NCBI RefSeq assembly: GCF_000829465.1 | Contig: NZ_JXAL01000026.1 | Coordinates: 124,001-188,000, forward strand | Length of the DNA stretch: 64,000 nt | From: Cohnella kolymensis | Lineage (GTDB): Bacteria; Bacillota; Bacilli; Paenibacillales; Paenibacillaceae | Direction of reading: 5' to 3' | In this document: positions 1 to 64,000 of the stretch, one piece after another | Position numbering within the stretch: the stretch's first letter is position 1 | Layout: every line of letters begins with the position of its first letter | The notes under the pieces: generated by a model | Databases searched by the model: none | Told to the model about the DNA's origin: nothing | What the model saw: the letters and a program-made list of their open reading frames with translations, nothing else | Made by a program: the position numbers and the translations under genes

Positions 1-1806
1 CTTTGACTTACGCGGATAAAAACCGGTATTGCGCATCCACCAAATTCGGTAATGTCCCGGACGTCTCATCAGTTCCTCATGATTGCCCATTTCGATGATT
101 TGCCCATGATCGAGCACGACGATGCAGTCGGCGTGGCGGATCGTCGACAACCGGTGGGCCACGATAAATGAGGTGCGCCCTTGCAGCAGCGTTGACAGCG
201 CTTCTTGAATACGCAGCTCCGTTTCCGTATCGATGCTGGCCGTCGCTTCATCCAGAACAAGAATCTGCGGTTCCGCAAGCAGCGCGCGGGCGAAAGATAA
301 CAGCTGGCGCTGTCCGACGGAGAGAGCGTTGCCGCGCTCCTGCACTTCGGTATCATAGCCGTCAGGCAGCTGCGAAATAAATTCGTGAGCTCTTACCGAG
401 CGCGCTGCGGCTTCCACCTCGGCATCGGTCGCATCGGGGCGGCCGTATCGAATATTGTCCCGGATCGTACCCGAGAAAATGAACGTGTCCTGAAGAACGA
501 TGCCGATCTGGCTGCGCAAGCTCTCGATGGTAACATCCCGAACATCGACCCCGTCGAGAAGGACGCGGCCTTCTGTCGTGTCATAGAAGCGGCACAACAG
601 ATTCACGATTGAGCTTTTACCTGAGCCGGTGTGGCCGACCAACGCTACCGACATGCCGGGCTTCACGTCAAGGTCTATTCCTTTCAGAGCAAGCCGGTCA
701 CTGTCATAGCCGAAGGTTACACCATCCAATCGCACATGGCCTTGAAGCTTGGGCAGCCGGGGGGCATTCTCTTTCTCCGGTACCGCCGGCGTTTCATCCA
801 TAAATTCAAAGATACGCTCTGCGGAGGACATCGAAATCAGCAGCTGAGAATACATCATACCGAGTCTGGTGATCGGTTCCCAGAAGCTGCCGACGTAAGT
901 GACGAACGCCACCAGCACACCTACAGTCATTGCACCGGATTGAATCAGGTACGTTCCGTACAGCAGCAGGATCAACGTGCCGATCGCCGAAGTCATCTCG
1001 ATCACGGGACCGAACGTCTGGTTTAGTGCCGAAGCTTTATTCCAGGAACGAATATTGCTCTTGTTCATACCGTCGAAATACACTATATTTTCCCTTTCCT
1101 GACCAAAAGCTTGCGTCACGCGAATCCCTTGGATACTTTCATTTAAATGGGCATTGATGCGCGACTGCTTGATGCTGACGATTTGCCAGGCCATCCGGAT
1201 TTTCTTCCTCAGCGAGGAGGATACGACGATCATGATCGGAACGGTAATCATCACCGCAAGACCCAGTTTAGGCTGAAGCACGAGCAATATGATCGTAATC
1301 CCGAAAAGCTGCAGGATATCGATGATTGAGTTGATCACACCGTTGGTAAACATATCTTGCAGCGAATTCACGTTATTGGTTACCCGAACGAGCACGGAAC
1401 CCGCGGGACGCTTGTCAAAAAACCGGAACGACAGAGATTGAATATGGCTGAAAAGCGCGGTGCGCAAATCAAAGTTAACCTTTTGCCCGATTTGGTTCGT
1501 TCTTTCAATCGTATAGTTCTGTGCCCACCATCGCAATCCATACAGGAGCAGCATCGCTGCAACCAGAAACATGAGCAGGCTCGTGCTGGTGTTTCCATCC
1601 TCCGGATGAATCGCCCGGTCGATCGCCATACTCATCAGAAAAGGAATCGCGAGTCGTGATAACATGCCGAACACGGTCATGACGAACACGACGCGGCTGA
1701 CTTCGGCCCGATAAGGGCGGATATAAGCGAACAGTCTGCCGATCTGCTTCCAATTAAACGGCTTATCGATAAAATCGTCATCCTGATAGACGAAATTGCG
1801 GCTCAT
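1..1806 (-). CDS. ABC exporter half-transporter, permease plus ATPase (3' end cut by window edge)
   Basis: This is one half of an ABC exporter: an N-terminal six-helix permease domain, then an ATP-binding domain. Reading the minus strand from the ATG at 1806, the frame stays open to position 1, giving at least 602 residues. The ATPase part shows a Walker A motif (GHTGSGKSS), a Q-loop (VLQDTFIFSGT), and a Walker B (ILVLDEATASIDTET) followed by an H-loop (IVAHRLST). The signature loop reads LSVGQRQ instead of the usual LSGGQ. The start overlaps the stop of the upstream half-transporter by ATGA, so the two are translationally coupled and probably form a heterodimer of the BmrC/BmrD (YheI/YheH) type. 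Substrate cannot be read from sequence; multidrug export is the family norm. The last few residues lie outside the window. Confidence 0.92.
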   Translation of the reverse strand, partial: MSRNFVYQDDDFIDKPFNWKQIGRLFAYIRPYRAEVSRVVFVMTVFGMLSRLAIPFLMSMAIDRAIHPEDGNTSTSLLMFLVAAMLLLYGLRWWAQNYTIERTNQIGQKVNFDLRTALFSHIQSLSFRFFDKRPAGSVLVRVTNNVNSLQDMFTNGVINSIIDILQLFGITIILLVLQPKLGLAVMITVPIMIVVSSSLRKKIRMAWQIVSIKQSRINAHLNESIQGIRVTQAFGQERENIVYFDGMNKSNIRSWNKASALNQTFGPVIEMTSAIGTLILLLYGTYLIQSGAMTVGVLVAFVTYVGSFWEPITRLGMMYSQLLISMSSAERIFEFMDETPAVPEKENAPRLPKLQGHVRLDGVTFGYDSDRLALKGIDLDVKPGMSVALVGHTGSGKSSIVNLLCRFYDTTEGRVLLDGVDVRDVTIESLRSQIGIVLQDTFIFSGTIRDNIRYGRPDATDAEVEAAARSVRAHEFISQLPDGYDTEVQERGNALSVGQRQLLSFARALLAEPQILVLDEATASIDTETELRIQEALSTLLQGRTSFIVAHRLSTIRHADCIVVLDHGQIIEMGNHEELMRRPGHYRIWWMRNTGFYPRKSK

Positions 1807-3604
1807 CCCGTTACCCTTCTTTCTGACGGCTGCGTGAAGCTCATCGGCGCTGCGTCGAGTTCATCCGGACGGTCTGCGTATTGTATGCGATAAGTTTCCC
1901 GGTACAGCCCCGGTTGACGAACGAGCTTGTCGTGACTGCCCCTCTGCACCGTATGGCCGCGGTCCAGCACAAGGATTTCATCGGCATTGCGGAGCGAAGA
2001 GATCCGATGAGCGATAATGAACACCGTGCGGCCATGCATCACTCGGCGCAGCGATTGTTGAATCAGTTGTTCCGTCGCCATATCGAGCGCGCTTGTCGCA
2101 TCATCCAGAATGAGCACCTTTGGCTTGCGTAGAAATGCTCGCGCAATGGCAAGACGCTGCTTTTGTCCGCCCGAGAGGCCCATGCCCCGTTCTCCGATGA
2201 CGTTTCATAGCCGAGCGGCAGCTCCCGGATAAAGTCGTCCGCTTGTGCCAATCTTGCCGCTTCTTCGATTTCCTCCATCGTTGCATCCGGACATCCGTAG
2301 CTGATGTTTTCCTTAATCGTCGTGGAGAACAGGAACGATTCCTGAAAAACGATCGCCACTTGGCGGCGCATCGCTTCCAGATCGATGTTGCGGATATCCA
2401 CGCCATCCAGTGTGATGGCTCCTTCCGATACGTCGTAAGCACGCAGCAGCAGGCCGACAGCCGTTGATTTGCCTGACCCCGTGCCTCCGAGCAACCCGAC
2501 CACCGAACCGGCGGGAGCGTCCAGATCGAATCCCAGCAGCGCAGACGCCTGAGTTTCATCGCCCGAATAACGGAAGCTTACATCTTCAAAGCGCATATTT
2601 CCTTGCACCGCTTCGTCTTCCAAGACAAGGCAGTTGGCGGAGTTTCGTATCGATATCGGCTGGTTCAGCAGCTCGAGCAGTCGTTCCCCCGCCGCTTTCG
2701 ATTGTGTATAGTTATTGATCTGGAAACCTAGCATCCACAGAGGCGCAACAATCAAGCCAAGAAGCCCTGACAGAGCGACTAAGTCTCCCAACGTCAACGT
2801 GCCATGGATAACCCGCCATCCGCCTGCCAACAGCAGCGACGCCACGCTCAAGTTCGCAATGAATTCGATCATCGGAAAATATTTCGCCCACACGCTTGCC
2901 AGCTGAAGGTGATTATCCCGGTATTCCTCATTGTTGATGCTGAACTTCTGCAGCTCAAACGGCTCGCGGGCGAAAGACTTCACCGTTCGAACTCCCGTGA
3001 TGTTTTCCTGTACGCTGACCGTCAGACGGCCGACTGCCGAACGCACCGAGCGAAAAACCGGATGAATCGCCTGCTCGAAACGGATGGCAATATATCCCAG
3101 AACGGGAATCATTGCCAATGTCATTACAGTCAGTTTCCAATCGATAAAAAACATCATCGTAAAGCCGAAAATAACGAGCAGCGCCGTGTTTAACAGCTGG
3201 GCAAACCCGAAGCCGATAAAGTTGCGCATGCCTTCAATATCCGCAGTAAGTCGGGACATCAGATCTCCGGTTTTAGCGGTATCGTAATAGGAAAAAGATA
3301 AATTTTGCAGCTTCTCGTAACACGCATTGCGCAAACGGTAAGCCAAGCGGTTACCCAATCGGCCTCCACAAAAACCGTGCACGAACTGAAAGCTCGCTTT
3401 TACAAAAACGACACCGACCGCTGAAAGAGATAATGCCAGTACTCCCTCGAAGACGCGGGGCGTAATGATGTCATCTATTAGAATTTTGAGCAAAAGAGGA
3501 TAGACCAAGCCCAGTGCCGTCGCCAACGCCAATCCGGCCACAGACCCCAAGAGGAACGTCTTGTCGTTCCAATAATACCTCTTCAATTCGCGAAAAATAT
3601 TCAA
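1803..3604 (-). CDS. ABC exporter half-transporter with a one-base frameshift
   Basis: This is the partner half of the exporter, about 600 residues once the frame is repaired. The N-terminal permease domain is intact. The ATPase domain has Walker A (LLGGTGSGKSTAVG), and then the frame breaks at about 2197-2204, just after the residues LGYET. The other frame continues with GERGMGLSGGQKQR, then the Walker B ILDDATSALD and the H-loop region, and ends at 1803. Restoring one base gives a normal family protein. The start is a TTG at 3604 with GGGAGGA seven to eight bases upstream; the nearby ATG at 3609 hits a stop at once. It overlaps the next half-transporter by ATGA. The break may be a sequencing error, because the domain beyond it is fully conserved; if real, the exporter is dead. 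Confidence 0.88.
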
Positions 3605-3681
3605 TCCATATCCTCCCGCCGATTGTGATTACCGAAGTTTAACTGAATCCCAAATCCCAGGCAATAGCCCGAAATCCCTAT

Positions 3682-3724
3682 AATTCCCTCTGTGTCGAGG
3701 GAATTGATTTTGGCATGAATTCCC
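3682..3724. promoter_or_regulatory. Operator-like inverted repeats upstream of the ABC exporter operon
   Basis: AATTCCCTC at 3682-3690 is a perfect 9-bp inverted repeat of GAGGGAATT at 3697-3705, separated by six bases. A third half-site, AATTCCC, follows at 3718-3724 and pairs with the middle one. The block lies about 80 to 120 bp upstream of the TTG start of the exporter pair and has no other explanation. It may be a binding site for a transcriptional repressor of the efflux operon. No regulator gene is adjacent, so the protein is unknown. Confidence 0.45.
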
Positions 3725-3807
3725 GATTCCATAGGCTCTCAAATTTGGAGAATTAACGCCATTTACCTTCTTCTCTCCTCGCCAGGTGTAGATATTTAGA
3801 GATAACA

Positions 3808-3853
3808 AAAGAAAAAGCCTCCTCTCATCGGATAATCGACGAGAAGAAGCTTT
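3808..3853 (-). terminator. Rho-independent terminator after the dynamin gene
   Basis: On the minus strand the segment AAGCTTCTTCTC pairs, with G-U pairs, with GAGAGGAGGCTT across a 14-base loop. TTTTTCTTTT follows. It begins about 10 bases beyond the dynamin stop codon and separates that gene from the ABC exporter operon. Confidence 0.85.
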
Positions 3854-3862
3854 CATTCACCT

Positions 3863-6800
3863 TTATTGCCTTATTTTATGCCAACGCTCCTTGAGATCCG
3901 CTAATATCCTCTCTTCTCCCGGTTGGATCAGAGACCGGCTCAAGCTCTCCGCGAAGGCCGCCAGCTGCCGTGCTAATGCGTCGGAGCCCTGTTTCAAGAC
4001 GTCATTCAATGCGGCTGTCGCGGCGTCGTTCCACATTTCTTGAAGAGCGGACAGCTGCGTATCCGCTTCAAGAAACAGCTGCTCCTCCAATCGATTCCTG
4101 AGAGCATTTTTCCCCTCATTTTCGAAGAAGTGCTTTGGTGAACGGAAGGAGCTCCATAACGCTTTGCCTTCCACATGAGGCCCGGCCGCGAACGGTTCAA
4201 TGAGAGGCAGCTCCAATGGGGACTGGGACAACGTTTCCGGTGTGAAACCCTCCCGGGCTAACTCGGCAACGGCCTCCGTATCCAGTGCGCTCTCCACCAT
4301 GTTGTGCAGCGTACCTTCCAGACGCAGACCGGCCGCACGAAGCTCCTGGAGCAAATCCTCCCCAAGGGAACGTTTCAAATCGGCCCAGCAGGCTTGCAGC
4401 ATTTTCTTCAGATCTCTGCCGTCGTCTTGCAGTACGGATGGATGAAATGCCGATTGGAAATGTTCATTAAAACGATAACGTACCCTTTGGCGCAAATGAT
4501 AAAGCTGTTCCGCAATTTCCTGCAGCAGCGGCTGAACCGCGGCGGGCGGCAGAATTGCCGAGCCTTGAATCCGCCACTGTTCCGCCTGGTTTTGCAGCCG
4601 CTGCGCTTTTGCGTCGCGGGTAGCGGCATCATCGTTTGCAGATTGCACCCAGCTGTCAAGCAGCCTTTCAACGCGATCAAGCTCCTTGTTCGCCGAAGCT
4701 AGCGCCAGCCCGCCAAGCTCTTGCTCGGAGAACGAATGAAATGCCTGCTCGAAATCCATTAAACCTGAAGCTTGAAGCTCCTCTTTGTCGTTGTGTTTTT
4801 TCGCGTCGAGGCCATTAAGGCTGGATACGGCGAACAATCTGGGATTACGTATCCCATGCTTTAACAGCTGAGCGGCGACGTGCTCTCTCACCGAGTCCAG
4901 CTCGGTCTCGGACGCTGCGAGATCGGCGGCATTGATAACGAAAAACATTTTATCGAGCTCAAATACATCTTTAACGCTGCCCAACTGGTTCAGAAACTCC
5001 CGGTCGGCTTCCGTGAATGCATGGTTGTAATAGGTGACGAACAATACGGCATCTGCGTTCTTAATATACTGGAAGGCTACTCCGGTATGCCGCGCATTGA
5101 TTGAATCCGCTCCAGGCGTATCTACGAGTACAGCCCCGCTGCGGGTTAATGGAGATTCGACGTACAAATCGATTTCCGCGACAAAACAAGAGGCTTGTTC
5201 TTCGGCCGCATAACGGCGGTACTCTTCTTTACCTACGGTTAATTGCTTGCCCAGCATAGGACCGTATACATTCCATCCGCTGGCGGCAGCCCGAAGGAAG
5301 GCTAGATGCGGTCTTCCGCGCGGATGCAAATCATCCTGTGCAATTTGATCCGTCAGCCTCAATAATCCGGGAACATCAGTGCCCGCGTCTTCCACTTGCT
5401 TCTGCTCGAGTCCGAGCCTCTTCAAAGAATGAACAAGATCCTCGGTAAATGCTTCTACAGATTTCATAGTGATGAGTGCAGTTCCGTTCTCGGCATTGCC
5501 ATATGGCGCAAGAATACGGTTGATTGTCGCCGTCGTCGGGTTCGGAGAAACCGGAAGAACGGGTTCACCGACCAAGGCATTGGCGAAGCTGGACTTGCCT
5601 GCGCTGAATGCACCGAAAAGCGCGATCGTAAAACGCTTATTCCGGAACCGCTCCGCTTTCGCCGATAAGCCGTCCGCCATACCGGACAGTGCCGGAAGCC
5701 GGGACAGCAGAGCGGCTGCCCGTTCCAGCTTGTCGGCAGCCATTTGCGAAGCGCCCGTTTCAGGCTGTTCGGCAGCGACGCCGGCCCTCTCGCTGTCATT
5801 GTACGGAGTCAATTCGCTGATCTCGTCATCATTCCGCTGCTCAGTCGCGCCAATTGTTGAGCTGAAATCGGCGGCCACCGGCTCGGGAGTCGGCAATTCG
5901 ATTGCCGGAACAGCCGCTTCATCAGGCATCAATGCCAGCATCCGCCGTTCTTCCGCCTTCTCCTCTGCTTCCAATGCAGATATCGCTGCTGCCGCTCCAT
6001 CTCTGACATCCAGCTCTGACAGCTGTTGCTGCAATGTAAAGGCGGCGGCTTCTCTGTCGGGCTTGCCTTTTGCTTGTAACTCTTCGATCCATTGCAGTGC
6101 TGTCTTTCGATACTGCCCCTTTATTTCAGCGCTGATCTCGGAAGCGTAATGCAGCGTCGCCTGGCCATCCGCGCCGGCGCCTGGTTTCACTCTCTGTTTC
6201 AGCCAGTCGGCTGTAACCGGAAGGAAGGACGCTTCCAACGACTCTTCCAATGAAGGCTCGCCCCAGCCGGCATTTTCCGCTTCTTTGCGAAGCAAATCTC
6301 TTACATGTCCATTCAAGTTAGCAGTGACTTGCCGATTGAAATCGGATGCCAGCAGCTCAAGCCTGCGTAGCTTCTCCGCATCGGTTTTGGCCGCGCTTGC
6401 CAGCCAGCCCGCCTTAAATCCCGGCTGCATGGCTTCAAGCACAGCTTGGGCTTTGTCCCTGGTTTCAGCAGGCATAACATTGGCATTGTTCAACAAGCGT
6501 TCCAGCTCGGATCGGAACTGCTCTTTTTGCAAATCGCCGGCCGATTGAACCGCATCCAATCGTTCCGCTAAATCCGCTCTTAAAGCTGCTCGTTGTTCTT
6601 GCTCCCCGCCTTCACCCAGAGTTTCTAGAAGCGTCTCCCTTTGTGTCCGATGCTGTTCATGCAGCGTCTCCCGGAATTGATCGGCCAAATGGACGGCCGA
6701 CCGGCGAACGCTTCTTAACATGAGCGGAGCAGCCAGCGGCTGCAAAGAGACCAATAGCTTCGTGAGCTCCTTCCATTGTGAAAGAGGATGATCCCGTTCC

Positions 6801-7552
6801 CTGAGCGATAGAAATACAATTCCGGCCGTATCAATGCCCCAGTTGCCCAAAGCCTGCCGCAGGCTGTCCTGGAAATCCACGAAAGCGAGCTGCTCTTCGC
6901 GATGCTTGTCGATCTGGTTCACAATGAGATACGTCGGCTTACCCCAACGGGTTAAGCTTCGCAGAAACCGGAAATTCACTTCCGACTGCACATGGTTGTA
7001 ATCCGTCACGTAAAAGACGACATCGGCCAAATGCAGCGCGGATTCAGTCGCCGCACGATGCGCGCCGTCGGTTGAGTCTACTCCGGGTGTGTCGACAATC
7101 GCGAGCCGATCCCCCAGCAGAGGGATCGGATAAGATACTTTTATTGAAGAAACTCCTTCACCGTCGACTGCAAAATCGTGCAAATTTTCCACTGCAATCC
7201 GCTTGGAGGGATGTTCCCTGCCGTCCTTATCTTTGAAGACCATCTCGGCAGACGGCTCGCCATTCACGATCGTAACGACGTTAGCGCTTGTCGGAATCGG
7301 CGACGAGGGCAATAACGAAGCGCCGCTTATCGCATTGACTAACGTTGATTTACCCGCTGAAAAATGTCCGCAGAACGCGATCGTAAGCCGCTCCTGTCCC
7401 AGCTTAGCGGACAGTTCGCGATATTTGGCCGCCTGAACGGGATCCCCTTTGTCGGCAGCTATTTCGGACATTTGCTCTAGCGCACGCCGATACCCGCCCG
7501 CTTCCGCGTTGTTCAACAGCCGCTCGGGAGCGCTTGTTTGTGTGTGACTCAC
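3863..7552 (-). CDS. dynA: Bacterial dynamin with two tandem GTPase domains (DynA type)
   Basis: At 1229 residues this matches the length and double architecture of B. subtilis DynA (YpbR), a membrane-fusing, membrane-protecting dynamin. Two complete GTPase modules are visible. The first has the P-loop GHFSAGKST at residues 62-70, a DTPGVDST G3 near 155, and an NQID G4. The second has GAFSAGKSS near 645 and DTPGADS near 815. Each is followed by long helical, charged stretches that would form the stalk. The start is GTG at 7552, overlapping the nth stop (GTGA), with GGAG nine bases upstream. The nth-dynamin coupling suggests one operon, ending at the terminator just downstream. Known for the family: GTP-independent membrane tethering and a role under phage or antibiotic membrane stress; that role is inferred here. 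Confidence 0.93.
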   Translation of the reverse strand: MSHTQTSAPERLLNNAEAGGYRRALEQMSEIAADKGDPVQAAKYRELSAKLGQERLTIAFCGHFSAGKSTLVNAISGASLLPSSPIPTSANVVTIVNGEPSAEMVFKDKDGREHPSKRIAVENLHDFAVDGEGVSSIKVSYPIPLLGDRLAIVDTPGVDSTDGAHRAATESALHLADVVFYVTDYNHVQSEVNFRFLRSLTRWGKPTYLIVNQIDKHREEQLAFVDFQDSLRQALGNWGIDTAGIVFLSLRERDHPLSQWKELTKLLVSLQPLAAPLMLRSVRRSAVHLADQFRETLHEQHRTQRETLLETLGEGGEQEQRAALRADLAERLDAVQSAGDLQKEQFRSELERLLNNANVMPAETRDKAQAVLEAMQPGFKAGWLASAAKTDAEKLRRLELLASDFNRQVTANLNGHVRDLLRKEAENAGWGEPSLEESLEASFLPVTADWLKQRVKPGAGADGQATLHYASEISAEIKGQYRKTALQWIEELQAKGKPDREAAAFTLQQQLSELDVRDGAAAAISALEAEEKAEERRMLALMPDEAAVPAIELPTPEPVAADFSSTIGATEQRNDDEISELTPYNDSERAGVAAEQPETGASQMAADKLERAAALLSRLPALSGMADGLSAKAERFRNKRFTIALFGAFSAGKSSFANALVGEPVLPVSPNPTTATINRILAPYGNAENGTALITMKSVEAFTEDLVHSLKRLGLEQKQVEDAGTDVPGLLRLTDQIAQDDLHPRGRPHLAFLRAAASGWNVYGPMLGKQLTVGKEEYRRYAAEEQASCFVAEIDLYVESPLTRSGAVLVDTPGADSINARHTGVAFQYIKNADAVLFVTYYNHAFTEADREFLNQLGSVKDVFELDKMFFVINAADLAASETELDSVREHVAAQLLKHGIRNPRLFAVSSLNGLDAKKHNDKEELQASGLMDFEQAFHSFSEQELGGLALASANKELDRVERLLDSWVQSANDDAATRDAKAQRLQNQAEQWRIQGSAILPPAAVQPLLQEIAEQLYHLRQRVRYRFNEHFQSAFHPSVLQDDGRDLKKMLQACWADLKRSLGEDLLQELRAAGLRLEGTLHNMVESALDTEAVAELAREGFTPETLSQSPLELPLIEPFAAGPHVEGKALWSSFRSPKHFFENEGKNALRNRLEEQLFLEADTQLSALQEMWNDAATAALNDVLKQGSDALARQLAAFAESLSRSLIQPGEERILADLKERWHKIRQ

Positions 7553-8220
7553 GTTGTTACGCTCCTTTTCTTCTTAAAGGCAGCCTTCATGCGGGCTTTC
7601 CCTTCCTTACAATTCTCAAGCAATGGACAAACCTCGCATTTAGGGTTTTGCGCTTTACAGTGATACCGTCCGAAAAAAATAAGGCGATGATGCGTAATCG
7701 TCCATTCATTTCGAGGAACTTTGCGCATCAGCTTCTTCTCTACCTCGAGAACCGAGTCCTCGGGTTTGGCGATTCCCAGCCGTTTGGACACTCTCTCCAC
7801 ATGCGTATCCACCGCAATGGCGGGCACATCAAAGGCGTTCGAGACAACGACATTGGCCGTCTTCCTGCCGACACCTGGCAGCTCCGTTAACGCTTCGTGT
7901 TCGCGGGGAATTTCTCCGCCATGTTTATCTATGACAAGTCTGCAAAGCTTCTGAATGTTCGCCGCTTTGTTGCGAAACAGGCCGATCCGGCGGATGTCAT
8001 TCTCCAGCTCTTCTAACGGAACGTTCAGATAATCTTGGGGCGTGCGATATTTATCAAATAAAGCGGCGGTAACCTTATTGACGGTTTCATCGGTGCATTG
8101 AGCGGATAGAAGCACGGCAATCGTGAGCTCGAACGGATTGCGGTGGTTCAGTTCGCACCTCGCATCGGGAAACATCTCTGCTATCGTATCCAGCGTATGC
8201 CGCATTCTAGTAGCGTTCAT
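7549..8220 (-). CDS. nth: Endonuclease III (DNA glycosylase/AP lyase)
   Basis: Base-excision-repair enzyme that removes oxidised pyrimidines and cuts the abasic site. The 223-residue protein carries the helix-hairpin-helix LPGVGRKTANVV with its catalytic lysine and the catalytic aspartate in VDTHVERV. The four cysteines of the [4Fe-4S] loop are spaced C-X6-C-X2-C-X5-C near the C terminus. ATG at 8220 is chosen because AGGAGA lies just upstream; an earlier in-frame ATG at 8253 has no ribosome-binding site and adds a poorly conserved tail. In B. subtilis nth follows dnaD; here dnaD is about 18 kb away, so the order has been rearranged. It is co-transcribed with the dynamin gene through a 4-base overlap. 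Confidence 0.97.
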   Translation of the reverse strand: MNATRMRHTLDTIAEMFPDARCELNHRNPFELTIAVLLSAQCTDETVNKVTAALFDKYRTPQDYLNVPLEELENDIRRIGLFRNKAANIQKLCRLVIDKHGGEIPREHEALTELPGVGRKTANVVVSNAFDVPAIAVDTHVERVSKRLGIAKPEDSVLEVEKKLMRKVPRNEWTITHHRLIFFGRYHCKAQNPKCEVCPLLENCKEGKARMKAAFKKKRSVTT

Positions 8221-8340
8221 GGGCTCTCCTCTACTTCCGAAATTCATACCCAAGTGTATCGGAAATTTGCATATACGGCAATAGAGGGGGTGTAGTGAAT
8301 GGGAAAAGTCGGGACGAGGATATCTCCTTCCATGATAAGC

Positions 8341-8368
8341 AAAAGGACTGCCATGAGGCAGCCCTTTA
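8341..8368 (-). terminator. Terminator of the S-layer-homology gene
   Basis: On the minus strand GGGCTGCC-TCAT-GGCAGTCC forms an 8-bp stem (one G-U pair) with a four-base loop, followed by TTTTG. It lies about 20 bases after the stop of the S-layer-homology gene. Confidence 0.85.
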
Positions 8369-8385
8369 CCGGAATGGATATGTGA

Positions 8386-11091
8386 TTACTTCGCGATTTC
8401 TACTACTTTGCCGCGGAGCATGTAGAGCGAGACGGCGTCACCATTTTGCAGATTCGAGGTCGTTAATGCAGTCGTTCCCTGATGGATATATACGTCAGGG
8501 TGTAAAGCAAACGAGTAGTTGGTATCGGACATTTCATGCAGTACGTTCAATGTCCGCGCGGAATTGTCATAATACCATACCTCTTTGCGCAAGGCCGGCA
8601 CGATCTGGATCACGATGCGATCGTTCTCATCCTTGCGGATCTCCACACGGTCATCCGGCTGCACGGCAGTAAGCGAACCGAGAACAACATTGTCACGCAT
8701 GATCAACGGCGAAGATCCGGCCGTTTTCGTTACAATGGCGCCCGATGGAGTGAGGATGTCCAAGCTGGCGGCAGCGCTGTTGACGGAAGATACCCGTCCG
8801 TATACTACCGCTACCTTTTTAATAGTAACCGCCGTGTTGCCTTGCAGTGTCGCATTAATTAAAGATCCGGCAGTGATCGAACCCAAGCCGATGGCAGCCC
8901 CGTTATCATCCTGCAGCGTTACTCCGGATGCCACAGTCCATTCTTCTGTCGCACCGTCGCTCCTCTTGACGCGGAGTTTGCCGGCTGCCGTATCCACGGA
9001 TACCGCCTCAAACTGCACGTTCTTTTGTACCAGAACGGTTGCAGCCTGATCTTGAGCCGCGTTCAGAAGCACCGTCACTTGATCCCCGGCACGAATATCG
9101 GCGTAGGTTTCCGAATTTTGACCATAGATCTCCACCGCAGGCGTTTGGTATTGCAGCGTGATCACATTCCCTGCGGAAGGCATGATATTCAAAGTTTTTG
9201 AAGTCGTATTATTTTCAACAACTGTACCCGAATACTTGGCCACAATAGACACAACCACCGCATTTTCTCCGCTGAAGCTTACATTCAGCTTTTTACCTTT
9301 GACGGTGATCATTGGAAGAGCCGCTTCCGCAAGTAATGAAGTCCCGTTCAAATCATAGCGGACATTACTTCCAATGAAGAGGTTGCGAGCTTTGCCCGAC
9401 GCGTCAATGAGAGAGAGCGTCTTTGTATCCGCTACATAACCTGCTACAGTTGCGCCGTTCAGCGTTTGCACCGTACGGTTAGTCACCGTGATCATGTTCA
9501 CTTTGCCGTTAGCATCGAGCGTTAACGTCACGGCATCGTCTTTTTGCAGATCGTCAATCGTCGCGTCGTTCAAGCCTTGAATTTTCACCGCAGCATTGTC
9601 GGCCAAATACTCGGCCTGGAGTTTGTCATTTACCGTGAACTGTATGGTTTTATCCGCCTTGCTGACAGTGACCAGCTTGCCTGAAATCGCCTGCTGCCCG
9701 GACTTGGTGATGACGATGCTTGTAACCAAGCCTGTCTTCACCTCGTACGTGATCGCATCGCCCGCCTTAAGCTGGTCCAGCGCCAAATTCGCACCGTTCT
9801 GCTTAATCGTCGCATTGGCGGATACCGTCAGGTTTTCCGTTGCGCCCGTTACAGAATCCTTCAGCTGCAGACTGCGGGAAACGGCGTTCCAGGCGGCAAC
9901 GGTGCCGCTGCCCGTTTTGTTGAGCACCGATTGTTTGACGTTGACAGCAACAACTCTGCCCTCTGTGCGGACGGTATCCACCATTACCTTCACATCCACA
10001 TTGATCGGAAGGTCCTTCAGAGCAATGGACCGGCCATTGGAATCCGTTACAACCGGCGGATGCTCGGGGTCATAGGTAAAGGGCTTGTAATCTTCACCGA
10101 TCAAGACAGTCAATCGGTTCAGAGATTCCGACACTCTTGTGAGCGTACCTTCGTGGACGTTGACTTTAGGCTTGTCACTCGTCTGCTCGACATAACCGAT
10201 GCTGCCGTCGCCATTGCTGATCAGAGTCGCTTCGGCATACTGCTTCAATCCGGTCAGGGATGAAAGGTTGTCGGAATCGAAACGGTAGATTGAGGTGTCA
10301 GGCGTAATCGTGTAGTCACGAATCGAACCGTCCCCATGAAGCACACTCAATTGGCCGGTGGAGATGGACAGGAGAACACCGTTCACTTGGCCGGCATAGG
10401 CCACCGGAAGCTGTGACTCGGCACGACTGAACAGAGTGGACGCCGTAGCACGGGTAACGGCAGCCTTCGGATCGAAATTCCCGGCAGTCACCCCTTTTAC
10501 CAGGCCTGCGGCAACCGCAGCGTTGATATAGCCGACCAGCTTGGCGTCTATCTTGGCATGATCGTTGAAGGATGCCTCGTCCGCAGCCATTGCTTTCGCA
10601 TCGGCCTCTTTGCCGACCGCACGCACCAGCAGACGCGTGATCCACTCCCGGCTGGCCGGGCTTCTTCCCCACGCCTGCCCTTTCTCTTTGCCGGCAAGCG
10701 CGACTTCTTCTTCCAAGAGCAGAAGCTTCTTTTGGAAAGCGAGATTTAAATATTTCTTGTAATCCTCTTTAATTTGCAATGAGCTTGGAAGAACGATGAC
10801 CTGAGACGAATTCACCTGATCGTCAATGCCCATAAAACGAAGGGCGATAATGACGGCTTCCTCGCGGCTCACCGCGTTATTCGGATTAAACTTGCCGCCC
10901 GTTCCGCCCTTGAGGATTCCTTGTAAAGCCAGCTTGCTGATGTGCTTTTCCGCCCAGTGGCCGGCTTTAACATCGCTGAAAGGTGCAGCAGCGGCAGCTG
11001 CATCAGCTGTTGTCCATACCGTGCCGGTCCAAATTACGGAAGCTAGAGCCGCACCGGAAACCCATTTCTTCATATGTACATTCATTGACAT
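8386..11091 (-). CDS. S-layer-homology surface protein
   Basis: A secreted cell-wall-associated protein of 901 residues. It opens with a signal peptide (lysine-tryptophan, hydrophobic stretch, cut after ADA). SLH-type repeats follow in roughly the first 220 residues: FSDVKAGHWAEKHI with a conserved GILKGGTGGKFNPNNAVSRE block, and later a second FDPKAAVTRA element. The rest is a long run of beta-rich repeats (many VTV, ITVTNRT and AGDQVTVLL-like strands) with no catalytic motif I recognise. SLH domains bind pyruvylated secondary wall polymer, so it probably decorates the cell surface. ATG at 11091 is preferred because GGAGA sits five bases upstream; an ATG at 11115 lacks one. It follows the amidase gene by 57 bases and may share its transcript. 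Confidence 0.88.
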   Translation of the reverse strand: MSMNVHMKKWVSGAALASVIWTGTVWTTADAAAAAAPFSDVKAGHWAEKHISKLALQGILKGGTGGKFNPNNAVSREEAVIIALRFMGIDDQVNSSQVIVLPSSLQIKEDYKKYLNLAFQKKLLLLEEEVALAGKEKGQAWGRSPASREWITRLLVRAVGKEADAKAMAADEASFNDHAKIDAKLVGYINAAVAAGLVKGVTAGNFDPKAAVTRATASTLFSRAESQLPVAYAGQVNGVLLSISTGQLSVLHGDGSIRDYTITPDTSIYRFDSDNLSSLTGLKQYAEATLISNGDGSIGYVEQTSDKPKVNVHEGTLTRVSESLNRLTVLIGEDYKPFTYDPEHPPVVTDSNGRSIALKDLPINVDVKVMVDTVRTEGRVVAVNVKQSVLNKTGSGTVAAWNAVSRSLQLKDSVTGATENLTVSANATIKQNGANLALDQLKAGDAITYEVKTGLVTSIVITKSGQQAISGKLVTVSKADKTIQFTVNDKLQAEYLADNAAVKIQGLNDATIDDLQKDDAVTLTLDANGKVNMITVTNRTVQTLNGATVAGYVADTKTLSLIDASGKARNLFIGSNVRYDLNGTSLLAEAALPMITVKGKKLNVSFSGENAVVVSIVAKYSGTVVENNTTSKTLNIMPSAGNVITLQYQTPAVEIYGQNSETYADIRAGDQVTVLLNAAQDQAATVLVQKNVQFEAVSVDTAAGKLRVKRSDGATEEWTVASGVTLQDDNGAAIGLGSITAGSLINATLQGNTAVTIKKVAVVYGRVSSVNSAAASLDILTPSGAIVTKTAGSSPLIMRDNVVLGSLTAVQPDDRVEIRKDENDRIVIQIVPALRKEVWYYDNSARTLNVLHEMSDTNYSFALHPDVYIHQGTTALTTSNLQNGDAVSLYMLRGKVVEIAK

Positions 11092-11116
11092 ACTGTCTCC
11101 TCTCCCTTTATACACA

Positions 11117-11146
11117 CAGGCCGGCCCCCCGAAAGAGGGCCGGTCG
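11117..11146 (-). other. GC-rich hairpin between amidase and S-layer genes
   Basis: On the minus strand CCGGCCC and GGGCCGG pair across a nine-base loop in the 57-base gap between the two genes. No U-tract follows, so it is not a standard terminator. It could lower read-through or stabilise a processed mRNA end, giving the two genes different expression levels. The function is inference. Confidence 0.4.
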
Positions 11147-11148
11147 AC

Positions 11149-12675
11149 TTACGACAATTTCAATTGTTGTTTGATTCCGTTGGCAATGGCAGCGGCGACA
11201 CGATCCTGTAAAGCTGCGGTCCATAATCGCGGTTCATCGACCTTGTTGGACAAATAGCCGGCTTCAAGCAAAATGGCGGGCATCGTCGTGTACTTGATCA
11301 CTTTGAACCCGGCTTGACGGACGCCGTTATCTTTCAGTCCCGTTGCTTGTACCATGAGCGAGTGCATCAGCTTTGCGAAGCTGAGGCTGTTCGCCCTTGT
11401 ATAGTAAGTTTCGGTCCCGTTAGTCGAAGCATAGTAGCTGTTGGCATGAACCGAGATGAACAAATCGGCGCCGATAGAATTTGCGAGATTCACCCGATCA
11501 TCGAGCGAAGGATATGTATCGCCGCTTCGGGTAAGTACAAGCTTGATTCGATCATCGTTTGCAAGCAGAGCTTGCACCTTACGTACAATGATCAGGTTGA
11601 ACTCCTTCTCCCAATGTCCGCTGATACCTCTGGCACCCGGGTCCGATCCGCCGTGGCCGGCGTCAAGAACGACCGTAAACAGCGATTTGTCCGGTACCGG
11701 CTGTTTCAGCTCAATTCTCAATTCACCTGTCGTCGTATTGTTGAGAATCGTGTAATCCCAAGGTTGATTCAAATCCAATACAAACCGCAAGGTTCTCGGA
11801 TTATCCGCGTAGAGAGAGTACCGCACTTTGGTGAGAGCGGGATGATCGCTGACGAGCAGTTCACCCTGTTTGCCCAAGGCGGGATCCGCCGGCAAAGCAG
11901 GCAGGAAATTCGTGTTGAAATCCGCACTTGGCAGATCGACGACTACCCTTTTTGGAAAATCGAGCGACGTGACGGACGGAGTGACAAGTCCGTCATATTT
12001 CAGCACGACTGCTTCCGGCTCATATCGTACTTCTTGAATATGTCCGGCTACCTGCGGAGGTACCGAAGGCAGAACGGGTCCGGGATCGGTCGGCTTGTCC
12101 GGCAAGTTGCCGATCATGCCGTCTTCCGGCGGAACGGTGTCATCGGAACCGTTGCCTTGTCCGCCCGGCAGGTTCCCGATCATGCCGCCTTCAGGAGGCT
12201 TGGTATCGGAAACATCCGTGTTGCCTGGATTCGTATTACCGGACGAATAGACGAATGCCGCTTTGATCCGGTTATCCCACATGACCTGAATGTCGAGCGA
12301 ATCCCCCAAAAACCGGAGAGGAATGAGAACGTTGTTCGATTTAATTTGCGGCGAGATACCCATCGTTTGGGCGCTGCCGTCGACGTAAGCTGTGGCTTTG
12401 TTCAGTGTCATCCGAACTTCTGTGGAGTCGTCCGACACCGTAACCTGCTTCTTCTTATTGTCGTAATTCACCGTGTAACCCATGTTTTCCGTAACGATCC
12501 GAACAGGCACCATCACAAAGTTGTCAATGATTACCGGCGGAACTTTAGGCTGCAGGGTTTTGCCGTCCAGAATGAGTTTTGGCTTCAGCTGAACAGTTGT
12601 TGCGGCATGAGCCATACCCGTACTCAGGAACAGCATGACGATGGCGACGAACAACAAGGACGTCCACTTCTTCAT
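11149..12675 (-). CDS. Secreted N-acetylmuramoyl-L-alanine amidase with AMIN domain
   Basis: Peptidoglycan hydrolase that cuts the bond between muramic acid and the stem peptide. The 508-residue protein has a signal peptide ending at AHA. A copper-amine-oxidase-N-like domain (roughly residues 30-140, with VMVPVRIVTENMG and LIPLRFLGDSL blocks) follows, then a proline-rich linker, an AMIN targeting domain (about 213-325), and a C-terminal Amidase_3 zinc domain. That last domain shows the zinc ligands in DAGHGGSDPGA, SVHANS, and the catalytic ILLEAGYLSN. The linker carries the motif GMIGNLP twice, 25 residues apart. The start is supported by GAGGTG just upstream. Co-orientation with the S-layer gene points to envelope maintenance or cell separation. 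Confidence 0.93.
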   Translation of the reverse strand: MKKWTSLLFVAIVMLFLSTGMAHAATTVQLKPKLILDGKTLQPKVPPVIIDNFVMVPVRIVTENMGYTVNYDNKKKQVTVSDDSTEVRMTLNKATAYVDGSAQTMGISPQIKSNNVLIPLRFLGDSLDIQVMWDNRIKAAFVYSSGNTNPGNTDVSDTKPPEGGMIGNLPGGQGNGSDDTVPPEDGMIGNLPDKPTDPGPVLPSVPPQVAGHIQEVRYEPEAVVLKYDGLVTPSVTSLDFPKRVVVDLPSADFNTNFLPALPADPALGKQGELLVSDHPALTKVRYSLYADNPRTLRFVLDLNQPWDYTILNNTTTGELRIELKQPVPDKSLFTVVLDAGHGGSDPGARGISGHWEKEFNLIIVRKVQALLANDDRIKLVLTRSGDTYPSLDDRVNLANSIGADLFISVHANSYYASTNGTETYYTRANSLSFAKLMHSLMVQATGLKDNGVRQAGFKVIKYTTMPAILLEAGYLSNKVDEPRLWTAALQDRVAAAIANGIKQQLKLS

Positions 12676-12786
12676 GCTTCACCTCGGTGTGAAAATAGAT
12701 TTGCGACCGTACCGAATGGGTATAAACCTTCGGCTTGTCCACGAATCATTAGACGACCTGCTCTATTAAAAGTTGCGAGAGTGAGG

Positions 12787-12838
12787 AAAAAAAAGGTCTT
12801 TTGTCCCGAATTTTGCCGATTCGAGGACAAAAGACCTG
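12787..12838 (-). terminator. Terminator of the leuCD operon
   Basis: AGGTCTTTTGTCC and GGACAAAAGACCT form a perfect 13-bp stem. On the minus strand it is followed by eight T residues. It lies about 30 bases beyond the leuD stop codon. Confidence 0.93.
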
Positions 12839-12867
12839 TTTAATAGATTTGTTAGGCATTTTTCGAG

Positions 12868-13470
12868 TTATGCGCTGGCTTCGGATGCACGTTTGGCTTC
12901 ATACGCCGAAATCGCGTCCTCATGCTGAAGGGTGAGACCGATATCGTCCAGCCCCTGCAGCAGGAATTGACGGCGGTGCTCATCGAGATCGAATGCGATG
13001 CGCAGACCTTTGTCATCCGTCACGACTTTTTGCTCAAGATCGATATTCAGCGTGTATCCCTCTTGCGCTTCGGTCCGCCGGAACAACTCGTCAACCTGCT
13101 CTTCGCTCAGCTGAATGGGAAGAATGCCGTTCTTGAAACAGTTGTTATAGAATATGTCGGCGAAAGAAGGAGCGATGACACAGCGGAAGCCGTAATCGAG
13201 AATCGCCCATGGCGCATGCTCGCGGGAAGAACCGCAGCCGAAATTGGCGCGGGAAATGAGCACGGACGCACCTTGGTAGCGAGGTTTATTGAGGTTGAAC
13301 TCGGGAATGACATTCCCCTGCTCATCCCATCTCCACTCAAAGAACAGAAATTGGCCGAAGCCGCTTCTTTCAATCCGTTTCAGAAATTGTTTTGGAATAA
13401 TTGCGTCCGTATCGACATTGACCCGATCGACCGGGGCAACGAGACCCGTCATTTTAGTAAAAGGTTGCAT
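12868..13470 (-). CDS. leuD: 3-isopropylmalate dehydratase small subunit
   Basis: Small (swivel) subunit of isopropylmalate isomerase, which turns 2-isopropylmalate into 3-isopropylmalate in leucine synthesis. The 200-residue length is normal. The hallmark [11 protein letters not shown] and the N-terminal [16 protein letters not shown] segment are present. It sits 16 bases after leuC and is followed by a strong terminator, so leuC and leuD form a two-gene operon; leuA and leuB are not nearby. The active enzyme is a LeuC-LeuD heterodimer in the cytoplasm. Confidence 0.97.
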
Positions 13471-13486
13471 TGTCGTTTCTCCTCCC

Positions 13487-14909
<1,423 letters not shown>

Positions 14910-14976
14910 ATGTTTATTCACCCCAATAAATTGTTTAGCTTGAATAAGCATAGCATTTGTTCTTTCATTGATCCAA

Positions 14977-15017
14977 GATATAATATCTATAAGGTTAATA
15001 GTTCAAAACTATAGTTA
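14977..15017. promoter_or_regulatory. Divergent leuC / lysR control region with T-N11-A box
   Basis: ATAGTTCAAAACTAT at 14998-15012 is a perfect 6-bp inverted repeat with a 3-base centre. It fits the T-N11-A pattern of LysR-type operators. Next to it are GATAT-A-ATATC (14977-14987) and AACTATAGTT (15008-15017). On the minus strand TTGAAC (15001-15006), a 17-base spacer and TTATAT (14978-14983) form a plausible leuC promoter, so the operator overlaps its -35. On the plus strand TATAAT at 14979-14984 could serve lysR. Confidence 0.6.
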
Positions 15018-15031
15018 AAAGGGGGATATGC

Positions 15032-15934
15032 ATGGAATTCCGTCAGCTGCAATATGCGATCCAAATCGCATCAGAGCGCAACTTCTCCCGGGCAGCCGAG
15101 AAGCTTCATATTGCTCAGCCGTCGCTCAGTCAACAGATTTCCAAGATCGAAAAGGAGCTGGGTGTGCTGTTGTTCAAGCGCAGCACGAACTCGGTGGAAC
15201 TGACATATGCGGGTTCGGTTTTCGTCGAAAAAGCTCAGCAGATCGTGGACATGACGGAACAGCTGCGCCGCGAGATGGAGGATATCGCAGATATGCGCAA
15301 AGGGCGGCTCGTCGTCGGCAGCTTGCCGATTACCGGAACCCACGTTCTGCCTCATGTGCTTCCGGTGTTCCGCGAGGCGTATCCGGACATCGAGGTCGTG
15401 CTGATCGAAGAGTCAACCAAAATATTGGAGCAGCTGACGGCAAGCGGAGGCACCGATGTCAGCCTGCTTTCTCTCCCGCTCGTTGAACCGTCTCTTGCAT
15501 ACCTGCCTGTTATAGAAGAAGAGATTTGTCTGGCCGTTCCTCCGGATCACCGTTTGGCGCAGCGCGTCGCGGGGGCACACATTTCCATTGCCGAGCTTAA
15601 GGATGAACCTTTTGTTCTGTTAAAAAAAGGGCAAGGCTTCCGTGCCATCGCGCACGATCTGTGCAAATCCGCGGGCTTTGAGCCCAATGTTGTGTTCGAG
15701 AGCGGCAACATCGATACGGTGCAATCGCTGGTTGCTGCAGGGATGGGTATCGCATTCGTTCCGAAAATGATCACCCGCACAGATTGGCATGGCCGGGCGC
15801 CGGTCTATTTGACCATGGAGGGCCGGCCGACAAGAACGCTCGTCATCGCTTATCGCAAAGGGCGCTATCTTTCCAATGCCGCGGAAGCTTTTATTTCCAC
15901 TTTCCGCAGCATCATGAATCAGATCGGGAGTTAA
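15032..15934 (+). CDS. LysR-family transcriptional regulator
   Basis: A 300-residue DNA-binding regulator. Residues 1-60 hold the winged helix-turn-helix (AAEKLHIAQPSLSQQISKIEKELGVLLFKR). A periplasmic-binding-like co-inducer domain follows. It is transcribed away from leuCD from a shared region that carries T-N11-A boxes, and such divergent pairs are usually regulator and target. That makes leuCD its likely target, possibly with an acid intermediate as ligand, but this is inference. The start at 15032 follows GGGGGAT by a few bases. It resembles the CitR/CysL/AlsR class in general; I cannot assign an ortholog. Confidence 0.9.
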   Translation: MEFRQLQYAIQIASERNFSRAAEKLHIAQPSLSQQISKIEKELGVLLFKRSTNSVELTYAGSVFVEKAQQIVDMTEQLRREMEDIADMRKGRLVVGSLPITGTHVLPHVLPVFREAYPDIEVVLIEESTKILEQLTASGGTDVSLLSLPLVEPSLAYLPVIEEEICLAVPPDHRLAQRVAGAHISIAELKDEPFVLLKKGQGFRAIAHDLCKSAGFEPNVVFESGNIDTVQSLVAAGMGIAFVPKMITRTDWHGRAPVYLTMEGRPTRTLVIAYRKGRYLSNAAEAFISTFRSIMNQIGS

Positions 15935-16002
15935 CAATACGCGCAATATTATTCTTTCGGCGAACGAATTGAAAGACGAAGAAATCGTCTTACGTCCTCT
16001 AT

Positions 16003-16797
16003 TTAATACAAAGTCGGTCTGCGGTCGGCAAAAACCGGGATGCGCCCTCTTACTTCGTCAACCAAATCCAGATCGATTTCAGCGGTAACAATGGTCTCCT
16101 CTTCTCCCGCTTCCGCCACCACCTCGCCCCATGGATCGATGATCATCGAATGACCGAAAAAGCTTGTTCCGCCGCTGTCGCCTACCGTGTTGCAGGAAAC
16201 GACGTACATCTGGTTTTCTATCGCGCGCGCCTGCAGAAGAGTGCGCCAATGATGCAGGCGCGGATGCGGCCATTCTGCGGGAACGAACAATATTTTGGCC
16301 CCTTCTAAAGCGAGCTTGCGCGCCAGCTCCGGAAAACGGATATCGTAGCAGATCATGACGGCGGCAGGTATGTCACCCAGCCGAAACCGGCCCGCTGCTT
16401 CGCCGGCTTGCAGGTGAAGATGTTCGTTCATGAGCTGGAACAGATGGATTTTGGAGTACTCCCCTATTTCAGCACCCGTCTCATCGAATATATGGACCGT
16501 ATTCGTAACGGCTTCCCCGCGGCGCTCCGCAATGGAGCCTGCCAGTACACGAACCTGGTTCCGGCGGCAGAATCCGGACACGATTTCTCTTGTTCGCTGT
16601 CCCTCTGCATCCGCTAAATTTTGAATCTGTTCCAAAGCATATCCTGTATTCCACATTTCGGGCAGCAGGATTAAATCCGGCTTTGGCTGCAAGGCTGCCG
16701 CCTCTTCGAGCTTCGCCTGCATTTTGTTGAAATTCGCGGCAGGGCTGCCCGCTACTATATTCATCTGAACTAACGCCAAGCGCAATTTCGTCGACAC
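16003..16797 (-). CDS. mtnU: Nitrilase-superfamily omega-amidase of methionine salvage
   Basis: A 264-residue carbon-nitrogen hydrolase. The Glu-Lys-Cys triad is visible in LLPEMWNTGY, EYSKIHLF and VMICYDIRFPE. The YkrU/MtnU group hydrolyses the 2-oxo acid amide left after glutamine-dependent transamination, which pulls the last step of methionine salvage forward. It is divergent from an MtnE-type aminotransferase, which supports this role over other nitrilase-type substrates. The start follows a GGGAGAGGATTC stretch. An 80-base gap after lysR carries no clear signal. Confidence 0.85.
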   Translation of the reverse strand: MSTKLRLALVQMNIVAGSPAANFNKMQAKLEEAAALQPKPDLILLPEMWNTGYALEQIQNLADAEGQRTREIVSGFCRRNQVRVLAGSIAERRGEAVTNTVHIFDETGAEIGEYSKIHLFQLMNEHLHLQAGEAAGRFRLGDIPAAVMICYDIRFPELARKLALEGAKILFVPAEWPHPRLHHWRTLLQARAIENQMYVVSCNTVGDSGGTSFFGHSMIIDPWGEVVAEAGEEETIVTAEIDLDLVDEVRGRIPVFADRRPTLY

Positions 16798-16950
16798 ATG
16801 AATCCTCTCCCGTTTCCTCTATTAATCTCATCGTACTTGATTGTTTCTGCTGCGGCAACATCGGAGCAGAACGCTATTCCGTTGCCGACTCCCGCCCATT
16901 GTGCTACATTCATCCTATCCTATCTATGACGGAGCGTGAAACAAACTGCC

Positions 16951-18125
16951 ATGTCTATCAACATAACTCCTGCTGCGCGGCTCCAGATGCTGCCGGAGCA
17001 GTTTTTCGCCGCCTTGGCGGGTAAAGCGAATGCGAGGGCCGCGACCGGCCGCGATGTGATCAATCTCGGGCAAGGCAATCCGGATTTGCCGACTCCCGCA
17101 TCTATAGTGGATACATTAAAGCAAGCCGCCGAGAATCCTAAATACCACAAATATCCGCCTTCCGGGGATTTCCGTTCCTTAAAGAAGCGATTGTTCAGCG
17201 TTATAAAGAGGATTATGGCGTAACGCTTAATCCGGAGACTGAAGTGGCCGTTCTCTTCGGCGGCAAAACAGGGCTGGTGGAACTGAGTCAATGCCTGCTT
17301 AATCCCGGCGACGTGTGTCTCGTTCCCGATCCGGGTTATCCCGATTATTGGTCGGGCGTGGCGCTTGCAGGCGCTGAAATGGCATTCATGCCGCTAACGG
17401 CTGAAAACGGATTTCTGCCCGATTACTCGTCATTGAATGAACAACAGCTTAATAAAGCCAAGCTGATGTTCCTCAATTACCCTAACAACCCGACCGCTGC
17501 CACGGCGACACGGGAATTTTATCGAGATACGGTTCATTTTGCCGAACGCAACGGCATCGTCGTCGCAAGCGATTTCGCTTACGGAGCGATCGGGTTCGAC
17601 GGCAAGCATCCCGTCAGCTTCCTGGAAACTCCGGGCGCCAAGGAAGTCGGCATTGAATTCTATACGATGTCCAAAACCTATAACATGGCCGGATGGCGGG
17701 TGGGATTCGCCTTGGGCAATCCGCAAGTCATCGAGCTCATTAACCTGATCCAGGATCATATGTATTGCAGCCTTTTCGGCGGCATTCAAGAAGCGGCCGC
17801 AGCGGCTCTCACCGGTTCGCAGGAATCGGTTCGCCGGCTTGTCGCCACCTACGGGAGAAGACGGGATGCCTTGTTCTCCGTTTTGGACGATATCGGCTGG
17901 CAGGCGGCGAAGCCTTCCGGTTCCTTCTTCTGCTGGCTTCCGGTGCCAAAGGGACATACCTCCGTATCATTCGCCGACCTGCTTCTGGACCAAGCCGATG
18001 TGGTTGTCGCTCCCGGTTCCGGCTTCGGAGCTCACGGGGAAGGCTATGTGCGTTTGGGCCTTCTTGCGGATGAGGATCGTCTGCGCGAAGCAGCCGAAAG
18101 AATAGGCCGGTTGAAGCTGTTCTAA
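16951..18125 (+). CDS. mtnE: Methionine-salvage aminotransferase with a one-base frameshift
   Basis: Class I PLP aminotransferase, about 391 residues after repair. It converts 2-oxo-4-methylthiobutanoate to methionine. The N-terminal part ends INLGQGNPDLPTP and YHKYPP. The frame then breaks at 17158-17162, where a run of T appears one base short. The other frame gives the continuation GFPFLKEAIVQRYKEDYG and the remaining 293 residues, with the PLP lysine in TMSKTYNMAGWRVGF. The start is uncertain: ATG at 16951 and GTG at 16936 share one GGAG at 16931, and neither spacing is ideal. Being divergent from mtnU and upstream of mtnWXB supports the mtnE assignment over other aminotransferases. Confidence 0.85.
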
Positions 18126-18149
18126 GCTTGTCCGTGCAGCCTCGCGTTC

Positions 18150-18455
18150 CTTTACAAGCCGTATGCCGCATGGTATTCTTAGGATAATTCTGCGCCGGTG
18201 CGAACCCGGTGCATCCATATGAACGCTGTGACGGGAAACGAAGCGATACGGGACACGATCAGAGAGTAAATTTCCAGGCTGAGAAAATTTACCTTGTCCC
18301 CGCTTCCCCCACCCCCGAGCGGCCGGCGATGAGCCGGACAGTACCTGCTGTTATCAGGTTCATGAGTGGACGGCAAGCCGATCAGGCTGTGCGCGTCAAT
18401 GAAGGTGGTACCGCGGAAGCTATACTTTCGTCCTTTGTGAGGGCGAAAGTTTTTT
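18150..18455 (+). promoter_or_regulatory. T-box riboswitch controlling proBAC, with terminator
   Basis: The leader has the T-box core AAGGTGGTACCGCGG at about 18402-18416 and the stem I distal-loop motif GGTGCGAACC at 18197-18206. It has a long paired element (GAAGCG/CGCTTC and GGGACA/TGTCCC, 18240-18306) enclosing a GTAAATTT/AAATTTAC hairpin. The terminator is ACTTTCGTCC with GGGCGAAAGT and TTTTTT (18424-18455). Uncharged tRNA would favour the antiterminator and turn on the genes. The tRNA is taken to be tRNA-Pro from the downstream proBAC genes; I could not place the specifier codon with confidence. Confidence 0.93.
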
Positions 18456-18479
18456 ATTTGTCGGAAAGGAGTTGTTTAT

Positions 18480-19607
18480 ATGCCGGAGCGCATAGTCGTT
18501 AAAATAGGCAGCAGCTCTCTAACCTCGGCCGAGGGCGGTCTTAACCGGGAGCAAGTGCGATTTTTTGCCGGTGAACTCGCTGCGCTCCAGCAGTCGGGCA
18601 AACAGATACTGCTGGTCACCTCAGGCGCCATTGCCGCGGGGTTCCGGCGGATCGGATATGCCGCCAGACCGAAGCTGGTCCACGAGAAACAAGCGGCCGC
18701 AGCCGTCGGTCAGGCGCTGCTAATGCAGGCTTATCAGGAAGCATTCGCGGCCCATGGAATTCAAGTGGCCCAAATATTGCTGACCCGGCCGGATTTCAGC
18801 GACAGGAGCCGCGCCCGCAACGCGCGGCGCACGATTGAAGAGCTGCTCAAGCAGCGGGTCGTACCGGTTATCAACGAGAACGATACCGTTGCGGTTAATG
18901 AAATCAAGTTCGGAGACAACGATTCCTTGTCCGCGCTGGCCGCCAACATGGTAAAGGCCGACGGTCTGTTCATTCTCACGGATATGGACGGTCTCTATAC
19001 GGCCGACCCTCGGAAATCGCCGGAGGCTGTCCGGATCGAGCGCGTCGATGTTCTGTCCGACGAGTTGTACCGAATCGCCGGAGGCGCGGGAACTTCCGTA
19101 GGAACAGGAGGAATGCGCTCCAAAATCGAGGCCGCCCGGATTGCCATGCAGGGCGGGGTGCCGATGTTCGTCGGACGGGTAACGGAGCCCGGTGAACTGC
19201 AGCAGGCGGCGAACGGCGCCGGCAGAGGAACCTATTTCACCTCTTCTCTCCACTCTCTCTCCGCCAAGAAGCAGTGGGTCGGATTCCTCTCCGTTCCACA
19301 GGGCCGGATTGTCGTTGATTTCGGTGCCGAAGAAGCTTTGCTTAATAAGGGCCGAAGCTTGCTTCCGGCAGGCATTACCTCCGCAGAAGGAGATTTTCAT
19401 CCCGGTGACGTGGTGGAGGTTGTAAATACCGATGGGCGTCTTTTAGGCCGCGGTGTGACGCACTATGCGGCATGGCAAGTTACGGCGGTAGCCGGTTTAT
19501 CGAGTGAAGAAGCGATGCGCCGGGTCGAAGTGGCCCGTGTCGAAGTCATTCACCGCGATGAATGGGTTGCCTCAACCATTCTGAAGGAGGTACCGGCTCA
19601 TGAGTGA
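18480..19607 (+). CDS. proB: Glutamate 5-kinase
   Basis: First step of proline synthesis: phosphorylates glutamate. The 375-residue protein has an amino-acid-kinase domain (VVKIGSSSLTS at the start, LLVTSGAIAAG, INENDTVAVNEIKFGDND) and a C-terminal PUA domain. GGAAAGGAG precedes the ATG. It is first in the proBAC operon behind a T-box and overlaps proA by eight bases. Feedback inhibition by proline is typical of the family. Confidence 0.98.
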   Translation: MPERIVVKIGSSSLTSAEGGLNREQVRFFAGELAALQQSGKQILLVTSGAIAAGFRRIGYAARPKLVHEKQAAAAVGQALLMQAYQEAFAAHGIQVAQILLTRPDFSDRSRARNARRTIEELLKQRVVPVINENDTVAVNEIKFGDNDSLSALAANMVKADGLFILTDMDGLYTADPRKSPEAVRIERVDVLSDELYRIAGGAGTSVGTGGMRSKIEAARIAMQGGVPMFVGRVTEPGELQQAANGAGRGTYFTSSLHSLSAKKQWVGFLSVPQGRIVVDFGAEEALLNKGRSLLPAGITSAEGDFHPGDVVEVVNTDGRLLGRGVTHYAAWQVTAVAGLSSEEAMRRVEVARVEVIHRDEWVASTILKEVPAHE

Positions 19608-20846
19608 AGTCGTGACGAAAGCAACGGCCGCCAAAGAGGCGTCCGCCATACTTAACAAGCTTACAACTGCCCGCAAAATGAAGCCCTGCTCGCAATGGCG
19701 GACGCATTGATCGCCGAACAAGGAGAGATATTGGCAGCCAATGAAGAAGATTGGGCGCGCGGCCGCGAGCAAGGCACCAGCCCTTCCCTGCTGGACCGGC
19801 TGAAGCTTACGCCCGAGAGGCTCGTCGGCATAGCGGAAGGCGTACGAGAAATCGTCCAGCTGCCGGATCCGGTCGGCGATCTGCTCGAAACGATCGAACG
19901 GCCTAACGGCCTGTATATCGAGAAACGCCGGGTGCCGCTTGGAGTCATCGGTATTATTTATGAAGCCAGACCCAACGTCACAGTGGATGCCGCTGCCCTC
20001 TGTTTTAAGGCGGGCAACGCCGTCGTACTCCGCGGCGGATCATCCGCTCTTTCCTCCAACCGCAGGATTGTGGCTGCTTTGCGGAGCGCATTGTCCAGCA
20101 CCGGCTTGCCGGCTGATGCCCTTCAACTGATCGAGGATCCGAATCGAAGCTCCGTAGACGAAATGTTAAAATTAAACGGTCTGCTTGATGTCGTTATCCC
20201 TCGGGGCGGCGCTTCACTCATTCAAAATGTCGTGAAAAATGCCACTGTTCCGGTTATCGAGACCGGCGCAGGCATTTGCCATACTTATCTGGACGATACT
20301 GCAGATTATGCAATGGCCGAAGCGATTGCCCTGAACGCGAAGGTGCAGCGCCCATCCGTATGCAACTCGATGGAAACGCTGCTGGTGCATGCCGACTTTG
20401 CCGGCAAGCATTTGCCTGCCTTGGCGGAAGCATTCCGAGCAGCCAATGTTGAGCTTAAAGGCTGCGCCAAAACTCGGGAGCTCGTATCAACGGCAATTCC
20501 AGCCGGTGACGAAGATTACGCAACCGAATACAACGACTATATATTGAACATTAAAGTAGTTGCGGATTTGGACGAGGCACTGGCTCACATTCGCCGCTTC
20601 GGGACGATGCACTCCGAGTGCATCGTCACCGAGACACAGGCGCACGCCGACCGGTTTCTGCAGGAAGTGGATGCCGCAGCCGTTTATCACAACGCCTCGA
20701 CGCGCTTTACGGACGGTTTCGAGTTCGGGTTCGGCGCGGAAATCGGCATCAGCACGCAGAAGCTGCATGCTCGCGGCCCGATGGGCTTGCCTGCGCTGAC
20801 TTCAACGAAATACCGGATTACCGGTTCCGGGCAAATCAGATCTTAG
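19600..20846 (+). CDS. proA: Glutamate-5-semialdehyde dehydrogenase with an N-terminal frameshift
   Basis: Second step of proline synthesis, 415 residues after repair. The true start is ATG at 19600 behind AAGGAGG, within the end of proB. After about 25 residues the frame breaks in an A run at 19675-19678, where five A residues are expected but four are present. The other frame then reads MADALIAEQGEILAANEEDW and the rest is intact, including the catalytic cysteine in SVCNSMETLLVH and the NAD(P) site. A homopolymer miscount is the simplest explanation. Confidence 0.94.
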
Positions 20847-20858
20847 GAGCGTAACCCC

Positions 20859-21731
20859 ATGAATGAAATCATCTCTTCCCCTTTGGGGAATGTATCCCTT
20901 TGTTTTTACGGCGCAGGTTCCATTGCTGAAGCGATATTACGGGGCCTGGCAGAAGCCAGGCTGGCTGATCCGGGCCGAATTACCGTGATGAACCGCCAAA
21001 ATGCGGATCGCCTTCGGCAATTGCAGCAGCAATATGGTGTCGTCCCGGCGTTTGAAGAGTCGCAAAAGCAGGACGCGATCGGCACGGCCGACGTGATCAT
21101 TCTAGGAATGAAGCCGAAGGACTCTGCCGCAGCGCTTAAGGCGATCAAACCGTTGCTGCGCCCGGATCAACTGATCATTTCCGTGATCGCCGGCCTGTCC
21201 ATCTCGACGATGCATGAGCTGCTGACACCACAGCAGCCGATTGTCCGCACGATGCCGAACACATCAAGCACAATCGGACTCGGCGCGACGGGTATCAGCT
21301 TCTCCGAAGCGGTATCTCCGCATCAGCGCGAGCTTGCCCTTGCGATGTTTAATGCTGTCGGCACGGCTGCGGTTGTGGACGAGCCCCTCATCGAAGCGGT
21401 TAACGGCGTATCCGGCAGCGGTCCTGCCTATGTGTACTATATGATGGAGGCAATGATCGCGGCCGGCGTGCATTTAGGCCTCGACCCGGAGGCTGCGAGA
21501 GAATTGACGATTCAAACGGTAAAAGGAGCGGCCGAGATGGTCTCCTTGACTGGGGAGCATCCCTCCGAACTTCGGCGCAAAGTGACCTCACCCGGGGGGA
21601 CAACCCAAGCCGCAATCGAAGTTTTGGATCAATATGCGTTTCAGGAAAGCATGAATAAAGCGATTCTGCGCTGTGCGGAACGGGCAAAAGAGATGGGCGA
21701 CGCCATACGGGCGGAAGCGATCCGGTCTTGA
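20859..21731 (+). CDS. proC: Pyrroline-5-carboxylate reductase
   Basis: Last step of proline synthesis: reduces pyrroline-5-carboxylate. The 290-residue protein has an N-terminal NAD(P) fold (FYGAGSIAEAILRG) and the dimer-forming C-terminal signature NGVSGSGPAYVYYMMEAM and SPGGTTQAAIEVL. It lies 12 bases after proA and 27 bases before mtnW, so all of proBAC-mtnWXB could be one transcript under the T-box. Confidence 0.97.
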   Translation: MNEIISSPLGNVSLCFYGAGSIAEAILRGLAEARLADPGRITVMNRQNADRLRQLQQQYGVVPAFEESQKQDAIGTADVIILGMKPKDSAAALKAIKPLLRPDQLIISVIAGLSISTMHELLTPQQPIVRTMPNTSSTIGLGATGISFSEAVSPHQRELALAMFNAVGTAAVVDEPLIEAVNGVSGSGPAYVYYMMEAMIAAGVHLGLDPEAARELTIQTVKGAAEMVSLTGEHPSELRRKVTSPGGTTQAAIEVLDQYAFQESMNKAILRCAERAKEMGDAIRAEAIRS

Positions 21732-21758
21732 CATCGGCTATGGAAGGAAGGTCACTCA

Positions 21759-22988
21759 ATGAACAACGCTTATTCCACCGCTGCTTACAGGCTTTATGAC
21801 GAGAAAGCCGATTTTGATAAAAAAGCGCAAGGCATCGCTGTCGGCCTGACCGTCGGCAGCTGGACCGAGCTTCCCGAAGCCGCCAAGCAGCAGATGCAGC
21901 GGCACTTGGGTCAGGTTGTGAACGTTGATGTACACGAACCTGTGAACGGGGCGCCCGGCGAGCGCTATGCGGACATTACCGTTGCGTATCCGGATGTCAA
22001 CTTCAGCCGGGATCTCCCTGCCCTGCTCGTCACCACTTTCGGTAAGCTGTCGATGGACGGCAGAATCAAGCTCATCGACTTGCAGCCGTCGTCCGATTTT
22101 CTCGGCGCCTTTCCTGGTCCCAAATTCGGGATAAAAGGCGTGCGGGACCTGCTCGGAGTTTACGACCGGCCGCTGGTGATGAGCATTTTCAAATCCGTCA
22201 TCGGCCATGAGCTTCAAGGCCTGCGTGAGCAGTTTCTTCAGCAAGCGCTCGGCGGCGTAGATCTGATCAAGGATGATGAGATTCTGTTTGAAAATCCGCT
22301 TACGCCTTTGGAGCAGCGGGTTAAGGTTTGCATGGATGCGGCGCGCGAAGCCGAGCAGACTACGGGGCAAAAGCTGATTTATTTCACAAATCTGACCGGA
22401 TCGACATTCAAATTGAAGGAAAATGCGAAACGAGCCATCGATGCCGGCGCGAACGGGCTGCTGTTTAACGTGATTGCATACGGTTTCGATGCATTAGCGG
22501 AGCTTGCCGCCGATCCCGGCATTAACGTCCCGATCGCTGCGCACCCTGCGATGGCCGGCGCTCTATACCCGTCTCAGCATTATGGCATCGCCGCGCCATT
22601 GCTGCTCGGCAAGCTGATCCGGATCGCCGGAGCGGATCTGTCGCTATTCCCGTCCCCCTATGGTTCCGTCGTCATGCCGAAGGAAGAGAACCTGGGAGTG
22701 ATGGAGGCGTTATTAACGGATGCTCTGCCGCAGAAGCCCGTTTTCCCTGTCCCTTCCGCAGGCATTCATCCGGGACTCGTCCCCTTGATCATGAGCGATT
22801 TCGGACCTGAAGTCGTGGTGAACGCGGGCGGCGGCGTGCATGGCCATCCCGGCGGCGCAGCTGCAGGCGGACGCGCTTTCCGTCAAGCGGTGGACGCAGT
22901 CAGACACGGTAAGACATTAGAGTCGTATAGTGAAAACCATCCGGAGCTGCGCATCGCGATCGAACGCTGGGGGGTACGTACATCATGA
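21759..22988 (+). CDS. mtnW: 2,3-diketo-5-methylthiopentyl-1-phosphate enolase (RuBisCO-like protein)
   Basis: RuBisCO-superfamily enolase of methionine salvage, 409 residues. The lysine that would be carbamylated lies in GGVDLIKDDEILFEN, and the loop NLTGSTFKLKENA replaces the RuBisCO sequence, which marks the MtnW group rather than carbon-fixing RuBisCO. GGAAGG precedes the start. It overlaps mtnX by four bases (ATGA), so the two work as a pair: MtnW enolises and MtnX then dephosphorylates. mtnA, mtnK and mtnD are not in this window and must be elsewhere. Confidence 0.95.
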   Translation: MNNAYSTAAYRLYDEKADFDKKAQGIAVGLTVGSWTELPEAAKQQMQRHLGQVVNVDVHEPVNGAPGERYADITVAYPDVNFSRDLPALLVTTFGKLSMDGRIKLIDLQPSSDFLGAFPGPKFGIKGVRDLLGVYDRPLVMSIFKSVIGHELQGLREQFLQQALGGVDLIKDDEILFENPLTPLEQRVKVCMDAAREAEQTTGQKLIYFTNLTGSTFKLKENAKRAIDAGANGLLFNVIAYGFDALAELAADPGINVPIAAHPAMAGALYPSQHYGIAAPLLLGKLIRIAGADLSLFPSPYGSVVMPKEENLGVMEALLTDALPQKPVFPVPSAGIHPGLVPLIMSDFGPEVVVNAGGGVHGHPGGAAAGGRAFRQAVDAVRHGKTLESYSENHPELRIAIERWGVRTS

Positions 22989-23674
22989 GCATGTCCGCCA
23001 ATCATCATTTTCCGCGTCCGCCCGTACTGTTCTGCGACTTTGACGGCACGATCACTCTCAGCGACAATATTGTCGCTGTCATGCAGCATTTTCAGCCGCA
23101 CGGCTGGGAAGACATCGTCAAGGATATCGTGAACGAAAGCAAATCGATCCAACAGGGTGTCGGAGAAATGTTCGCCCTTCTTCCCTCCTCCATGAAGGAA
23201 GAGGTGACTAGCTACATACTTGCCAATGCAGGCATTCGCAGCGGTTTTCCCGAATTGCTGGAATGGTGCCGCGAGCATAATGTGCCTTTCTATGTGACAA
23301 GCGGAGGAATCGACTTTTTCGTCTACCCTCTGCTCGCTCCCTTCGGCATTCCGGCCGACCATATTTACTGCAACGGAAGTGATTTTACCGGGGATAACAT
23401 CCGGATTACTTGGCCTCACACCTGTGATGACCATTGTGACAACAATTGCGGGATGTGCAAAACGACCGTCATCCGGCAATTTCCGGAGACCGAATATTTC
23501 CGCATTCTGATCGGGGACAGCATTACCGATTTTGCCGGCGCCAAGCTGGCGGATCTGGTCTTCTCCCGCTCTCACCTCACCGAGAAATGCAGGGAGCTGG
23601 GACTGCCGCATATCCCGTTCGGGACGTTTCACGACATCATTCATCATCTGGATGAAGGAGGGCTGGCGCAATGA
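22985..23674 (+). CDS. mtnX: 2-hydroxy-3-keto-5-methylthiopentenyl-1-phosphate phosphatase
   Basis: HAD-superfamily phosphatase, 229 residues, removing phosphate from the MtnW product. The nucleophile motif DFDGTITLSDN is at residues 17-27, motif II is TSGG, and motif III/IV lies in GDSITDFAGAK. A cysteine-rich stretch (HTCDDHCDNNCGMCK) is noteworthy. The start overlaps the mtnW stop and the end overlaps the mtnB start, so mtnWXB is translationally coupled. Confidence 0.94.
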   Translation: MSMSANHHFPRPPVLFCDFDGTITLSDNIVAVMQHFQPHGWEDIVKDIVNESKSIQQGVGEMFALLPSSMKEEVTSYILANAGIRSGFPELLEWCREHNVPFYVTSGGIDFFVYPLLAPFGIPADHIYCNGSDFTGDNIRITWPHTCDDHCDNNCGMCKTTVIRQFPETEYFRILIGDSITDFAGAKLADLVFSRSHLTEKCRELGLPHIPFGTFHDIIHHLDEGGLAQ

Positions 23675-24324
23675 GTTTTGCAAACATTCCATCAGAAGAC
23701 AAACAGCGGGTTGTGAGCGAACTATCCGCGATCAAAGCGGATTTCGCTTCCAGAGGCTGGTTTGCCGGCACCAGCGGCAATCTATCCATGCGAGTCGGCC
23801 CATTCTCGCCGGATGAGTTTTCGTTTGCCATCACCGCCAGCGGCAAGGACAAATCACAGACGACTCCGGAAGATTTTCTGTTCGTTGACCAGAGCGGACA
23901 ACCGTGCGAGACTACCAAGCTGAAGCCCTCGGCAGAGACGGTCATACATTGTGAAATTTATCGGTTGACCGGATGCGGAGCGATCTTCCATACTCATACG
24001 GTGTTCAACAACCTGGTGTCGGAATTGTTCTGGGGAAGCCGCTCGGTACCGGTTGAAGGTGTGGAGCTTATTAAAGGCTTCAATATATGGGACGAGGAAG
24101 CTGTCATTAACATTCCGATCTTGTCCAATTTCGCTGATGTTCCGAGAATCGTGCCGGAAATAGCCGATCGAATGGACAGCCGCATACCGGGCATTCTTTT
24201 GCGTAAGCATGGAATATACGCATGGGGACAGAACGCTTTTGAAGCGAAACGCCATCTGGAGGCATTCGAATTTTTGTTTGAATATGTATATCGATGGGAA
24301 CTGCTCAAAAAATCCTCTATCTGA
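23671..24324 (+). CDS. mtnB: Methylthioribulose-1-phosphate dehydratase
   Basis: Class II aldolase/adducin-fold zinc enzyme of methionine salvage, 217 residues. Zinc ligands are seen in FHTHTVFNN and RKHGIYAWG, and the substrate loop in AGTSGNLSMR. It acts before MtnW in the pathway although it is last in the operon. The start overlaps the mtnX stop (ATGA). A hairpin without a clear U-tract follows. Confidence 0.94.
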   Translation: MSFANIPSEDKQRVVSELSAIKADFASRGWFAGTSGNLSMRVGPFSPDEFSFAITASGKDKSQTTPEDFLFVDQSGQPCETTKLKPSAETVIHCEIYRLTGCGAIFHTHTVFNNLVSELFWGSRSVPVEGVELIKGFNIWDEEAVINIPILSNFADVPRIVPEIADRMDSRIPGILLRKHGIYAWGQNAFEAKRHLEAFEFLFEYVYRWELLKKSSI

Positions 24325-24331
24325 TGTCCTG

Positions 24332-24377
24332 TTTCGACCCTTTGCCCACGCAGCCTGCCTGAGGCAAAGGGTCGAAA
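24332..24377. repeat. Perfect 15-bp inverted repeat between convergent genes
   Basis: TTTCGACCCTTTGCC (24332-24346) is perfectly complementary to GGCAAAGGGTCGAAA (24363-24377), with a 16-base loop. It lies between mtnB (plus) and the ArsB-type gene (minus). There is no downstream T-run in either direction, only A residues on the plus side, so it is not a classic intrinsic terminator. It might act as a bidirectional RNA 3' end stabiliser or a protein site. Confidence 0.6.
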
Positions 24378-24441
24378 AAGTACACCCAAACGAACAAAGT
24401 AATAGTATGACTCCCCCATGTGTCATATCTTCCTCACAACC

Positions 24442-25821
24442 TCACAAACTCACATACTGTGCAATCCACACGACCCAGTAATACAAGGCGATAAGTGTAA
24501 ACACAAGTGTCGGAGGAATGACCAGAAACGTGACACGAACGTATTCTCTCCATCCGATTTTCACCTTGTAAGTGCGTAAAATATGAAACCAGATCAATGA
24601 TGCCAGCGTACCGATCGGAAGAAGCAGCGACCCCACATCGCTTCCGATCACATTGGCCAAGTACGCTATCTTCAATGAAACCGGGTCAAGGCTCATTTGC
24701 GTTAATGCCAGCGTTCCGATCATAAGTGCCGGATGATTGTTAAAAACCGACGACATGAGAGTAAGCAGTCCCCCCATGATGAGACTGGTGTTCAACAAGC
24801 TGCCGGTAACGATAGGATGAAACCATTCTACTAGCCTAGCCGTTAATCCGATATTGTTTAACCCGAATATCACAACATACATTCCGAAGGCGAAAACGAG
24901 AATATGCCACGGTGTTTTCCTGATGATGTCCATCGGCGCGACCTTCAGGTAGAACCATCGCCAGCCGAGCAGAAGAAGTGAACCTAGCACCGCTACCCAT
25001 TCAATGGGTATTCCGACATAGGAGGCGAGGAATAAACTGACTCGAACCATGAAGACGAAAATAAAAATATTTCTCATCAATCGATTCCGACGGTCGATCG
25101 TTTCTTTAGACGGCTTAGGCTTAAGCGGATGCCGATAATAATGAGCCGTTATCTGCCCTGTGCCTGGCTCCCGATAGCTTAAAGGAAGCTTCATTGGGAT
25201 GTCGCGATACTGGACAATAAAGAGAAGGCCGACTAATAAAAGCAATCCCATTGTCGCAGGCACGAACATCATCAGAGTGTGCATATACAAGTCCATACCA
25301 ACTATTTTTAAAGCGATCAGGTTTACAATGTTGCTGACGCCGATGGGCGCGCTGGAAGCCGTAGCGATTAACGCGCCGGATAAAAGGTAAGGTATTTGCT
25401 GATGATTCTTAAGGCCTAAATGCTTTAACAAAATGATTAAAATCGGCGTAGTAATAAGAATGCTTCCGTCGTTGTTGAAAAACAGAGTCATAAGAAAGCA
25501 CAACAGATTCACATAGACAAAAAGACGATAACCCGAGCCCCTGGCTCTGGCTGCTAATCCTTCCGCTGCCCAATTGAAAAAACCGATGCTTTCGAGAACC
25601 ATAGCAATAACGATTGTAGCAATAATGGTAATCGCTGCCCCGCTCACCGTTTCCCCGATTTGAATCAAATCCGCAAGGGAAACACTCCCGCACAGTAATA
25701 CGACTAACGCTCCTCCCGTAGCGGGAATAGCTTCGTTTAAACCCTTGGGGCGCCACATTACGAGTAAGATGGTCAGCAGGAAAGCAAATATCGTTAGGGA
25801 TACGACTGCGGGTTCATACAT
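24442..25821 (-). CDS. ArsB/NhaD-superfamily membrane transporter
   Basis: An integral membrane protein of 459 residues with about 11 to 12 hydrophobic segments. It matches the ArsB/NhaD ion-transporter layout: two half-domains, each with a conserved FFNNDGSILITTPI or VFNNHPALMIG loop and a GSDVGSLLLPIGTLASLI block near the end. Arsenite efflux is the best-known function of this group, but no arsR or arsC is adjacent, so the substrate is open. It starts 55 bases downstream of a small single-helix membrane protein gene on the same strand, and the two may be co-transcribed. Confidence 0.8.
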   Translation of the reverse strand: MYEPAVVSLTIFAFLLTILLVMWRPKGLNEAIPATGGALVVLLCGSVSLADLIQIGETVSGAAITIIATIVIAMVLESIGFFNWAAEGLAARARGSGYRLFVYVNLLCFLMTLFFNNDGSILITTPILIILLKHLGLKNHQQIPYLLSGALIATASSAPIGVSNIVNLIALKIVGMDLYMHTLMMFVPATMGLLLLVGLLFIVQYRDIPMKLPLSYREPGTGQITAHYYRHPLKPKPSKETIDRRNRLMRNIFIFVFMVRVSLFLASYVGIPIEWVAVLGSLLLLGWRWFYLKVAPMDIIRKTPWHILVFAFGMYVVIFGLNNIGLTARLVEWFHPIVTGSLLNTSLIMGGLLTLMSSVFNNHPALMIGTLALTQMSLDPVSLKIAYLANVIGSDVGSLLLPIGTLASLIWFHILRTYKVKIGWREYVRVTFLVIPPTLVFTLIALYYWVVWIAQYVSL

Positions 25822-25876
25822 GTGTTGTCACCCCTATGATGGCTTTCGGATCGGCTGACATGTGCGCAACCGCATG

Positions 25877-26077
25877 TTATTTGCCAACCGTCTGATTCAT
25901 GGTGAGCGGACTGACGTGCGACGCAGTGTTCGCTATGATGGGTTCAACGATTATAACGCCCTGAGCCGTCTCCTCCGTATACTCCGGTTCGACCTGTTCT
26001 GAGATCGGGGGTTTAAGCAAGAAGTACAACCCGATTGCGGCCGGAGTGATGAATGCAAGGAACAGAATCAACGTCAT
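25877..26077 (-). CDS. Small single-helix membrane protein, unknown function
   Basis: A 66-residue protein with one hydrophobic helix at its N terminus (MTLILFLAFITPAAIGLYFLL) and an acidic, polar tail. AGGAGGTGG sits eight bases upstream of ATG 26077, a strong start. A longer frame to 26164 lacks a ribosome-binding site and adds non-hydrophobic residues. It precedes the ArsB-type transporter gene and could be a partner protein or part of a leader. I do not recognise a family. Confidence 0.6.
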   Translation of the reverse strand: MTLILFLAFITPAAIGLYFLLKPPISEQVEPEYTEETAQGVIIVEPIIANTASHVSPLTMNQTVGK

Positions 26078-26261
26078 CGCCGCCACCTCCTTTCTGTTGC
26101 ACATACAGACGTTATCTCGATGTCCATCCCGAACATCCGTCATGAGAGGTTGTCTATAATGCATGTTTATGAGACGGGGCGGGATACGGTTCTAATGACG
26201 ATGCCTCATTCCTGCACAAATGTTCATTTGTACGGGGGTCGTCCGCCTCCGAACGCAACGA

Positions 26262-26287
26262 AAAAACCGCCTTCGGCTGAAGGCGGC
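26262..26287 (-). terminator. Terminator after dnaD
   Basis: On the minus strand GCCGCCTT-CAGC-CGAAGGCGG forms a tight GC-rich hairpin followed by TTTTTTCG. It lies about 50 bases past the dnaD stop. Confidence 0.9.
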
Positions 26288-26339
26288 TTCCCATAACGTA
26301 TTTATTTTCCGCAGGAGCATATCCCCGCTGCAGGTACAG

Positions 26340-27056
26340 TCATCGTCCCGCCCGAAACTTCTGCGAGTGGATTTTGGCCTCTTCGACGTTGGTGACGCGA
26401 TTGCGGCTCCATTCCAGCAGAATTCGGTCAATGTAGCGAAAATGCAGCTTGCCGGCGAATACGGACTCTTTAAGAGCAAAGCGGATAAGTTCTTCTGCAT
26501 ACCCGTCTTGGTCGAGCCAGCCGTTGATCGTCTCATATTCCATCGGGCTTAATGGCCGGCCGAATTCTTGCTCGAACAACTGAAAAATATTATGAGCGGT
26601 ACCCATAACGCCGTGCTCGGTATGCTGCGCCCGGCTCGCCGCTTGAGCGCTGCTCTCCACTGGAGCCGATTCCCCGCCGCTGCGGGCAGGCAATTCTCCG
26701 GCAGCCAGCAGCGCGGCGATTTTATAGAACAAACCGGATAAATTATATCTCTCGGACTGTATGCCCGTGACGGCATCGAACTCTTCGTCAATCGAGACAA
26801 AGCCTTGCTTGACCAGCTTCTGGACAGCCATGCCCGCTACCGACGGGGATGCGCCGATCCGCTCCTGCAGCTGCTCCATGGTCGGAAAATCGTTCTGTTC
26901 GAGCTGATGGAATGCCAGCAGTTGGAGGAGAATCATTCCCTCGGTGTCGCTTAACTTTAAAGCCCGATAGGTGCGAAGTAAAGCGTATGGCACGCTGACG
27001 GAGCCATCCATGTACGCTTCAGCCATACCTCGGGCCATTCCGTTCCGATCATCCAT
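26340..27056 (-). CDS. dnaD: DNA replication initiation protein DnaD
   Basis: Primosome protein that loads with DnaA at oriC. The 238-residue protein has a winged-helix N-terminal domain (about 1-115) and a C-terminal DnaD/DnaB_2 domain (about 140-225, FEQEFGRPLSPMEYETINGW then KLHFRYIDRILLEW). A short acidic/serine linker joins them. It follows asnS by 44 bases, as in B. subtilis. GAGGGTGAT precedes the ATG. The C-terminal domain binds DNA and stimulates ssDNA remodelling in the family. Confidence 0.95.
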   Translation of the reverse strand: MDDRNGMARGMAEAYMDGSVSVPYALLRTYRALKLSDTEGMILLQLLAFHQLEQNDFPTMEQLQERIGASPSVAGMAVQKLVKQGFVSIDEEFDAVTGIQSERYNLSGLFYKIAALLAAGELPARSGGESAPVESSAQAASRAQHTEHGVMGTAHNIFQLFEQEFGRPLSPMEYETINGWLDQDGYAEELIRFALKESVFAGKLHFRYIDRILLEWSRNRVTNVEEAKIHSQKFRAGR

Positions 27057-27100
27057 CGGTTGGAATCACCCTCTTTCGGAGAATCTTGCAATTTGGAACC

Positions 27101-28402
27101 TTACGGATATAATCGGTAGAGCATACGAGGAAACGGAATCGTTTCGCGCACATGATCCAGACCGCAGATCCATGCGACCGTGCGCTCCAATCCGAGTCCG
27201 AAGCCCGAATGCGGCACCGAGCCGTATCGGCGCAAGTCCATATACCATTGGTAACCTTCCTTGGAGAGATGATGTTCCTCAAACCGCTGCTCCATGAGCT
27301 CCGGATCGTCGATCCGCTGGGATCCGCCGATGATTTCGCCGTAGCCTTCCGGAGCGATCATGTCGGCGCAAAGCACGACCTCAGGCCGATTTGGATCCGG
27401 CTTCATGTAGAACGCCTTGAAGCTCGCCGGATAGTGGGTAATGAATACCGGCCTGTCAAACTTCTCGGCGATGGCCGTTTCATGCGGAGCGCCGAAATCT
27501 TCTCCCCATGGCAAATCCATTCCGATTTCCTTGAGCAGATCCAAAGCTTCGTCGTAAGTAATACGGGGAAAAGGCGGCATTACCCTTTCGAGCGCGGAAA
27601 CATCTCTCTCCAATACCGCAAGCTCAGGCTTGCATTTTTCCAGCACGCTGCCTACCACATGAGCAATGAACTGCTCCTGAATGCGCAAGCTCTCTTCATG
27701 GTCGACGAACGCCATTTCCGGTTCGATCATCCAGAATTCAATCAGATGCCGGCGCGTCTTGGACTTTTCCGCACGGAAAGTCGGTCCGAAGGAGTACACT
27801 TTACCCAGCGCCATTGCTGCCGCTTCCATGTAAAGTTGGCCGCTTTGCGTCAAATAGGCGTCTTCATCGAAATATTTGATATGGAACAGGTTCGTGGTGC
27901 CCTCGGCCGATGACGGCGTCAAGATCGGCGGATCGACTAACGTAAACCCTCTTTCGTCAAAAAAGCCTTGAACGGCGGATATGATCTCGGCGCGAATACG
28001 CAGAATCGCCCGCTGACGGGGCGCCCGAAGCCATAGATGGCGATGGTCCATCAGAAAGTCGACACCATGCTCCTTCGGTGTGATAGGGTATTCGTTCGCA
28101 ATCTGGATAATTTCAATACCTGTCACGGACAGCTCGAATCCGGAGGGGCTCCGCGGGTCTTCCCGCACGATCCCCGTTACGTAAAGTGAGCTTTCCTGCG
28201 TCAATTTACCGGCATTCTCCCAAACCTCTGCATCGACTTCCTCTTTTACGAGGACGCCTTGAATCATTCCCGTTCCGTCACGCAGCTGCAAAAACTGGAT
28301 TTTACCGCTGGAACGGCGGCGGGTAAGCCAGCATCCGAAGGTTACGGATTGGCCTACTTGGCTGCCGATGGTACGAATATCTACACGATCTGTGGCTTTC
28401 AC
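27101..28402 (-). CDS. asnS: Asparaginyl-tRNA synthetase
   Basis: Class II aminoacyl-tRNA synthetase, 433 residues. An OB-fold anticodon-binding domain (residues 1-110) precedes the catalytic domain. Motif 2 is [19 protein letters not shown] and motif 3 is [18 protein letters not shown]. The residues follow AsnRS rather than AspRS in the catalytic core ([17 protein letters not shown]). Start is GTG behind AAGGAGGAG. It lies 17 bases after ackA. Confidence 0.96.
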
Positions 28403-28419
28403 TAAAAAACTCCTCCTTC

Positions 28420-29647
28420 TTATTCAGAAACGGGTTCCCGCACCGGCATTTCGCGGACCAGACGGTATGTATCCCGCGCAATCCGCAATTCCTCGTTCGT
28501 GGGTACGACCAATACGCTGACCTTAGCTGCATCCGTCGTAATTCTGCGGGCCTCGGAAGAACGCTCCTCGTTACGGCTCTTGTCCAATTCCACACCGAGG
28601 AATGTGAGTCGTTCGCATATCTTCTCGCGCAGCAAAGCCGAATTCTCGCCTACTCCGGCAGTGAACACGATGGCGTCGACTCCGTCCATCGCCGCAGTAT
28701 AAGCACCAATATATTTTCGAATCCGATAGGCATACATGTCAATAGCGAGTTTGGCGTTTTCGTTGCCTTTGTTCATCGCTTCTATGACTTCCCGCATATC
28801 GCTGCTGATCCCCGATACGGCCAACAGTCCGCTGTGCTTGTTCAACATGGAATTCACTTCGTTTAACGTCAAATCCTCTTTATTCATTGTATAGGGAACA
28901 ACTGCGGGATCCAAATCGCCGCTGCGCGTCCCCATCATGAGACCTTCAAGCGGAGTCATGCCCATGCTTGTATCGTAAGATTTACCGTGAAGAACTGCAG
29001 CACAGCTCGCACCGTTCCCGATGTGACATGTAATCAGCTTTAATTGTTCTATGGGTCGCCCGAGATACTCGGCAGCTTTTTGGCTGACATATTCATGCGA
29101 GGTTCCATGAAAGCCGTAGCGCCTTATTTTGTGCTTGCGGTAGAGTACTGTAGGAATGGCATATAAATATGAGGTTGGCGGCATCGATTGATGAAATGCG
29201 GTATCGAATACGACGACCTGCGGAACATCCGGCAGGTTGGCTTCAACCGCAGCAATGCCCATCATATGCGCCGGATTGTGCAGCGGCGCCAGATCGAACA
29301 GCCTGCGAATTTCAAGCTTCACCTCTTGGTCCACGACCACCGAGGAACTGAAGGATTCTCCTCCGTGAACGACACGGTGGCCTACAGCTTGTATTTCGTC
29401 GATGCTGCGAAGAACTCCGAATCGAGGGTGCGTCAGCATCTCCCGCACTTTTTTTGATTGCGGTCGTATGCTCCAGAATTTCGCTGACTTCACGCACTTC
29501 AGGCTGCCCATCCACTTCATGCGTAATAATGGAGCTGTCCATGCCGATCCGTTCGACGAGGCCTCTGGCCAGAACGATCTCCTTAGTCATATCATACAGC
29601 TGATACTTCATGGACGAGCTGCCTGCATTGATGACAAGAATGTTCAC
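28420..29647 (-). CDS. ackA: Acetate kinase with an internal one-base frameshift
   Basis: Transfers phosphate from ATP to acetate, or the reverse in overflow metabolism. About 408 residues after repair. The N-terminal [14 protein letters not shown] motif reads in one frame as far as LEHTTAIKK. The frame then shifts within a run of seven A residues (29449-29455) where six fit, and the remaining protein follows: [35 protein letters not shown], and the C-terminal [10 protein letters not shown]. It overlaps the downstream end of the acyl-CoA dehydrogenase gene by ATGA, so the two are coupled. The homopolymer context suggests a sequencing error. Confidence 0.94.
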
Positions 29648-30516
29648 GGGAGCCGCTCACCATCCTTATCATACTTGAAAAAGCCGATGCCTGTTTTAAC
29701 GCCCAATTGTCCGGCACGGACCTTCTTCTTGAGCAGGAACGAAGGCCGATACTTGAGTTCGCCGAATTCCCGGAACATCCTCTGGAGCGCAGCAAGTACC
29801 GCATCTAATCCGAAGCGGTCGGCCATTTCCAAAGGACCGTGCTGAAATTGATAACCGATTTTCATCGCGGAATCTATATCCTCCGGAGAAGCCACGCTTT
29901 CCTCGAGCAAATGAAGAGCCTCATTGATGAGCAAGCAAATCAAGCGCGTCGTCACAAAGCCCGGCGACTCATAGACCATAACACCCTTCTTGCCCAACAC
30001 TTTATCGATGAAAGCTTTCGTTTTGTCGAACGTTTCCTCAGACGTTTGCAGCCCGCGAACGATCTCGACGACATCTATCCGAAATGCGGGGTACACGAAA
30101 TGCATGCCGATGACGCGCTCCGGATAACGAGTGGCGCCGGCTAACTCGGTTAAGCTAAGCGTTGAGGTATTGCTTGCGATCACAGCTTGTTTAGGCATGA
30201 TTGCATCCAAGTGCTGAAATACTTCTTTTTTGTTATTCAACTCTTCAGAAATCGTTTCAATGACCAGATCGCATTCAGCTAAATTTTCCAAGGATCGTTC
30301 AGTATGTATGCGATTAAGCATCAATTTTTTCTCAGCGGCCGTAATCGCCCATCTCTCCATCTGGCGGTCAAGGCTTGCTTCCAAAGCTTCCATAGCCTGC
30401 TGCAGCTTGTCCGGGGTCTGTTCTACAAGATGAACGTCCAAGCCTTTGGCCGCAAGCATTTCAGCTATACTTTGCCCCATTGTTCCTGCGCCTACGACTC
30501 CGATAACCCGAAACAT
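29644..30516 (-). CDS. 3-hydroxyacyl-CoA (3-hydroxybutyryl-CoA) dehydrogenase
   Basis: A 290-residue NAD(P)-dependent dehydrogenase. The Rossmann motif VIGVVGAGTMGQSIAEMLAAKG is at the N terminus, the catalytic His is in GMHFVYPAFRIDVVEIVRG, and the C-terminal dimer domain GYQFQHGPLEMADRFGLD is present. The family reduces acetoacetyl-CoA or oxidises 3-hydroxybutyryl-CoA. Being coupled to ackA hints at a shared acyl-CoA/acetate flux; this is inference. GGAGGGAC precedes the ATG. Confidence 0.92.
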   Translation of the reverse strand: MFRVIGVVGAGTMGQSIAEMLAAKGLDVHLVEQTPDKLQQAMEALEASLDRQMERWAITAAEKKLMLNRIHTERSLENLAECDLVIETISEELNNKKEVFQHLDAIMPKQAVIASNTSTLSLTELAGATRYPERVIGMHFVYPAFRIDVVEIVRGLQTSEETFDKTKAFIDKVLGKKGVMVYESPGFVTTRLICLLINEALHLLEESVASPEDIDSAMKIGYQFQHGPLEMADRFGLDAVLAALQRMFREFGELKYRPSFLLKKKVRAGQLGVKTGIGFFKYDKDGERLP

Positions 30517-30565
30517 GATGATAGTCCCTCCACAACGAACGTTTCACCGACATGTCTTCATCTTA

Positions 30566-31768
30566 TCATAATCCGTCATCTGTTGTCGGCGGAATCCATT
30601 TGCCGAGTTCCTCTTTCCATGAATCCACATAGGATGATGTCGCCCATTGAACCATGACGATCGTTTCTGCGGGATCTACCGGAAGCTTTAACGCCCGTTT
30701 GCGGAAATCTTTCATCCGGTATGGGTATATATCGATCGAATTGTCGGTTACAATTGCCGCCAGATCTTCTCTCGGCGAAGTAAAAGCGTCGCGCGCGGAA
30801 CGCTCGATGCTGTAAACATCGTCCCAGGCTATAGATAACGTATCATGAGAGAGAACCGCAGAGCTCAGCGTCACCCCGGTCTGCGTCCAATCGGAGGGCG
30901 AATCGCCGCGGCCTGTGTTCGACTCTGCGGCATGCTGCATCGCGACCCATTTGCCGGGAACCCGGGCGATCGTCCATTGGTCCATTCCTGCAGGGACTCT
31001 ACTTGTGCCGGCAACCTCTGATAAAGTTACATAAGCCTGACGCGAAGAGAGCAATTCCTTCCGTCTTTCGCTTGTTTTAAGCTGCTCGATTTCTTTAACC
31101 CGTAAGAATGTTTTGTCCCGTTTGTTGCCGTGTGCGGAATCGTTGATCGACTCTGATACGGAGACATAACGATTCCCCGCAAAGAGCAGCTTCTCGGTTC
31201 TACTTAGTTGAGGCGAATTTTCCAAGTATGTCGAAGATGCGGAGACGGCAGGCTCGGCAATCAATATCTGTTTTCCTTTACCTGTTAAATAGGGGACGTT
31301 GTCAATCTTCCAAAACTTCTGCTTATAAGGCATCCATATTCCGGGGCCGTCGGCTGCAACGGTGAGCTTGCCGTCCTGCGGCACCACCAAGACGGTGCGA
31401 TAGGAGCTCTGGCCGCCTGAAGCTTCATCCTTTCTCAGTCCGATCAGAATGGCTGACTGAGGCTGTACATCACCCGTATTCCCTGCGAATAACGCCCCAC
31501 GGTCTGCGGAGGCCGCGGTGTCCGCTTCGCCGGTATTTTGTAAGAAGCCGAACGGCGTTCCTTTCCATATCCAAACACCTAACAGTACACCGATAAGGAA
31601 CATGAAAGCAGCGCCTGCGGACACTGATTTGAACAGTCTAAAACCGGCTGAACGTTTTTTAGGCTTCTCGATGCTGTCATAAATTTTTTTGCGCAAAGCG
31701 TCATTAAATCCATTCCTATTCAGAGGACCGCGCGTAAGCTGTTCAAATAAATCCTTGTCGTCATCCAT
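30566..31768 (-). CDS. Membrane-anchored partner (putative anti-sigma) of the adjacent ECF sigma factor
   Basis: A 400-residue protein. About 45 cytoplasmic residues rich in charge precede a single transmembrane helix (AAFMFLIGVLLGVWIWKG) and about 330 extracellular residues. It overlaps the ECF sigma gene by eight bases, the standard position for an anti-sigma. I find no zinc-binding His-Cys-Cys motif, so it is not the ZAS type. Regulation by an external signal or intramembrane cleavage is possible. Unrelated to the second anti-sigma gene at 58965. Confidence 0.7.
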   Translation of the reverse strand: MDDDKDLFEQLTRGPLNRNGFNDALRKKIYDSIEKPKKRSAGFRLFKSVSAGAAFMFLIGVLLGVWIWKGTPFGFLQNTGEADTAASADRGALFAGNTGDVQPQSAILIGLRKDEASGGQSSYRTVLVVPQDGKLTVAADGPGIWMPYKQKFWKIDNVPYLTGKGKQILIAEPAVSASSTYLENSPQLSRTEKLLFAGNRYVSVSESINDSAHGNKRDKTFLRVKEIEQLKTSERRKELLSSRQAYVTLSEVAGTSRVPAGMDQWTIARVPGKWVAMQHAAESNTGRGDSPSDWTQTGVTLSSAVLSHDTLSIAWDDVYSIERSARDAFTSPREDLAAIVTDNSIDIYPYRMKDFRKRALKLPVDPAETIVMVQWATSSYVDSWKEELGKWIPPTTDDGL

Positions 31769-32314
31769 GGCGGCTCGACTCCTTCATCTTTGTTAGTTTC
31801 TTGCGCGCATTAAACATCCGCGATTTGACAGTGCCCTCGGTGACGCCTAACACCGCGGCAATTTCCTTAAGAGATAACTGGTAATGAGCATATAAGATGA
31901 TAGCTTCCCTGTACTTGCCCGGCAGCTTGAGAACCATCTTCCACATGTCGTTGACCGCCGATGATTCGATTACATCCTGCTCCACCGACCGCGTTCGCCG
32001 AAATCTTCATATGTATCCGACAAAGTGACTTTGCGGAAAAAGGCGGATCTTTGAAAATCAATCGCGGTGTTCCTCGTAATGGTGAGCAGCCACGTTTTGA
32101 CGGAGGCGTCCCTGCGAAAGGATTGCATATTGCGGAAAACCTTGATGAACACTTCTTGCGTGATGTCATCCGCCAGGTCCCATTTTCTCGTTATGCTGTA
32201 CGCGTAGTTCCATACTTCTTTGCCGTAGGCGGTCATCAATTCACCCAGCAACGCCTTGTTATCGTCGCATTCGACCATATATTTAAGAAAATCAAAATTG
32301 CGCTGCGTATCCAA
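31761..32314 (-). CDS. ECF sigma factor with a one-base frameshift
   Basis: An RNA polymerase ECF sigma factor, about 184 residues after repair. Region 2 shows DLADDITQEVFIKVFRNMQSF; region 4 shows YREAIILYAHYQLSLKEIAAVLGVTEGTVKSRMFNARKKL. The frame breaks at about 31981-31993 in the linker after DFGERG. The start is given as TTG at 32314, with GAGGTGG five bases upstream; GTG at 32323 is another in-frame option. Its own promoter resembles an ECF target. The broken frame is probably an assembly error, because both halves are perfectly conserved. Confidence 0.88.
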
Positions 32315-32336
32315 TGCTGCCACCTCATATCCGTTA

Positions 32337-32362
32337 GACGAACTAAATCGGCTTCCGGTTCA
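32337..32362 (-). promoter_or_regulatory. Candidate autoregulated ECF promoter
   Basis: On the minus strand TGAACC (32357-32362), 16 bases and CGTC (32337-32340) fit the ECF pattern TGAAAC-N16-CGTC. It is about 22 bases upstream of the proposed sigma start. ECF genes often read their own promoter, so this supports positive autoregulation. Confidence 0.6.
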
Positions 32363-32394
32363 ATGCTACCATATTTTTGCAACGATTTCCGCAT

Positions 32395-32442
32395 GAAAAA
32401 AGCTTGTCCGACCGGCGAGATTCACCGATCGGACAAGCTTTT
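32395..32442 (-). terminator. Terminator of the FtsH-like operon
   Basis: On the minus strand AAGCTTGTCCGATCGG pairs with CCGGTCGGACAAGCTT, apart from one mismatch or G-U pair, over a loop of about nine bases; a TTTTTT run follows. It ends the FtsH-like gene. The same stem could also act on the other strand. Confidence 0.9.
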
Positions 32443-32455
32443 AGCCATCTATTAC

Positions 32456-33952
32456 TCAGGCAGCGGTCTGTTGGAGATGTTCGCGCAGCTGCTGTCCCGA
32501 TAAGGTTTCTTCTTTGATTAGAATGCTGAGCATGAATTTAAAGGTATTAATGTGCTTGCCTAACATAGCTCTCGTTCTATCCAGCAAATCGTTCAGTATA
32601 GCCGCATTCTCTTTCGACCATTGCTCTTGCGTCAAAGCCTGCGGATGAATGATGCCGAGTGAAGACATACCGGATTCGATCAGCGTTCTGACGATGTTCG
32701 TCGCTTGCTCGAAATCGCCTCTGGAGCCGGTGCTGCGGCCGCCGTAAATGAGCTCTTCCGCGACGCATCCGCCGAGCGCGATCATGATCTGCTCTTCCAG
32801 AATGGCTTGCGTATACAAGTAGCGATCCTGTTGAGGATTGTGACGTACATAGCCCAAAGCCTGGCCTCGCGGTGTCAAGGACACTTGCGCGACGCTGTTC
32901 GGTCGAACGCTCTCGGCGACGATGGCATGTCCAAGTTCATGGATCGCCACACGTTCCCTTTCTTCCTTCGTCGTCTCACGGTCCATTCTTTCTCCCATCA
33001 TAACTTTATCAATCGCTTGAGTGAGATGGTACGCGCTCAGCATTTCGGAGTCATCCCGCATGGCGTAGATGGCTGCCTCGTTCATGACACTTTCGAGCTG
33101 AGCTCCGGAAAAACCGAATGTTTCTTCCGCAACTTTGGCAAGCGACACTTCAGGAAAAAGCGGCTTGTTGCGGGCATGGAGCTTCAAAATGTGTTCGCGT
33201 CCGGATTTATCCGGCAGATCGACTTGAATATGACGGTCGAACCGGCCAGGTCGGAGCAGCGCCGGATCGAGCAGCTCTTTACGGTTAGTGGCGGCGACCA
33301 GGAGAACTTTAATGTTTTCATCCCCTTGAATGCCATCCATTTCGGTCAGCAGCTGGTTCAGCGTCTGATCATATTCGCGATGCTGACCGCCGTCCCTTTT
33401 GCCTCCGATGCCGTCGATCTCGTCGATAAATACGATTGCGCTGTCCCGTTTCAGCTTAACGGCTTCGCGGCGCGCTTCCTTGAACAAATCGCGGATCCGG
33501 CCGGCGCCGACTCCGACATACATTTCTACGAATTCACTGCCCGATGCGGCGATAAAAGCAGAATGAGTATAATGTGCCGCGGCTTTGGCCAGCAGCGTTT
33601 TACCTGTCCCCGGAGGGCCTGTCAGCAGAATACCTTTTAAAGGACGGATGCCAAGCTTCTGAATTTTGTCTCTGTTGACGAGAAAATTCAATGCTTCCAT
33701 CAGTTCCTTCTTCGGTTGGTCTTGGCCGCCGATATCTTCAAAGGTAAGAAATTCGGGTTTGCGCGCGACCGTTTTTTTACCGGCGGTACCCATGGCGAGT
33801 CCTCTGGAACGCGCCAGCATGAAAAGAGCAAGTAAAGCGATGGCGCCTGTAATAAGGATGACAGGCGGAAACCCTACATACAACAAAAACAAGAACAGGA
33901 CGGGAACAAATCCGATGGCGATCTCTTTACCGTATGATTGCAGCTTACGCAT
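32456..33952 (-). CDS. Short FtsH-like membrane AAA+ zinc protease
   Basis: A 498-residue FtsH relative. Two hydrophobic segments occur near the N terminus (VPVLFLFLLYVGFPPVILITGAIALLALF), followed directly by the AAA+ domain: Walker A TGPPGTGKT, Walker B IVFIDEIDGIGG, sensor AATNRKELLDPALLRPGRFD. The zinc protease site HELGHA and the later GRSTGSRGDFEQATNIVR segment are present. Ordinary FtsH is over 600 residues and has an extracytoplasmic domain between the helices; that domain is missing here. The ATG at 33952 is used because the longer frame overlaps the preceding gene. It lies just upstream of an ECF module, so it may process envelope proteins. Confidence 0.88.
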   Translation of the reverse strand: MRKLQSYGKEIAIGFVPVLFLFLLYVGFPPVILITGAIALLALFMLARSRGLAMGTAGKKTVARKPEFLTFEDIGGQDQPKKELMEALNFLVNRDKIQKLGIRPLKGILLTGPPGTGKTLLAKAAAHYTHSAFIAASGSEFVEMYVGVGAGRIRDLFKEARREAVKLKRDSAIVFIDEIDGIGGKRDGGQHREYDQTLNQLLTEMDGIQGDENIKVLLVAATNRKELLDPALLRPGRFDRHIQVDLPDKSGREHILKLHARNKPLFPEVSLAKVAEETFGFSGAQLESVMNEAAIYAMRDDSEMLSAYHLTQAIDKVMMGERMDRETTKEERERVAIHELGHAIVAESVRPNSVAQVSLTPRGQALGYVRHNPQQDRYLYTQAILEEQIMIALGGCVAEELIYGGRSTGSRGDFEQATNIVRTLIESGMSSLGIIHPQALTQEQWSKENAAILNDLLDRTRAMLGKHINTFKFMLSILIKEETLSGQQLREHLQQTAA

Positions 33953-34478
33953 TCGGCCATACCCCCAATGTCGCAGGTTGGCGAGGCAGAATGACGAATT
34001 TCGCCGAAGCTCCGTCCCGCATTGAAATATAGACATTATCCTCGTCTATAGATGTGTTGGCAGTCAGACCGGGGAATTTCTCGGCCAGCTTGTCCATCGC
34101 GTCGCGAACACCGCTGTAACGGCGGTTTTCCATAGCTTCCGCAACGTCAAACAGCGCATAACCCCATGCTTTGTCGAGCTTCTCGGCCGAGTTGCCGGTT
34201 ACGGAGAGCTCCAGCTGCTTCCCGCCGATCTCGTTCTCGCCTTGCGTCTTGATCTGGCGGTATACTTCGCTCAAATCCGCGTCGGGTTTAAGCTTAACAT
34301 CCACTTTCACAAGATCCGATGTCATTGCAACATGAGCCGATTCAACGCCGGGTACTCCGTTTGCGATGCGATCCAACGGCTGTTCTACACCATAATGGCG
34401 ATAAGTGAACCATCCTCCGAATAACAAAGCCACGGACAGCGCGGCCGTTAAAGTTAATGGCACCACTCTCAGTTTCAT
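33945..34478 (-). CDS. Unknown membrane-anchored protein coupled to the FtsH-like protease
   Basis: A 177-residue protein of unknown function. One N-terminal helix anchors it (VVPLTLTAALSVALLFGGWFTY), and the rest is predicted outside. A segment resembles alpha/beta ring-building modules (IANGVPGVESAHVAMTSDLVKVDVKL), which is only a weak hint. It overlaps the FtsH-like gene by 8 bases, so it is a good candidate for its regulator, cofactor or substrate. AAGGAGG lies upstream of the ATG. Confidence 0.65.
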   Translation of the reverse strand: MKLRVVPLTLTAALSVALLFGGWFTYRHYGVEQPLDRIANGVPGVESAHVAMTSDLVKVDVKLKPDADLSEVYRQIKTQGENEIGGKQLELSVTGNSAEKLDKAWGYALFDVAEAMENRRYSGVRDAMDKLAEKFPGLTANTSIDEDNVYISMRDGASAKFVILPRQPATLGVWPNA

Positions 34479-34635
34479 AGCCGCAATGCCTCCTTATATA
34501 TAAAATAAAACAATATTTGCTGTCACTTGCGTACTTCTATGAGTATATCAGCTTTTGATAGATGATTCGATAGATATTGCATGGTAAATGCCCCAAAAAA
34601 GAAAATCTTAATAATCCTGACGCTTCAAAAACGGA

Positions 34636-35160
34636 TCAGCTGGGTAATTCATATGTTCTTATCCGCGAGCCGTCTTTTAATGCATAAAAATCAATGGCCT
34701 GATGCTTGCCGCCGATCTGGCTCCAATAACGGATCTCCCATACCGGCTGGCCCTGGAACCAGCCCGGCAGAGCGCGGATGGGCTTCAAGCCGGAATGCTC
34801 GTCGGAGAACTTTTGACGGATTTGTTTTTCCGTCGTGTTCTCGCTCAGCTTCAGCTTGACGACTCCCTCTTTGCGCTCAATCACCATCCACTGTTCATCT
34901 GCAGAATCTTTGCCTTTCACGACCCAGACGGTCTCATCCCAGGTGTGGGAAACGGCATAGTCGATATGCTTGAAATCCACGTATTGCTCAGCAATATCCA
35001 TTGCTTTAAACTCCGCGTCGCGATGATTGGAATCTGCGGATCGTATATATAACACGAAAGAAACGATGAGGAACAACGCGAAGCCGCAAAGAAGAACCAG
35101 CCATCTTGTGCGGGAGATGGATGGAATCCTGCGTAAACTCTGACTGCGGCTTAAATTCAT
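34636..35160 (-). CDS. ypmB: YpmB family protein (DUF5590)
   Basis: A 174-residue single-pass protein with a helix near residues 25-42 (WLVLLCGFALFLIVSFVLYI) and an extracytoplasmic domain ending ALKDGSRIRTYELPS. Position matches B. subtilis ypmB near dinG and asnS. It overlaps the mtaD stop by ATGA. Function is not known in the family; PepSY-like folding has been suggested. A plausible promoter lies in the 160-base gap downstream for the preceding gene. Confidence 0.8.
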   Translation of the reverse strand: MNLSRSQSLRRIPSISRTRWLVLLCGFALFLIVSFVLYIRSADSNHRDAEFKAMDIAEQYVDFKHIDYAVSHTWDETVWVVKGKDSADEQWMVIERKEGVVKLKLSENTTEKQIRQKFSDEHSGLKPIRALPGWFQGQPVWEIRYWSQIGGKHQAIDFYALKDGSRIRTYELPS

Positions 35161-36461
35161 GCTCGCAGCCTCCGGAAGCAGCGTTCGGCCTCCGACAATA
35201 TACGCTCTTCATCCAAGGTGAGCAATTCGCGGTTCCTCATGAGCTGCTTGCCGTCCGCCCAGACATGCACCACATCCGCCCCGGACGCCGCGTACACCAA
35301 ATGCGAAACGTAGTCCGTATGAGGGACAAAATGAGGTTTGTTCAACGACAATGCGATGAAATCGGCCTTCATCCCTGCTTTAAGCCGGCCCGTCACACCT
35401 TCCAGACCGATGGAACGAGCTCCATAAACGGTTCCCATGCGGAGGGCTTCCGCTGCCGGAATGACGGTAGGGTCGCCCGACACGCCTTTATGTAATAAGG
35501 CTGCGATGGAAATCTCCTGGAACAGATCCAGATTGTTGTTGCTGGCCGCACTGTCGGTGCCGAGTGAAACGGTAACGCCTGCCTTCATCAGCTCAGGCAC
35601 GCGTGCGACGCCGCTCGCCAATTTTAAATTGCTGACGGGATTGTGCGATACCGCTGCATTGCGATCTGCGAGCAACGCAATTTCCTCGTCCGTGAGGTGA
35701 ACGGCATGCGCGAGCAGCGCGGGACGGGAGAACACGCCCAGCCGGTCGAGATGTTCAACCGGGCGGCAGCCGTAGTCCCGAACGTTTTGCTGCACTTCCG
35801 CGGCCGTTTCAGACATATGGGTGTGAATCGGCAAATCGAGATCGTGAGCCGCTTCCACAAATTTGACGATGTAGTCCGGCGGGCATGTATAAGGCGCATG
35901 CGGAGATAACATAACCCGAATCCGCCCGTCAGCCGCCCCATGATAATCCTTTGCAAATGCGATCGCCTCAGCCAGCTTAGCGTTCTGCGCCTCAACGGAA
36001 CAGAGACCGATAACACCCCGCGTTAAGCTCGCGCGCAAACCGGCCGTGTCCACCACCTCAGCTACGCGCGTCATATGATCGTACATATCGACAAATGTCG
36101 TCGTGCCGCTTTTGATCATTTCCGCTGCTGCCAGGGAAGTACCCCAGAATACGTCATCTCCGCTGAACTTCGCTTCCATCGGCCACATGTGATTCTGCAG
36201 CCAGTCCTGCAGCGCCAGATCGCCTCCCAGCCCGCGAAGCAGGGACATTGCCGCATGTCCATGGGTATTGATGAGTCCCGGCATGAAGAGCAAACCTGCG
36301 CCATCCATCACTTCCGAGGCTGCAACGATTTCCTCCTCCGGCGGAACGCCTTCCCCCATTGAGGAGATTTCAGACCCTTCCACCGCCATCCATCCCTGGA
36401 ATTGCGGCAGTTGTTCGTTCATCGTGACGAACGTTCCGTTCTTGATCAGCCAACGCTTCAT
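35157..36461 (-). CDS. mtaD: 5'-methylthioadenosine/S-adenosylhomocysteine deaminase
   Basis: Amidohydrolase of 434 residues that deaminates methylthioadenosine or S-adenosylhomocysteine. The metal ligands are seen in the NTHGHAAMSLLRG, LPIHTHMSET and SLGTDSAASNNNLD blocks. Together with the mtn genes at 16-24 kb it suggests two routes for methylthioadenosine handling. The start overlaps the Rex gene stop (ATGA). The amidohydrolase family also includes chlorohydrolases (AtzA, TrzN), so substrate is not proven. Confidence 0.85.
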   Translation of the reverse strand: MKRWLIKNGTFVTMNEQLPQFQGWMAVEGSEISSMGEGVPPEEEIVAASEVMDGAGLLFMPGLINTHGHAAMSLLRGLGGDLALQDWLQNHMWPMEAKFSGDDVFWGTSLAAAEMIKSGTTTFVDMYDHMTRVAEVVDTAGLRASLTRGVIGLCSVEAQNAKLAEAIAFAKDYHGAADGRIRVMLSPHAPYTCPPDYIVKFVEAAHDLDLPIHTHMSETAAEVQQNVRDYGCRPVEHLDRLGVFSRPALLAHAVHLTDEEIALLADRNAAVSHNPVSNLKLASGVARVPELMKAGVTVSLGTDSAASNNNLDLFQEISIAALLHKGVSGDPTVIPAAEALRMGTVYGARSIGLEGVTGRLKAGMKADFIALSLNKPHFVPHTDYVSHLVYAASGADVVHVWADGKQLMRNRELLTLDEERILSEAERCFRRLRA

Positions 36462-37129
36462 ACACTTGCGCTCCCGTTCTGTGATTGATCGTTATAATCC
36501 ATATAATATGCCAGGCTCAGCAGCTCAGCGGTGAAATCGGCATGGTGGATCCGCACCCCCCGCGGAGCCTTAAGCACAACGGGAGCAAAATTCAATATGC
36601 CCCGGATTCCCGCAGCGACGAACTGTTCGGCCACATTCTGGGCCTCAGGCGCCGGAACGGTAATAATGCCCACTGTGATGTCCAATTTGGCCACCGTGGC
36701 GGGCAGTTCGTCCATTGGCTGCACGGTCAGATGGTTGATGGAGCTGCCCGCCTTGGACGTGTCCGAATCGAACACCGCCACGATCTTCATATTATCTTTG
36801 ATATACGTATTATAGTTGCACAAAGCCCGGCCCAAATTCCCGGTTCCGATAAGAGCGACATTCATCGTCTTGTCCAGCTTCAGAATTTGACGGATTTTCT
36901 CGATGAGGTAGTCGACATTGTATCCGACCCCCTTGCGGCCGAACTCTCCGAAATAGGCGAGATCCTTACGGATTTGAGCCGGATTCAGGTCGAGCTTTTC
37001 CCCTAGATCCTGCGAGGATACCGTCTGCACATTGCTCAGGCTTAACTCGTTAAGAAAACGAAGGTAGATCGGAAGCGCCGAACGACGGCTTCCGAGATTT
37101 TCAATGGCTTCAAGATGATACCTCCTCAC
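36458..37129 (-). CDS. rex: Redox-sensing repressor Rex
   Basis: NADH-sensing repressor of respiratory and fermentative genes. 223 residues: an N-terminal winged helix (LGEKLDLNPAQIRKDLAYFGEFGRKG) and a Rossmann domain (ALIGTGNLGRALCNY). A C-terminal swap helix follows. The start given is the GTG at 37129, which overlaps the dinG end by 20 bases; the true start could be a few residues later. Targets might include qcrABC or ackA in this window, but I did not find a full Rex operator. Confidence 0.92.
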   Translation of the reverse strand: MRRYHLEAIENLGSRRSALPIYLRFLNELSLSNVQTVSSQDLGEKLDLNPAQIRKDLAYFGEFGRKGVGYNVDYLIEKIRQILKLDKTMNVALIGTGNLGRALCNYNTYIKDNMKIVAVFDSDTSKAGSSINHLTVQPMDELPATVAKLDITVGIITVPAPEAQNVAEQFVAAGIRGILNFAPVVLKAPRGVRIHHADFTAELLSLAYYMDYNDQSQNGSASV

Positions 37130-39997
37130 CGTTTACCTCAGCCGGCTGGTTCAGCCAGTCGTGAACCCGCGCCGCCATGCTTGCAGTCGGCAAATGCTCC
37201 ATCTTCGGGCCGGGAAGCGAATAGAGAAAATATTTGCCGTAACTCGTATCGATGACCCGGGTGTCATACAAAATCACGATTCCGCGGTCGGTTGCCGTGC
37301 GTACCAGCCTTCCGAATCCTTGCTTGAAGCGGATAACCGCCTGCGGCAAGGACAGCTTCATAAAAGGATTTTTCTTTTCCGCCTGGAGCTTCTCCGACTT
37401 CGCCTCAACCACCGGGTGGTTAGGAGGCTGGAACGGGAGCCGGACGATGGCCAGACAAGTCAGCGTGTCTCCGGGAAAATCCACCCCTTCCCAGAAGCTG
37501 CTCGTACCGAGCAGCACCGAGGCCGGCTGGTTCATGAACTGTTGGGTTAACCTGCTCCTGCTTCCCCCATCCATGCCTTGACCGAGTACTTGTATGCCGG
37601 AAGCTCGAGGCTGTCTGTAAGAGGTCCGTATACGGTCTTCAGCATCCGATGGGAAGTGAACAGCACAAGCATACGGCCGCCGACGGTAACCGCCACTTCC
37701 TGGAGAGATTTCACAAGAGCGTTAATAAACTGCGGGTCGCCGTCGCGCCCTTTAATCGCAGGAAAGTCCCGCGGGATGAGCACCAGAGCCTGTTTGCGAT
37801 AGTTAAACGGCGACGGAAGCAGTGCCGTTTTCAGCCTGCCATCCCGCTCGGCTGCGTCAAGACCCAATTGATCCGTCACATATCGGAACGATTTATCCAC
37901 CGTCAGGGTTGCAGAAGTCATGACCACGCTCGCTTTACGGTCGAACACACCTTCCTTGAGCAGACCGCTCACATCCGCCGGAACCCCGTAAACATATACC
38001 GATCTTCCGCGATACTGAGAATGCCCTTCGAGCCAGTAGACGAACTCCGGCCGGCCCAAAGTGACGAACGACTGGGTATCGGAGCGCACTTCCTGCAAAT
38101 CCTTTAACAAACCGCTCATGTCGGTAGTCATCCCTTGAATCGTCAGCTCATCCAGCTGTTCTCGTATTTCGGCGATCAACTTGTCCAACGGACGAATAAA
38201 GTCGGAAAGCAGCTGGATAACGTTGTTCCCGTCGATCGTCAAGTTCTGCCAATTCGCAGGCAAATCCGAAGGCTTGATTCTCAGCGTTAAGCTTCCCGAT
38301 TCATCGGCGGCAGCCTGGCCGGATAACATGCCGAACAAAGCGTCCATCCAGCGCTCCCAAGCATCCCGAATCTCGTGGAGTTTCGACACTGCCGCTTCCA
38401 GCTTTTCAGCCCATGCGGGAGCTTCTTCATGATCGGTTATCGACACGGCATTCATTAATTGAGGCAGCAGCCCGGTCCGCGAATCCTTCCATAAACGCTG
38501 CAAAGGCAGGGCTAACGATGAGTGCCCGGTTTTCTGGCCCAAATGATGGCTGGCGACTTCCTCCAGATGGTGCGCTTCGTCCACGATGAGGCGGTCGTAA
38601 GCCGGCAGAAGACGAGAATCCGCACGCATATCCGTAAAAACCAAAGCATGGTTTGTAATGACAAGGTCCGCCTTGGAGGCATCCTGCCTGGCGCGGTGAT
38701 AGAAGCATCTCCGGAACCATGGGCAAGCCCGGTTCAAACACGACGCCGCGTCGCTGGACACTTGATCCCACTCTTCCTTGTTGCGTCCGCCAATGTTCAA
38801 TTCCTCCGCTTCTCCGCGGAGCGTCTCGCCTAACCATACGGTCATTCCCCCGCGGGTGATCGCGTCGTCCCAGCTCAGAGCATGGTCCGGAATCTGCTGG
38901 CGGCTCTCGAATTTACGCAGACAAAGATAGTTGCTGCGGCCTTTGAACACCGATGCGCGGAACGGCATGGGAAGTACCTTCTGCAATAAAGGAAGATCCC
39001 TCTGCCGCAGCTGCTCCTGCAGTTGTAACGTATGTGTCGTGACGACGACTTTTTTTGACTCTTTTAAACCATAATAAAGGGAGGGCAGCAAATAACCCAA
39101 AGATTTGCCTGTGCCCGTGCCGGCCTCCACGAGAAGATGCGATTCCTCTTGAAGAGCGTTCATCACTTCATTGAACATGATATCTTGCCCCTCCCTAGAC
39201 TCGTAGGAAGGGAGAAGCTCCTGAAGGTTGCCCCGGACAGTGGCAATGTATTGCTCGAAAGACAGCTCTGAGAGCGCCTCCGCCGCCGCAGCGGCATGAT
39301 CTTGCCCGTCCCCCGCCTCTTCGCCCCAGTCGCCGACTTTCATGGCGAATTGGCGGAAGTAATGGTAGTCCTCTTCCGCCTGAAGCGGCTGCATCTCACG
39401 CCAAGCCATTGTATCCGCGATGAGCCAGCCCAGATCGCTGCGATCGGGGTCGAACAGCGTGTTCAACCGCTGCAGGGTGAACACGGGCAGATTGCGCATT
39501 TTGTCCAAACATAGTTTAAATAGCTCGGCGGTAGCCATTGCGTCCGAGTCCGCTTGATGCGCACGGTCATGACGGATGCCCAATGTTTGGGTAACAGACG
39601 TCAGCGAGTAGGACGGCAAAGTCGGGTACATGAGGCGCGTTAATTCAACGGTGTCCAGCATTCTGCCCGTGAATGCCAAATAGCCGCTCCGATCCAGGGC
39701 GGCTTGTAAAAAACGCGCGTCAAACTCAACGTTATGCCCGACGAGCACGACATCCTGGAGCAGCGGCACCATCTGAGAGAGCATTTCTTCCAGTTCGGGC
39801 GCCGAACGTACGTCCTCATCCCTAATCCCGGTCAGCCGCGTGATTTCGGCTGGAACCGGTTTGTCCGGACGGACGAAGGCTGCATATTGTGAACAAACGG
39901 CTCCTGTTTCATCTATGACAGCGAGTGCCGCTTGAATAATTTCATCTTTATCCGGCGAAATGCCTGTCGTTTCAAAATCAAGCACGGCAAATTTCAT
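37110..39997 (-). CDS. dinG: ATP-dependent helicase/3'-5' exonuclease DinG, one-base frameshift
   Basis: A 962-residue fusion after repair. Residues 1-170 are a DEDD exonuclease (VLDFETTG...GHNVEFDARFL). An XPD-like helicase follows with Walker A EAGTGTGKSLG and a DEAH box (VDEAHHLEEV). Cysteines in YLCLRK and CLNRACPWFRRC (C-X4-C-X5-C) could hold an iron-sulfur cluster. The frame breaks at 37585-37591, where a G seems missing; the C-terminal helicase motifs (TSSFWEGVDFPG, GFGRLVRT) follow in the other frame. ATG at 39997 has AAGGAAA upstream. B. subtilis DinG has the same fused design. Confidence 0.93.
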
Positions 39998-40044
39998 TCT
40001 GGTTTCCTTTCCGTGCCGTAACAGGCGGGGCCTGAGCATAAAAT

Positions 40045-40683
40045 CTATACCTGCACCATGGTCTGCAGCTCCGAGCTTCCGAATTGAAGCTGCAGCTGGC
40101 CTGTTCCCTGTCTGCACGATTCGAGATTGCGCTGCGGGTCTTTAAACGACGGGTCGGCTTCGAGCGCCTTACGGAAGTAACTTTGCGCTTTCTCCAAATG
40201 GGCGTGGATGGCCTGTATGCAGCCAAGAGCGTTGTAGGCGATCGCCTGAAGCTTGCTTTCCTCCGTCACGGCTGCGATCAGCTGAAAATGGCGCTGCGCT
40301 TCGTTCCATTCCTGTAAGTGCATAAGCGACATACCTAAGAAAAGCCGCGCGGCGATAAAATCCGGGTATGCGGCGACAGCTTCTTGCAGCTTTTGCGTTG
40401 CATTCGTGAACATCTGCAGCTTGAAATATCCCTGGCCTTTGATAAAAGGGTCCAAAAATTTCTGAGGCTCTTCCGGTATGACGTTGTCCTGCTGTTGAAG
40501 ATCCCTGAATGAGGCCATTTTGTCTTCAAAATTAAGCCATGATTCTATAATATCATCACTTAGCGATTTGAGCATGTTCCATTGTTCCAGCAGCCGCGTC
40601 ATCTCTTCGCCCGAAGCGTTAGGGTAACGCACAATTAAATCATCGAGCAGTTCGTGCATGGTGAGGAACCATTGTCGAATCAT
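40045..40683 (-). CDS. TPR-repeat protein, unknown partner
   Basis: A 212-residue protein with a helical N-terminal part and three TPR-like repeats in its second half (for example AARLFLGMSLMHLQEWNEAQRHF, IAYNALGCIQAIHAHLEKAQSYFRKAL). It sits between panD and dinG with no enzyme motif. TPR proteins serve as docking scaffolds; the partner is not visible. A clean AGGGGG region lies upstream of ATG 40683. Confidence 0.75.
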   Translation of the reverse strand: MIRQWFLTMHELLDDLIVRYPNASGEEMTRLLEQWNMLKSLSDDIIESWLNFEDKMASFRDLQQQDNVIPEEPQKFLDPFIKGQGYFKLQMFTNATQKLQEAVAAYPDFIAARLFLGMSLMHLQEWNEAQRHFQLIAAVTEESKLQAIAYNALGCIQAIHAHLEKAQSYFRKALEADPSFKDPQRNLESCRQGTGQLQLQFGSSELQTMVQV

Positions 40684-40752
40684 GTTCGAGCCCCCTTATC
40701 GCAGTCAAACTGTACTGCTCATTCTGCGTTTCGGGGTGTTGTTTCATACGCT

Positions 40753-41136
40753 TTACATGACGGTCGAATGCGGTTCCGCCGCCAATAAATTAACAACGCG
40801 GTTGCGCTCGTCCATGATCGCGATCCTGGGCTTATGGCCGCGCGCCTCGTCATCGGTCATGTACCCGTAATTAATGATAATCACCTGATCCCCAGGCTGC
40901 ACCAAACGTGCTGCAGCGCCGTTCAGGCAGATGACGCCCGAGCCGCGGGGACCGGGAATCGTGTATGTTTCGAAACGCGCGCCGTTGTTGTTGTTCACGA
41001 TCTGGACTTTTTCATCTGGCAAAATGTCCACCATTTCCATCAAATCCTGGTCGATCGTAATACTGCCCACGTAATTCAAGTTCGCTTCCGTAACGGTGGC
41101 GCGATGTATTTTGGCTTTCATCATTTGGCGAAACAT
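40753..41136 (-). CDS. panD: Aspartate 1-decarboxylase precursor
   Basis: Makes beta-alanine for pantothenate. The 127-residue proenzyme cleaves itself at the Gly-Ser bond in [10 protein letters not shown], near residue 24. The catalytic stretch [15 protein letters not shown] and [12 protein letters not shown] are present. Last of panBCD, with GGAGGTG before the start, one base after panC. Confidence 0.97.
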
Positions 41137-41137
41137 G

Positions 41138-42055
41138 TTAGTGCACCTCCGCTGGATTTAGGAGCATATTATCTATAAGCCGGGTTTTCCCGAAGCGGAC
41201 TGCCAACGCGACAAGCACGGGTGCGGAAGTTGAGCGCAGCGGCTCATCCGCGGCCAGCGGCTGGAGATCGGGGTAGCTGAACACGTCAATGTAGTCGATG
41301 TCAGCCAGCGGCTGGGCTGCAATCTCGCTTGACAGCCAATGAATCAACCGTTCGGCGCATGCCCCTTCCCGGATCAATAACGGCACTTGTGCCAGCGATC
41401 GGGACAAAATCAAAGCCTGCCGGCGTTCGTCGGCATTCAAATAAAAGTTGCGCGAGCTAAGCGCCAAACCGTCCTTTTCCCGCTGCGTCGGACATGCTAT
41501 GACGTCGACGGGTATGTTCAGATCCTTAACCATGCGCTCGATGACAGCGACCTGCTGAGCGTCTTTCTGCCCGAAGTAAGCCCGGTCGGGCTGTACGATA
41601 TTCAGCAGCTTGGTGACGACCGTAGCCACGCCGTCAAAGTGCCCTGGCCGGCTTGCGCCGCAAAGCCGCTCCGTCACACCGGAGACGGATACGGCTGTGA
41701 GCATCCGCTCGGGATACATCTCCCGTACCTCCGGCATGAAAACGATGTCGGCCCCCGATGCAGAGGCCACCGCCAGATCGCGAGCTTCGTCGCGGGGGTA
41801 CTTGTCCAGATCCTCATTGGGGCCGAATTGCAAAGGATTCACGAAAACGCTCAGCACCGTCAATCCATTCTCAGCTGAAGAACGGCGCAGCAGGCTGGCA
41901 TGGCCCTCATGCAAATATCCCATCGTGGGCACAAATCCCACCGCCTGACCCTCCGGACTTCTCCGCCTATATGCGGCTATCTCTTTCCGCAGCTCAGCAA
42001 TGCTCCGGATTACAGTGGGAGTTATCGTGCTGCTTATCGTTGTAACGGGTGTCAT
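41138..42055 (-). CDS. panC: Pantothenate synthetase
   Basis: Joins pantoate and beta-alanine at the cost of ATP. The 305-residue protein has the [10 protein letters not shown] nucleotide motif, the [20 protein letters not shown] substrate motif, and [19 protein letters not shown] near the C-terminal lid. Overlaps panB by four bases (ATGA). Confidence 0.98.
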
Positions 42056-42915
42056 TTGCCTTCTCCTCCATATAATCTCGATGAAAGGCTGTCAACCGTA
42101 ATATCGTCTGCCGGGAATCCATGCTTCTCCTCCGGAAAATTCCTCGTTTTGACGTCTTCTATATATTCAGAAATTGCCGTTCTGATTGTATCTCCGATAT
42201 TGGCATAGCTTTTCACAAAGCGCTTGTCCCTGATGTCCGAACCGTACCGGAGGACATCATGATACACAAGCACCTGGCCGTCGCATCCCCGGCCTGCGCC
42301 GATCCCTATCGTCGGTACTCTTATCGCCCCTGTAACAGCGGATGCGATCTGCTCGGTTACGAGCTCGAGCACCACGCCGAACGCGCCTGCTTTCTCCAAA
42401 GCCTTGGCATCCTCGATCAGCTTCTGCGCATCCTCGGAGGTTTTCCCTTGTACCCGGTATCCGCCGATCTGATGAACGGATTGCGGCGTTAAACCGATAT
42501 GCCCCAGCACAGGAATGCCCGCAGCCGTCAACACACGGATCTCTTCCGACAGCTCGGCGCCGCCCTCCATTTTGACCGCATGGGCTCCGCCTTCCCGCAT
42601 GATACGAGCCGCGTTGCGAAGCGTGGCTTCTGGTCCAAGCCGGTAAGTGGCAAAAGGCATATCCGTTACAATCATCGTTCCGGGTGCGCCGCGAACGACA
42701 GCCCGCGTGTGGTAAATCATATCCTCCAGCGTTACCGGAATCGTAGTGTCATAACCGAGCACCACATTTCCAAGCGAATCGCCGACCAGAATGATATCCA
42801 CTCCCGCTTCCTCCGCTAACCGCGCGGAAGGATAATCGTAAGCGGTCAGCATAGCGATCGGCTTCTGCTGTTCCTTCATCGCTTTCAGTCGGGGAAGGGT
42901 TAATGCTTGTTTCAT
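42052..42915 (-). CDS. panB: Ketopantoate hydroxymethyltransferase
   Basis: First enzyme of pantothenate synthesis, 287 residues. Motifs seen: LTAYDYPSARLAEEAGVDIILVGDSLGNVVLGYDTT near the N terminus, and VKMEGG and VLGHIGLTPQSVH. It is the first gene of panBCD, behind a structured leader with its own promoter and terminator, so its expression may be regulated at the RNA level. AGGAGGG precedes the ATG by about six bases. Confidence 0.98.
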   Translation of the reverse strand: MKQALTLPRLKAMKEQQKPIAMLTAYDYPSARLAEEAGVDIILVGDSLGNVVLGYDTTIPVTLEDMIYHTRAVVRGAPGTMIVTDMPFATYRLGPEATLRNAARIMREGGAHAVKMEGGAELSEEIRVLTAAGIPVLGHIGLTPQSVHQIGGYRVQGKTSEDAQKLIEDAKALEKAGAFGVVLELVTEQIASAVTGAIRVPTIGIGAGRGCDGQVLVYHDVLRYGSDIRDKRFVKSYANIGDTIRTAISEYIEDVKTRNFPEEKHGFPADDITVDSLSSRLYGGEGK

Positions 42916-42951
42916 AGGGAAACCCTCCTACATTTGACATAATATAACAAC

Positions 42952-43135
42952 AAAAAAACCCATTTGCCCATGAGCAAAAAGGTTCGAGTTCAACATGGAA
43001 CGTCCTTCACGTCCTTCTGTCTCGGTCCCTTCGGCTCTGAGCAGAATCCGCCGCGAATCATTGACGGTATTCGATTGCATTCGTAGTCGTTACTTGCCCG
43101 GCAAGTGCGGTTCGCTTACAAGCGATACCACCTTG
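42952..43135 (-). promoter_or_regulatory. Structured leader of panBCD with intrinsic terminator (candidate pan-type RNA)
   Basis: About 180 nt lie between a clear promoter and panB. The RNA starts near 43135 and folds GCAAG(G)TGGT with ACCGCACTTGC around a perfect TCGCTT/AAGCGA hairpin. It ends in a terminator: AACCTTTTTGC pairs with GCAAATGGGTT, followed by TTTTTT (42952-42984). This layout is typical of a transcription attenuation leader. The position upstream of panB recalls the known pan RNA motif, but I cannot match its exact consensus from memory. Confidence 0.55.
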
Positions 43136-43142
43136 CACGCAA

Positions 43143-43171
43143 ATTATAGCAGATATAAAGATTGACGTCTA
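43143..43171 (-). promoter_or_regulatory. Sigma-A promoter of the panBCD leader
   Basis: On the minus strand TAGACG (43166-43171), 17 bases and TATAAT (43143-43148). The -10 is perfect and the -35 matches four of six. It sits just after the birA stop and reads into the panB leader. Confidence 0.7.
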
Positions 43172-43199
43172 TCAACCGGCATCCCGGCGCATCCTCATT

Positions 43200-44189
43200 C
43201 TAACCGTTCGCGCCTGCCTGCCCATTTCCGACCTCGCCGGAGTATACGGTGCGGGAACTCCCGTCTTCAAGCTCAATGACCAGTCCGCCCATATCGTCTA
43301 AGCCGCGCGGTACTCCTTGGATCACACCTTGCGGCGTCTGAAGCACCGCCGGCCGGTTCAGCGTGACCGTACGGGCTTCCCACAAAGCGCGAATCGGTGC
43401 GAAGCCTTGCTCGAGATAGAGCTCATAGAGCCGCTCGAATTCTTCCAGAATGGCTGCGATCAGCTCGCTCCGATTCACCGCGGCGCCTGACGCCATTTTC
43501 AGTGAAATCGCCTTTGCAGCAAGCTCTTCAGGATAATCTTCTTGTTCCAGATTTACGGAGATTCCCATTCCCACGACGACATAGCGCAGCCGTTCGTCCT
43601 CCGCTGCGGATTCGAGGAGAATTCCGCTGATTTTACGGCCGTCAACCAATAAGTCGTTCGGCCATTTAATCCCGATCGAGACGGGTACCAGCTGTGAAAT
43701 CGCGCGGCTTAAAGCGACTGCTGCCAACAACGTCAGCTGCGGAGTATACGGCAGCGCAACAGGCGGACGCAGCAGCAGGCTCATCCAGATGCCTTTGCCG
43801 GCCGGGGAGAGCCAGCTTCTGCCCATTCTTCCGCGGCCTTTGGTCTGCTGTTCGGCAATGACAAGAGTACCTTCTAGGGCTCCTTCTTCCGCAAGACGGC
43901 GCAGCTCATCCTGTGTCGACGACACCACATCCGAGAGCTTCAGGTTGCGCCCGAATGTTGTTGTATTCAGCCGGGACAGCAATTCATGCACCGAAAGCTT
44001 CGAAGGCTTACCCGTCAGACGATAACCGAGCCGGGGTACAGCCTCGATCACATATCCTTGTGTTTCAAGCTTCTGTACTTGTTTCCATACCGCAGTCCTG
44101 CTTACATTTAACTTCTTGCTGATCTCCTCGCCCGATACATAAACCCCGGACGCCGCTTCAAGCAGACTAAGCAGCGAATCTTTACTCAC
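43200..44189 (-). CDS. birA: Biotin--[acetyl-CoA carboxylase] ligase and repressor
   Basis: A 329-residue two-domain protein. Residues 1-65 are a winged helix (EEISKKLNVSRTAVWKQVQKLE), and the catalytic domain has GRGRMGRSWLSPAGKGIWMSLLLRP and GIKWPNDLLVDGRKISGILLE. It attaches biotin and, when loaded, represses the biotin operon. GTG start is behind AAGGAA. Neighbours as in B. subtilis (cca and panB). Confidence 0.96.
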   Translation of the reverse strand: MSKDSLLSLLEAASGVYVSGEEISKKLNVSRTAVWKQVQKLETQGYVIEAVPRLGYRLTGKPSKLSVHELLSRLNTTTFGRNLKLSDVVSSTQDELRRLAEEGALEGTLVIAEQQTKGRGRMGRSWLSPAGKGIWMSLLLRPPVALPYTPQLTLLAAVALSRAISQLVPVSIGIKWPNDLLVDGRKISGILLESAAEDERLRYVVVGMGISVNLEQEDYPEELAAKAISLKMASGAAVNRSELIAAILEEFERLYELYLEQGFAPIRALWEARTVTLNRPAVLQTPQGVIQGVPRGLDDMGGLVIELEDGSSRTVYSGEVGNGQAGANG

Positions 44190-44239
44190 ATTCGTTTCCT
44201 TCTTTCAATAACCCAGTGTATCTGCAGTGGTCCGCTACT

Positions 44240-45448
44240 TCATTCGCGCATAGCTTGTTCGGCCGCTGACAGCAGGGCCGGCTTTTCATTGGAAAGCTGC
44301 CCACGCGCGACTTGCACCGCCAACCGGCGCAGCAGCGCAGCTACCCACGGGCCTGGTGTCCGATCCAGCCGAGCTGCCAGCTCGTCCCCTTTTACCGCAA
44401 GCTGAGAAACCGCCGTCAACGGCATGTCTGCAAGCCATTGGACGGCCTCCGAATTCTTGCTCACTTGCCCGACACAACTGACAAGCCAGTCGTGAGCCGC
44501 GGCGGCTCCGATGTCCAGCACCGTTCCGATCCACTGTTCCCGCGTAAAATCATGCCGCAATCTGGCGTTAAATTCAGCGATATTCGCTATTCGCGAAATT
44601 CGGCGTCCGCTGAATCGCAGCTGCCGGCAGAAAACAGTAATTTCATCAACCGACAGCCCCTTTCCGATAAGGAAAGCCGCCCACCTCAGATCAGCATCTT
44701 GAATGGGAGCCAAAGCGACGGGAGCGGTATCTCCACGGAGAAGGCTTGCAGGAGGACATTCTCTGAAATGCTCCGGCAGCCCGCTTTCAAACAACCAGCG
44801 GCAAGCCTGGTCCGGGCCGCTCCCGGCCATCATTCTGTCCCACTCGCCGCCGACCCGTTCCATTGCAACCTGCTTGAGCCTCGAGCTTTGGGCCAGAATA
44901 CCCTGCCACACAGATGGCGCTAACCGGAATCCGAACTCAGCCCCGAAACGGATCGCCCGCAGCATTCTCAGCGCATCTTCGCCGAACCGTTCGGATGCAT
45001 CTCCCACGCATTCAATCGTTCCCGACTCTAGATCGGCTTTGCCGCCGAACGGATCAACCAGCTTGCCGTCGAGTCCGACTGCCATCGCATTGATTGTAAA
45101 GTCGCGGCGCGACAAATCGTCGCGGATATCGGTAACGAACGCTACCTGATCCGGCCGCCTGGCGTCGGAATAGCCGAATTCCCGGCGATAGGTGGTCACC
45201 TCGAACGTGCGGCCCTTCTCCAGTACCGTAACGGTTCCGTGTTTCAACCCGGTGGGCACCGTGCGTTCGAAAAGCTCCATCACCTGTTCCGGCAGCGCTG
45301 AAGTCGCAATGTCGATGTCATGCAGCCGGCGGCCCATTAAACGGTCGCGCACGCATCCGCCCACAAGGAAAGCAGTATGACCGGCGTCAACGAGTCGTCC
45401 GAGGATTTCCAAGCCCGCCGACCATAGACTTTCATCCGGATCCTTCAT
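44240..45448 (-). CDS. cca: CCA tRNA nucleotidyltransferase
   Basis: Adds or repairs the CCA end of tRNA. 402 residues with class II features: FLVGGCVRDRLMGRRLHDIDIAT, the D-x-D catalytic pair, and RRDFTINAMAVGLDGKLVDPFGG. The ATG at 45448 has GGAGGTG about 12 bases upstream and aligns with the family start; an in-frame GTG at 45505 would overlap bshA. Confidence 0.94.
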   Translation of the reverse strand: MKDPDESLWSAGLEILGRLVDAGHTAFLVGGCVRDRLMGRRLHDIDIATSALPEQVMELFERTVPTGLKHGTVTVLEKGRTFEVTTYRREFGYSDARRPDQVAFVTDIRDDLSRRDFTINAMAVGLDGKLVDPFGGKADLESGTIECVGDASERFGEDALRMLRAIRFGAEFGFRLAPSVWQGILAQSSRLKQVAMERVGGEWDRMMAGSGPDQACRWLFESGLPEHFRECPPASLLRGDTAPVALAPIQDADLRWAAFLIGKGLSVDEITVFCRQLRFSGRRISRIANIAEFNARLRHDFTREQWIGTVLDIGAAAAHDWLVSCVGQVSKNSEAVQWLADMPLTAVSQLAVKGDELAARLDRTPGPWVAALLRRLAVQVARGQLSNEKPALLSAAEQAMRE

Positions 45449-45494
45449 ATAGAGAAGCGACACCTCCGGGCAACGGATGGCAGGTAGCAGCGCA

Positions 45495-46658
45495 TCAAGC
45501 CTCACACACCGGCATCGGAACCTTCATCGGAATCCCTAATACCCGGTAATAAATTTCTTCATACTGCGCGGTGATGATATCGTTGCAAAAAACATGGCGA
45601 GCCCGATGCAAGCAAGCTTCACGAAAGTCTGCGTACAATTTCTCATCAGTCAGCAGCTTCAAGGCATTCGCGGCCATTTCGTCGGTATTTCCGATCGTGG
45701 ACAAGTAGCCGGATGTGCCGTGCTCGACCAGCTCCGGTATTCCTCCTGCTACTGAACCGATCGTCGGAACGCCGCAAGCCATCGCCTCCAACGCGACCAG
45801 GCCGAAGCTTTCTTTTTCAGAAGGCAGGAGCATAAGATCGGCTACCGAAACGACCTGCGCCACATCATCCTGCTTTCCCAAAAAATGAACGCGATTCGAC
45901 AATCCCATCGCATTGATTTGTGTTTGTATTTTCGGCAAATCCGGCCCTTCCCCTACAAGCAGCAGCTTGGAAGGCACTTTGGCATTCACCTTGGCGAAAA
46001 TATCAACGACGTCGGACGTCCGTTTTACAGGCCGGAAATTCGAAATATGCATCAGCACTTTTTCATGCGGATCGGCATAGTCCAGCCGTAAATCCGCCAC
46101 ATTGCGCGGATAATAAACCCTCTTGTCCACGAAATTATACGTCAAGTCGATCGGCTCCTGAATATCCAGCAGCTCCCGCGTCTCCCGGATCAAGTCGCGG
46201 CTGACCGCCGTTACCGCATCGCTGTTGCGGATGCCGAGCCGAATGATATCTTTTAATGTCTGATCCTGCGCAAGCACCGTAATATCCGTCCCGTGCAGTG
46301 TCGTCACGACTTTCAGCTGATCCCCGGCCATTTGCTTCGCCAGATATGCGCAAATCGCATGAGGAACCGCGTAGTGTACATGCAGTAAGTCCAAATTTTG
46401 CAGCCGAGCGACCTGATTCATTTTACTGGCCAATGACAAGTCGTATGGAGGATAGCGGAACACGTAATAATCCGATACTTCCACCTCATGATAATAGATA
46501 TTGCGGTGGAATTTGCCTAATCGAAAAGGCATGCTCTGTGTGATGAAATGAATTTCATGTCCTTTTTCCGCCAGCAGCTTGCCGAGCTCCGTTGCAATGA
46601 CGCCCGACCCTCCGAGCGAGGGATAACAAGTAATGCCGATTTTGAGCGGACGATTCAT
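45495..46658 (-). CDS. bshA: N-acetyl-alpha-D-glucosaminyl L-malate synthase
   Basis: First enzyme of bacillithiol synthesis, a GT4 glycosyltransferase of about 387 residues. Visible motifs are GGSGVIATELGKLLAEKGHEIHFITQ, HVHYAVPHAICAYLAK and ESFGLVALEAMACGVPTIG. AGGAGGAGTG is upstream of ATG 46658. bshB1 and mgsA are just upstream; cca follows. Confidence 0.95.
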   Translation of the reverse strand: MNRPLKIGITCYPSLGGSGVIATELGKLLAEKGHEIHFITQSMPFRLGKFHRNIYYHEVEVSDYYVFRYPPYDLSLASKMNQVARLQNLDLLHVHYAVPHAICAYLAKQMAGDQLKVVTTLHGTDITVLAQDQTLKDIIRLGIRNSDAVTAVSRDLIRETRELLDIQEPIDLTYNFVDKRVYYPRNVADLRLDYADPHEKVLMHISNFRPVKRTSDVVDIFAKVNAKVPSKLLLVGEGPDLPKIQTQINAMGLSNRVHFLGKQDDVAQVVSVADLMLLPSEKESFGLVALEAMACGVPTIGSVAGGIPELVEHGTSGYLSTIGNTDEMAANALKLLTDEKLYADFREACLHRARHVFCNDIITAQYEEIYYRVLGIPMKVPMPVCEA

Positions 46659-46753
46659 GCCCACTCCTCCTTTCCGAAATGGCGATCCGACAAAGCGTGC
46701 CCAAGCATCGCGGTCATCCGCCATCCATCATTCTATTCCCGTACCGTTCACCG

Positions 46754-47461
46754 TTAGAAGCTGTCAAGTGTGATCGGTCCTTTGGGTATGAAGCCTTCCG
46801 CATATTCGAATCCTTTCGGCTGCCCGAGAAGACGGTCCCTCGCCACCACTTGCTCCAGATAAGCCCGTGTGAGAGGCGTTTCCACCCAATCGGCGTCATG
46901 GCCTGCAGGCAGAAATTGCGATCGGTAAGCCATCAGCGCATTCATTTTAATGTCATGCACATCGCTGACATCCATCAGCAGCTGCGGAGTATGCGCGTCA
47001 TTGATGAAGTAGAAATAAAGCTGATTCACAGTCCACGCTGGGAGCTCCGGTATGTATCTCCTTAGTTTGGCATTAAACACCGCTTCTTCAGTCAACCGGC
47101 TGCAAACGATATGATCGGGATGACGGTCGACATGATAGGGCGCAAACACGACTCGGGGCCTATACCGCCGAATGGCGGTTACCATCGGGTCGATCTGGTC
47201 CCGTTCCACCGACAGCCGCCGATCCGGAAGCCCGAGATTATCCCTTACCGTCAACCCCAGTACATCCGCCGCCTCCGCGGTTTCGCGCTGACGGGTTTCC
47301 ACGTCGCCGTTCGACGACATCTCGGCATAGGTCAGATCAATGATTCCGACCTTCCGTCCTTGCCGGATATGCTTCGCTATCGTCCCGCCCATGCCGATCT
47401 CCGCATCATCGGGATGAGCCGCGAATACGAGCATATCCAACTCTTCATCTGCGCGGCTCAT
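46754..47461 (-). CDS. bshB1: Bacillithiol biosynthesis deacetylase BshB1
   Basis: Removes acetyl from GlcNAc-malate to make GlcN-malate. The 235-residue LmbE-fold zinc protein has the [13 protein letters not shown] motif and the metal-site [16 protein letters not shown]. It overlaps the mgsA stop (ATGA). bshC is not in this window. Confidence 0.94.
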
Positions 47462-47880
47462 CCTTCAAGCCCCGGCTTATATTTGTGGACAAGCTCGCGC
47501 CAGGCGAAATCTCCCCGTTCCAATGCTCTGATGAGCAGTTCGCCTGTAGCGACGTTGGTCGCCACGGGAATACCTTGAACATCGCAAAGCCTGAGAAGCG
47601 CGATAATATCCGGCTCATGCGGTTGAGCCATCAGCGGATCTCTTAGAAAAATAATGAGATCCATCTCATTTTGCGCTACCTTTGCCCCGATTTGCTGATC
47701 GCCGCCCAATGGACCCGACATAAAACGATGAATGTTCAGCGACGTATTTTCCATAATTCGCGTTCCCGTCGTTCCCGTTGCATAAAGACGGTGATTCTTC
47801 AGAACATGTTCATAAGCGATCGCGAAATTGACCATCTCTTCTTTTTTGCGATCGTGAGCGATGAGTGCGATGTCCATCAT
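47458..47880 (-). CDS. mgsA: Methylglyoxal synthase
   Basis: Converts dihydroxyacetone phosphate to methylglyoxal, a phosphate-release bypass of glycolysis. 140 residues with [39 protein letters not shown] and [14 protein letters not shown]. Start chosen at ATG 47880 with GGGGAG about 11 bases upstream. The partner bshB1 is coupled; bacillithiol helps detoxify methylglyoxal, so the pairing makes sense. Confidence 0.97.
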
Positions 47881-47901
47881 AGCCGGCAAAACTCCCCTTC
47901 C

Positions 47902-48704
47902 CTACTCTAGAAAATGCTCGAATCCATATACCATGCCCGTCACGGACATTATTTTTTTGATTGCGGAATTGACCCCCGGCATATAACCGGCGCGATCGTA
48001 AGAATCGTGGCGTATTTTCAAAGTTTGTCCGAAAGCTCCGAATATCACTTCCTGCTGCGCGAACACACCCGGCAGGCGAACGCTGTGTATGCGGAAGCCG
48101 TTGTAGTACCCGCCTCTGGCCCCTTCGATAACTTCTTCTTCCTTCGGATTCCCTTGGCGCAGCTCTTCTCTAGCTCAGAAATCCGCTCGGCCGTTTTGAT
48201 GGAGGTGCCGGAAGGCGCGTCCAGCTTCTGGTCTCCGTGGTATTCGATAATTTCCACATGGGGAAAATATTTGGCAGCCATCGCGGAAAATTTCATCATG
48301 AGGATCGCGCCGATCGAGAAATTGGGAGCAATCAATCCGCCGATGCCCCGGTCTTTGCACTGCTTGTCCAATTCGGCAATCTGCTCCGGAGTGAAGCCTG
48401 TCGTCCCGACGATCGGGCGCACTCCGTAGGATATTGCGGTTTCCGTATTGGGCATGGCGGCTTTGGGTGTGGTAAAATCGACAAGCACGTCTGGGCTTGA
48501 TGAAGAAAGGGCTTCGCCTAAGTCAGAAGAAACAATGACGCCGGTATCGGGTTTACCGACCAGCGTTCCGGCGTCAACGGATTTTGCCGATGTATGAACG
48601 GCTGCAACCAACTGGAGGTCAGGATCCTCCAAAACCATCCTGACCACTTCACGGCCCATACGCCCGCTTGCTCCGGCTACGGCCACCTTTATTTTTTGCG
48701 ACAT
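47902..48704 (-). CDS. dapB: 4-hydroxy-tetrahydrodipicolinate reductase with one-base frameshift
   Basis: Lysine/diaminopimelate pathway, 267 residues once repaired, the same length as B. subtilis DapB. The N-terminal VAVAGASGRMGREVVRMVL and VDFTTP motifs are intact; the substrate motif EIIEYHGDQKLDAPSGT follows. The frame breaks at 48168-48175, and the last 80-odd residues read in the next frame and end at 47902 (SVTGMVYGFEHFLE). Diaminopimelate is needed for the cell wall, so a real break would be lethal; an error is likelier. Confidence 0.95.
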
Positions 48705-48708
48705 GCGA

Positions 48709-49257
48709 TCACCTGTTCCTTCTGGGATTATAATGTGAATACTGTTGTTTAATGAGGCGGCGTCTGTCTGCTCTCACCTCGTGCAGCAAACGTTTGGCCT
48801 CCTCGTAGTGCGGGTCCAGCTGAAGCGCGTCGCGCAAGCATTCCAACGATCGCCTGTAATCTCCCTGAATCCGGTAGCCGATTGCAAGCAGCAGCCGGGC
48901 TTCCGCGGACAGCGGATCAAGTTGAACGGCCTCTTTTAACCAGATCAGGCTTTGTTCGATGTTCGGCGGAATGGCTGTAAGAAGATTCCGGGCATCGATC
49001 ATGCGCTGCTTGGCCGTCATCATCCGCAGGTGCAGCTGATAGGACTTGTCCTCCGGATCCAAATCCACCGCCTTCTGAGCATAGCTCATGGCTAACGGCT
49101 GCTTCCCGCTTCGTGCGCATGTAATGGATGCTTTATAATAAAAAGCGGGGTTGTCGGGTTCGATCTCTATGGCTTGCTGAAACCAATGTAACGCGAGTTC
49201 GAAATCCCCCTGAAAGATGGCTTCGTATGCCTGCCGGAGGCACGTATCCCCGTCCAT
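48709..49257 (-). CDS. TPR-repeat protein
   Basis: A 182-residue helical protein with about four TPR-like repeats (GDFELALHWFQQAIEIEPDNPAFYY; PLAMSYAQKAVDLDPEDKSYQLHL). AGGAGG precedes ATG 49257. It lies four bases before dapB. No partner is visible. Confidence 0.8.
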   Translation of the reverse strand: MDGDTCLRQAYEAIFQGDFELALHWFQQAIEIEPDNPAFYYKASITCARSGKQPLAMSYAQKAVDLDPEDKSYQLHLRMMTAKQRMIDARNLLTAIPPNIEQSLIWLKEAVQLDPLSAEARLLLAIGYRIQGDYRRSLECLRDALQLDPHYEEAKRLLHEVRADRRRLIKQQYSHYNPRRNR

Positions 49258-49302
49258 GCCGACCATCCTCCTTTCAATCGAGGATAGTACAGCATATGAA
49301 TA

Positions 49303-49671
49303 TCAACGGCTATCGGTGTCCTTCCTCGTCCACCTGTCCGCGTCTCTCGTATTGAATTTATGCATGACTTTCAGGTGAGTGTCCGTCAAGTCGATGCCCA
49401 AAGAATTCGCGTAGCAAAGGACGATAAATAAGATGTCGCCCAATTCCATCTCGACTGAGTTGTCCGCTTCATCGGACTTCTTGGGCTTTTCTCCATATAG
49501 ATGGTTGATTTCCCTGGCAAGCTCGCCTACCTCTTCCGTCATCCGCGCGAGCATCGACAAAGGGGAAAAATAACCTTCCTTGAACTGTGATATGTAAGCA
49601 TCGACATCACGCTGGATGTCTGCAAGCGTGCGCTCCTTGAGCGGCAAGCCCGCTATGCGGGATTCTCCCAT
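49303..49671 (-). CDS. ypjD: MazG-like nucleotide pyrophosphohydrolase YpjD
   Basis: A 122-residue all-helical protein with the EExxE metal-binding motif (MTEEVGELAREINH) and ELGDILFIVLCYANSLG. Family members split NTPs for house-cleaning. Position matches B. subtilis ypjD next to dapB. Confidence 0.9.
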   Translation of the reverse strand: MGESRIAGLPLKERTLADIQRDVDAYISQFKEGYFSPLSMLARMTEEVGELAREINHLYGEKPKKSDEADNSVEMELGDILFIVLCYANSLGIDLTDTHLKVMHKFNTRDADRWTRKDTDSR

Positions 49672-49754
49672 TGTAGGCTTCCTTTCCTGAAGGTGTCATT
49701 TCTATGTTAGCGTAAGACGTTTATGAAAACAATGTTTTGTGGAGGTGTGTCCTT

Positions 49755-50714
49755 TTGAACGGTATCAATATGTGGAATCTCGTGCGTACCTGGGGTCTTC
49801 TGGCAGCGGGCACGGCAATATATGCGTTCGGCCTGCAATATTTCATCCTGCCTAATTTGCTCATGGAAGGCGGCGTAACCGGCGTTGCCATATTGCTTAA
49901 TTATGCGCTTGCCATCCCAGTGTCCCTTTCCACATTGGCGATCAACCTGCCTCTATTCTTGCTCGGCTGGCGGCAATTGGGCCGGGGAGCAATGGTATAT
50001 ACGCTGGGCGGAGTCATTCTGCTTTCATTGTTTCTGTGGCTGATGGAAAATCTGGTGCAGCTGGGCTGGCTTGTACCTTTTCAAACGGAGCAGGATTTTA
50101 TCCTTGTCGTCCTCTATGCCGGTGTAACTCTAGGCATCGGTCTCGGGCTCGTGTTTCGGGCAGGCGGCACGACCGGCGGAGTGGATATCATTGCCAGAAT
50201 TGTTCACAGGCTCCGCGGCTGGAGCATGGGCCAAATCATTCTCACGCTTGATGTCGTCATACTCGGCATCTCACTCCTCTTCATACCGAAGGAGAAAGTG
50301 CTGTATACGCTCGTAACGGTATTTATCGCGAGCAAGGTTATCGATTTCATCCAGGAAGGTGCTTACGCGGCCAAAGCCTTCACCATCATTTGCCACAACC
50401 CGGAGAAATTGGCTCAGGATATCACCAAAGAACTGGAACGCGGCGTCACATTGATGCCTGCGGTAGGCGCATATTCCGGTGACAACAGAACCGTCATCTA
50501 TTGCGTGGTCAGCCGTTTCGAAATCCGCAAATTAAAAAGCCTCGTCCGTCTTCATGACCGGAGGGCTTTTATCGTCATCAACGATGTTCACGACGTCTCG
50601 GAGAAGGCTTTCGGGACGAATAACAAGGTACTTTATTTTTTCCATCGTTTCAAAAAGCGTTCGGCTGCATCCGGCTCATCCTTAAGGCGGGATCTGCCGC
50701 CTGCTGGGGCGTAA
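49755..50714 (+). CDS. YitT family membrane protein
   Basis: A 319-residue membrane protein with about five hydrophobic helices, a GGTTGGVDIIARIVHR loop, and a soluble DUF2179 C-terminal domain (VTLMPAVGAYSGDNRTVIYCVVSR). TTG at 49755 is preferred because GGAGGTG is seven to eight bases upstream; a TTG at 49737 is possible. Function of the family is unknown. Its end overlaps the ypjB end by about 80 bases on the other strand. Divergent from ypjD. Confidence 0.88.
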   Translation: MNGINMWNLVRTWGLLAAGTAIYAFGLQYFILPNLLMEGGVTGVAILLNYALAIPVSLSTLAINLPLFLLGWRQLGRGAMVYTLGGVILLSLFLWLMENLVQLGWLVPFQTEQDFILVVLYAGVTLGIGLGLVFRAGGTTGGVDIIARIVHRLRGWSMGQIILTLDVVILGISLLFIPKEKVLYTLVTVFIASKVIDFIQEGAYAAKAFTIICHNPEKLAQDITKELERGVTLMPAVGAYSGDNRTVIYCVVSRFEIRKLKSLVRLHDRRAFIVINDVHDVSEKAFGTNNKVLYFFHRFKKRSAASGSSLRRDLPPAGA

Positions 50715-51589
50715 GGTTCGGCGCGGTAACGCCGCCATCCGACCCAAGTGAGCACGGTCACGATGAATGAACCCATCATCGCCGACCAGCCCCAAGGCGG
50801 CGCCGCTGCCGGCGGAACAAGCGCCGTCGTATGCTTCGCTCCGGGAAATAATGCATCCATCGCGCTTTCAAGCGAAGGTATAATGCCTAGAAGCGTCCCT
50901 GCATCCGGTTTGTCGGTTTTTAACATACGTTGGGTATAACGCAATACGGAATCGCTGCGTTCGACTACCCCAGGCTCCGCTTTGAGAAGCGCTGCCGTAC
51001 GGATCACACCGTAATGCTGGGCTAAACGCTCAAGCGACAGCACGGCCGAAGCAGGGGTAATAAATACGCCTGCAGAAGCTTCGTCTTCCAGAGATTTCTT
51101 CAATGCTTGAATATCATCCCTCAGAATGGACCGGTATTGATGCCAAAGCGGCTTTTCAGGCCGGGCGAGCGCGTCGGCCGCAAGACGCAGCGAAGCGGCT
51201 CCCGCCTTCCAGCTTTGTTCATTCGGCGAGATCGCCGTAACCGCCCTTCGCATTTCCGAAATGTTATGGGCTAACGATTCTACACCTTCGACGGATGCGA
51301 TGCCGTTCATCGGCAAAGTGCGGAAGCGGTACTCGATCACCCTTAGGCTTTTCAGAGTAACATCGACGTTCCCCTTATTCACCGCATCGTACAGCGTTTC
51401 GACGGTGGCGAGAAATTGCGTATAAGCGGCTGCCGGCGCGGCGCTGTCGTCTGAAGGAGCAAAGCTCTTTTCAGCACCCCGCACTGTAAGCGGCATGACG
51501 AAAATCAGAGAAACAGCGCTAAGAGCGGCTATACATAAGTATCGCAGCCGGCGGCTGACGATGGCTCGTACATATGCAAACAAGGACAT
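50633..51589 (-). CDS. ypjB: Sporulation protein YpjB family
   Basis: A 318-residue protein with a signal or anchor helix near the N terminus (LCIAALSAVSLIFVMPLTV), a helical middle, and a second helix near the C terminus (SAMMGSFIVTVLTWVGW). The position between ypjA and the YitT gene matches B. subtilis ypjB. The start is not certain: ATG at 51589 has AGGAGG very close, and the following TTG has better spacing. The last 82 bases overlap the convergent YitT gene. Confidence 0.78.
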   Translation of the reverse strand: MSLFAYVRAIVSRRLRYLCIAALSAVSLIFVMPLTVRGAEKSFAPSDDSAAPAAAYTQFLATVETLYDAVNKGNVDVTLKSLRVIEYRFRTLPMNGIASVEGVESLAHNISEMRRAVTAISPNEQSWKAGAASLRLAADALARPEKPLWHQYRSILRDDIQALKKSLEDEASAGVFITPASAVLSLERLAQHYGVIRTAALLKAEPGVVERSDSVLRYTQRMLKTDKPDAGTLLGIIPSLESAMDALFPGAKHTTALVPPAAAPPWGWSAMMGSFIVTVLTWVGWRRYRAEPYAPAGGRSRLKDEPDAAERFLKRWKK

Positions 51590-51640
51590 CCCCTCCTGCC
51601 CTAAGGTATGAGGGGATGTCCGCATTTAGAACGGTTTGTC

Positions 51641-52279
51641 CTAGTCACGATAGGAAAAGCGAAACCGAGCGATTGCAGCCGATAAGACGCTTAAAGCCGT
51701 CAACAGGAAAGTAAACGAGCCGACAGCAATTAAATCATCTCTCAGCTGTAACGGGAGACTCGGGTAGACGCCAAAGGTGTAATCCACCGTATCGTTGAGG
51801 AACGTCCAAGCCGCCGCCGCAAGCAGCGCCATGCCGCCGAACGTGAAAAACCGGGCATACACAAGAGCGCAGACCGCCATAGCGGTATGTCCGATAATCA
51901 GCATCCAATCCTGCCACACCAGTATATCCCCTTGCGCTTGTCCGGCAAAAATAATGGCGGTTGCCCATATGCCGTATTTAACGGAGGTCACTACACCAAG
52001 CGCCTCGACGACGCCGCGAACAGCGTTCACCCAGCGATGGCGCGAAGCTCCGGGGGAAATCCACAACCAAAGAACGGCAGCGGCAAAAAACAATGAGGCG
52101 GTCGGGCTGTCCGGAACGAAAGGGAGCTGCCAATGAGGGTGCGTATTCCATGTGAGCTCGAGCTGATAATTATACCAGTAGTAGCCGTAAATAGTTCCTG
52201 GGATGTAGATGATCATCATCAGCCATAGAAGCTTGGGGTGAAGCAAGAAACCGCGGGAAAGCAGCCATCTCCAGGTCAA
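51641..52279 (-). CDS. ypjA: YpjA family membrane protein (DUF1405)
   Basis: A 212-residue protein with about six hydrophobic segments. TTG at 52279 is favoured because AAGGAGG lies about seven bases upstream; the longer frame starting at 52420 would read through the qcrC end and its terminator. Aromatic-rich first loop (WNTHPHWQLPFVPDSPTASLFF) is typical. Function is not known. Confidence 0.8.
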   Translation of the reverse strand: MTWRWLLSRGFLLHPKLLWLMMIIYIPGTIYGYYWYNYQLELTWNTHPHWQLPFVPDSPTASLFFAAAVLWLWISPGASRHRWVNAVRGVVEALGVVTSVKYGIWATAIIFAGQAQGDILVWQDWMLIIGHTAMAVCALVYARFFTFGGMALLAAAAWTFLNDTVDYTFGVYPSLPLQLRDDLIAVGSFTFLLTALSVLSAAIARFRFSYRD

Positions 52280-52304
52280 GAGAGGTCCTCCTTGTGCTAG
52301 TAAT

Positions 52305-52336
52305 GCAAAAATAGCGGCACCGAGTGCCGCTATTTG
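52305..52336 (-). terminator. Terminator of the qcr operon
   Basis: On the minus strand AAATAGCGGCAC pairs with GTGCCGCTATTT over a three-base loop; a short T-run follows. It lies between qcrC and ypjA. Confidence 0.85.
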
Positions 52337-52367
52337 CGTGAATTGATTTGCTGAACGAGATTGAGCG

Positions 52368-53237
52368 TTACTCAGCGCCTTCAGCTTTTTGCTTGGCCAG
52401 CCAAGCCGCCACCTGATCAATCTGCTCTTTGCTCAATTGGTCTTTGAACGCCGGCATTGCTTCGCGTCCGTTGGTGATCACATTGGCAATCTCTTCTTCG
52501 TTCAGCCTGTCGCCGACACCGCGCAATGCCGGTGCGTTGCCGCCTTGCAGCTCGGCGCCGTGACAAGAAATACATTGGGCTTCTTTCATCGTTTCCGTAA
52601 ATGTCGGATCGTCCGACGCTACCATTGCCGGGATCTTCTCTTTGCCCGGAACCGGCCGCGGCAAGCCCTTCTTGACGGCTTCCTCCGCCTCAAGCTCACG
52701 CTTGATATGCTCAGGCGTCACTTCGTTGATTCTAAGCTCTTCTTGATAATGATGCCAAGATACCCAGGTCAAATAGGTACAAGCGACCAACGAAAGGATC
52801 ATCAAGGAAGAGGCGATCGGACGGCGATAGAACCGGCGCTCTTTGCCCGTATCCAGGAACGGGGCAAGCAGGAGCGAGATGAAAGGAAGACCGGAAAGGC
52901 CCAGTACGCCGAGCACCAGGTAGTCTCCCGAAGTATAAGGATACTTCAACAGTTGATACAGGAATAGGAAATACCAGTCCGGCATCGGAATAAACGAGCT
53001 GTTTAACGGGTCGGCCGGGTAGCCGAGCGGAGCCGGTTCGGCGATGACGAGAACCAGAAAGCCTACCAATACGACGACTCCGACCATCCACTCTTTCAGC
53101 AGGAAGTTTGGTATGAACGCTTCCGATTTGCCCGGATAAGCGGAATAATCATGCGGTACGTTCACATTGTTGTGCCTGCGGATACGGGAATCCCCGACAT
53201 ATACGACTTTTTCATTCGGATCATGTTTATGTGCCAT
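52368..53237 (-). CDS. qcrC: Menaquinol:cytochrome c reductase cytochrome b/c subunit
   Basis: Subunit that combines a cytochrome b subunit IV-like N-terminal part (three helices, about residues 45-150) with a cytochrome c domain. The heme-binding CISCH motif is at about 216-220 and the Met ligand is in REAMPAFKDQL. The fused b/c layout is characteristic of Firmicutes. It passes electrons from QcrAB to cytochrome c. 19 bases after qcrB. Confidence 0.96.
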   Translation of the reverse strand: MAHKHDPNEKVVYVGDSRIRRHNNVNVPHDYSAYPGKSEAFIPNFLLKEWMVGVVVLVGFLVLVIAEPAPLGYPADPLNSSFIPMPDWYFLFLYQLLKYPYTSGDYLVLGVLGLSGLPFISLLLAPFLDTGKERRFYRRPIASSLMILSLVACTYLTWVSWHHYQEELRINEVTPEHIKRELEAEEAVKKGLPRPVPGKEKIPAMVASDDPTFTETMKEAQCISCHGAELQGGNAPALRGVGDRLNEEEIANVITNGREAMPAFKDQLSKEQIDQVAAWLAKQKAEGAE

Positions 53238-53256
53238 TGCTAGCCACTCCCCTCTC

Positions 53257-53928
53257 TTACAGCGGCCCGGAGATGCCCTGTTTTCGAATCATAAAGAAGT
53301 GTCCGGCAAGCAAGGCGAGCAGCGCACCAGGCAAGAAGAACACGTGAATCGCGAAGAACCGCGTCAGCGTTTGGGCACCGACGATCGTTCCTCCGTTCAT
53401 CAGCTCCTTGATGTATTCGCCAAGATAAGGCACGGATCCTGCAATTTCCAGACCGACCTTCGTAGCGTAATACGCCTTGTTGTCCCAAGGGAGCAAATAT
53501 CCGGTGAATCCAAGGCCGAGCATGACAAAGAAAATCAGCATTCCGACTACCCAGTTCATTTCACGAGGCGCTTTGTAAGAGCCTGTAAAGAAGACCCGCA
53601 GGGTATGTAGGAACATCATGACAATTACGAGGCTTGCTCCCCAGTGATGCATACCGCGCACGATGGCACCGAATGCCACCTGGTGCTGAAGATAATCGAC
53701 GCTGTAATAAGCATTGATAATGTCCGGTACGTAGTACATCGTCAGGAACATGCCGGAAAGGATTTGGATTACGGTAATAAAGAACGTCAAGCCGCCGAAA
53801 CAATAAACGAAAGCGGAGAAATGGTGAGCCGGATTGACGTGCTCAGGCACCTCATGATCCGCAATGTCTCTCCACATCGGCGTAATATCCAGACGTTCGT
53901 CAATCCAGTTGTACATGTTTTTGAACAT
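53257..53928 (-). CDS. qcrB: Menaquinol:cytochrome c reductase cytochrome b subunit
   Basis: A 223-residue b6-type cytochrome with four helices and the histidine pairs for two b hemes (HHFSAFVYCFGG, GMHHWGASLVIVMMFLH, AIHVFFLPGALLALLAGHFF). GGAGGG precedes the start. Middle of qcrABC. Confidence 0.97.
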   Translation of the reverse strand: MFKNMYNWIDERLDITPMWRDIADHEVPEHVNPAHHFSAFVYCFGGLTFFITVIQILSGMFLTMYYVPDIINAYYSVDYLQHQVAFGAIVRGMHHWGASLVIVMMFLHTLRVFFTGSYKAPREMNWVVGMLIFFVMLGLGFTGYLLPWDNKAYYATKVGLEIAGSVPYLGEYIKELMNGGTIVGAQTLTRFFAIHVFFLPGALLALLAGHFFMIRKQGISGPL

Positions 53929-53946
53929 GGACGAAACGCCCTCCTT

Positions 53947-54480
53947 CTACTTCACGCGACTATTCGGTTCGAGCGGTCCGAGATAAACCCAGCCGTTGTC
54001 CGTTTTCACTTCGAATTCGTCCAGCGGCTTCGGCGCCACCTTCAGATTTTTGCCGTCTTTGGTATACTGAGCGCCGTGACAAGGACAATTGTACTTGTTC
54101 GGATCTTCGCCGCCCCAGTGAACGGTGCATCCCAGATGCTTGCAGACAGGCGACAGCGCAAAAATCTTGCCGTCGTCTCCTTTGGAGATCCACGCCGCCA
54201 GCTGCGGGTCGCTCTCGTACCAGCCGTCGACCTGATGGATCTTGAACTTTACTTCCGTCGGCTCATTCGTCACTTTGCTTTCCTCGATAACTTTGACGAA
54301 AGCACCTTGCTCTTTCTTTTGCAATATAGGATCTACAGCAAAGCGGATCATCGGTAAAATGGCCCCGCCTGCCATGAAGGCTCCTGCTCCGCCCAGCGTG
54401 TAAGAAAGAAACTGGCGTCTTGTCATTTCTTTGCGCTTGGCCGGCTTGTGCGCGGTATCTTGCTGCTGTTTGTGGTCCAT
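53947..54480 (-). CDS. qcrA: Menaquinol:cytochrome c reductase Rieske iron-sulfur subunit
   Basis: A 177-residue Rieske protein. The cluster ligands are in CKHLGCTVHW and CPCHGAQY. The N terminus has RRQFLSYTLGGAGAFMAGG, a twin-arginine-type anchor. Starts qcrABC behind a good sigma-A promoter. The operon feeds electrons from menaquinol to cytochrome c. Confidence 0.97.
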   Translation of the reverse strand: MDHKQQQDTAHKPAKRKEMTRRQFLSYTLGGAGAFMAGGAILPMIRFAVDPILQKKEQGAFVKVIEESKVTNEPTEVKFKIHQVDGWYESDPQLAAWISKGDDGKIFALSPVCKHLGCTVHWGGEDPNKYNCPCHGAQYTKDGKNLKVAPKPLDEFEVKTDNGWVYLGPLEPNSRVK

Positions 54481-54553
54481 TCATTCTACCCCCTTCGCCC
54501 ACCAAATCTCGCGTCCGATACGGACTTAACAATATGTTCACAAGGACATAACT

Positions 54554-54582
54554 ATCATAGCCCACGCGTTATAGAGCGTCAA
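54554..54582 (-). promoter_or_regulatory. Sigma-A promoter of qcrABC
   Basis: On the minus strand TTGACG (54577-54582), 17 bases and TATGAT (54554-54559). TTGTGA occurs on both sides of it (a TTGTGAAC element downstream and AATTGTGACAATT upstream), which recalls ResD or Rex half-sites. Confidence 0.7.
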
Positions 54583-54643
54583 GAATGGGGCTGCGAGTTT
54601 CATAGCGAGTCAGCAAAACCAAACTTAAAATGTTCTCAAATTG

Positions 54644-55081
54644 TCACAATTCCTTGAGAGATTCGCTTGAGCCCCTTCTCCAGAGGTCTGCAATCTCCTT
54701 GCGCAGCCTCTGTTCATCGGGCAGCTCGTCTTCCCTGACAGGCTGAATGATGAGATCCGCAGACACATCCGCAAAGCCGTTCGGCCGGCCGCACACAACA
54801 ATCACGTAACGATAGCCGAGTTTCTTCAACTGTCCGCATAACCGGTTAAGCCTCTGCTTGTCATCCACGTCTCCACTATAGTAATGGAACGCAGGCACAG
54901 TTACCGTTCGTCCGGTAAACGCCTGTTCCAAAGGAGCGAGCCAATCTCCCGTTTTGGCCGCGAGTTCCGTGGCTTCCGCGGGAGTTTCCCCGCCGGTAAG
55001 ACCGGATATGGGCAGCAGGCACGTGTCCAGAAACGGCTGAAGCTCCGCCCAGCCCGCTTCGTCGATTTCACTGAACCTCAT
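54644..55081 (-). CDS. ypiF: YpiF family protein (DUF2487)
   Basis: A 145-residue protein of unknown function, positioned before qcrABC as in B. subtilis ypiF. Fold hints: FHYYSGDVDDKQRLNRL and YRYVIVVCG. ATG 55081 is supported by AAAGGA upstream; a frame starting at 55117 overlaps the esterase. No enzyme motif recognised. Confidence 0.75.
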   Translation of the reverse strand: MRFSEIDEAGWAELQPFLDTCLLPISGLTGGETPAEATELAAKTGDWLAPLEQAFTGRTVTVPAFHYYSGDVDDKQRLNRLCGQLKKLGYRYVIVVCGRPNGFADVSADLIIQPVREDELPDEQRLRKEIADLWRRGSSESLKEL

Positions 55082-55107
55082 ATTCAGAGTCCTTTCTTGT
55101 TCATGCT

Positions 55108-56070
55108 TCAAAGCCATTCGGCAATAAAAGTCATCGCCGTGTCGGCGAAACCGGGCAGCCCCTCGTGACCGTAGTCGGGATAAACCTCTACCCTTTTCGG
55201 AGAAATAATCTTGTTGTAAGCGGCAAATTGCGTGGATGGAGGCGTGATCGTGTCCATCAGTCCCGTTGCCATCATGACCTCACCTTTAATACGAGGCGCC
55301 AAATGCTGAACATCAATATAACCCAGCTTTTCGAAAATTTCGGCTTCTCTCGTGTGAAGGGGATCGAACTTGCGGAAATAGGCTCGTATTTCATCATAAG
55401 CATCTTTCGCCAGATCCATCTCCCACACCCTCTTATAGTCCGAGAGAAAAGGATATACCGGAACCAGCTTTGCAATCCTGGGCTCGAGCGCCGCGCAAGC
55501 CAGCGTCAACCCGCCGCCTTGCGAATAACCCATAGCAGCGACTCGGCTCGGGTCGACTTCATGCAAATCCATTACGATGCCGGCCAATTGCGCTGCGTCC
55601 AGATAGATTTGGCGATACAGCAGGTTGTCCGGGTGATCGTCTAGCCCGCGTATGATATGCCCGTTTAATGTATTACCCTTCACTCCGCCTGCATCCTCGG
55701 ATGAACCGCCCTGTCCCCGGACGTCCATGGATATGAAGCTTATGCCGAGCGCGGCGTAAGCGACTTTCTCCATCCAGTCCCCCGAATTCATGGAGTACCC
55801 GTGAAATTGAATGACGGCGGGATGAGGAGCTGAATTGCCTTTGGGACGTATGTATTTCGCATGAATCCGGGCGCCGCGCACGCCTGTGAAGAAAAGCTCA
55901 AAGCAGTCGGCGATCGGCACCTGGAACCGGGCCGGTATCAGTTCCACTTGGGCATCGACGCTCTTCATTTCGGTCAAGGCCCGCTCCCAGTAATCATCGA
56001 AGTCTGCCGGCCTTGGGCTGATCCCTTGATAGGTTCGAAGTTGCTCAAGCGGAAAATCGATTAACGGCAT
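55108..56070 (-). CDS. Acetyl xylan esterase / cephalosporin-C deacetylase (CE7)
   Basis: Alpha/beta hydrolase of CE7, 320 residues. The nucleophile is in GYSQGGGLTLA, the aspartate in GLMDTITPP, and the histidine in YGHEGLPG; RGQGGSS is the CE7 marker. It removes acetyl groups from small acetylated sugars or antibiotics, in the cytoplasm (no signal peptide). It stands out as an insertion in the B. subtilis-like order. ATG 56070 has GGGAAG upstream. Confidence 0.9.
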   Translation of the reverse strand: MPLIDFPLEQLRTYQGISPRPADFDDYWERALTEMKSVDAQVELIPARFQVPIADCFELFFTGVRGARIHAKYIRPKGNSAPHPAVIQFHGYSMNSGDWMEKVAYAALGISFISMDVRGQGGSSEDAGGVKGNTLNGHIIRGLDDHPDNLLYRQIYLDAAQLAGIVMDLHEVDPSRVAAMGYSQGGGLTLACAALEPRIAKLVPVYPFLSDYKRVWEMDLAKDAYDEIRAYFRKFDPLHTREAEIFEKLGYIDVQHLAPRIKGEVMMATGLMDTITPPSTQFAAYNKIISPKRVEVYPDYGHEGLPGFADTAMTFIAEWL

Positions 56071-56142
56071 ATGAATGCTTCTTCCCTTCATGTCCTTTTT
56101 ACTCTAATATACAATCCATCCTACTCTATATTTTCTCACAAT

Positions 56143-56181
56143 AAAAGCGCCTCCCTCCTTTAGAAAAGGAAAAAGGCGCCT
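56143..56181 (-). terminator. Terminator after the small IDEAL gene
   Basis: On the minus strand AAGGCGCCTTTTTCC pairs imperfectly with GGAGGGAGGCGCTT around a loop of about 10 bases, ending in TTTTATTG. It falls between the IDEAL gene and the esterase. Confidence 0.7.
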
Positions 56182-56211
56182 TGTTCGTGCCGATTCAAAG
56201 CGCGAACCGGC

Positions 56212-56394
56212 TTAGGATTGAATGGTCTTTAATTCATCGGTCAAACGCCGAAAGGATTCGACGTCTCCTTGTGCGAGCGCATCATCAATAGCGTCGTATA
56301 TTTTCTCCGTCCGGTAATTGCGCAGCGCTTCGTCAAGGACCATTTCTGCCGCCAGCCCCAGCATGGTCTCATAGGCGACTTTCATGTTGTCCAT
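56212..56394 (-). CDS. Small IDEAL-domain protein
   Basis: A 60-residue protein with an IDEAL-like stretch (KIYDAIDDALAQGDVESFRRLTDEL). In Bacillus this motif is the C-terminal end of YpiB; here it stands alone. GGAGGTG lies upstream of ATG 56394. Function is unknown; protein binding is the family guess. Confidence 0.75.
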   Translation of the reverse strand: MDNMKVAYETMLGLAAEMVLDEALRNYRTEKIYDAIDDALAQGDVESFRRLTDELKTIQS

Positions 56395-56433
56395 TCGTTG
56401 CACCTCCAAAATCCGGCGTTGCGGGCTCCTCGA

Positions 56434-56940
56434 TCAGGGGTTCCCGTATTGCTCGCCTTTGCTCACGTAACTGTCCGCCGTTGTTTTCATCCGCTGCAGA
56501 TCTTTCTCGGTCAGCTCCCTGATCACCTTCGCAGGGGTTCCCAAGCATAAAGTATAAGGCGGAATGACCTGGTTCTCCGTAACGATCGCGCCGGCTCCCA
56601 CTAAAGCATATTCACCGATGTCAGCCCCGTTCAAGACGATAGCCCCCATGCCGATCAATGTACCTCTGCCTATCCGGCATCCGTGGATGATTGCAGCGTG
56701 TCCGACTGACACTCCATCCTCCAGAACAAGAGGTTGATTCGTATTCACATGGCCTACGACCCCATCCTGTATATTACACTGTCTTCCGATCTCGATCGGC
56801 GCCAAGTCCCCGCGCAATACCGCATTAAACCAAACGGTGCTCTGCTCGCCGATCGTGACGTTCCCGATAATTTTGGCTCCTTCCGCAACATAGACTCCCG
56901 ACGCCAATCGCGGGTAAATTCCCATAAAAGGCAGTTGCAT
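56434..56940 (-). CDS. Gamma-class carbonic anhydrase-like hexapeptide protein
   Basis: A 168-residue left-handed beta-helix (I/V-G-x-x-x-x hexapeptides: NVTIGEQSTVWFNAVLRGD). Possible zinc histidines are in VVGHVNT and SVGHAAIIHGC. May have carbonic anhydrase activity or act as a transferase. ATG 56940 is preceded by AAGGAGAG; a hairpin covers part of it. Confidence 0.88.
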   Translation of the reverse strand: MQLPFMGIYPRLASGVYVAEGAKIIGNVTIGEQSTVWFNAVLRGDLAPIEIGRQCNIQDGVVGHVNTNQPLVLEDGVSVGHAAIIHGCRIGRGTLIGMGAIVLNGADIGEYALVGAGAIVTENQVIPPYTLCLGTPAKVIRELTEKDLQRMKTTADSYVSKGEQYGNP

Positions 56941-56942
56941 AT

Positions 56943-56987
56943 ACAATCTCTCCTTTTTTCCCCGTAACGTGAATTTTCAGAGATTGT
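56943..56987 (-). promoter_or_regulatory. Hairpin that would cover a ribosome-binding site
   Basis: ACAATCTCT and AGAGATTGT pair perfectly over nine bases. The second arm is part of AAGGAGAGATTGT, the ribosome-binding site of the carbonic-anhydrase-like gene, so folding would hide it. The loop is 27 bases. A candidate translational switch. Confidence 0.5.
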
Positions 56988-57018
56988 AGCAACATACCTG
57001 CCGGCTGTCAAACGGCGG

Positions 57019-58251
57019 TCAGTCTATGACCAGCTTATCTTCAAAAGCCAGCGTATTGCCGGAAATCAAAGATTTGCCTTGCGGTGTTATGCGGATAACG
57101 TTTGCCCCTTCTGCAGTTTCTCCCCACCGCACCATCCCTAAGTGCAGCATCATGGTCAATACGCGGCGCTCCAGGATGTCCTGCTGCGTATCATAATAAT
57201 AGGGACGAACGAGAGGCTGCAAAATAGAGGTTAAGGATTCGACGGTCAACCAGTTAGAAGACAGCCGCATTACCCATTGAATCAGCGCGGATAGATTGGG
57301 GATCGCTCCCTTATACACCCGCAGCCAGAACCGGTACAAGCCGGTGGGATCCATTCGTTCCGTTCCATCCGCTATGCCGAGACCCTGCTCGGTAAGCACC
57401 AGCCTGTCCGGCTGTTCCGCTATCAGCTTGTGATAGTATGCAAAATCGTAGATGAGCGAAAACCTGTCGGGATAATCGCGGAATCTGCGGCCATAGCCGA
57501 ATCTCCAGCCGCCCCGGGCCGGAATGTTCTCGTGGACGGCGAACAGCTCCAGAATCTGTCCGACTTGCCTTTTGTACATCACCCCTTCTGCAGTAAGCGG
57601 AATGTCGTTGGCCCGGACATAGCGCATGAATTGGACGAAATCGTCCAAAATCAAGCTTCTTTCGTCCCGATACACGGGAGGTTCCTCCGTATACACCAGC
57701 GAGGCGCGATATTTATGTTCCAAAGCATCGCAAAGCCTCGTTTTGATGTCTTCCGGAACCTGGTATAAATAGCGGGTCTGCTGAGAAAAGCCGTTGAACA
57801 ACCAGCCGAAACGCTTGAACCGGCTGATGGCATGGCGGGCAATTTCATCCGGGCCCATGGGTGGAACTTCCTGCGTTTTTTTCGCTTTGCGGGTGCGGCC
57901 GCCTTTCGGCGGGCTTTTGGCTAATGGAGGCGGCTCCGGCGGCTTGAATTCAACGCCCGCCGCAAGGACTTGCTGCCGGAGAACGGCTGGGTCGCTTCCG
58001 AGCGCTCTGGCTTTCAATTCTTCGAGACTATAAGCCGCCCGGGATTCGAACAATAACGAATTCAAAAAACGCAAATCGCTCGCCGTTATCTCATCAACCC
58101 GCGTTTCGAGCACATCCCGCCGCTGCACCGTCGACAGAATGGATTGGATCAACTCATTTTTCGAGTGGCTGCTGCAGCTGCAATCATAGGTTTCTGCGAT
58201 TCTGGTTAACTCGGCAATATCCGCGTAACAGAGCATGTCGGCCAAGTTCAT
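57019..58251 (-). CDS. Unknown protein, possible winged-helix/helicase-associated
   Basis: A 410-residue cytoplasmic protein with several predicted winged helices. The basic linker PPKGGRTRKAKKTQE divides a helical N-terminal part (a SAP-like first 40 residues, CSSHSKNELIQSIL) from a longer C-terminal domain. Resembles the N-terminal module of XPB/Ssl2 helicases, but no ATPase motif is present. Function unknown. Confidence 0.65.
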   Translation of the reverse strand: MNLADMLCYADIAELTRIAETYDCSCSSHSKNELIQSILSTVQRRDVLETRVDEITASDLRFLNSLLFESRAAYSLEELKARALGSDPAVLRQQVLAAGVEFKPPEPPPLAKSPPKGGRTRKAKKTQEVPPMGPDEIARHAISRFKRFGWLFNGFSQQTRYLYQVPEDIKTRLCDALEHKYRASLVYTEEPPVYRDERSLILDDFVQFMRYVRANDIPLTAEGVMYKRQVGQILELFAVHENIPARGGWRFGYGRRFRDYPDRFSLIYDFAYYHKLIAEQPDRLVLTEQGLGIADGTERMDPTGLYRFWLRVYKGAIPNLSALIQWVMRLSSNWLTVESLTSILQPLVRPYYYDTQQDILERRVLTMMLHLGMVRWGETAEGANVIRITPQGKSLISGNTLAFEDKLVID

Positions 58252-58328
58252 ATGTCATTCCCCGCTTTATGGAGGATTTACTCTCCATTATCGGCGCGGT
58301 AAAGAGGTTTTAAACTTCATATAAACGC

Positions 58329-58354
58329 AAAAAAATCTGGCGTGGCCGCCAGAG
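58329..58354 (-). terminator. Terminator after the histidine phosphatase gene
   Basis: On the minus strand TCTGGCG pairs with CGCCAGA over a four-base loop, followed by TTTTTTT. It lies about 12 bases beyond the stop. Confidence 0.88.
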
Positions 58355-58365
58355 TTCGTTGTCGA

Positions 58366-58968
58366 CTATGAGTTTGCTTTAATATCGTTTAAGTGGATGG
58401 TGCAGTTGTGCAGCAATGATTGCCATCCTTGCTCCTGTCTCTGAAGGATACTGAGAGACATGTTCAGGAGATAACTGTCGTCCAGCTCCTTGCACATAAC
58501 CTTGAGCAGTCTGGCTAAAAAGCTGCCATGGGTCACGACAAGCCACGCCTCTCCGGCATGCTCCAGGGTCAGCTCCTCCACAAATTTCATGCCCCGATCG
58601 ACAATCGAGAGATCCGTTTCCTGATCGGGCACCCGATTTCTCCAGTCGGCGCCCCAACGGGCCAGCCGCTCTTGTTCAGTCGTTCCCTCGGCTTGCCCGA
58701 AGTAACGTTCGCGCAGGCGGGAATCCTCTATAAGGGGAATTCCCATGCTGTCGGCTAATATTTGCGCGGTCTGCACCGCGCGAGTCAGATCGCTGCACAT
58801 GATTCCGTCCCATGACTCACCGTCGCGAACGAGACGATCTGCCAGCAAACGGGCCTGATTGATCCCCTCGCTGCTGAGCGGGATATCGGTAACGCCCTGT
58901 ATTTTGCCCAATCGGTTCCATTCTGTAACGCCATGGCGAATCCAGCCGATTCGGGTCGGTTTCATCAT
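58366..58968 (-). CDS. Histidine phosphatase family protein
   Basis: A 200-residue phosphoglycerate-mutase-like phosphatase with the catalytic RHGVTEWN and the second histidine in VVTHGSFLARLL. ATG at 58968 overlaps the anti-sigma stop by ATGA. Substrate unknown; members handle alpha-ribazole phosphate, phosphoglycerate and others. Confidence 0.9.
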   Translation of the reverse strand: MMKPTRIGWIRHGVTEWNRLGKIQGVTDIPLSSEGINQARLLADRLVRDGESWDGIMCSDLTRAVQTAQILADSMGIPLIEDSRLRERYFGQAEGTTEQERLARWGADWRNRVPDQETDLSIVDRGMKFVEELTLEHAGEAWLVVTHGSFLARLLKVMCKELDDSYLLNMSLSILQRQEQGWQSLLHNCTIHLNDIKANS

Positions 58969-59567
58969 GCACGTACACGAGAGAACCAATTCAGTATGAG
59001 CAGCGTCATAATGATTCCCAGCATCGAGAAGGCGATCCAATATTCCGGCATTGACGGTGTCACATGAAGCATAATGGGGTCGCTCAAGCTTGCAACGGGG
59101 ACGTCGACATGCACGCTGCTGCTTAACTGCTGACTCGCGGCGAATGCATTCGCCGTTTCCATAATACCCGTGTCCTTGGCGGTCAAGCCATGAGCCCGGC
59201 TGAACGATGTATACAAAAATCCGCAGACGAACAAGGCCAGAAGCGCAGCAAGCAATCCGGCCACCTTGCGCCTGAAGGCGTAAGAAAACGTGTACGTACG
59301 GCGAACGGTCGGCATGTACCAGCTTTGTTCCGAGTAGATCCGGTTCATGACGCTTTCATTCAGCCCACTGACATTCACCGGATTCTCGCTCCATGTGTCG
59401 TCCGTAGGCCATTCATGAAGCAATAGGGCGCTCTCTTCCCAAATACGGAATTCCGCCTCGCATGCGCTGCAGCTGTGTACATGCAAATCAACGGCTAAAC
59501 GTTCGGGGGAATCCTCCGGCAAGTCCCTGTATATTCCGAACCATTCCGCTGCCTCTTCGCATTTCAT
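58965..59567 (-). CDS. Zinc-type anti-sigma factor, membrane
   Basis: A 200-residue protein with the ZAS motif H-X3-C-X2-C (HVHSCSACEAEF) in its cytosolic N terminus and two helices (VAGLLAALLALFVCGFLY and WIAFSMLGIIMTLLILNW). It overlaps the upstream ECF sigma gene by four bases. It probably holds the sigma factor inactive until a signal arrives. Confidence 0.88.
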   Translation of the reverse strand: MKCEEAAEWFGIYRDLPEDSPERLAVDLHVHSCSACEAEFRIWEESALLLHEWPTDDTWSENPVNVSGLNESVMNRIYSEQSWYMPTVRRTYTFSYAFRRKVAGLLAALLALFVCGFLYTSFSRAHGLTAKDTGIMETANAFAASQQLSSSVHVDVPVASLSDPIMLHVTPSMPEYWIAFSMLGIIMTLLILNWFSRVRA

Positions 59568-60163
59568 CGCAGTTTCATCTCCTCGTACTCCTTCGTCATC
59601 GCCGGTTCGTTCATGTATGATTCCAATTGCGTCTTGACACTGGCCCTGGCGCGGAATAGCAGCGATTTAACGGAGCTGACCGTCTGACCCAGTATGTTGG
59701 CGATTTCCTGGTAATCCATACCGTCATATTCCCTTAAAATAAGTGCGGACCGCTGTTTTTCAGGAAGGCTGTTGATCGCTTCCCGTACCATGGATACTTT
59801 CTCGCTGCGCAGCAAGCGCTGCTCGGGCGCCGCTTCCGGCGGAGCGGCGGGTATGTATGTGGAGTCGTCCAGCGACAGATGGGCCGACTTCTGCTTCCGA
59901 AGCTCGCTTAGAACCGTATTCCGGGCAATCGTATACAGCCAAGTGGAGAAGGATGCGTCCACTTCCCGAAAGGAATGTAAGCTTCTGTAGGCTTTATAAA
60001 ACGTCTCCGAGCATATGTCCTCGGCAAGTAATTCCAGTTTTGCGCTTTTGAGCATGTGGTATACGAAAGACAGAATTTTCTTCTGATATCGTCCCATTAA
60101 CGTTGAATACAGCTCTACGTTCCCGTCTTTGATCTCGCGAATTAATTGGGAATCGGTCATCAT
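59564..60163 (-). CDS. ECF sigma factor (intact)
   Basis: A 199-residue ECF sigma factor: region 2 in LAEDICSETFYKAYRSLHSFREVDASFSTWLYTIARN, region 4 in SLPEKQRSALILREYDGMDYQEIANILGQTVSSVKSLLFRARASVK. The ATG at 60163 has GGAGGG eight bases upstream. It shares an operon with the anti-sigma and phosphatase. I do not know its target promoters. Confidence 0.94.
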   Translation of the reverse strand: MMTDSQLIREIKDGNVELYSTLMGRYQKKILSFVYHMLKSAKLELLAEDICSETFYKAYRSLHSFREVDASFSTWLYTIARNTVLSELRKQKSAHLSLDDSTYIPAAPPEAAPEQRLLRSEKVSMVREAINSLPEKQRSALILREYDGMDYQEIANILGQTVSSVKSLLFRARASVKTQLESYMNEPAMTKEYEEMKLR

Positions 60164-60400
60164 GTCCGCGACCCTCCCCTCTTCAGGGTAAACGTTCGCA
60201 GCCGGATGTAATATATATTGTACCGGCCAAAAACGAAAAAGTTGCGCCGGGGGGCGCATTTCTACCTGAGAAACCAGTTTTTTACAAATCACAACAGTTA
60301 TTGTATCACAGGTGCAGTGGGTATGAACTTAAAAATTTCTCAAATTATTGAAGGGAAATGTGTCCTATTTTATGGTTATTACCCAATTGGCATAACAAGC
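60164..60400. other. Intergenic stretch upstream of the ECF operon
   Basis: On the minus strand a GCGCC-CCC-GGCGC hairpin with T-rich tail (about 60230-60260) could be a weak terminator. GATACAAT near 60300 is a possible -10. No ORF with coding character is present. Confidence 0.4.
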
Positions 60401-60473
60401 AAAAAAAAACCACCCCGGAGGGTGGCTGCACATAGTGCGAGTATTGGATAGGAGTGGAGAGAAACCATACTGT
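60401..60473 (-). ncRNA. Candidate small RNA, about 73 nt
   Basis: From a perfect sigma-A promoter the transcript would start near 60473 and end in the terminator CCACCC-TCCG-GGGTGG with nine U residues (60401-60425). In between are a C/U-rich stretch (TCTCTCCACTCCTATCC) whose CTCCT core is complementary to a Shine-Dalgarno sequence, and a GCAC-TAT-GTGC mini-hairpin. No ORF fits in it. The unpaired C/U-rich 5' part, the short stem and the U-tail are typical of trans-acting Bacillales regulatory RNAs. Upstream cre boxes suggest CcpA control. Confidence 0.65.
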
Positions 60474-60479
60474 ACTTTT

Positions 60480-60541
60480 ATTATATGAATACGTTTACAT
60501 TTTGTCAATAAGCGTTTTCATTTTATTTTAAGCGGTTACAT
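60480..60541 (-). promoter_or_regulatory. Consensus sigma-A promoter with three cre-like boxes
   Basis: On the minus strand TTGACA (60503-60508), 17 bases and TATAAT (60480-60485). Three cre-like boxes are present: ATGTAAACGTATTCAT (60485-60500, between -35 and -10, a full match to WTGNNARCGNWWWCAW), a half-match ATGAAAACGCTTATT (60507-60521, at the -35) and ATGTAACCGCTTAAAA (60526-60541, two mismatches). Their CG centres are 20 to 21 bases apart. The arrangement predicts tight repression by CcpA. Confidence 0.75.
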
Positions 60542-60564
60542 TAGAGTTCCGGGTTTTATCGCAC

Positions 60565-60593
60565 AAAAAAACGGCCGTCTTCAGGGACGGCCG
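60565..60593 (-). terminator. Terminator after tyrA
   Basis: On the minus strand CGGCCGTCC pairs with GACGGCCG over a short loop, followed by TTTTTTTG. It lies about 10 bases beyond the tyrA stop and isolates the sRNA promoter from the trp-his-tyr operon. Confidence 0.92.
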
Positions 60594-60601
60594 ATGCGTG
60601 A

Positions 60602-61750
60602 TCAAAAATGAACCGAATACTCCATTGATTTCAGCAGCGCAACCGCTTTGTCCAGATCTTCATTCTGACGGAAAGATAACCGCAGCACGCCCGGCACATC
60701 TTCCCGGCTTTCGATAATCTGCAAATTGCTCAGGTTAATCCGGGCTTGCCCGAGCTCGGTAGCGATTTTGCCGATGATCCCGGGGTGATCGGGCACGTCA
60801 ACGTAGCATTCGTATAATGATGTGATCATACCTTTTCTGCGTTCCGGGAGCTGACTGCGGAATTGTCCCGCTCGCCGGAATTGCTCCTCCAGCCCGTCCC
60901 CGTCCGACTGTTGGAGCAATGCAGAGAAACCGTCTATCTCCGCTTGCCAGTCGCGAAGCAGCTTTAACAGAACGCCGCGGTTGCTCAGCAAGATATCCCG
61001 CCAGATGAGCGGATCGCTGGACGCGATACGGGTGATGTCCCGGAAGCCTCCGGCCGCAAGACTTCCGTAAAGCTCGTTCGACTCGTTATAGCCGGCAATC
61101 TGATTGACAAGCGCGACGGCGATGATATGCGGCATGTGGCTGATCGCCCCGACGATGTCGTCGTGCTGCACCGCATCGGTCTTGACGATATGTGCTTTCG
61201 TATATTTCAACAGTTCCTGCAGCCGGTCAACAGCTTGCGGCGGCGTTTGTTCAGTTGGTGTGAGCACGTAAAAGGCGTTTTCAAACAAATGGGAGCTCGC
61301 CGCTTCAACACCCGAACGTTCGGAGCCGGCCATCGGATGACCTCCGATGAATACTGCGCCTTGCTCCGCAAGTATGGATGCATGACGGACAACAGAGGCT
61401 TTCGTACTGCCGACATCCGTAACGATACAACCCGGCTTCAGCGGGATGCGGGCCAGCTCCTCCAAATAATCTTCCAAGCGGCCCACCGGAACGCAAAGAA
61501 AAAGAAAATCGGCGTCCGACGCCGCTTCGGCAATAGAGGTCGTAGCGTGATCCACAACGCCTCTGTCCGCATATTTCTGCGCAGAAGCCGGGTTAATGGA
61601 GTGGCCGGTCACTTGCACGCCAGGTTTCCCTTTGAAGCATAAAGCCAAGGAACCGCCGATCAGTCCGACACCGAAGATCGTGATTTTGACGGATTTCCCC
61701 TGCCCCTGGCCGTTTGATCTTTCCGCTGATGTGTTAAACTCTGAGCTCAT
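60602..61750 (-). CDS. tyrA: Prephenate dehydrogenase with ACT domain
   Basis: Tyrosine branch enzyme, 382 residues. The NAD fold has ITIFGVGLIGGSLAL; GGHPMAGSERSGVEAA and VGAISHMPHIIAVALVNQ form the active site. A C-terminal ACT domain (VDVPDHPGIIGKIATELGQARINL) is the likely tyrosine sensor. Follows hisC by 4 bases, as in B. subtilis. Confidence 0.96.
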   Translation of the reverse strand: MSSEFNTSAERSNGQGQGKSVKITIFGVGLIGGSLALCFKGKPGVQVTGHSINPASAQKYADRGVVDHATTSIAEAASDADFLFLCVPVGRLEDYLEELARIPLKPGCIVTDVGSTKASVVRHASILAEQGAVFIGGHPMAGSERSGVEAASSHLFENAFYVLTPTEQTPPQAVDRLQELLKYTKAHIVKTDAVQHDDIVGAISHMPHIIAVALVNQIAGYNESNELYGSLAAGGFRDITRIASSDPLIWRDILLSNRGVLLKLLRDWQAEIDGFSALLQQSDGDGLEEQFRRAGQFRSQLPERRKGMITSLYECYVDVPDHPGIIGKIATELGQARINLSNLQIIESREDVPGVLRLSFRQNEDLDKAVALLKSMEYSVHF

Positions 61751-61754
61751 GCTG

Positions 61755-62852
61755 TCACACCTTTATCGCGATTTCCTGCAGAACCGCTTTCAGCGCGGCG
61801 ACTACCTTCTCGTTCTGCTCCCTGCTTCCGACCGTGATCCGGATATGAGCGGGGTATCCCTTATGGCCTGCTCTCACGATAATGCCGCGGCGAAGCAAAG
61901 CATCAAACACTTCCAGCGCCGGCCGCCGCACATCGACCATAATGAAGTTGCCATACGCCGGGAACGCTTGAAGACCCATTTGCCGGAACTCCCCGTCCAA
62001 ATATTGCAGACCTTCCTTATTGGCACGGCGGCATTCCGTCAGGAAGCTTTCATCGTTGATGGCAGCCAAGGCCGCAGCTTGCGCAAATCTCGATGTGTTA
62101 AAAGGCTCACGCACTTGATTGATGCTTCGGATGACGTCGGGACGGCCGATTCCGTATCCGATCCTGAGCGATGCCAAACCGTATATTTTAGAAAACGTGC
62201 GAAGAAGTACGACATTCGGGTACTTGCGAAGCAACTTTAGACCGTCCGGATAGGAGGGATCTTCAACATACTCGCAGTAGGCCTCATCCAATACGACCAG
62301 CACATTCTGAGGTACTGAGGACAGGAAGCTTTCGAGCTCATCTTCCGTGACTATGGTGCCGGTCGGGTTATTGGGGTTGCACACCCAAATGACCTTTGTT
62401 TTATCCGTGACACGATCAAGCATCGCAGCCAGGTCGTGGGTACCCTCTTTGAGAGGAACTTCGATACTGACGGCATTCTCTATTTGTGCGTTATGTTTAT
62501 ACTGAGGGAACGTCTGATCGGCCATAATCGTCTCGTCGCCGGGCACAAGAAAAGCCCTTGCGATCATGAGGATGACTTCATCGGAACCGGCTCCGAAAAT
62601 GATCTGATCCGGATTTACCCCATGCTGCTTCGCTAATGCGGCGGTCAGTTCAACGGCCGCCCCATCGGGGTAGATGCTCATGTTCTCGAGCTCGCGAGTA
62701 ATAGCTTCCTTGGCCTTCGGCGAGCATCCGAACGGATTTTCGTTCGAAGCCAGCTTGATCACCTCAGTCAAGCCCAGCTCGCGCTTTACATCTTCCACAG
62801 GCTTTCCTGGCTGGTACACCGGCAAGTCCACAATATTCGGTTTAGGTTGCAT
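61755..62852 (-). CDS. hisC: Histidinol-phosphate aminotransferase
   Basis: PLP enzyme, 365 residues, for histidine and often aromatic amino acid synthesis. The lysine is in RTFSKIYGLASLRIGYG; NPNNPTGTIV and DEAYCEYVEDP are present. ATG 62852 has GGAGGG upstream; a longer frame has none. Confidence 0.95.
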   Translation of the reverse strand: MQPKPNIVDLPVYQPGKPVEDVKRELGLTEVIKLASNENPFGCSPKAKEAITRELENMSIYPDGAAVELTAALAKQHGVNPDQIIFGAGSDEVILMIARAFLVPGDETIMADQTFPQYKHNAQIENAVSIEVPLKEGTHDLAAMLDRVTDKTKVIWVCNPNNPTGTIVTEDELESFLSSVPQNVLVVLDEAYCEYVEDPSYPDGLKLLRKYPNVVLLRTFSKIYGLASLRIGYGIGRPDVIRSINQVREPFNTSRFAQAAALAAINDESFLTECRRANKEGLQYLDGEFRQMGLQAFPAYGNFIMVDVRRPALEVFDALLRRGIIVRAGHKGYPAHIRITVGSREQNEKVVAALKAVLQEIAIKV

Positions 62853-62947
62853 AGCTTTCCCTCCTGAAAATATGGCAAACGGAGCGTCTGCCGCTCCGTA
62901 TTCATTGTACGTTCTATTTTGACATATCGCTTTAACGCTGTACAGCA

Positions 62948-63785
62948 CTATTTCCTTGGCTTCAGCCCGGCGATGAAATGTTCGACCGTGTCATAGCCCT
63001 GCTTACGGACTTCCTCGTCGTTCGAGATCAGCTCAGGAAGCACCTCTTCGACTTTTCGGACGATGGCGCTGCCGACAATCACGCCGTCGCATTGCCCGGC
63101 AAATCGCTCCGCATGTTCGCGCGAAGAAATGCCGAAGCCGACGCAGATCGGTACGGATGATGCTTGGCGAACCGTGCTTAAAAAAAGTCTCGATGCCTTC
63201 GTGAAAAGCGGAGCGGACCCCCGTAACTCCCAGCGAAGAGACGCAATAGACGAAGCCTCTGGCATTTGCCGCAATTTTCTCTACCCGCGCTTGAGAGGTC
63301 GGAGCTACGAGCGGAATGAGATGAACACCGCACTCTTCAGCGATGGCCCTTGCTTCCGCATCTTCTTCCAGAGGAAGATCGGGGATAATAACCCCGCTGA
63401 ACCCATGCTCCTTGAGCAGGCCGAAAAATTTAGGCAAACCGAGCTGCAAGGCGGGGTTGTAATAGGTAAACAGAATGAACGGCATCGTTACTCCGCGGCG
63501 TCTTGCTTCGGAGGCGACACCCATGCAGTCCTGCATGGTGATCCTGTTCTTCAAAGCCCTTTCGGAAGCTCTCTGAATGACGGGACCGTCTGCGAGGGGA
63601 TCGGAATACGGCACGCCAAGCTCGATCATATGCGCTCCCGCCCGCTGAGCCGCCTCAACGAGTGCGACGGATGTGTCGAGATCGGGATCTCCCATCGTCA
63701 TGAACGGGATGAGCGCCGTTTCTCCCCGCTCCTTCAACTCGGCGAACACCGTGTCGATCGCGTTAGGCGCTGTCGTCGTACTCAT
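62948..63785 (-). CDS. trpA: Tryptophan synthase alpha chain, one-base frameshift
   Basis: Cleaves indoleglycerol phosphate. 278 residues after repair. The N-terminal part has [26 protein letters not shown]. The frame shifts in a run of seven T on the minus strand (63180-63186), and the rest ([32 protein letters not shown]) follows in another frame. The homopolymer suggests a sequencing error. It overlaps trpB by four bases. Confidence 0.95.
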
Positions 63786-64000
63786 GGCTGCACTCCCTCT
63801 TCATAGGACATGATCGATTCCACATCTTTGTCTCCGCGGCCGGACAGGTTCACAATCATTATTTCGTCTTTAGCCATCGCAGGCGCAATCTTGACTGCTT
63901 GAGCTATGGCATGCGCGGATTCCAATGCCGGAATGATTCCTTCCGTACGCGAGAGCATTTTTAACGCATCCAATGCCTCAGCATCCGTAATAGGGACGTA
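63782..64000 (-). CDS. trpB: Tryptophan synthase beta chain (C-terminal part, cut by window edge)
   Basis: The last 72 residues of TrpB ([39 protein letters not shown]) lie in the window; the rest lies beyond. It makes tryptophan from indole and serine with PLP. Its stop overlaps the trpA start. Confidence 0.96.

What the first reader, a model, noticed from the sequence alone, without database searches (positions are those of the whole stretch)
60401..60541. Candidate catabolite-controlled small RNA
In the 440-base gap between tyrA and the ECF sigma gene, a perfect TTGACA-N17-TATAAT promoter reads into a 73-nt segment that ends in a strong GC hairpin with nine U residues. Three cre-like boxes flank and overlap the promoter with CG centres 20 to 21 bases apart. 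The one between -35 and -10 is a full match to the extended CcpA consensus, a position that blocks polymerase. The RNA carries a C/U-rich stretch with CTCCT, which would pair with Shine-Dalgarno sequences. Together this predicts an RNA that is shut off in glucose and, when made, represses translation of metabolic mRNAs. No gene on either strand explains these signals.
Basis: partly seen in the sequence, partly recalled or inferred. Interest (0 to 1): 0.8.

Follow-up and report, generated by a model that had tools for sequence, protein, structure and literature searches.

The report
Ancient CcpA-controlled small RNA of Bacilli
Between two ordinary genes lies a short RNA gene that looks as if it is switched off when sugar is plentiful, and whose exposed front end has stayed almost letter-for-letter the same across much of the bacterial class Bacilli, although it matches no family in the RNA catalogue searched.

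Summary
On the minus strand, TTGACA-N17-TATAAT precedes a 73-nt segment (60473-60401) ending in a GC hairpin and nine U, with cre boxes around the promoter. Conservation shows that it is a real RNA unit: 117 of 119 genomes of the order, own included, have it. In 114 of 117 fetched loci 26 nt (AGTATGGTTTCTCTCCACTCCTATCC) are identical. The 3' hairpins vary but covary (12 of 15 pairs). All 114 distinct promoters examined keep a cre between -35 and -10. In 14 of 117 loci the unit is flipped against the sigma gene, so it is no leader or 3' UTR.

It reaches beyond the order: 195 of 398 class genomes match (6 of 22 weak ones inspected were chance). No Rfam 15 match was found in the loci scanned. Its distribution is nearly complementary to RsaE/RoxS (overlap 6 genomes; 4 inspected, all chance).

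Best reading: a trans-acting RNA, repressed by CcpA in sugar, pairing through an invariant pyrimidine seed with purine-rich ribosome-binding sites. Expression, CcpA binding and targets are inferred. My target searches found nothing convincing.

The parts
60503..60508 (-). -35 box TTGACA
   Evidence: 12-of-12 promoter match; TTGAC in all 117 aligned loci, last A 92%
60480..60485 (-). -10 box TATAAT
   Evidence: columns 85-100% conserved in 117 loci
60486..60500 (-). cre (CcpA box) ATGTAAACGTATTCA between -35 and -10
   Evidence: cre with at most 1 mismatch at this place in 114 of 114 distinct Paenibacillales promoters
60507..60521 (-). second cre-like box ATGAAAACGCTTATT, overlapping -35
   Evidence: second upstream cre (at most 1 mismatch) in 90 of 114, 21-22 or 29-32 bp from the first, one at 44
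60527..60541 (-). third, outermost cre-like box ATGTAACCGCTTAAA
   Evidence: sequence; those of its columns that were aligned (60536-60527) are mostly poorly conserved
60401..60473 (-). small RNA, 73 nt from the predicted start to the end of the U run
   Evidence: alignment of 117 loci, folding, covariance; no transcript data
60446..60471 (-). invariant 5' block AGTATGGTTTCTCTCCACTCCTATCC
   Evidence: identical in 114 of 117 order loci
60449..60464 (-). class-wide core TTTCTCTCCACTCCTA, proposed seed
   Evidence: 37 of 40 fetched class loci L148-L187, one of them from the own family
60428..60438 (-). hairpin 1 (GCAC/GTGC)
   Evidence: 4 of 4 pairs with changes on both sides
60401..60427 (-). 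terminator hairpin and U run
   Evidence: 8 of 8 pairs with changes on both sides

Best explanation
This is a free-standing, trans-acting small RNA of an old family of the class Bacilli. SHOWN BY COMPARISON: it has its own promoter and terminator, it moves and flips independently of its neighbours, its 5' block is invariant and predicted mostly single-stranded, its two 3' hairpins are kept by compensatory changes, and in the order its promoter always carries a cre in the -35/-10 spacer, usually with a second cre two or three helical turns upstream. INFERRED: with glucose, CcpA with HPr-Ser-P sits on the promoter and excludes polymerase; without it the RNA is made. The invariant pyrimidine block (UUUCUCUCCACUCCUA) then pairs over short stretches with purine-rich Shine-Dalgarno regions of several mRNAs and lowers their translation, as C-rich RNAs such as RoxS and FsrA do in B. 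subtilis. Outside the order the same RNA is often without a recognisable cre, and some lineages have a CodY-like box instead, so the input may differ while the RNA stays the same.
For: 117 of 119 genomes of the order with E of 1.2e-7 or better. 26 nt identical in 114 of 117 loci. Covariation: 98 distinct sequences, 97.7% of cells paired, 12 of 15 pairs change on both sides, score 0.347 against 0.098 shuffled, 0 of 500. Seed mostly unpaired in single folds: nt 10-16 0.89-0.97 and nt 20-26 0.91-0.97 of 117, but nt 17-19 only 0.32-0.34. Spacer cre in 114 of 114; second cre in 90 of 114 against 21 of 2280 shuffled stretches; spacing 21-22 or 29-32 bp in 89 of 90. Sigma gene on the opposite strand in 14 of 117 loci. 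195 of 398 class genomes, 39 of 40 fetched loci with TTTCTCTCCACTCC. hisC, tyrA or aroA within the fetched stretch in 58 of 68 and 107 of 117 further loci, overlapping sets. Own genome has hfq and a ccpA-like gene.
Against: No transcript, footprint or mutant data. No target: the 870 gene starts show best -28.8 and 324 below -15 kcal/mol, against -27.7 +/- 2.1 and 304 +/- 50 for shuffled RNAs; complement sites in the own genome are about as common as control. 16 fixed letters with fixed spacing are more than pairing with many different ribosome-binding sites would seem to need. Outside the order only 10 of 61 distinct promoters among L120-L187 have a cre with at most 1 mismatch. In the own genome the ccpA match is split over two frames and below the family cut-off. 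The plain MAFFT alignment of 46 sequences gave almost no consensus structure; the covariance count uses an alignment fitted to a model built from 14 chosen sequences.
Confidence: 0.6

Rival explanations
1. The unit is a small RNA, but the invariant block is a binding site for a protein (an RNA-binding protein, or a DNA-binding protein just downstream of the start), not an antisense seed.
For: 16 fixed letters over the class while flanks vary. No near-complete complement elsewhere in the own genome: besides the gene itself the best sites have 3 of 17 mismatches, or 1 of 16 with G-U allowed. No pairing excess at gene starts. In L155, L165 and L200 the reverse complement of 9-12 nt of the core lies in the promoter spacer, in L222 9 nt just upstream of -35.
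Against: The block contains ACUCCU and CUCUCC, which fit Shine-Dalgarno sequences, and is predicted mostly open. No candidate protein is known to me. A DNA operator alone would not explain the covarying hairpins.
Confidence: 0.25
2. It is a 5' leader or attenuator of the ECF sigma gene, or the processed 3' end of the tyrA mRNA.
For: In the window and in 95 of 117 loci the sigma gene follows on the same strand.
Against: In 14 of 117 loci the sigma gene, and in 11 of these tyrA too, is on the strand opposite to the RNA; in others the neighbours are displaced or not found. tyrA has its own terminator at 60593-60572.
Confidence: 0.03
3. It is mainly a sponge that titrates other RNAs, like RosA or RsaI, which are also CcpA-controlled.
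For: CcpA-controlled sponges exist in the same class (PMC8216469, passages).
Against: Those sponges use G-rich regions to catch C-rich RNAs; this RNA has the opposite character. No long complement exists in the own genome.
Confidence: 0.07
4. It is a tiny, nearly leaderless mRNA (ATGGTTTCTCTCCACTCCTATCC...).
For: An ATG lies 6 nt from the predicted start.
Against: No silent changes inside the frame in the block; after it sequence and length vary and only pairing is kept. L312 and its relatives have CTGATT...TAG in this frame, and L079 has an inserted base.
Confidence: 0.03

Closest known systems
RoxS / RsaE (Rfam RF01820)
   Same: Small trans-acting RNA of Bacilli with conserved pyrimidine stretches; both contain UUUCUC; RoxS acts on central metabolism with C-rich regions (PMC8216469, passages).
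   Different: No covariance match in the own genome; different promoter signals; none of 8 RsaE loci lies by hisC, tyrA or aroA; nearly no genome has both.
RosA of B. subtilis
   Same: Stand-alone small RNA repressed by CcpA (PMC8216469, passages).
   Different: About 229 nt, G-rich sponge; this one is about 73 nt and C/U-rich.
RsaI (RsaOG) of Staphylococcus
   Same: CcpA-controlled small RNA (PMC8216469, passages).
   Different: Has G-rich regions and is kept in Staphylococcus but not in Bacilli, according to that paper; no Rfam match of the window stretch.
FsrA of B. subtilis
   Same: C-rich regions pair with mRNA targets.
   Different: Iron-responsive (recalled); no comparison of sequence made beyond the Rfam scans.

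Membership tests
RsaE/RoxS (RF01820) | match to the family's covariance model | tested here: not met
   no match in G000; no RF01820 row for window 56000-64000 up to E 5
RsaE/RoxS (RF01820) | same genomic locus | tested here: not met
   0 of 8 RsaE loci have hisC, tyrA or aroA within about 1.5 kb
Any Rfam 15 family | score at or above gathering | tested here: not met
   window 56000-64000 (best E 0.42, none on the unit); 0 matches in 20 class loci; L160 segment: 23 rows, all below gathering
CcpA-repressed genes | cre overlapping the promoter, conserved | tested here: met
   114 of 114 distinct promoters of the order, 3 loci without the exact core left out
CcpA-repressed genes | CcpA binding and glucose repression | not testable with these tools
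   needs footprinting or Northern blot
Trans-acting C-rich small RNAs of Bacilli | own promoter and terminator, independent of neighbours | tested here: met
Trans-acting C-rich small RNAs of Bacilli | accessible conserved pyrimidine seed | tested here: met
   nt 17-19 of the seed are usually predicted paired in a weak 3-bp stem
Trans-acting C-rich small RNAs of Bacilli | base-pairing with mRNA targets | tested here: inconclusive
   no excess and no conserved target
RosA/RsaI sponges | G-rich regions that bind C-rich RNAs | tested here: not met
   sequence of the unit against the description

The most novel reading that the evidence does not exclude
This RNA is the ancestral post-transcriptional arm of carbon catabolite control in Bacilli, older and more widespread than RsaE/RoxS, which took over its role in the Bacillus-Staphylococcus lineages; its core has been frozen because one short sequence serves a large conserved set of partners (or one conserved protein), while the transcription factor that reads nutrient status was exchanged (CcpA in some lineages, CodY in others).
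Probability: 0.3. Interest if true: 0.88.

Novelty: new member of a known kind. Interest (0 to 1): 0.72.

Why it matters
[quoted passage not shown] subtilis and S. aureus share. A second RNA with a frozen core in about half of the sampled class genomes, on present evidence absent where RsaE occurs, would give Paenibacillus, Brevibacillus, Alkalihalobacillus relatives and others a common riboregulator tied to sugar status. It can be tested at once in harmless soil strains, and the fixed 16-nt core poses a clear question: what partner forbids any change for so long?

Tried and rejected
Leader, attenuator or 3' UTR of neighbours: rejected by flipped and displaced loci. Short ORF: rejected. Rfam families: none at gathering. 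BsrF or BsrC, which I recalled as CodY-linked candidates (note): no such match.

Targets. (1) Complement of 17 nt in the own genome, up to 3 mismatches: 10 sites including the gene itself, control 7; two sites lie at ribosome-binding sites. (2) The same with G-U allowed: 5 sites including itself, control 5; one lies at a ribosome-binding site, one inside a frame that I recall as PTS enzyme I. (3) Duplex energies at 870 gene starts from 864 kb of the own genome: no excess over 60 shuffled RNAs. (4) GGATAGGAGTG upstream of ATG: 47 of 119 genomes, 69 sites by my count against 14 for the reversed pattern, which AGGAG as a Shine-Dalgarno would give anyway; 30 of the sites inspected, no gene recurring except one shared by two sister genomes. 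(5) Neighbour genes: sigma (108 loci) -15.2 against -15.4 shuffled, tyrA (38) -11.4 against -12.7, anti-sigma (104) -15.4 against -13.6 with 59% better: at most a weak hint. (6) The best pairing at a ribosome-binding site found in (1) and (2), upstream of a small protein: 48 of 119 genomes have the protein, but of 30 loci looked at only the own shows the strong pairing (-26.4; others -2.5 to -22.8).

RNAalifold on a plain MAFFT alignment of 46 gave -1.4 kcal/mol, because hairpins of different length were misaligned; two of the 46 had been cut short by my script. Papers: searches found no description of this RNA; PMC5670726 reports 27 small RNAs in Paenibacillus riograndensis, but its tables were not seen (passages).

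Full report
WHAT IS THERE. The unit lies on the minus strand between tyrA (60602-61750; prephenate dehydrogenase) and an ECF sigma gene (from about 60163 down to 59564). A 12-of-12 sigma-A-type promoter (60508-60480) precedes a 73-nt segment that ends in a strong hairpin with nine U. The segment folds at -21.4 kcal/mol, z -3.06. Three cre-like boxes lie 20 and 21 bp apart, one of them between -35 and -10. The window genome belongs to the genus that the tool calls g1; three g1 contigs have the same lengths as named Cohnella contigs (15724, 895296 and 1840377 bases), so I take it to be a Cohnella.

CONSERVATION IN THE ORDER. A DNA search with 60390-60560 found matches in 118 of 119 genomes at E 1 or better. 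One of these (G095, 1.4 Mb, E 0.388) is chance level, and G101 (81% complete) has none, so 117 of 119 count, the own genome included. I fetched all 117 loci. RNA nt 3-28 are identical in 114 of 117; the three exceptions are L079 (one inserted base), L114 and L117. Columns upstream of -35 and downstream of the U run are at background.

STRUCTURE. In single folds of 117 sequences nt 10-16 and 20-26 are unpaired in 0.89-0.97 and nt 17-19 in about a third, from a weak 3-bp stem with nt 7-9; some of these folds ran past the terminator. A model from 14 sequences of similar length found the RNA in 100 of 100 loci given, of 117 held. On that alignment, which leans towards the model, 98 distinct rows give 97.7% paired cells, 12 of 15 pairs with changes on both sides, covariation score 0.347 against 0.098 shuffled (0 of 500) and at most 0.088 when the partners are slid. 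The three pairs of the weak stem never vary and say nothing.

INDEPENDENCE. Sigma was found on the same strand in 95 of 117 loci and on the opposite strand in 14; tyrA likewise 96 and 11. The flipped loci exclude a leader or a 3' UTR. Duplex energies gave no sign that the RNA prefers the sigma gene's ribosome-binding site.

CONTROL BY CcpA. Among 114 distinct promoters of the order (the three loci without the exact 16-nt core left out) 110 have a full match to WTGNAANCGNWNNCW within 75 nt upstream of the core (shuffled: 0.00) and 114 have at most 1 mismatch. All 114 have it in the spacer; 90 have a second one upstream, against 21 of 2280 shuffled stretches. The distance between the two is 21-22 (54 cases) or 29-32 (35), once 44: two or three helical turns. 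Cases are related by descent; for the 7 distinct distances alone the phase test gives p about 0.04. A cre inside the spacer usually means repression by CcpA (general knowledge). Outside the order the picture is patchy: of 64 distinct promoters of L120-L187, 13 have a cre with at most 1 mismatch, and 3 of those are from the own family (L141, L145, L187), leaving 10 of 61. Brevibacillus-type loci have AAGCGCTTACA across the -35/spacer, scored 2 mismatches. Ten of the 15 sites in the weak-hit set have at most 1 mismatch, among them loci with TTGACAGCGCTTCCA. A CodY-like box (at most 3 mismatches to AATTTTCWGAAAATT) is found in 10 of 64 and 9 of 85 against 0.02-0.03 in shuffles.

BEYOND THE ORDER. 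The model matches 195 of 398 genomes of the class at E 0.01 or better. Of 22 weak ones re-examined, 15 best hits hold TTTCTCTCCACTCC, one (L310) has a changed version, and 6 (L311, L322-L326) are chance, so 195 is somewhat too high. Of 40 further loci fetched (one from the own family), 39 hold TTTCTCTCCACTCC and 37 the 16-nt core. At phylum level 7 of 398 genomes match at 1e-4, all in the own family. hisC, tyrA or aroA lies within the fetched stretch in 58 of 68 (L120-L187), 107 of 117 (L188-L304) and 15 of 18 loci; these sets overlap in genomes (Pfam check of 20 neighbours). The place is thus probably ancestral.

RELATION TO RsaE/RoxS. RF01820 matches 117 of the 398 class genomes, 82 over its cut-off. 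Six genomes appear in both lists; the four inspected (G196, G210, G402, G420) have only chance hits to the model; G406 and G491 were not inspected. The Fisher value ignores descent and is not a proof: a split between two large clades would give the same table. The RNAs differ in sequence apart from UUUCUC, in promoter and in place. I read them as analogues; replacement is a hypothesis.

TARGETS. None was identified. Details and controls are in Tried and rejected; the strongest pairings are no better than for shuffled RNAs. This leaves room for a protein partner of the core.

KNOWN OR NEW. No Rfam 15 family reached its gathering score in the stretches scanned. Text searches, including the core letters, found no description; the library holds open-licence papers only, and the supplementary tables of the one Paenibacillus transcriptome (PMC5670726, passages) were not seen. 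CcpA-controlled small RNAs as such are known: RosA and RsaI (PMC8216469, passages). So this is a new family of a known kind, remarkable for its age and its frozen core.

Noticed in passing
L123, L124, L126, L154, L155, L158, L165, L169, L170, L172 (terminator loops): Outside the order many copies carry a second cre-like sequence inside the terminator hairpin (such as TGAATGCGCTTACA, TTGTAAGCGTTTACG), within the transcribed part. It could be a roadblock site.
   Followed up: no
L155, L165, L200 (promoter spacer), L222 (upstream of -35): 9-12 nt of the reverse complement of the RNA core lie in or next to the promoter (GGAGTGGAGAG and the like); L173 has GGGGTGG opposite a changed core CCACCCC.
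   Followed up: partly
L120-L122, L127, L163, L185 (about 25-35 nt upstream of -35): A conserved AATCAGAAAATT-like motif, resembling half of a CodY box, where cre is missing.
   Followed up: partly
class sample of 398 genomes: RsaE/RoxS and this RNA almost never occur together: 117 and 195 genomes, overlap 6, of which 4 inspected are chance.
   Followed up: partly
L161 and L180; L306 and L327; L190 and L270; L124 and L181: Two copies of the RNA in one genome, with different 5' ends but the same core.
   Followed up: no
own genome contig C14, 131487-132472: The best ccpA match is split over two adjacent frames (424.9 and 46.1 bits; cut-off 442): a frameshift in the gene or an error of the draft.
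   Followed up: no
62948-63785, minus strand: A gene that looks like trpA (recalled; no family search made) appears in two overlapping frames, 63033-63785 and 62948-63274: again a frameshift or a draft error.
   Followed up: no
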